The notes under the pieces are model-generated. The model was not told where the DNA came from. It did no database searches and saw nothing but the letters and a program-made list of their open reading frames with translations. From the IMG/VR virus record IMGVR_UViG_3300017768_000094, positions 1 to 23,318 of that record: a stretch of 23,318 nucleotides of DNA; one strand, 5' to 3'. The DNA comes from a virus. Positions 1 through 23,318 of the stretch are shown here, in pieces (the stretch's first letter is position 1; each line of letters starts with the position of its first letter). Position numbers and translations under genes: made by a program.

Positions 1-6
1 CACACC

Positions 7-240
7 ATGTCAAACTACTTTGGAACCCGCCGCGTATCTCGTGAAGAACTCCGCCACACTGCACACGGTGCTTTGGTGCAAGTATGCGCTAAGTATATCG
101 CTGCAGAAAAAAACAAGGAGAAGCGCGAGATACTAACCGAGGCGCTGACCATGTATATGTCTATCAAGGTAGGCGATACTAAGCGCGAGGATATCGTTGC
201 AGCTTATGAGGCCGCCGTTGCTGAGGCCTGCAGCTCGTGA
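7..240 (+). CDS. Small hypothetical phage protein (77 aa)
   Basis: I do not recognise a family. The 77-residue product is charged and mostly helical in appearance. It has a basic N-terminal third (TRRVSREELRH) and an Ala/Glu-rich C-terminal helix ending in CSS. No signal peptide, membrane segment or catalytic motif is visible. It is the last gene before a rho-independent-type hairpin and a long non-coding stretch, so it probably ends an upstream transcription unit rather than belonging to the terminase operon. Only six bases precede the ATG in the window, so the ribosome binding site cannot be judged and a start further upstream cannot be excluded. The open frame and clean terminator make it a likely real gene. 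Confidence 0.6.
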   Translation: MSNYFGTRRVSREELRHTAHGALVQVCAKYIAAEKNKEKREILTEALTMYMSIKVGDTKREDIVAAYEAAVAEACSS

Positions 241-254
241 TTAGATCTATCCTT

Positions 255-288
255 GGGGCGAGCTTATTGTTCGCCCTACTATTCTTTT
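255..288 (+). terminator. Probable rho-independent terminator
   Basis: An 8-bp stem (256-263 GGGCGAGC with 269-276 GTTCGCCC, one G-U pair) closes a five-base TTATT loop. It lies 15 bases after the stop of the 77-aa gene and is followed by a T-rich tract (CTATTCTTTT). It would separate that gene from the packaging genes. The T-run is interrupted, so efficiency is uncertain. Confidence 0.65.
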
Positions 289-323
289 GGATATCTGTCC
301 TAACCTAATTTATTACTATGGGA

Positions 324-347
324 CCCTAGCTAGGACACTGGCTAGGG
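324..347. other. Hairpin with CCCTAGC/GCTAGGG arms
   Basis: A perfect 7-bp inverted repeat, CCCTAGC (324-330) and GCTAGGG (341-347), surrounds a ten-base loop. No T-tract follows, so it does not look like an intrinsic terminator. The sequence CCCTAGCTAGG (324-334) recurs after the major tail protein gene at 17866-17876, suggesting a shared phage signal. Its function is unknown. Confidence 0.5.
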
Positions 348-457
348 CCAGATCCTGGAGTAACCACTATAGTTTCCAATATAAAAAATAAGGTTAGCCT
401 ATGACATAATGTCGCACCTACTTGATTTCTGCTCTTGACACACTATATACCCACTAA

Positions 458-540
458 CTTAAGTAACTCTTAAGTAATTCTTTAATTTATAATACATATA
501 GTTATTATAAGACTATAGTAACACTTAAGTGTAACTTAAG
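458..540. repeat. Four CTTAAG sites phased in multiples of 11 bases
   Basis: CTTAAG occurs at 458, 469, 524 and 535, so the spacings are 11, 55 and 11 bases. The first pair are direct 11-mers, CTTAAGTAACT and CTTAAGTAATT. The third site sits in the perfect 12-bp palindrome ACACTTAAGTGT (521-532). This phasing would place all four sites on the same face of the helix. Candidate roles are an operator array or a terminase small subunit binding site, since terS begins about 270 bases downstream. Confidence 0.5.
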
Positions 541-597
541 AGGGGATCTCGACTTAGCCTATAGTGTTTATCACTTATAGATGCAGCTAGATATAAG

Positions 598-794
598 TCT
601 GCAGCTCTCTGTAGGCTCTCTAAAAAAATAAATATAGCTCTACCCCTTGACATTTGTTAATTAGTACCTATATAGACCTCCATAGCCGACAGCTATCAAT
701 CGTATCTCCTCAATCATATATTTTCAGCGAAGACGGATTGTAGCCTAGGTTTAGCCTAAAGATTCTATAGATCTGCAGCCTCTAAAGGCTCTCC
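598..794. repeat. Imperfect direct repeat pair ending at the terS ribosome binding site
   Basis: A unit of 23-24 bases begins TCTGCAGC and ends GGCTCTC. It occurs at 598-621 and again at 772-794, 174 bases apart, with a variable middle. The second copy contains a small inverted pair (AGCC/GGCT) and ends three bases before the AGGAAGA ribosome binding site of terS. It could be an operator or a packaging recognition element. No function is demonstrated. Confidence 0.35.
647..674 (+). promoter_or_regulatory. Candidate sigma70 promoter for the packaging/structural operon
   Basis: A perfect -35 hexamer TTGACA (647-652) is followed after 16 bases by TATATA (669-674); TATAGA at 671-676 with an 18-base spacer is an alternative. 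Transcription would start near 680, about 125 bases upstream of terS. It reads in the same direction as all later genes and lies downstream of the terminator at 255-288. Late phage promoters often need phage-encoded activators, so activity is not assured. Confidence 0.45.
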
Positions 795-806
795 ATAGGA
801 AGAACC

Positions 807-1223
807 ATGAGTAACTCTCAACCTCAGCCACTGAAACATAGTGAGCCGATTGCTAAATACGTTAGGCAAGCGGTTAAAGATGGTGTCCAGATCAAAGACA
901 TCATGGCTACTATTAATAAGCGCTACCAGAATGCCCCTCGTAACCTAGCTACTTTCTATAAGTACTATGGTGGAGACGTTAGTGAGGCTAGAGCAGAGAT
1001 CTCCTCACGTGTTGGTAACGTAGTCGTTGAGCAAGCTCTTAATGGTCACTTTCCCTCTCAGGAGTTATTCCTACGCTCTAAGGCTGGATGGAGTCCAAAG
1101 GAGACTGTACAAGCCGAAGAGATGTCTGTCGACCCCGACCAAGACGCTAGTGCTATAGACACTCTTATGACCCTACTCGGTAAAAACTCTGATGACTCCC
1201 CAGATAACAGCACAGACCCTTAG
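807..1223 (+). CDS. terS: Terminase small subunit
   Basis: The 138-residue product is called mainly by position: it immediately precedes and overlaps a clear large terminase gene and has the usual size of a small subunit. TerS proteins bind the packaging initiation site as an oligomeric ring and deliver DNA to TerL. Residues 10-50 form a predicted helix-turn-helix-like stretch (EPIAKYVRQAVKDG, then DIMATINKRY) suited to DNA binding. The middle looks helical, and the C-terminal 35 residues are acidic and Asp/Ser/Thr-rich, as expected for a flexible tail that contacts TerL. An AGGAAGA ribosome binding site lies at 797-803. The last 32 bases overlap the TerL gene in another frame. Sequence divergence in this family is high, so the identification rests on context. 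Confidence 0.75.
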   Translation: MSNSQPQPLKHSEPIAKYVRQAVKDGVQIKDIMATINKRYQNAPRNLATFYKYYGGDVSEARAEISSRVGNVVVEQALNGHFPSQELFLRSKAGWSPKETVQAEEMSVDPDQDASAIDTLMTLLGKNSDDSPDNSTDP

Positions 1224-2544
1224 AGATCTACCAGATGCTGAGGTTGCAGCTGCACTAAAACAACTTGGACCTGAGAAAACAGAAGAACTGCAGCACTCTT
1301 GGGAGTTCTGGGCTAGACCAGAGCAGCTAGAACCTAAAGGCAACTGGAATATATGGGTAGCTCTAGCTGGCAGGGGCTGGGGTAAGACTAGGGCAGGTGC
1401 TGAGTGGGTAAGACACAGAATTAAGAAGGGCGACAAGATAGTCCACTGTGTAGCTCCTACTAAAGGTGATGTAAGACGAGTTATGGTCGAAGGTGACTCA
1501 GGTCTTATTAATGTATGTTGGAAGGGAGATAAATCCTATAGAGGTAGTCATCTAGGATTACCCATATGGTCTCCCACTAATAATACACTCACTTGGGAGA
1601 ATGGAGCTAAAGCTGTATTTTTCTCTGCTGAAGACCCAGAAAGACTTAGGGGTCCACAAGCTTACTCTGCATGGACTGACGAACTCTGTGCATGGAGAAA
1701 CGCACAAGAAACTTGGGATATGCTACAGTTTGGTCTACGACTTGGACGTAGACCACAAGTATTTGTCACTACGACACCAAAGACAACCAAACTCATTAGA
1801 ACTATACTAGATGATGATAAAACGACAGTCTCTACCGGCAGTACTTATGATAACGCTGCTAATCTTGCTGATACTTTCCTCGACGCAGTCCGTAAGACCT
1901 ATGAAGGCACCCGCCTTGGTCGCCAAGAACTTTACGCCGAAATCCTGGACGAAGCGTCAGGCGCTCTATGGAATAGAACTCTCTTAGCCTCCTGTGAGGT
2001 AGACAAAGATGATGTTCCCACTCTTAATCGTATAGTGGTATCCATAGACCCCGCAGTTACTGCAAATGCAGAAAGTGACATGACTGGCATTGTTGTAGCT
2101 GGTGTAGATGTCAACGGTAGAGCTTACGTCCTAGAAGATCACACAGGTAGATACACTCCCCAGCAATGGGCAGCTAAAGCCGTAGACCTCTACAGAGAGC
2201 ACATGGCAGACCGTATTGTTGCAGAACGTAACCAAGGTGGCGATATGGTTCGCCACACCTTACACACAGAAGATGAAACAGTCCCCGTAAAGCTCGTCCA
2301 TGCCTCCAGAGGGAAGATGGCACGGGCTGAACCAGTATCTGCTCTCTATGAGCAAGACAAAGTTAGACACGTAAAGGGATTAAACGACTTAGAAGATCAG
2401 ATGGTACAGTGGGAACCTCTAGGGTCCATAGGCTCACCAGACCGTCTTGATGCTTTAGTTTGGGCTATAACGGACCTCTCATTGAATGGCTACGCAAAAC
2501 CTACGCTGAAACTAGCGTATAGTAGCGCCAAAGGATTACGGTAA
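1192..2544 (+). CDS. terL: Terminase large subunit (ATPase/nuclease)
   Basis: This is the packaging motor: an N-terminal ATPase drives DNA into the prohead, and a C-terminal RNase H-like nuclease cuts the concatemer. The Walker A loop is AGRGWGKT at residues 59-66. Walker B is AYSAWTDEL, with the acidic pair D163-E164. A coupling motif VTTTP lies at 192-196. The nuclease domain starts near residue 280, with metal-binding candidates D286 (SIDPA), E345 (VAERNQGGD) and D420 (PDRLDALVWA). The 450-residue length is normal, and the pattern resembles terminases of alphaproteobacterial phages and gene transfer agents. The start overlaps terS by 32 bases; no other in-frame Met lies close before the Walker A motif. 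The end overlaps the portal start by one base (TAATG). Confidence 0.95.
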   Translation: MTPQITAQTLRDLPDAEVAAALKQLGPEKTEELQHSWEFWARPEQLEPKGNWNIWVALAGRGWGKTRAGAEWVRHRIKKGDKIVHCVAPTKGDVRRVMVEGDSGLINVCWKGDKSYRGSHLGLPIWSPTNNTLTWENGAKAVFFSAEDPERLRGPQAYSAWTDELCAWRNAQETWDMLQFGLRLGRRPQVFVTTTPKTTKLIRTILDDDKTTVSTGSTYDNAANLADTFLDAVRKTYEGTRLGRQELYAEILDEASGALWNRTLLASCEVDKDDVPTLNRIVVSIDPAVTANAESDMTGIVVAGVDVNGRAYVLEDHTGRYTPQQWAAKAVDLYREHMADRIVAERNQGGDMVRHTLHTEDETVPVKLVHASRGKMARAEPVSALYEQDKVRHVKGLNDLEDQMVQWEPLGSIGSPDRLDALVWAITDLSLNGYAKPTLKLAYSSAKGLR

Positions 2545-3884
2545 TGGCTAAGAAGCTCTCAGAAACAGAGGCCAAGAAGATACTAGGTGTAGCAGGTGAC
2601 AACACCTCTAATGGTCAGATAAGGGCTGATGAGTTTCTACCTGAGCTTCGTGGCAAGAAAGCTATACGCAAGTACCGTGAGATGAGAGACAACGATAGCA
2701 CCATAGGTGCTGTTATGTATGCTACAGAACAAGTCCTTCGTGACGTAGACTTAAAGGTAATGCCAGCTAATGATACACCACAAGCTAAGAAAGAAGCTGA
2801 GTTCGTTGAAAGTATTCTTGATGACATGGACCACACTCTTGATGACCATGTCGCTGAAGCCCTTTCAAGTCTGTCTTATGGTTTTGCTTGGTTTGAGGTT
2901 ATCTATAAGAGACGTACTGGCCCTACTACAAGAAGCGACAAAGGCCGCTCTAAGTACTCTGATGGCCGTATGGGTGTACGGAAGATTGCTATTCGTGCGC
3001 CTTGGACAATCTCTAGGTTTGATGTAGATCAACAAACTGGTGATGTTAAGGGTATTTATCAGGATGGTTCGCGCTATAACAACACTAATTATATACCTAC
3101 TCGTAAAAGTCTGTACTACCGCACGACATCGCTTAATGGTGACCCTGCTGGCCGCTCTATACTTCGCAATGCTTATACTTCTTATGAATATGTCAATAAC
3201 CTACAGTCTATTGAGGCTATAGCAGTTGAGAGGGAACTTGCTGGTATCCCTGTTGCTCGTATCCCTGCTGAGTACTTGTCAGGTGATGCCACAGCGGCCC
3301 AATCTGGATTTGTCAATAACCTGCAAGGCATTCTCAGGGATGTCAAGTTCAATGAGCAAGGATACATTATTCTGCCTTCCGACACCTATCCCGATAAAGA
3401 CGGAGCGCCTACCAACCATAAACTGGTAGATGTAGAGCTTATGTCTTCTAACGGTACTCGTAATATTGATATAGACCCCGTAGTAAGACGCTATCAACAC
3501 GATATAGCCCGTAGCGTCCTTTCAGAGTTTCTTATGCTTGGTGGCGGTAATACTGGCTCTTATGCCCTATCCAAGAGTAAGACAGACTTGTTCCTCCGTG
3601 CATTAGAGAGTTATATCCAAGCTATTGTAGATGTCCTTAACAAGCAGCTTGTCGAGCGCCTCTGGGAGTTGAACGGTCTGAAATATGACCTTATGCCACA
3701 GATTGTGGCGGGGGATGTTGCACCACACGACTTAAGAGAGATTGCAGGTTTCCTAAGAAACCTAAATGGTGCAGATATTAACGTCAGTGATCACCCAGAG
3801 GTTATCCAAGACCTTATGGATATTGCTGAACTTAGATACGACCCAGATGTAGGGTCAACTCAAACACAAAAGGAAACTGACTAA
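2544..3884 (+). CDS. Portal protein (DUF935-like)
   Basis: The portal is the dodecameric ring at the capsid vertex through which DNA enters and leaves and to which TerL and the tail bind. The 446-residue protein follows terL directly, with a TAATG overlap. Its recognisable stretches include AWFEVIYKRR (115-124), the GRSILRNAY block (203-211) followed by a long helix with ERELAGIPVA (229-238), and a C-terminal helical segment, ALSKSKTDLFLRALESYI (341-358). These match the order seen in Mu gp29-like/DUF935 portals as I know them. The C-terminal region (about 390-435) is acidic and helical. The length fits siphovirus portals of 400-500 residues. The function is well supported by context; the exact subfamily is less certain. 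Confidence 0.87.
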   Translation: MAKKLSETEAKKILGVAGDNTSNGQIRADEFLPELRGKKAIRKYREMRDNDSTIGAVMYATEQVLRDVDLKVMPANDTPQAKKEAEFVESILDDMDHTLDDHVAEALSSLSYGFAWFEVIYKRRTGPTTRSDKGRSKYSDGRMGVRKIAIRAPWTISRFDVDQQTGDVKGIYQDGSRYNNTNYIPTRKSLYYRTTSLNGDPAGRSILRNAYTSYEYVNNLQSIEAIAVERELAGIPVARIPAEYLSGDATAAQSGFVNNLQGILRDVKFNEQGYIILPSDTYPDKDGAPTNHKLVDVELMSSNGTRNIDIDPVVRRYQHDIARSVLSEFLMLGGGNTGSYALSKSKTDLFLRALESYIQAIVDVLNKQLVERLWELNGLKYDLMPQIVAGDVAPHDLREIAGFLRNLNGADINVSDHPEVIQDLMDIAELRYDPDVGSTQTQKETD

Positions 3885-4252
3885 TGGCTTTTTTAGCTAA
3901 CGATATCTTTGATAGTGGGTTGAACGTGCTCAACACTGCTACAACAACAATTCACATCACCTCACAAGAGGCTACAACACGAACAGAAGCTGTGACTAAC
4001 TATGATTTAGGAGATGTAAGTGTTTCTATACCTGCTGCTGTAGACAGAACAGCAAGCGGTAATGGCCGTAAAGTAGTTGTCCCTGCTGTTACAACAGGAT
4101 CTGTAACTGCTACAGGCACAGCTACTCACTATGCTATCGTAGACGGTTCTCGTCTATTGGTAACTGGCTCCTTATCAGCTTCTCAGTCTGTGACAAGTGG
4201 TAACACTTTCTCACTAGCTACGTTTGATATCGGTATCCCAGACCCATCATAA
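3884..4252 (+). CDS. Small beta-rich phage protein of unknown function
   Basis: The 122-residue protein is rich in Thr, Ser, Val and Ala and looks all-beta. It starts MAFLANDIFDSGLNVLNT and has an ITSQEATT motif near residues 26-33. Similar short proteins are common next to fibre genes in phages of alphaproteobacteria and in their prophages, usually annotated as hypothetical; this is from memory, not a search. The gene overlaps the portal stop by one base and has AAAAGGA at 3867-3873 as a ribosome binding site. Position suggests either a virion decoration or a small fibre-associated protein. No catalytic residues, signal peptide or membrane segment are visible. Confidence 0.6.
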   Translation: MAFLANDIFDSGLNVLNTATTTIHITSQEATTRTEAVTNYDLGDVSVSIPAAVDRTASGNGRKVVVPAVTTGSVTATGTATHYAIVDGSRLLVTGSLSASQSVTSGNTFSLATFDIGIPDPS

Positions 4253-4263
4253 TAGGCTCTTAA

Positions 4264-6966
4264 ATGGCTAAGTTCGCAGATCGTGTAAAGGTATCTACGT
4301 CTACAACAGGCACAGGTACAGTCACCCTAGGCTCCGCAGAGTCTGGGTTTCAAACAGTGCCTTCTTCTCTTAACAGTGAAACCATTCGATATGTTATTGA
4401 AGATGGTACAGCTTGGGAGATTGGCACAGGAACCTATACACACTCAGGTACTACTCTCACACGGTCCTTAGCTAGTTCCAGTACGGGCAGCTTGCTTAAT
4501 CTGTCTGGTAGCGCCAAGGTGTTTATCTCACCAGCCGCAGAGGATCTGCAATACGTTGAGGTCTATAGTTCCACCAGCGACTTACCCTCAGCTTCTAGTA
4601 ATCACGGACGTATAGCTCATGTTCATGGCGATGGAGCTATGTATTTTGCTCATGGTGGTAGTTGGGTTCGCTTAGGCAACCACAGTGACATTAGTTCTTA
4701 CACCCTACCGACAGCTTCTGGCTCAACTCTTGGCGGCATTAAGATTGGTACTGGCCTAAGCATCGATGGATCTGGGGTGGTCACAGCTAGTGCTGGAAGC
4801 GCAGCCGATGCGACAAACTACAGCGTTACCAGCTACACTGCTTCGGCTGGCTCTAACACGTTTAACGCCTCAAGCAGCCCTGCCTTACCAGCTTATCAGG
4901 CCGGTAAATTAGCAGTTTATGTGAACGGTGTTTTACAGCCAGCTTCGGGCTACACAGCTACGAATGGCACTTCTGTTGTAATGACTTTGGCGGCTAATGA
5001 TGAAGTTAGCATTGTTAATCACGGTAAGCTTACTGGCAGCGTTTTAGACTTATCTGACACGCCTTCAAGTTTCGGCACAGCGGGTCAAGTTCTGCAAGTC
5101 AACAGCGGCACTAATGGCCTTGAGTTTGCAACTGCTTCTGGTGGTGTAAGCACGATTGGAAGTTTAGACTTTTCGCCTAGCGGTGTTAATGAAACCTCTA
5201 CGATCACAACTTCTAGCAATATGTCTAATGCGCCGTTTATTAGTGCGTTTAAAGAAGTGCCGCAAATTGGTGTGTCAAGCAAAGGCGATTGGGATGTAAA
5301 TTCTACTGCTTCAAACTATGACATATTAGACGAAGCGCCTTTATCTTATTCTGGAATAACTGTTACGCCTAGCAGTGCTACTGCGGATGGTACTTTTACA
5401 CTATCGTCAGGAAGTTTTGCGTCTAGTGATTTAGGCAAACAAGTTGCTGGCAACGGTGGAGTAGCGACAATTAAATCTACGGCTGGCGCTTATTCTTTAA
5501 CAACTGCTTTTACTAATACCAATACAATAGCGGCAGGGTCTTGGTCACTTAAAGGACTAATTGCAGATAGCTCTTTGGGGTTAAACATAAATGGTCACAT
5601 TGGGATTAGTCTTTCTTCGGCCTCGTATGACAACGTAAATAAACCAGTTTCACAACAAGATGGCCAACCTAATTCAATAGCGTTTAATGGTGACGGAACT
5701 AAACTATTTATGATTGGTGCAGTTAATAGTCGTGTTTATCGATACAGTTTAAACCCAGCTTACGATTTAAGCACTTTGTCGTATGACAGTTTAAATTATA
5801 ATATCAGTGCAGAATCTGGTACGCCGCAAGGTATTACTTTTGGTGACAGCGGTAATAAAATGTATATTTGTGATAGTAGCACAGATAAAGTTTTTCAGTA
5901 CAGTTTAGCTTCACCTTATGATTTAACCAATTTTTCTTATGATAATAAAGAGCTTGATTTAAGCAATGAAGATACTATTCCGCTAAAAGTGCTTTTAAGT
6001 AATGACGGCAGCAAGTTGTTTATGGTTGGCGCTGGGAATGACAAAGTTTATCAGTATTCTCTTACTGAGAATTTTGACATATCTACGGCTTCATACAATA
6101 GCGTAAGTTTAAGTGTGGCTTCTCAAGATACTGTTCCTACTGGAATTTCATTTAATTCTGATGGAACCAAACTATTTGTAATAGGATCACAAAATGACGC
6201 TGTTTATCAGTATAATTTACCTTCAGCTTACACTCTAACTAATGCATCTTACGATAGTATAAGTTTTAGCATTTCTTCTCAAATGACTAATCCAAGAGAT
6301 GTCATATTTAATAATACTGGTACTAAAATGTATGCCGTTGGTTCAACTAATGACAGAATTTATCAGTATAGCTGTGGTGATCTTATCATACCAACTTCGC
6401 AGTATTTAATAGCTACAACAAACTCAAGTGGGCAAATAGATACAACAGCTTGGAATGATTTAAATAGCCTAACTGCCGACGAAACATTAAACGATGGCGC
6501 AACATATTACGCATTCTCTACTGATGGGCGCACTACTTGGAAAGTTCAAGATTCAAGCGGAAATCTTAGAAGCATTGCTAAGTTAAATTCTGGCACTTGG
6601 CAGTATAATAATAACGCTACTTTCGGTTCTGAAACTTGGGTAAATGCTACAAACAACAATCAGCAATCTGCACTGCAACAAGCTCTAGGCGCTCAAGCAG
6701 TAAATAGGCTGACTGGTACAAGCTTGGCAACTTATTCTGACGCTAATTTATTAGCTACTGGCAATACGTTTGATCTAATGATTGGTCTTTATATAGGCGC
6801 TGCAGGAACAAGCCCAACTTCCGATGCGATTACAATTAATTACGATGCCAGTACTCAAAACAAAGGTGCAATTCTTGGCACTGATTACGATGTCGAAAAG
6901 CTGTCGGATACTCAGCTAAAGTTTACTGCTCTCACGCAGAAAAATATGCACTTTAAGGTGATATAA
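4264..6966 (+). CDS. Tail fibre/adhesin with five-repeat beta-propeller-like region
   Basis: A 900-residue structural protein, most likely a host-contacting fibre. Residues 1-145 form an N-terminal module typical of phage fibres: a '[13 protein letters not shown]' segment, then [15 protein letters not shown] and ending GGSWVRLG. A linker with GTAGQVLQV follows near 271-279. Residues 451-704 carry five repeats in strict 52-residue register. In each, an 'xGTK-hydrophobic' core (starting at 477, 529, 581, 633 and 685) is followed by a [V/I]Y/F-Q/R-Y-S/N pair of strands. This looks like a beta-propeller of the lactonase/NHL type. The C-terminal 190 residues are a separate Thr/Asn-rich domain ending FKVI. 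There is no signal peptide, as expected for an intracellularly assembled virion protein. From roughly 5150 the DNA is visibly more A+T-rich than the gene's first 500 bases. Confidence 0.75.
5692..6375 (+). repeat. Five in-register 52-codon repeats within the fibre gene
   Basis: Motif starts at residues 477, 529, 581, 633 and 685 are separated by exactly 52 residues (156 bases) each. Conserved elements are DG-T/S-K-L/M-F/Y, a small-residue turn, ND-x-V/I-Y-Q-Y-S and a following SYD. The repeats diverge at the nucleotide level, so the duplications are old but length has been preserved. Confidence 0.8.
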
Positions 6967-6967
6967 T

Positions 6968-8098
6968 ATGAGCAACGCATCAAATCTCAGCGCCCTTGCA
7001 AACGTCCTAGACAACGGCACCTCTGGGCAAGTTCTAACTTCTCAGGGTAGCGGAGTTTTAGCTTTTGCTGATGCCGCTAGTGGCGTAACAACATACGCTG
7101 ACACTGACTCTTTGCCTGAAAGCGGTAACAGCGCAGGGGATTTAGCCTATGTAACTGCAAACACAAGTCTGTATCATCACAATGGAACAGATTGGTATGG
7201 AGTAGAGCTAAGTTTATTTTCTGCATCTACGGCTGCTTGGTATGGTGATAGAGGTTTAACAGCAGGATTTAGTACGTCAGATGATCGTATTGATTATTAC
7301 GATATAACAACCGCTGGAAACGCATCAGATTTTGGGAATATGTCATCAGGAGGTTATGGAAATAACGGGATGGCATCTAACGGAACTCGTGCTGTGTTTG
7401 GCGGGGTTGGATGGGTAGGCGGCATGGGAAACCCTACAACTATTGATTATTATACGACTGCCACACCTTCAAATTCAACTGACTTTGGTGATCTCACTGT
7501 GGGCCGCAACTGCGTAGCACTTTCAAATGGCACTTACGCTGTATTTGCAGGTGGCGGTTCAACTATTAATACCATTGACTACATCACGATAGCCTCTGCT
7601 GGCAATGCTACTGATTTTGGCGACACACTTGCGAATTTACATAGTTCTTCTGCGCTCTCAGATGCAACAAGAGGGGTTATTGGTGGGGGTTTTTCTGGTG
7701 GATTGATAAACGTACTGCAATACGTCACGGTAGACACCCCAAGCAATGCTACTGATTTTGGCGATTTACTAGCGGTAAACATGGATTGCGGTGCTTGCAG
7801 CGATACAACTAGAGGTTTGTTTTGTGGTGGTAATAATACAAATGTTCTGCAATACATTACAATTCAAAGTGCAGGTAATGCTACTGATTTTGGTAATTTA
7901 ACAGTTGTAACTAAAAATTCCGCTGCTTGTAGCAACGGAACGAGAGCCGTAATCAGCTTGAGCATGGTTGATTATGACACTGCTTCAAACCGTATGGATT
8001 TTGTTACTATACAAACTCTTGGAAACGCCTCAGATTTTGGAGACTTAACAACAACTACAACTGTTCCTTTAGCATCTACTTCGGGGGCTGCATCATAA
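6968..8098 (+). CDS. Fibre/adhesin with six Kelch-like 'DFG' repeats
   Basis: A 376-residue protein translated right after the long fibre. Residues 1-80 hold a stem/linker module (GQVLTSQGSG at 20-29, then SLPESGNSAG and HHNGTDWYG) that parallels the N-terminal module of the preceding protein. Residues 91-360 contain six repeats of 44-51 residues. Each has N-A/S-T/S-DFG-D/N (Asp at 121, 172, 216, 263, 307 and 356) and, in between, a 'T-R-A/G-V-F/I-GGG' strand followed by IDY/LQY. This is the signature of a Kelch-type propeller. Such propellers commonly bind glycans or proteins, so a receptor-binding or fibre-tip role is inferred. No enzymatic motif is evident. AAGGTGA near 6955 serves as ribosome binding site. 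The end overlaps the next gene by one base (TAATG). Confidence 0.7.
   Translation: MSNASNLSALANVLDNGTSGQVLTSQGSGVLAFADAASGVTTYADTDSLPESGNSAGDLAYVTANTSLYHHNGTDWYGVELSLFSASTAAWYGDRGLTAGFSTSDDRIDYYDITTAGNASDFGNMSSGGYGNNGMASNGTRAVFGGVGWVGGMGNPTTIDYYTTATPSNSTDFGDLTVGRNCVALSNGTYAVFAGGGSTINTIDYITIASAGNATDFGDTLANLHSSSALSDATRGVIGGGFSGGLINVLQYVTVDTPSNATDFGDLLAVNMDCGACSDTTRGLFCGGNNTNVLQYITIQSAGNATDFGNLTVVTKNSAACSNGTRAVISLSMVDYDTASNRMDFVTIQTLGNASDFGDLTTTTTVPLASTSGAAS
7238..8047 (+). repeat. Six Kelch-like repeats (44-51 residues)
   Basis: The shared core N-A/S-T/S-DFG recurs at residues 121, 172, 216, 263, 307 and 356 of the encoded protein, giving spacings of 51, 44, 47, 44 and 49. Unlike the neighbouring 52-residue array the spacing varies, with indels in the loops, and the motif is unrelated. 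Confidence 0.8.
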
Positions 8099-8919
8099 TG
8101 ACACAAGTAATTACAAAGCCAATTACGTTTAGCCTACCTGTTGAGGCTTCTGAAAACATAAATCAGTTAGCCGCTGCACGAGTAGCAGAAAAACTACCTA
8201 TGATTGACCAAGCAACAAGGGCTTTTGATCGTCAAAACAGTCAGACCACTATCAATATGATGACTTTGACTATGCTTAACGGTCACAGCCCTATGCGTAT
8301 GCTTCGTCAGATTACGGCTGAAGTTGAAAAACGTAAGATGGCATTATCAGAAGCCCAAGTTACTCACGCTGAGTTGCGAGAGGAAATAATGGAGTTAGAG
8401 GGCTTAGAGGACGCCGTGTCTGAGGCCAAGCTACGCCATAAGCGCCACTCTCTTGTGTCCATCGAAAACAAGATTAACGGGAGCATTAAAGACATTGCTA
8501 CGATGATTGATGCCTACGAAAACATTCAAGAAACACACGGCATTAAAGAGTGGGATGAGCTTGCTTTTGAAGCTGAAGAAAAGCGTCACCACGTTAGGCG
8601 TGGGTTCGAGTTAATGTACAGAAACCTAATGGATGGCGGCAGAGCTTCGACAGCTACCATTGAATATATGACACAGTACGGCGTTCATCCTCAAGTTGGC
8701 TTGACGGAAGTGTCGGGATACATTCAGCACACAGCTAACAGAATAGCCAACCATGACTTGCCGCACTCAAATGATCTTGAGGACTTCTTAGATCAGATGG
8801 CTGATAAGTATTGTGCTAACGCAGACAAAACGGCTGAACGCATATTTGGTAAGGCTGATTTTTTAAACCCTGAATATATGCTGCAAATTGAAAAGAAGAG
8901 TGATCAAGATGTATCTTGA
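8098..8919 (+). CDS. Hypothetical helical protein with coiled coil (273 aa)
   Basis: I do not recognise an assigned function. The protein looks almost wholly alpha-helical. Residues 66-130 form a charged coiled-coil-like stretch (MRMLRQITAEVEKRK, then AELREEIMELEGLEDA). The middle contains EEKRHHVRRGFELMYRNL, and the C-terminal third has DLEDFLDQMADKY. It lies between repeat-rich fibre genes, overlapping the previous stop by one base (TAATG), so a role in fibre folding, attachment or assembly is plausible. Alternatively it is a virion protein. There is no signal peptide or membrane helix. The paired small gene after it overlaps its end, suggesting that the two are co-translated. Confidence 0.6.
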   Translation: MTQVITKPITFSLPVEASENINQLAAARVAEKLPMIDQATRAFDRQNSQTTINMMTLTMLNGHSPMRMLRQITAEVEKRKMALSEAQVTHAELREEIMELEGLEDAVSEAKLRHKRHSLVSIENKINGSIKDIATMIDAYENIQETHGIKEWDELAFEAEEKRHHVRRGFELMYRNLMDGGRASTATIEYMTQYGVHPQVGLTEVSGYIQHTANRIANHDLPHSNDLEDFLDQMADKYCANADKTAERIFGKADFLNPEYMLQIEKKSDQDVS

Positions 8920-9196
8920 GTATAAATTACATATGACTGATGGCGGTATGAAAACACCGCTTTGGATTGCAGATGGTGGTTATTTTGCTGATCCTGACAG
9001 CCATACAATGATTGGTTATTCGCCAGACAATAGAGAATATTATATTCCAGACACTGTAACAACTTACACTAAAACAGAGCTAGTTGCGGTGGTTCAAGGC
9101 ATTCACTCCCGTTACCCAATGTTAAATGAAGACGATAGCACTATGACCAGCGATGAAGTCGCAGCGGTTGTGAATGCTTGGTGTGCCGAAAGGTAA
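8909..9196 (+). CDS. Small hypothetical protein (95 aa)
   Basis: The best start is the ATG at 8909 (MYLEYKLHMTDGG). It has an AAGAAGAG ribosome binding site at 8893-8900 and overlaps the preceding stop by 11 bases, a typical coupled arrangement. An in-frame non-ATG start at 8888 would add seven basic residues and lacks an equally placed site. The product has an aromatic N-terminal half (PLWIADGGYF, YYIPDTV) and a helical C-terminus ending VVNAWCAER. No family is recognised. Context suggests it acts with the 273-aa protein before it. Confidence 0.6.
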   Translation: MYLEYKLHMTDGGMKTPLWIADGGYFADPDSHTMIGYSPDNREYYIPDTVTTYTKTELVAVVQGIHSRYPMLNEDDSTMTSDEVAAVVNAWCAER

Positions 9197-9199
9197 CAA

Positions 9200-11272
9200 A
9201 TGTTAGGCTTTAGTCCTCTCGCATCAGCGCCACTAGCTGATGATGGATTAGTTAAGGTAGAGCTAACACCAGTTAGTGTCTCTGCTCAAGCTCCTTCTGT
9301 ATCTGACGTAGTCTTTACTCAAGTACACTCTTTAACTTCTGTAGCTATTTCCACTGGTACACCTACAGTAGGGTCTACTGCACCTACTCAAGTACACTCT
9401 CTTACAGCTACAGGCGTAACTACACAGAACCCTGTTGTTCCTAGTTTAAGCTTATTACAAGTACACGGTTTACCTACTGTTGATATTTCTACAGATACAC
9501 CTGTTGTAGGCAACCCTGTACTTACGCAAAGCTTCACACTATTAACAAGTTCTATTTCCACTGGTAGCCCTGAAGTAAATAGTGCTGCACTGTCTCAGGT
9601 TCACATAGTTAGCACTACGGATATTTCCACCGGTGCTTCAAGTGTTGATGCTACAGATATAACTCAGGTACACTCTGTATCTCTTAGCGATACAACATCT
9701 GGTTCTCCTGCTACAGGTAACCCTGATCTAGATGAAGAGCATTCCGTAACCCTATCAAGCGTAACCACAGGTTCTCCAACTTTAGGTAGTCCTGTATGTA
9801 ACGCCTTTGACCTTGTACTATCTGCTAACGATCTTACAGCAGGTACTCCTATTTTAGCAAATCAAAGGACTGAAGGTTACGACTCCGCTAGAAGCGATTA
9901 CTTTGATAATACTGTCGTTACTGGTCCTGTCACTATTCTAGATAAGGGTTCAGTTACAGGTTACCGATTATCTGGTGTATTTTGGACTATAAGAACTGCT
10001 AGTATATCTGAGAACTCCTCCACAATAACTTTTGAGACTTATCACGAAAGAATCTATAACAACGGAACCTCTCAATGGTACGATGTAAACATTACCCTTT
10101 ACAAGACCGGCAACACTGTTGCTTCTTATTCAGAAGGTAGTCAGTTTAATCAATCTAACCACCCCTATAACTATGGAGCACCTCCTCACTCAGCTTTTTC
10201 TGGCTATATAGATTTTGCTGATTTACAAGATCACTTAAACAATGCCAGTGACTATGACTGGATGGACCATGATTTTGTTAACTCTGCTGGTACTGATGCT
10301 AGTGCTTATCCTGTTTACCTAAACGGATCAGGAACAGGTGCATTTTTGAAGAGGGTAAGCGATAACTACACATACGATTCTGTATTCACTGGTAATGTTT
10401 CGGGTAGCACCACCTCAAGATTCGTAGGTAAAAACTATCGTGTGATAGCGGGATCATTTGTCCCTAATACTAATTATGTTACTCAATTTAGTGCTGCTAG
10501 ATTTGACCCTAGTTTTAACTTTACACAGATCAATGACGCTACACTAACACACCTTGAAACTGGTTTAGATCTACTAGGATTTGACACTGGCGTACCTGTA
10601 GTAGGTAACGCAACTCTTATCCTTAATCAACAGATTGCTGCAAACGGGGTAAGCTCTGGAATACCTATTGTAGGTTCTCCTAGCTCAACACAGAGTCAAG
10701 CTTTATCTCCAATCAGTGTAGAAGCTCAGTTACCTGTAGTAGCTGCAACAAGTATATCTCAAGACCACTCTGTTGAAGCTGTAGATACATCAACTCAGAG
10801 TCCTGTTTTACAAAGCCCTGATATAGATCAATACCACGTCTTAGGGGCATCTGAGGTAAGCGCAGGGACGCCTGTTGTAGGATCTACTACAGTAAGTGAG
10901 TTTCAAGTATTAGGTTCTCCTGTTGAAATACTAACAGGTGTACCTGAAGTAGGTAACGCAACTTTTATTCGTAATAATCAGTTTGCAGCAAACGATGTAA
11001 GCGCAGGAACACCTGTTGTAGGGTCACCTGATCTTACAGAGGTTACTCTAAGTGTTTCCCTTTCAAGTATTACTACAGGCTCCCCAGACCTAACAAACGT
11101 AGTGTTACTGCAAGATCATTTACTTGCAGCTGACGATGTAACTACAGCATTAGCAGAAGTAGGTCAGACTAGCTTTGTGTTTAAAGGTAAAATAGGGGCG
11201 TTAAATTCTGTCACTGTAAACTTAAGCAAGAACTCAACCGCAGTAAACTTATCAAGAAACAGCGTAGGTTAG
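9200..11272 (+). CDS. Repeat-rich fibre protein with central inserted domain
   Basis: A 690-residue protein with three parts. Residues about 22-222 hold nine repeats of 23 residues, with consensus near D-I/V-S-T-G-T/S-P-V-V-G-S followed by L-T-Q-V-H-S-L. Residues about 225-455 are a non-repetitive, aromatic and Asn-rich globular domain (FWTIRTASIS, YHERIYNNGT, HDFVNSAG). Residues about 457-655 hold nine more copies of the same repeat. The motif prolines (or replacements) fall at 32, 55, 78, 101, 124, 147, 170, 193 and 217, and again at 466, 489, 512, 535, 558, 582, 605, 629 and 652. A beta-solenoid or fibrous stalk is likely, with the central domain displayed midway; a fibre role is inferred from this and the neighbours. 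AAAGGT precedes the start. It ends with a Ser/Asn-rich tail. Confidence 0.7.
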   Translation: MLGFSPLASAPLADDGLVKVELTPVSVSAQAPSVSDVVFTQVHSLTSVAISTGTPTVGSTAPTQVHSLTATGVTTQNPVVPSLSLLQVHGLPTVDISTDTPVVGNPVLTQSFTLLTSSISTGSPEVNSAALSQVHIVSTTDISTGASSVDATDITQVHSVSLSDTTSGSPATGNPDLDEEHSVTLSSVTTGSPTLGSPVCNAFDLVLSANDLTAGTPILANQRTEGYDSARSDYFDNTVVTGPVTILDKGSVTGYRLSGVFWTIRTASISENSSTITFETYHERIYNNGTSQWYDVNITLYKTGNTVASYSEGSQFNQSNHPYNYGAPPHSAFSGYIDFADLQDHLNNASDYDWMDHDFVNSAGTDASAYPVYLNGSGTGAFLKRVSDNYTYDSVFTGNVSGSTTSRFVGKNYRVIAGSFVPNTNYVTQFSAARFDPSFNFTQINDATLTHLETGLDLLGFDTGVPVVGNATLILNQQIAANGVSSGIPIVGSPSSTQSQALSPISVEAQLPVVAATSISQDHSVEAVDTSTQSPVLQSPDIDQYHVLGASEVSAGTPVVGSTTVSEFQVLGSPVEILTGVPEVGNATFIRNNQFAANDVSAGTPVVGSPDLTEVTLSVSLSSITTGSPDLTNVVLLQDHLLAADDVTTALAEVGQTSFVFKGKIGALNSVTVNLSKNSTAVNLSRNSVG
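9263..9865 (+). repeat. N-terminal array of nine 23-residue (69-base) repeats
   Basis: The period is exactly 23 residues for eight intervals except the last (24). The conserved core is T-G-T/S-P followed by V-V-G and Q-V-H. Copies differ in nucleotide sequence, so this is a protein-level repeat, not a recent tandem duplication. Confidence 0.8.
10568..11164 (+). repeat. C-terminal array of nine 23-residue repeats
   Basis: The same unit as the N-terminal array resumes after the inserted domain. The motif is at 466, 489, 512, 535, 558, 582, 605, 629 and 652 (spacings of 23, twice 24). The best copies read SAGTPVVGSP. The last copy is degenerate (TTALAEVG). Confidence 0.8.
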
Positions 11273-11273
11273 A

Positions 11274-11600
11274 ATGCCAGACTTCTTTATAAAACAAAAC
11301 GACACTTCCCCTACTTTCCAAGCCACACTTAAAAGTCCTTTAGGTTCTAATGAGAACTTAACAGGTGTCCAAAGTGTAACTTTTAAGATGGCTAACTCTG
11401 TTCAAGTAGTAAAGATAAGCCAGCCTGTTACCATAGATGACGCTGCAAACGGTAAGGTTACCTATGAGTGGCAAACAGGGGATACGGATACCTCTGGAAC
11501 ATTCTTTGCAGAGTTTGAAGTTATAAAAGCAGACGGTAAGAGGGAGACCTTCCCCAACACTGATCCTATAAATGTAATTATTAAGAAGGACGTTGTGTAA
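11274..11600 (+). CDS. BppU N-terminal-like baseplate/fibre protein
   Basis: The 108-residue protein resembles the N-terminal domain of lactococcal phage baseplate upper protein BppU. That domain anchors receptor-binding proteins to the tail. Supporting residues are FFIKQNDTSPTFQATL at 4-19, VTFKMAN near 34-40, and the strand pair YEWQTGDTDTSGTFFAEFEV at 64-83, followed by ADGKRETFPN. The fold expected is a beta-sandwich. Here the domain stands alone, without the usual C-terminal stalk. It follows the 690-residue fibre by one base and ends in a TAATG overlap with the protease gene. It may be an adaptor between the fibre and the virion. The family match is from recognition of motifs, not a search. 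Confidence 0.65.
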   Translation: MPDFFIKQNDTSPTFQATLKSPLGSNENLTGVQSVTFKMANSVQVVKISQPVTIDDAANGKVTYEWQTGDTDTSGTFFAEFEVIKADGKRETFPNTDPINVIIKKDVV

Positions 11601-12661
11601 TGCCTAAAGGGTTAGCCGAAAAAGTAAAAACACATAACGCTAAGTCTAAGCACAAGGTTACAACAAGTATGCTGCAGTCAGTGTACAACAGAGGTGTAGG
11701 TGCTTATAGAACTAACCCATCATCTGTTAGACCTAATGTTACCGGTCCTGAGCAATGGGCAATGGCTAGGGTAAACAGCTTCTTAAAGATTGTAGCTGGG
11801 TCTAAGTCACCTAAGCACGACAAGGACTTACTACCTTCTAGTCACCCCTCTAGCACTAAAAAGATGGACGATGGTTACTATGTAGACAAAGCCGATAAAC
11901 CTCTTAACAAACCCTTTAGACTTCCCTCTGGTTCTAGTAAGAAGTTTGGTGTGTATGTTAAAGACGGTGAGAAAACCAAGAAAGTTACCTTCGGAGATCC
12001 TAACATGGAGATCCGTCGAGATGACCCTAAAGCCAGAGCTAATTTCCGCTCTAGGCACTCTTGTGATACAGCTACAGATAAGACTTCTGCTAGGTACTGG
12101 TCCTGTCGTATGTGGAGTGGGGCAACGGTGGGTAGTATGACCAAGGCAGAAGAAGATTTTAAACCTCATCAGATGTATGACCCTAAGACAGGTGATGCTT
12201 TAATAGCCGCCACCTATGAGCAACATCTAGATTTGAAGGAAAGAGGCTACACTCACAATAGACCTCTTACAAAAAGTATTGAAGGTCAAATCCTAAAGGC
12301 TGACGAAGAACAGCGTCTAGTCTATGGATGGGCCTCAGTTGTTACTGAGAAAGGTGAGCCAGTGGTTGACCGTCAAGGTGACGTAATAGAACCTGAGACA
12401 CTTGTTAAGGCTGTCAACAGCTTTATGGAACATATTCGTGTCGGTAAACAGATGCATACAGGGGATCAGATTGGGTCAGTTATCCATTCCATGCCTATCA
12501 CTAAAGAGATTGGTGACTCCCTTGGCATACAGAGTGACCGTGAAGGCTGGATTGTAGCTTTCAAAGTCCATGACGATAACGTCTGGGCAAAGGTCAAGTC
12601 TGGTGAACTTGCGGCCTTCTCTATTGGGGGTCGTGCAATCAAGGAGGACTATAGTGCCTAA
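11600..12661 (+). CDS. XkdF-like prohead protease with N-terminal extra domains
   Basis: Residues 226-347 match the XkdF-type phage serine protease: RLVYGWASVV, then VVDRQGDVIEPETL, a His region MHTGDQIGSVIH (H286, H296), EGWIVAFKVHD and the FSIGG motif with S341 as probable nucleophile. Such proteases cut scaffold and capsid proteins during head maturation. Two more domains precede it. Residues 1-76 are basic (starting MPKGLAEKVKTHN), of a type seen in several phage head proteins. Residues 86-172 include KKFGVYVKDGEK, GDPNMEIRRDDP and a HxC...C element (H153, C155, C169). The gene lies two genes upstream of the decoration protein and directly before the scaffold. Its last eight bases overlap the scaffold start. 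The usual strand after FSIGG (EISLVDxPAN) is not in this ORF but in the next one. Confidence 0.75.
   Translation: MPKGLAEKVKTHNAKSKHKVTTSMLQSVYNRGVGAYRTNPSSVRPNVTGPEQWAMARVNSFLKIVAGSKSPKHDKDLLPSSHPSSTKKMDDGYYVDKADKPLNKPFRLPSGSSKKFGVYVKDGEKTKKVTFGDPNMEIRRDDPKARANFRSRHSCDTATDKTSARYWSCRMWSGATVGSMTKAEEDFKPHQMYDPKTGDALIAATYEQHLDLKERGYTHNRPLTKSIEGQILKADEEQRLVYGWASVVTEKGEPVVDRQGDVIEPETLVKAVNSFMEHIRVGKQMHTGDQIGSVIHSMPITKEIGDSLGIQSDREGWIVAFKVHDDNVWAKVKSGELAAFSIGGRAIKEDYSA
12641..12656 (+). promoter_or_regulatory. Ribosome binding site that fixes a GTG start for the scaffold gene
   Basis: AAGGAGG (12641-12647) is the strongest Shine-Dalgarno match in the head region. It lies six bases before GTG at 12654-12656, inside the end of the protease gene. 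It supports reinitiation here rather than at the in-frame ATG at 12570, which lies deep in the protease and has no comparable site. Confidence 0.75.
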
Positions 12662-13457
12662 CCTTTTAAAACAGCTTGAGTTGGAGGAATTGTCTTTGGT
12701 GGATCGTCCAGCAAACGCACAGGCAACAGTCTCCTTGTACAAGCGTGATAATTCCAGTGGAGAACCTATGGAACATGAAGTAGAAAAAATGTCTGATGAT
12801 CTTAAAGCTAAACTGAAGCCATACATGGATAAAGGTATGTCTGAAGAAGAGGCCATGAAGATGTACAACATGGACATGAAGAAAGCTGATGATGCAACTA
12901 TTGAAGAGCTTGAAATCGAAACTCTTAAAGCTCTTGAAGTTACTCTTAAAGAAGAGAACGAGCGTCTTCGTAAATCCCTAATCGACAATGGTTTTATAAT
13001 CAAAGCCGAGTCAATCGAAAAGAAAGTAGACCCTGAATACGTTGAGTATGATGGTGAGCAAATCAACAAAGCAGATATTCCAGCACCTATCTTGAAAGCT
13101 TTAGAAGCTGCTGAAATAGAAAAAGCAGATGCTGCCCTTGCTGAGAAAGCAAAAGAAGCTCTGCCTAACTTCAACCTTGATGTAGCTAAATCTCTGACAA
13201 AAGCATTCTCAGAGGATGAGGCAATTATGGAAGCTCTTAAAGGTGCAGATGCAGTCTTCGCAGAGTCAATGGAAGAGGTTGGTAAGTCTGACGCTGATGG
13301 CGAGTTCGCCACTGCAAACGATAAGCTAGATGCACTTGTCAAGTCCTACATGGACGAAAACAAAATGAAGAAGAGTCACTACGCCGTAGCTTATGCTGCT
13401 GTAGCTAAAACCGATGAAGGTAAGGCTCTTATTAACAAGTCCTATAAAGGAGAATAA
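12654..13457 (+). CDS. Capsid scaffold protein, 267 aa from GTG
   Basis: With the GTG start the product begins MPNLLKQLELEELSLVDRPA, a motif that normally ends the protease domain of prohead proteases. After about residue 38 it becomes a highly acidic, Lys/Glu/Ala-rich helical protein (for example the coiled coil ETLKALEVTLKEENERLRK), as expected for a scaffold that shapes the prohead and is then degraded. The C-terminal 40 residues are basic (ENKMKKSHYAVAYAAVAK), suited to docking on the capsid protein. An internal ATG at 12768 (MEHEVEKM), with a modest GGAGA site, could give a shorter scaffold lacking the N-terminal module. It sits between protease and decoration genes. An ORF from an upstream ATG at 12570 is rejected because of the overlap and the absence of a good ribosome binding site. 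Confidence 0.75.
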   Translation: MPNLLKQLELEELSLVDRPANAQATVSLYKRDNSSGEPMEHEVEKMSDDLKAKLKPYMDKGMSEEEAMKMYNMDMKKADDATIEELEIETLKALEVTLKEENERLRKSLIDNGFIIKAESIEKKVDPEYVEYDGEQINKADIPAPILKALEAAEIEKADAALAEKAKEALPNFNLDVAKSLTKAFSEDEAIMEALKGADAVFAESMEEVGKSDADGEFATANDKLDALVKSYMDENKMKKSHYAVAYAAVAKTDEGKALINKSYKGE

Positions 13458-13459
13458 AG

Positions 13460-13831
13460 ATGGCTGTAATGCAGTCCCGTGATACACGGTCTTTTGTTGC
13501 TGGGGAAGACCTTTCAGCAAAACAATTTAAGTTCGTTACTCTTGAGAGTGATGGACAAGTAGACGTTGCAGACTCTGCTGGTGAAAACTGTATTGGTATT
13601 CTGTTGAATGCCCCTACTGCTGGAGCCGCTGCTACTGTAGCAATCTCAGGTAAAGTAATGGTAGAAGCTGGTGGAACTATCGCCGCTGGTGCAGCCGTTC
13701 AAGCCGATGCAAATGGTGACGCACTCACCGCAGCTTCTGGCGATGTTGTTATGGGTTATGCTTTGGAAGCAGCAGTTGATGGTCAGATCATGGCTATTGA
13801 ACTCATCCAAGGCGGTAACGTCGTAGCTTAA
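13460..13831 (+). CDS. Capsid decoration (DUF2190-like) protein
   Basis: A 123-residue Gly/Ala/Val-rich protein, MAVMQSRDTRSFVAGEDLSA, with repeated short beta strands (GENCIGILLNAPTAGAAATV, KVMVEAGGTIAAGAAVQAD). These are hallmarks of the DUF2190 capsid cement family, small beta proteins that bind the mature shell and resist internal DNA pressure. It sits in the canonical place, between scaffold and major capsid protein. AAAGGAG at 13446-13452 overlaps the last scaffold codons and gives strong initiation. No signal peptide; the hydrophobic character comes from small residues. Confidence 0.82.
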   Translation: MAVMQSRDTRSFVAGEDLSAKQFKFVTLESDGQVDVADSAGENCIGILLNAPTAGAAATVAISGKVMVEAGGTIAAGAAVQADANGDALTAASGDVVMGYALEAAVDGQIMAIELIQGGNVVA

Positions 13832-13854
13832 TCCAGCATAGAAAGGAATAAATA

Positions 13855-14856
13855 ATGCCCTTGCTGACTCCATCCGCAGTGCATGTAGATCAGCCGCTGA
13901 CTAACCTCACGCTGGCTTATGCACAATCACAAGAAAACTTTATCGCTGATAAGGTATTCCCAACAGTAGGCGTTCAGAAACAATCTGACAAATACTATCT
14001 CTATGACCGTGCGAACATGAACCGCACTGGTGATGTAGAGAAACTAGCTCCACGTACAGAAGTAAACCGTATCGGTATGACCATTTCAAACAGCAGCTAC
14101 TTCGCTGACGTTTATGGCCTTGGTATGGACTTTGATGAACAGACTTTGGCTAACGAAGATGCTGCATTAGAGATCCGTTCTGCCGGTGCTGAAACTCTGG
14201 CGATGCGTCTTATGATCCATCGTGAAGAGCAGTTTGCTACAAACTTCTTCTCAGACAATATCTGGGGAACCAACTATGACGGTGCTGGCTCAACATCAGG
14301 AACTAACTTCCTGTATTGGGATGATGCTGCTGCTAAACCAATCCAAAACGTAACTGACCTACGCCGTGTAATGCAGCTTAAGTCAGGTGGCTTCAAGCCA
14401 AACACAATGGTTGTTGGTAAAGAAGTACGTGATGCTCTGGTAAACAACGCAGACATCTTGGCTCGCTTGAACGGTGGCGCAACTGTAACCAACACAGCTT
14501 TGGTAACTGATGCTAAACTGGCTGAGATCTTTGAGGTAGAGAACTTCTACGTCATGGAAGCTGTCAAGAACTCATCTGTTGAAGGTGTTGCAGAAAGCAA
14601 TGCGTTTATCGGTGGTAAACATGCTATGTTGTGCTACACACCATCAAGCGCTGGTCTTATGTCACCAGCCGCTGGTTTGACCTTTGCTTGGAATAACCTT
14701 GAAGGTGTAAACAACTTAGGTATCACTGTTGAGTCGTTTTCAGACGATGCTCTGAAGCGTCAGCAGATTGCTGAGATGATCCAAGTTAAAATGTCATACG
14801 ACATGAAGATCGTAGGCGCTGACTTGGGTGCTTTTGTAAACGGTATCGTACAATAA
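13855..14856 (+). CDS. Major capsid protein (HK97 fold)
   Basis: A 333-residue protein immediately after the decoration gene, in the expected order protease, scaffold, decoration, capsid. It begins MPLLTPSAVHVDQPLTNLTL and contains QENFIADKVFPTVGVQKQSD, a form common in capsid proteins of this type, then YLYDRANM. The C-terminal half has LKSGGFKPNTMVVGKEV and ends in a beta-rich region, VKMSYDMKIVGADLGAFV. It lacks a long N-terminal delta domain, consistent with the separate scaffold gene. Codon use looks more selective than in the neighbours, as expected for the most abundant virion protein. AAAGGA lies just upstream. The gene is followed by a strong hairpin at 14868-14892, so its message may be separately stabilised or terminated. 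Confidence 0.9.
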   Translation: MPLLTPSAVHVDQPLTNLTLAYAQSQENFIADKVFPTVGVQKQSDKYYLYDRANMNRTGDVEKLAPRTEVNRIGMTISNSSYFADVYGLGMDFDEQTLANEDAALEIRSAGAETLAMRLMIHREEQFATNFFSDNIWGTNYDGAGSTSGTNFLYWDDAAAKPIQNVTDLRRVMQLKSGGFKPNTMVVGKEVRDALVNNADILARLNGGATVTNTALVTDAKLAEIFEVENFYVMEAVKNSSVEGVAESNAFIGGKHAMLCYTPSSAGLMSPAAGLTFAWNNLEGVNNLGITVESFSDDALKRQQIAEMIQVKMSYDMKIVGADLGAFVNGIVQ

Positions 14857-14867
14857 GTACTTACCTT

Positions 14868-14904
14868 GGTGGGGGCTGTAGTGGCCCTCACCTCCCTTAA
14901 TTAA
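14868..14904 (+). terminator. Strong hairpin after the capsid gene (possible terminator or mRNA stabiliser)
   Basis: GGTGGGGGCT (14868-14877) pairs with GGCCCTCACC (14883-14892) to form a 10-bp stem, two pairs being G-U, with a five-base loop. It is followed by TCCCTTAATTAA rather than a run of T, so termination is probably partial. It lies 12 bases after the capsid stop. Confidence 0.6.
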
Positions 14905-14915
14905 AGGATTACCCG

Positions 14916-15302
14916 ATGCTCCTTAACGAACCTATGCAGTACGACAGACCCCTCTTTGTAACCTTAACCATGAAAGCACAAGGCCGAACTTATAACGCTG
15001 GTGATGAGCTTAAGTGGAAAGAGATAGGGCTAGATAAAGAGTTAGTAAAGATACTCTATAGAGAGGGTAGGTTAAGGCATGACGCCACTTTAGAAACAAA
15101 AGCTAAAGTAGGTGACGGTCTTGAACAACTTGACTCTGAGGGTTTGACACTTCTTGTAAACAGTATTAACGAAAAAGTTAAGTCTAAAACCAAGAGTAAG
15201 ACAGACTACGATAAGAGTAAATGTAAACTCTCTAAAATACCCGATAAACAACGTGGGCTTATTCGTAGCTGGCGTAGGAATTACGGACACATGGAGACCT
15301 AA
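14916..15302 (+). CDS. Hypothetical protein between capsid and connector (128 aa)
   Basis: I do not recognise a defined family. The first 55 residues look like a small beta domain (RPLFVTLTMKAQGRTYNAGDELKW). The remainder is basic and helical, with a Lys/Ser-rich run (EKVKSKTKSKTDYDKSK), then SKIPDKQRGLIRSWRRNYGH. The position directly after the capsid gene is often occupied by small head-completion or Ig-like decoration genes. The basic C-terminus could contact DNA or the capsid inner face. AAAGGA at 14904-14908 precedes the ATG. The gene is expressed downstream of the hairpin that follows the capsid gene. Confidence 0.6.
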   Translation: MLLNEPMQYDRPLFVTLTMKAQGRTYNAGDELKWKEIGLDKELVKILYREGRLRHDATLETKAKVGDGLEQLDSEGLTLLVNSINEKVKSKTKSKTDYDKSKCKLSKIPDKQRGLIRSWRRNYGHMET

Positions 15303-15304
15303 TA

Positions 15305-15766
15305 ATGGCTTGGAGCTATGACGAAACTGACTTGGATATTGCTACAGCTTCTGGTCGCTTAAATGCTGTACGTCTTCTCTTAGGAGATACTGATCAAAAT
15401 GATCAACAGACTTCTAATGAAGAGGTTATTTTTGGATTAGCTCAAACTGGTAACAACGTCTACAGAGCTGCATCTTGGTCTGCCAGAACCATAGCTGCAC
15501 AATACTCTCGTAGAATTACACAAGATCTATCTGGTGCCCTTAGTGCTAACTATAGCGACTTACAAGCACACTATATTAACCTAGCTGAAAACTTAGAACA
15601 TCAAGGTAAGAAAGCTGGTGCAGTTGTAGGTGTAAAAGCTGGGGGTATAGGTATTGCAAATGTAGACAATGTAAGGCAAAACACAGATCGCATTACACCT
15701 TCGTTTAGAAGAGACAGGTTTAGAAACCCCCCTGGATACAGTGGCTCAGACTACGACTTTAAATAA
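15305..15766 (+). CDS. Head-tail connector (gp6-like adaptor)
   Basis: A 153-residue, mostly helical protein starting with MAWSYDETDLDIATASGRLN. It is followed by a VRLLLGDTDQNDQQTSNEEV motif typical of HK97 gp6-like head-tail adaptors, where an acidic LGD-T-D segment precedes the helix bundle. A further helix, AASWSARTIAAQYSRR, follows near residue 55. These proteins form a ring below the portal. Gene order supports it: it comes after capsid and before stopper, gp10-like and terminator genes. The C-terminal 40 residues are likely flexible (Arg/Asp/Pro-rich, ending GYSGSDYDFK). A GGAG site lies upstream. Confidence 0.72.
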   Translation: MAWSYDETDLDIATASGRLNAVRLLLGDTDQNDQQTSNEEVIFGLAQTGNNVYRAASWSARTIAAQYSRRITQDLSGALSANYSDLQAHYINLAENLEHQGKKAGAVVGVKAGGIGIANVDNVRQNTDRITPSFRRDRFRNPPGYSGSDYDFK

Positions 15767-15776
15767 GGAATAGGCT

Positions 15777-16139
15777 ATGGCATTCTCAAGAGGTTATAAC
15801 CTTCTTAAGATGGTGGATGAGTTTGGTGAACCCCTTACTCTTCGTAAGGTATCTAATGCAGGTACATATAACCCTACCACAGGTACAGTATCTGGATCAT
15901 CTACTACAGACCATACTTTTAATGGTTACTTCTATAACTACGACCAAGGTATCATAGCAGACTTTGACCAAGTTAGAAGAAGTAATCGTAAGTGTGTTAT
16001 ACCTGCCCTAGGGTTAACAGTAGAGCCTGATGACGAAGATCAGATAGTCGGTAGCGGAGACATAGTTAGTATTGTATCTGTTGTTACTATCTTCTCTAAC
16101 GGTGTTAAGATTTGCTTTTTATGTGATGTGAGGGAATAA
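15777..16139 (+). CDS. Head closure / head-tail stopper protein
   Basis: A 120-residue beta-rich protein. It begins MAFSRGYNLLKMVDEFGEPL, then LRKVSNAGTYNPTTG and a central GYFYNYDQGII stretch. This is the pattern of small stopper proteins (SPP1 gp16/HK97 gp7-like), which are beta-barrels that plug the channel once DNA is packaged. The C-terminal strands (DEDQIVGSGDIVSIVSV) fit an OB-like barrel. It sits between the connector and the gp10-like gene and overlaps the latter by one base (TAATG). AAGGAA lies upstream. The family assignment is by length, composition and neighbours, since sequence identity is low in this class. Confidence 0.65.
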   Translation: MAFSRGYNLLKMVDEFGEPLTLRKVSNAGTYNPTTGTVSGSSTTDHTFNGYFYNYDQGIIADFDQVRRSNRKCVIPALGLTVEPDDEDQIVGSGDIVSIVSVVTIFSNGVKICFLCDVRE

Positions 16140-16522
16140 TGCAAGTTACTGTTAGCCCTAGACTTACTAAGAAATCTAAAAGAGTCACGCAGTTTGCCCA
16201 AGAGCTTTTAGTTCGTAAGATAGAAAGAGCTATAGACACTTTAGATGACAACTCTGTAGTACCTGTAGACACTGGTGCATATGCCAAGTCAATGACACTT
16301 AACCGAAGAGGGGATAGCTCTGGACCTGCCATAAGCTCTAGTAGAAAAGAGAGGGGCATAGACCCTAACTCTGCTTTAAATGAGATGACAAGTAGGCTTT
16401 ACGGTCAACTGGAGTCTATAGACACCTTAGAAGGAGCTACTTTTGTTAACAGAGCGCCCCACGCTAATAAAGTAGAAAACAGGTATGCAACTTTTGAGGT
16501 TCTTAGGAGTGTATTAAGGTAA
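16139..16522 (+). CDS. HK97 gp10-like neck/tail protein
   Basis: A 127-residue protein with the two signature stretches of the HK97 gp10 family: VPVDTGAYAKSM (residues 40-51), resembling the P-V-D-T-G-x-[L/Y]-x-x-S motif, and VNRAPHANKVE (about 102-112), resembling the 'N..pYA..vE' motif near the C-terminus. These proteins act at the head-tail junction or early tail assembly. It starts at a TAATG overlap with the stopper gene and ends in another with the terminator gene, so the three are translationally coupled. An N-terminal helix rich in Lys/Arg precedes the first motif. Confidence 0.8.
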   Translation: MQVTVSPRLTKKSKRVTQFAQELLVRKIERAIDTLDDNSVVPVDTGAYAKSMTLNRRGDSSGPAISSSRKERGIDPNSALNEMTSRLYGQLESIDTLEGATFVNRAPHANKVENRYATFEVLRSVLR

Positions 16523-16935
16523 TGGCTAGTATTCACGATGACATAAGAGCTGCTCTTGAGATCAAGCTGTCTAATACAGCTAATATACCTACACAAATAG
16601 CTTATGAGAATGTATCCTTTGAACCTACCACAGGTACAAGCTACATAAAGACTAACTTTATACCGACATCTCGTAGACCCGCAGTCCGAGGGCTTAACCC
16701 TCAACAAAGATACGAAGGCGTCTTTAGGCTCCAAGTATATTGTCCAGAGGGTAATGGCCCTGCTACAGCAGATGCCTTTGCCAATACTCTAATAGAAGCT
16801 TTTGAAGCTACCACTCACATAACTCACAACTCAATCACTGTGTCTGTTGACTACGCCGAAAGAAGGCAAGGTTTCTTAGATGCACCTTGGTACTATGTTC
16901 CGGTAAGTATCGGATGGTACTGTTATAACAATTAG
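16522..16935 (+). CDS. Tail terminator (DUF4128-like)
   Basis: A 137-residue alpha/beta protein. It starts MASIHDDIRAALEIKLSNT, a helix followed by IPTQIAYENVSFEPTTGTSY. The block YEGVFRLQVYCPEG and then the helix ADAFANTLIEAFE follow. It finishes with VPVSIGWYCY. This order is typical of phage tail terminators (lambda gpU-like/DUF4128), which cap the tail tube and join it to the head. It is located between gp10-like and tail tube genes, as usual. It overlaps the previous stop by one base. Confidence 0.78.
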   Translation: MASIHDDIRAALEIKLSNTANIPTQIAYENVSFEPTTGTSYIKTNFIPTSRRPAVRGLNPQQRYEGVFRLQVYCPEGNGPATADAFANTLIEAFEATTHITHNSITVSVDYAERRQGFLDAPWYYVPVSIGWYCYNN

Positions 16936-16946
16936 GAGAATACAAC

Positions 16947-17861
16947 ATGGCCTTCGCACAAGGTTCTCGTTCCAGTCTATCGTACATTGTGGAAAGCACA
17001 TTTGGTACGACTCCCTCTGGTAACTTCATAAATTTACCCTTCAGCACACACTCTTTGAACTTAGCTAAAGATCGTGTAGCTGGTACTGACATTCAAGCTG
17101 ACCGTATGCCTAGACATGATCGTCATGGTAACCGACAAGCTGCTGGTGAAATTGTGGCTGACTTACGTGATGCTGACTTCGATGTCTTCCTAGAATCAGC
17201 TATGTTGAATACGTTTTCATCTAACGTCCTTAAAGTTGGTACAACACCTAAGTTCTTCTCTATTGAAGATTACGCTGCTGACATAGATCAATCTCTTTTG
17301 TTTACAGGTATGGCAGTTTCTACTATGGGTATCTCTCTTGCCCCTAACCAGATGGTAACAGCTACCTACGGTATGGTTGGTAAAGACATGAGTGTTCCTG
17401 CACAGACAGCCGAGAAGACACAAACTGCAAACTCAGGATCTGCCCCTTTTGATGCTTATTCTGGTACATTAGCTATCGGTAACGTAGATGGTACACCCTC
17501 CACATCAGCTATTGTAACTGGTATGGACTTCACTCTGACTAACTCATTCGCACCTACCTTCGTAATTGGTAGTGACACTGCGCCACAGTTAGAAGTTGGT
17601 CGTGCAGAAGTCGAAGGCACTCTATCAGCTTACTTTGAGGATGCGGCCTTGATCAACCGATTCTTGAACGAGACTGAGACTGAGCTTGAGGTAACTGTGG
17701 GTGACGGTAGCAACACCATGAAGTTCGCATTCCCACGGGCTAAGATCAATAGTGCAGATGTAGGTGTAGACGGCCCAACTAGCCGTGTTATCACTATGTC
17801 ATTCGTAGCACTTCACAACACAACAGATGCAAGTAATTTAGTTATTACTCGCTCTGCATAA
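16947..17861 (+). CDS. Major tail (tube) protein
   Basis: A 304-residue beta-rich protein beginning MAFAQGSRSSLSYIVESTFG, a common start of tail tube proteins of this phage group. Further markers are RVAGTDIQADRMPRHDRHGN (about 38-57), FLESAMLN, and a C-terminal half with repeated strand patterns (DFTLTNSF, VEGTLSAYFEDAAL) ending ITMSFVALH. It polymerises into the tail tube. It follows the terminator and precedes the chaperone pair, the standard order. AGGAG at 16934-16938 provides the ribosome binding site. At 304 residues it is longer than many tube proteins, and the extra part may form an Ig-like outer domain. A strong hairpin follows at 17879-17912. Confidence 0.85.
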   Translation: MAFAQGSRSSLSYIVESTFGTTPSGNFINLPFSTHSLNLAKDRVAGTDIQADRMPRHDRHGNRQAAGEIVADLRDADFDVFLESAMLNTFSSNVLKVGTTPKFFSIEDYAADIDQSLLFTGMAVSTMGISLAPNQMVTATYGMVGKDMSVPAQTAEKTQTANSGSAPFDAYSGTLAIGNVDGTPSTSAIVTGMDFTLTNSFAPTFVIGSDTAPQLEVGRAEVEGTLSAYFEDAALINRFLNETETELEVTVGDGSNTMKFAFPRAKINSADVGVDGPTSRVITMSFVALHNTTDASNLVITRSA

Positions 17862-17865
17862 GAAT

Positions 17866-17921
17866 CCCTAGCTAGGGCGGGGGAGTGTTGGTGTCGGGTC
17901 TAATGCTCCCCCTTTAATTAA
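17866..17921 (+). terminator. Hairpin/terminator after the tail tube gene, with CCCTAGCTAGGG palindrome
   Basis: A perfect 12-bp palindrome CCCTAGCTAGGG (17866-17877) is followed directly by an 11-bp stem (17879-17889 with 17902-17912, two G-U pairs, 12-base loop). TTTAATTAATC comes next. The stem is strong but the T-run is short, so partial termination or protection of the tail tube message is likely. Confidence 0.6.
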
Positions 17922-17956
17922 TCAACCCGACAACTTTTACCCGAAAGGAACTCGAC

Positions 17957-18355
17957 ATGGACTTGATGGATTTAAAACCTAAGTCAGATACTATTGAAGT
18001 AATCTTAAGACACCCTAACACTCTTGAGCCACTGACTAATGATGATGGCAGCGAGATGACTGTTACGGTACATGCTCAACACTCTAAAGAGTATCGTGGA
18101 GCTGTACACGATCAGCAAGATCGAAGAATTGCAAAGCTACAAAAGACTTCCAATAATAAATATACCTCTGCAGAGTTAGAGACGGACACCATAGATCTTT
18201 TAGGTAAGGTTACCAAAGGTTGGGATATTACCTACGGTGGTGAGAAGCCGAAACTAACCTCTGCTAAAGCTAAGGAAGTTTACTCTGAGGTCTTCTGGCT
18301 AAGAAGTCAAATCGAGGAGGCGCTCTCTGAGAGCTTGGATTTTACAGGGGCCTGA
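17957..18355 (+). CDS. Tail assembly chaperone, short form (gpG-like)
   Basis: A 132-residue protein between the tail tube and tape measure genes, the canonical position of lambda gpG-like chaperones. It begins MDLMDLKPKSDTIEVILRHP and has a Lys/Asp/Glu-rich middle and a helical C-terminus (VFWLRSQIEEALSESLDFTG). The chaperone coats the tape measure while the tube assembles around it. AAAGGA precedes the ATG. The stop is at 18353-18355, and the -1 frame remains open past it to 18693, encoding a second domain. This indicates that a fraction of ribosomes shift to make a longer G-T-like protein. Confidence 0.8.
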   Translation: MDLMDLKPKSDTIEVILRHPNTLEPLTNDDGSEMTVTVHAQHSKEYRGAVHDQQDRRIAKLQKTSNNKYTSAELETDTIDLLGKVTKGWDITYGGEKPKLTSAKAKEVYSEVFWLRSQIEEALSESLDFTGA

Positions 18356-18693
18356 TTGAAGAGCTTATTGGGTATGCAGAACATAGCTTCACTCTCAGTA
18401 AGTCCGACAAGAATGGCACTTCCCAAAGAGAACACTTGCAACAAGTACAAAGGCAGACCGGTAAGACACCAAAGGAATTAGAAAGCCCTCCCTTTCCCAC
18501 GTTGGTATCTCACATATGGTCTGCCTTTATTGCGTTAAGTTCAGCTAGAACTAACGGTTACAATGGACCTAATCCTCTTACATACACCGATATAAAAGCT
18601 TGGGTAGAGCTAACTAATTCCTGTGTCTCCTCTAGAGATGTAGAAGCAATCAAACTCTTAGACACAGTTTTCATAAGGACACAGAATGGCTGA
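18331..18693 (+). CDS. Tail assembly chaperone C-terminal extension, expressed by -1 frameshift (gpT-like)
   Basis: The -1 frame relative to the short chaperone is open from 18331 to the TGA at 18691-18693. It reads LIEELIGYAEHSFTLSKSD across and after the short form's stop. It continues with QREHLQQVQRQTGKTP, a Trp-containing helix (HIWSAFIALSSARTNG), then NPLTYTDIKAWVEL and DVEAIKLLDTVF, a pattern common to phage G-T extensions. There is no ATG in the region. A TTG at 18436 has no good ribosome binding site and would cut the domain, so an independent gene is unlikely. The fused product is about 245 residues if the shift is at the TTTT run near 18340. The end overlaps the tape measure start by eight bases. 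Confidence 0.75.
   Translation, partial: ELGFYRGLIEELIGYAEHSFTLSKSDKNGTSQREHLQQVQRQTGKTPKELESPPFPTLVSHIWSAFIALSSARTNGYNGPNPLTYTDIKAWVELTNSCVSSRDVEAIKLLDTVFIRTQNG
18338..18345 (+). promoter_or_regulatory. Probable -1 frameshift site (GATTTTAC)
   Basis: In the short chaperone frame the codons are GAT TTT ACA. A tRNA-Phe on TTT (18341-18343) can move back one base to TTT (18340-18342) with full pairing. The shift must occur between 18331 and 18352. No X-XXY-YYZ heptamer is present in that interval. A Shine-Dalgarno-like GAGGAGG lies upstream at 18314-18320, a possible stimulator, although farther away than in dnaX. Confidence 0.4.
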
Positions 18694-21064
18694 CATAATA
18701 CTAGACATAGAGGTCAGAGGTAAGAAAGAGCTAAAGGCTGCTGCTAATGAGTTTATGCGGGCTGGTGAAGTGTCAAGAAGATTGGCTGCGGACTACAGTG
18801 CTGTAGCAGCTAAAAATAAACGTTTGGTAGATGAAACAAGAAGACTGGAAGCTGTAAAGAAAAAGCTTAACACAGCTGTAAAAGATGAGATTATCTCAAG
18901 AGGTCAAGCTACACGAGCTTTAGACGAGGAAATGCGTAAGTCTAAAGAAAAGATACTTACGGATAAAATCTTAATAGATCAAGAAAAGAAACGTATAAAG
19001 CTTTTAGAAGAAGATGCCAAACGTACAGCTAAGTTAGTAAAAGCTTACGCTCCTGCTAGGGTAGCTCTTGCTAGTTATAAGAAACAAGTCCTAGAGATTA
19101 AAACTGCTCAGAAACAAAAGATACTATCCGATAAAGAGGCAAAAGCAGCTTTAGCACAGCTCACAAAAGAGTATCAGCAGTTTACTGCGGGTGTGGCTAC
19201 TGGGGGAAACCAGTTTGCTAGGTTTAACGTAGACACGTATAAGTCAATACAAAAGTTTAAAAGGAACATGTCTGTAGGTTTCCAACAGGCAGGTTATCAG
19301 GTAGGTGACTTTATAGTTCAGGTACAATCTGGACAATCTGTTCTTGTAGCCCTAGGTCAACAGGGTTCTCAGTTAGCCGGTATCTTTGGTCCTGCAGGTG
19401 CTGTAGTGGGTGCCTTTGTTGCTGCAGCAACTGCTTTTGGTATGATTGCAATAGCAGCTTCCAAAGCTAAGAAGTCTATGACAGGTATGCAGGACTTATC
19501 CAACAGTTTTGCCCCTGCCACCAAAACTATGACTGACGCTATAAAGAACCAACATATGGAAATCTTTAAGCTGACAAGAGGTATAGACGATCAGAATGAA
19601 GCTATAGGTAAGCAAGCCTTACAGTATCAGAAAGCCTTACAAACCGCTAACGAGTACTTGTCTTCTCAAGAAAAGGACAACAGGTCTGGTCTTCAAAGAA
19701 TAAGAGCTAACGGACTTAAGATACTAGGGTTCCAACTTGTAAAGAGTGATAAGCAGAGAGTAGAGCAGCTAGAGAAGCAGAATGAGATATACAAGAAGCT
19801 TAAAGATCAAGCTGATGCTCTAAAGGAAAAAGAAGAGAAGCGTAAGAAGTTCCTTGAAGAGCAGCTAGAGCTTAAACAAAAGTTCTTAGACGCTGAAAAA
19901 GAATTAGATGACGCTGGTGCAGATGCTGCTATCAAAGCTTCTATAGCTATAGCTAATGAAGAAGATAAGCTTGCTATACTAAGAGAAAGAGCTTCTGGGT
20001 TACTAAACGAAAAAGAGATACAGAAGCTTATAGACGAACAAGCTATAAAAGACCTAAAAGCTAAACTAGGTCTACAGCTTCTACACTCAGAAAATGCAGA
20101 AGATATAATATCCACAAGGGTTGCTCAGTTAGTAGAAGAACAAAAACTAACTGCAGAGTTAAAAGAACAAGAGAGAATACTCAAAAGACAAGCCAAGATA
20201 GGTAACAAAGCTATCTTAGGTATGACAGATGAAGAGTATCAGTATCACCTAAACATGTCAGCTTATGTCGAAGGTAGAATGGCTGCTCCCGATAAAGCTA
20301 CTAAGGGTAAAGCCCCTCCTAAACCTCGTAAAGCTCCTAAAGATCCTCTGCAAGAGCTTATGAAGAGCCTTACGTTACAAGAGAGTCTTCTAGGTGTAGA
20401 GCAAGATAGAGCTGCAGTTATGAAAGCCCTAGGAGATTCTTATAGTAATTACACTCCTGAGCAAATAGATTCAGCTATAGAGCTTACAGAGTACATAAGA
20501 AAGCAGAACGAAGCTCTAAAAGCTCAACAAGATGAGTTAGATCGTATTGATGATCAAGCTAAACAATTAGCTGCACCCTTCGATGACTTCTTTATGGCTT
20601 TAGTTGACGGTACTACATCAGCTAAAGATGCCTTCAGATCTATGGCTTCCGATATCATACAACAGCTTTACAGAATACTTGTAGTTGAGGAGCTAGTAGA
20701 GTCCATAGGAGGAGCTATCAAAGGGGCTATTGCTGGGCCAGTACAAGGTCCAAACTTACCTAGTGCAGACGGTGGTGGATACACAGGGTCAGGCCCAAGA
20801 TCGGGTGGCTTAGATGGTAAGGGTGGCTTTATGGCTATGCTACACCCTAGAGAGACTGTCATAGACCACACTAAGGGTCAGGGTGCTGGTGGAGGTACAG
20901 TAGTAAACCAAGTATTCAATATCTCAGCTAATACATCAGACGATACTAAGAGACTTATTACTCAGACAATAGCACAAGCCTCACCAGCTATCATCAATCA
21001 GTCCGTAGGTGCAGTTATGAACCAAAGACGTAGAGGTGGTGCAATGAAATCAGCATTTGGATAA
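18686..21064 (+). CDS. Tail tape measure protein
   Basis: The longest helical protein here, 792 residues. It sets tail length and is ejected through the tube at infection. The N-terminal 170 residues are a charged coiled coil. Residues about 199-230 contain FQQAGYQVGDFIVQVQSGQS and ALGQQGSQLAGIFGP, common in lambda-like tape measures. They are followed by a hydrophobic segment at about 231-258 (VVGAFVAAATAFGMIAIAA) that could insert into the host membrane. After a second coiled coil, the C-terminal region (PFDDFFMALVDGTTSAKDAF near 631, GGGYTGSGPRSGG, HPRETVIDH) matches the lambda tape measure C-terminal domain. By the usual rule of about 1.5 angstroms per residue, a tail of roughly 120 nm would result (inference). 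AAGGA at 18675-18679 is the ribosome binding site. Confidence 0.93.
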   Translation: MADIILDIEVRGKKELKAAANEFMRAGEVSRRLAADYSAVAAKNKRLVDETRRLEAVKKKLNTAVKDEIISRGQATRALDEEMRKSKEKILTDKILIDQEKKRIKLLEEDAKRTAKLVKAYAPARVALASYKKQVLEIKTAQKQKILSDKEAKAALAQLTKEYQQFTAGVATGGNQFARFNVDTYKSIQKFKRNMSVGFQQAGYQVGDFIVQVQSGQSVLVALGQQGSQLAGIFGPAGAVVGAFVAAATAFGMIAIAASKAKKSMTGMQDLSNSFAPATKTMTDAIKNQHMEIFKLTRGIDDQNEAIGKQALQYQKALQTANEYLSSQEKDNRSGLQRIRANGLKILGFQLVKSDKQRVEQLEKQNEIYKKLKDQADALKEKEEKRKKFLEEQLELKQKFLDAEKELDDAGADAAIKASIAIANEEDKLAILRERASGLLNEKEIQKLIDEQAIKDLKAKLGLQLLHSENAEDIISTRVAQLVEEQKLTAELKEQERILKRQAKIGNKAILGMTDEEYQYHLNMSAYVEGRMAAPDKATKGKAPPKPRKAPKDPLQELMKSLTLQESLLGVEQDRAAVMKALGDSYSNYTPEQIDSAIELTEYIRKQNEALKAQQDELDRIDDQAKQLAAPFDDFFMALVDGTTSAKDAFRSMASDIIQQLYRILVVEELVESIGGAIKGAIAGPVQGPNLPSADGGGYTGSGPRSGGLDGKGGFMAMLHPRETVIDHTKGQGAGGGTVVNQVFNISANTSDDTKRLITQTIAQASPAIINQSVGAVMNQRRRGGAMKSAFG

Positions 21065-21067
21065 ATC

Positions 21068-21664
21068 ATGGCTATAAGTTACCCTCTTAATACACCTACA
21101 ACTATTGGCATAGAGAGTATTGAACTACGTGCCATGAATGCTGTAGCTGTCTCTCAGTCCCCCTTTACATATAAGCAACAGGTTATTTCCCATCAGGGTC
21201 AAATTTGGAGTGCTTCAGTCAGTATTCCCTCAGTGCGTAGGGATCTAGCTGCTGACTGGAAAGCTATGCTTATAGCCCTTAAGGGTTCTGTAGGCACGTT
21301 TCTACTGGGTGACCCTGACTATGCTACACCTAGAGGTACAGTGAGTGGTACGCCTACTCTGACAGGAGATGCGGGTAAAGATACAGTACAAATCACTCTT
21401 ACAGGAACTCTATTAGCGGGTGATTACATTCAGCTAGGCACAGGTTCTGCTGCTAGGTTGCACCAAGTACTAGTCGATAGGGCGGCTGGTACAGACGTTG
21501 ACTTAGAGATCTGGCCTAAACTAAGGAGTACATACTCAGGTGAAACTGTAATTTACAACAACCCTAAAGGTGTCTTTAGACTTGGGCAGAGTACTACTTC
21601 TTGGACTATAGACAACGCCAGTTTTTACGGTATATCTTTTGATGCAATAGAGGCACTACAGTAA
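21068..21664 (+). CDS. Distal tail protein-like
   Basis: A 198-residue beta-rich protein directly after the tape measure. It contains SPFTYKQQVISHQGQIWSAS (residues 32-51), then a helix DLAADWKAMLIALKG and FLLGDPDYATPRG. The C-terminal part has LLAGDYIQLGTG, LEIWPKLRS and FRLGQSTTSWTIDN. This order is seen in distal tail proteins of siphoviruses, which form a hexamer at the tube end and connect it to the hub and fibres. The gene order (tape measure, this gene, hub protein, J-like protein) supports it. It overlaps the next gene by one base (TAATG). The ribosome binding site is weak. Family assignment is tentative because the class is divergent. Confidence 0.65.
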   Translation: MAISYPLNTPTTIGIESIELRAMNAVAVSQSPFTYKQQVISHQGQIWSASVSIPSVRRDLAADWKAMLIALKGSVGTFLLGDPDYATPRGTVSGTPTLTGDAGKDTVQITLTGTLLAGDYIQLGTGSAARLHQVLVDRAAGTDVDLEIWPKLRSTYSGETVIYNNPKGVFRLGQSTTSWTIDNASFYGISFDAIEALQ

Positions 21665-22314
21665 TGTCCCGTACTTTACCTTCAGTAATAACCAACTCTT
21701 TAGACAACAGTGTTATTAACCCTTTCTTTGCTGTTGAAATGAATTTCGATAACAACAATATCTTGCGTCTATGGACAGGGGTAGGAACCCTTACGTTTAA
21801 TGGACAGGATTGGGCAGGTGCTGGTACTCTACTAGGTATATCTGCTGTGGAAGAAACTACAGAGACTGCTGCTAGAGGTGCAGATATTACTATTACAGGT
21901 ATGCCCTCTGAGGTATTAGCCCTAGCTCTCAGTACTCCATATCAAGGTAGAACCTGTAAGATATACTTTGGTTTATTTGAAGTTGCTTCAGACAAGATAT
22001 TAAAAGAGGACTCATCTTTCTTGTTGTTAGAAGATGGATCTAAAATATTTCTGGAAGACCTAAACTCTGGTCTAACTGAGATATTCTGTGGTTACATGGA
22101 TCAGATGAATATAGCTGAAGGTGCTGATACAGGTACTATCCAAGTTAAGGTTGAGAATAAACTAATTGACTTAGAGAGAGCTAGGGTTGCTAGGTATACT
22201 GCTGAGTACCAAAGATCTAGGGATATAGTTGGTGCAAGTACAGATGCTGGGTTTGATTTTGTAGCTAGTATGCAAGACCAGAGACTTGCTTGGGGTAGGA
22301 GTTCTGAAAGCTAA
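21664..22314 (+). CDS. Tail hub-associated protein (DUF2163-like)
   Basis: A 216-residue protein starting MSRTLPSVITNSLDNSVINP, followed by FFAVEMNFDNNNILRLWTGV and GTLTFNGQDWAGAGTLLGIS. It then has VEETTETAARGADITITGMP. The first half resembles the beta-domain of DUF2163/GTA-type tail proteins, which sit at the distal tail next to the hub. The middle carries a short acidic Leu/Glu duplication (SSFLLLEDGSKIFLED). The C-terminal part reads CGYMDQMNIAEGADT and IQVKVENKLIDLERAR and ends QRLAWGRSSES. It is coupled to its neighbours by TAATG overlaps on both sides. Confidence 0.65.
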   Translation: MSRTLPSVITNSLDNSVINPFFAVEMNFDNNNILRLWTGVGTLTFNGQDWAGAGTLLGISAVEETTETAARGADITITGMPSEVLALALSTPYQGRTCKIYFGLFEVASDKILKEDSSFLLLEDGSKIFLEDLNSGLTEIFCGYMDQMNIAEGADTGTIQVKVENKLIDLERARVARYTAEYQRSRDIVGASTDAGFDFVASMQDQRLAWGRSSES

Positions 22315-23318
22315 TGGCTTTAGATATTGATTTTCGTAAGTTTGATTTATTAGACCGAGAGTCTCAACTTGGGGCCGCTGTTACAGCAGCAGTTACCTTT
22401 GCTGTTGCATATTACTACGGTATACCTTTACCTGACGGGGGTACAACAGCGGGTTCTCTAGCTTTGTCTGCTAGTGCTGCAGGTACGTCTTATGCAGCCT
22501 CTCTGGGGGCATCTGTATTAACCAAGGCACTGTTACCAAAACCAGAACTTAGAGGGGGCGATCAAGGTTATCTAATAACTCAAAGAGGCTCAACTATGCC
22601 TCATCAGATTATCTATGGTAAAACTAGGATAGCTGGTGGTATAGTCTTCCAAGGAACTACAGATAACAATAAATACTTACACACTGTATTAGCTTTTGCT
22701 GGACATGAAGTAGAAGAATTTGAAACTATTTATTTTAATGATGAAGTTCTTACTCTAAGTGGTAATAATGTTACGGCCCCAGCTAAGTATGCAGGTAAAG
22801 TTAAAATAGTTAAGAAGCTAGGTACAACTACGCAGACCGCCGTTACATCCTCAGATGTAGATTTTATTGACATTCCTGCAAAGTGGACCACAGATTGTAA
22901 GTTATTAGCTACAGCCTACCTCTATGTTGTGTTGGAATTTGATTCTAATGCATTCCCTAACGGTGTTCCAGAAGTCACAGCTATAGTCAAAGGTAAGAAG
23001 GTCTACGATCCTCGTACAAGCACTACAACTTGGTCTGACAATCCTGCCCTATGCTTAAGAGATTACATTACGTCAGGTAAGGGTGGAGATAATACAACTA
23101 TCTATAACTATGGTATCAGTGAGGATATTGAAAGTGTAGATGATGACCTTGTTACTATAGCAGCTAATGTCTGTGACCATCTAAGCTACCCTGATCTGTC
23201 AGGTGGTACTAGGTTCTCTCTTAATGGTGCATTCACTACTAACACTACACCTTACGATGCTGTACAGAACTTATCTACTGCAATGGGTGGATTACTTTGG
23301 TATGCTCAAGGTAAGTGG
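22314..23318 (+). CDS. Tail tip / host specificity protein (J-like), 3' end outside window
   Basis: An open frame starts at ATG 22314 in a TAATG overlap and runs 335 codons to the window end without a stop. It begins MALDIDFRKFDLLDRESQLG. Two hydrophobic Ala/Gly-rich stretches follow at about 19-37 and 46-72. Then comes QRGSTMPHQIIYGKTRIAGG (about 90-109), the pattern of the N-terminal part of lambda gpJ-like tip proteins, and VLAFAGHEVEEFETIYFNDE. Later stretches include VPEVTAIVKGKKVYDPRTS and NPALCLRDYIT, also typical. Such proteins form the central tip that contacts the receptor and start tail assembly. The true length is unknown, and full family members often exceed 1,000 residues. Confidence 0.8.
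   Translation, partial: MALDIDFRKFDLLDRESQLGAAVTAAVTFAVAYYYGIPLPDGGTTAGSLALSASAAGTSYAASLGASVLTKALLPKPELRGGDQGYLITQRGSTMPHQIIYGKTRIAGGIVFQGTTDNNKYLHTVLAFAGHEVEEFETIYFNDEVLTLSGNNVTAPAKYAGKVKIVKKLGTTTQTAVTSSDVDFIDIPAKWTTDCKLLATAYLYVVLEFDSNAFPNGVPEVTAIVKGKKVYDPRTSTTTWSDNPALCLRDYITSGKGGDNTTIYNYGISEDIESVDDDLVTIAANVCDHLSYPDLSGGTRFSLNGAFTTNTTPYDAVQNLSTAMGGLLWYAQGKW

Follow-up and report, generated by a model that had tools for sequence, protein, structure and literature searches.

What kind of protein is encoded by the open reading frame at 9200-11272 (+), and does its internal symmetry have a function? The window, i.e., the whole analysed stretch of 23,318 bases of a virus record, is syntenic with Roseobacter phage CRP-6. 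The product of this frame has 690 aa, and two arrays of short repeats flank its non-repetitive middle part, as follows.

9200..9262, + strand: conserved N-terminal anchor, residues 1-21, with the MLGFSPLASAPLADDG start (homologue comparison)
9263..9865, + strand: left array, nine 23-residue repeats, residues 22 to ~222, the ninth truncated (PSSM, autocorrelation z 12.2)
9866..10564, + strand: inserted non-repetitive domain, residues 223-455 (no period; separate divergence from relative L001)
10565..11191, + strand: right array, nine 23/24-residue repeats, residues 456-664 (PSSM, autocorrelation z 6.8)
11192..11272, + strand: C-terminal tail, residues 665-690, plus stop (comparable tails in relatives)

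At lag 23, the self-comparison z reached 12.2 in residues 1-226 and 6.8 in residues 457-690, while 2000 shuffles gave at most 4.4-4.5 across all lags. By the same comparison, no period was seen in the middle residues 227-456 (best z 2.9, inside the shuffled range). PSSM placement located the repeat starts at residues 22, 45, 68, 91, 114, 137, 160, 183, and 207 on the left and at 456, 479, 502, 525, 548, 572, 595, 619, and 642 on the right, so that the spacing is 23 residues with three 24s within the arrays. The insert leaves only ~15 of 23 residues of the ninth left copy, and the right copies 1, 6, and 9, which score 7.6, 6.8, and 3.4 against a 99% shuffle threshold of 9.4, were included in the count on grounds of spacing. 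These data bear out the sequence-only reading of this DNA, in which nine plus nine units at ~23-residue spacing were separated by about 230 non-repetitive residues. The family repeat consensus is L-T-A-x-x-[IV]-x-T-G-x-P-x-V-G-S-x-x-[IL]-x-Q-x-H-x.

The same reading gave the equal count a functional meaning and suggested, among other things, two antiparallel shaft halves with the domain at a hairpin tip; it named the repeat counts in related phages as the check. An IMG/VR scan revealed two close relatives, L001 and L002, each 851 aa long, in which the same domain is preceded by 16 repeats and followed by 9. Their alignment to the window protein contains a single in-register gap of 161 residues, which is exactly 7 x 23. 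Since repeats 1-2 of the window correspond to repeats 1-2 of L001, and repeats 3-8 to repeats 10-15, a block of seven repeats was gained or lost. The DNA identity of 90-91% among L001 repeats 2, 3, and 5 indicates a recent duplication.

A wider scan with the repeat profile collected 26 IMG/VR loci and one Planctomycetaceae contig. Among the relatives with the MLGFSPLASAPLADDG motif, uninterrupted repeats number 7 in L046, 10 in L043, 11 in L041, and 24 in L039. Two inserts were found by reading: L044 has one after 6-7 repeats with about 20 repeats behind it, and L032 has one after repeat 1 with about 34 behind. Thus, the distant relatives sharing the N-terminus either have no insert or carry an unrelated one elsewhere, and their repeats range from 7 to ~35. 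No insert of any kind interrupts the arrays of L039, L041, L043, L046, and CRP-6 gp57. The N-terminal anchor is identical in L001 and L002 and near-identical in L032, L039, L041, L043, L044, and L046, and short N/R-rich C-terminal tails comparable to that of the window protein also terminate its relatives.

Because the relatives carry 7 to ~35 repeats, unequally placed, the 9 + 9 symmetry is a coincidence of the window genome, and the number nine per side has no function. A hairpin in which matched shaft halves fold back with the domain at the tip finds its sole support in the equal count of the window protein; matched halves would not survive such count variation, given 16 + 9 repeats around the same insert in the closest homologues and unequal or insert-free arrays in the rest. 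The homologue counts rule out an equal-arm hairpin or functional symmetry as a conserved feature, and we regard it as extremely improbable.

At L028 2595-5817, a very long 23-residue array appears to be divided between two overlapping frames, perhaps due to a frameshift or sequencing error. The repeat protein on the Planctomycetaceae MAG contig (L048, 5284-6966) possibly belongs to a prophage or to a viral contig in the bin.

The insert differs from the arrays in its history. Its identity to L001 is 98.7% versus 85-89% for the adjoining arrays; nucleotide differences between the window and L001 are 9/699 in the insert and 162/1230 in the arrays (Fisher p = 5e-23), while between L001 and L002 they are 40/699 and 16/1230, respectively (p = 1e-7). 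The identity shift lies near codons 221 and 482, as judged from sliding identities and from the codons that differ. Since the insert is so much closer to L001 than its flanks are, it appears from these three sequences to be a discrete module with a genealogy of its own, exchanged by recombination. Its variation occurs in patches, codons 256-259 and 375-446, around a nearly invariant stretch; dN/dS is 0.7-1.0, a value resting on few sites and on only three compared sequences. A recombining module with variable patches fits the expectation for a binding domain, and the insert probably binds a cell surface or extracellular polysaccharide. It was found in just two relatives, the close ones L001 and L002, and searches of Pfam, PHROG, and PDB (including the insert profile against PDB) returned nothing credible for it. 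Homology to the L044 insert, plausible by eye, was rejected (hhalign probability 0.2%, Smith-Waterman score equal to the shuffled mean). A diversity-generating retroelement as the source of the variation was also rejected, the changes being without adenine bias.

The gene order of the window is terminase, portal, 122-aa gene, fibre-like genes, repeat gene, BppU_N, protease, 123-aa protein, major capsid protein, and tail genes, where capsid and tail genes without a Pfam match were labelled from gene order and size. The genes around the repeat gene form a cassette.

3884..4252, + strand: 122-aa relative of phage head/neck whisker proteins, opening the cassette (PHROG_240, PDB 9c39_K)
4264..6966, + strand: 900-aa fibre-like protein (homologue comparison)
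6968..8098, + strand: 376-aa repeat protein that resembles a propeller by eye (homologous to L032 proteins)
8098..8919, + strand: 273-aa protein, function unassigned (85% identical in L032)
8888..9196, + strand: 102-aa protein directly upstream of the repeat gene (homologues in the same position in L032 and L044)
11274..11600, + strand: 108-aa protein with a stand-alone BppU N-terminal domain, the next gene after the repeat gene (PF10651, E 2.2e-5, above cutoff)

The N-terminal ~100 aa of the 900-aa protein are common to cassette genes at other loci, and its residues ~446-712 match propeller-like repeats of roseophages; part of this product has 36-43% identity to proteins of Roseobacter phages CRP-2, CRP-9, CRP-13, and CRP-738. 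L032 carries three tandem homologues of the 376-aa protein at 2-2660, which suggests cassette expansion. The head protease (11600-12661) matches Peptidase_S78_2 and also PHROG_1530 "DNA methyltransferase" (E 1.5e-27); given the former match, the latter is probably a mis-named family. L005 is a genus-mate of the window phage (TerL and portal are each 92% identical), and the interval from its 122-aa gene to its protease encodes just one repeat protein, a different one, so cassette content is exchanged too.

Where on the virion the product is located can be approached through its neighbours. Among 30 non-redundant repeat loci, 21 carry a gene of the 122-aa type on the strand of the repeat gene, and in 10 the two genes abut or overlap; most of the nine loci that lack it have little upstream DNA. 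PHROG_240 "head protein" is matched by 11 of 14 members of this family, and the family profile matches PDB 9c39_K with E 2.1e-4 over ~46 residues; the 122-aa gene also has a weak PF23140 match, below the cutoff. The map deposited as PDB 9C39 shows the neck of Shigella phage Sf14; in this phage gp30 and gp31, encoded after the portal gp29, form neck whiskers (PMC11821841). The Sf14 order is portal, gp30 whisker, gp31 whisker, and further on decoration and capsid, and Sf17, a relative, has its 110-aa gene in second place behind portal; from gene order and length, the 110-aa chain 9c39_K is most likely gp31. The whisker genes resemble the window cassette in their position directly after portal, and this 110-aa chain is remotely related to the 122-aa cassette product. 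The neck match belongs to the 122-aa neighbour and does not involve the repeat protein, for which PDB searches with the 690-aa sequence and the repeat profile found no link to the whiskers. On the other side of the repeat gene, a BppU_N gene follows directly in 11 loci. For lactococcal phages, it has been proposed that the collar of the neck passage structure is made by a domain of the BppU_N type (PMC6669499). A stand-alone BppU_N also occurs behind a large laminin-G protein, beside terminase and portal, in Halorubrum virus HRTV-25 (L051, 2299-7339), a pairing that resembles the one in the window, though this haloarchaeal virus is very distant.

We give about even chances to the proposal that the protein is a surface fibre of CRP-6-type marine roseophages, mounted on the neck or collar, with the repeats as its shaft and the exchangeable insert as its binding domain. 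Such a fibre would be attached through the conserved N-terminus; its 23-residue units would form a shaft whose length is altered by gain or loss of whole repeats, and the middle domain, inserted into the array and swapped between phages by recombination, would give specificity. A fibre shaft with a separate binding domain had been put forward from the letters alone and stands as the best general reading, since its length varies by whole repeats, the insert has recombined separately from the arrays, and genes for propeller-like, LamG, and BppU_N proteins lie nearby; the functional symmetry that went with it falls, as the counts are unequal elsewhere. Direct observation covers the repeats and their varying number, the optional insert with its separate recombination history, and the gene neighbourhood.

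The same cassette could be encoded near the head genes while its products are assembled on the tail, as a receptor-binding fibre of the tail tip or baseplate. BppU_N takes its name from a baseplate protein, and such domains occur in tail baseplates too; the L032 insert matches PHROG tail-fibre families, and the CRP-6 cassette genes gp59-gp61 carry tail and tail-fibre annotations. However, "tail fibre" is here an annotation from similarity only, the first cassette gene is a relative of head/neck proteins, and the cassette, flanked by portal and protease, is a long way from the tape-measure and tail-tip genes at 18686-23318. We therefore consider a tail location possible, if unlikely.

The nature of the shaft is a separate question. 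AlphaFold2 monomer models reached a mean pLDDT of 28.8 for the full-length protein (15 rows) and 39.0 for six repeats (29 in-register rows), with a confident fold for neither repeats nor insert. This low confidence, together with the composition of the N array (K+R 0.5%, S+T 33%, aromatics 2%), would agree with an unfolded, Ser/Thr-rich, nearly K/R-free spacer: the insert would be displayed on an entropic bristle or tether instead of a rigid shaft. However, low AlphaFold2 confidence is expected anyway when oligomeric shafts are modelled as monomers; because monomers were modelled, the pLDDT values speak neither for nor against a trimeric shaft. Moreover, the hydrophobics conserved at repeat positions 1, 6, 13, and 18, with T8, G9, and P11 (a T-G-x-P motif), suggest a folded repeat unit, as does the strict spacing across divergent phages. 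We consider an unfolded spacer unlikely; for the neck fibre proposed above, the location, the shaft and binding roles, and the oligomeric state are inferences.

The closest known protein is gp57 of phage CRP-6 (QBQ72781.1), annotated only as a hypothetical protein. It is syntenic with the window protein (before a BppU_N-like gene and the protease), has the 23-residue period and a similar N-terminal motif (MFGTSPFAAATFAG), but consists of 422 aa with an uninterrupted array and lacks the middle domain. We define here a CRP-6 gp57-type family by the [ML][LF]GxSP[LF]A motif, the 23-residue repeats, and the position before BppU_N and protease, all of which are found in the window protein. A tblastn search of GenBank phages with the 690-aa protein or the repeat consensus gave no match; CRP-6 gp57 was missed in this way and found via its neighbour, because strong divergence hides the homology. 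No curated model in Pfam or PHROG matches the repeat, and Pfam has no match in the 690-aa protein, from which the BppU N-terminal domain is also absent, PF10651 being located in the separate downstream gene. PDB contains no match for the 690-aa protein and nothing credible for the repeat profile. Pfam Apolipoprotein and NosD matches in related repeat proteins were below curated cutoffs and were taken as chance from repeat composition.

Like the window system, the lactococcal neck passage structure (PMC6669499) joins a shaft to a BppU-type domain and a carbohydrate-binding domain that varies, and its gene is expressed with the capsid. However, all of these domains belong to a single chain there, whose shaft is proposed to be a coiled coil; the window encodes BppU_N on its own, as a small protein, and has a 23-residue repeat for a shaft. 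The bead-chain neck fibres of Anabaena phage A-1(L) (PMC10966104) are likewise long neck fibres of many repeating units, but their beads are many gp81 copies, while the window has tandem repeats in a single chain. The window protein resembles neck fibres and neck passage structures functionally and is set apart from both by the lack of a sequence match. The repeat family is new and unclassified, although its general kind, phage surface fibres, is already known.

With dozens of phage contigs, a cultured representative in CRP-6 gp57, and zero curated-family matches, the family represents a common type of phage surface protein that has stayed unannotated. Phages of the CRP-6 type are ubiquitous ocean viruses (PMC6918029); should the neck assignment hold, they bear exchangeable neck adhesins besides any tail fibres, and since CRP-6 is cultured, the idea is testable on the phage itself. 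The recombination pattern provides a natural example of a domain swapped within a repeat array. A bolder suggestion, doubtful at present, is that the repeat is an undescribed oligomerisation-dependent fibre fold, from which many phages, marine and other, would build long neck appendages of variable length, and which would serve as a rack for unrelated binding domains at different places.

A related histidine-rich repeat of 22 residues (..SPxLTQVHxLxVxxAxHxH..) occurs in large phage proteins at L016 and L019, and it has one GenBank relative, in Microcystis phage Mae-JY22.
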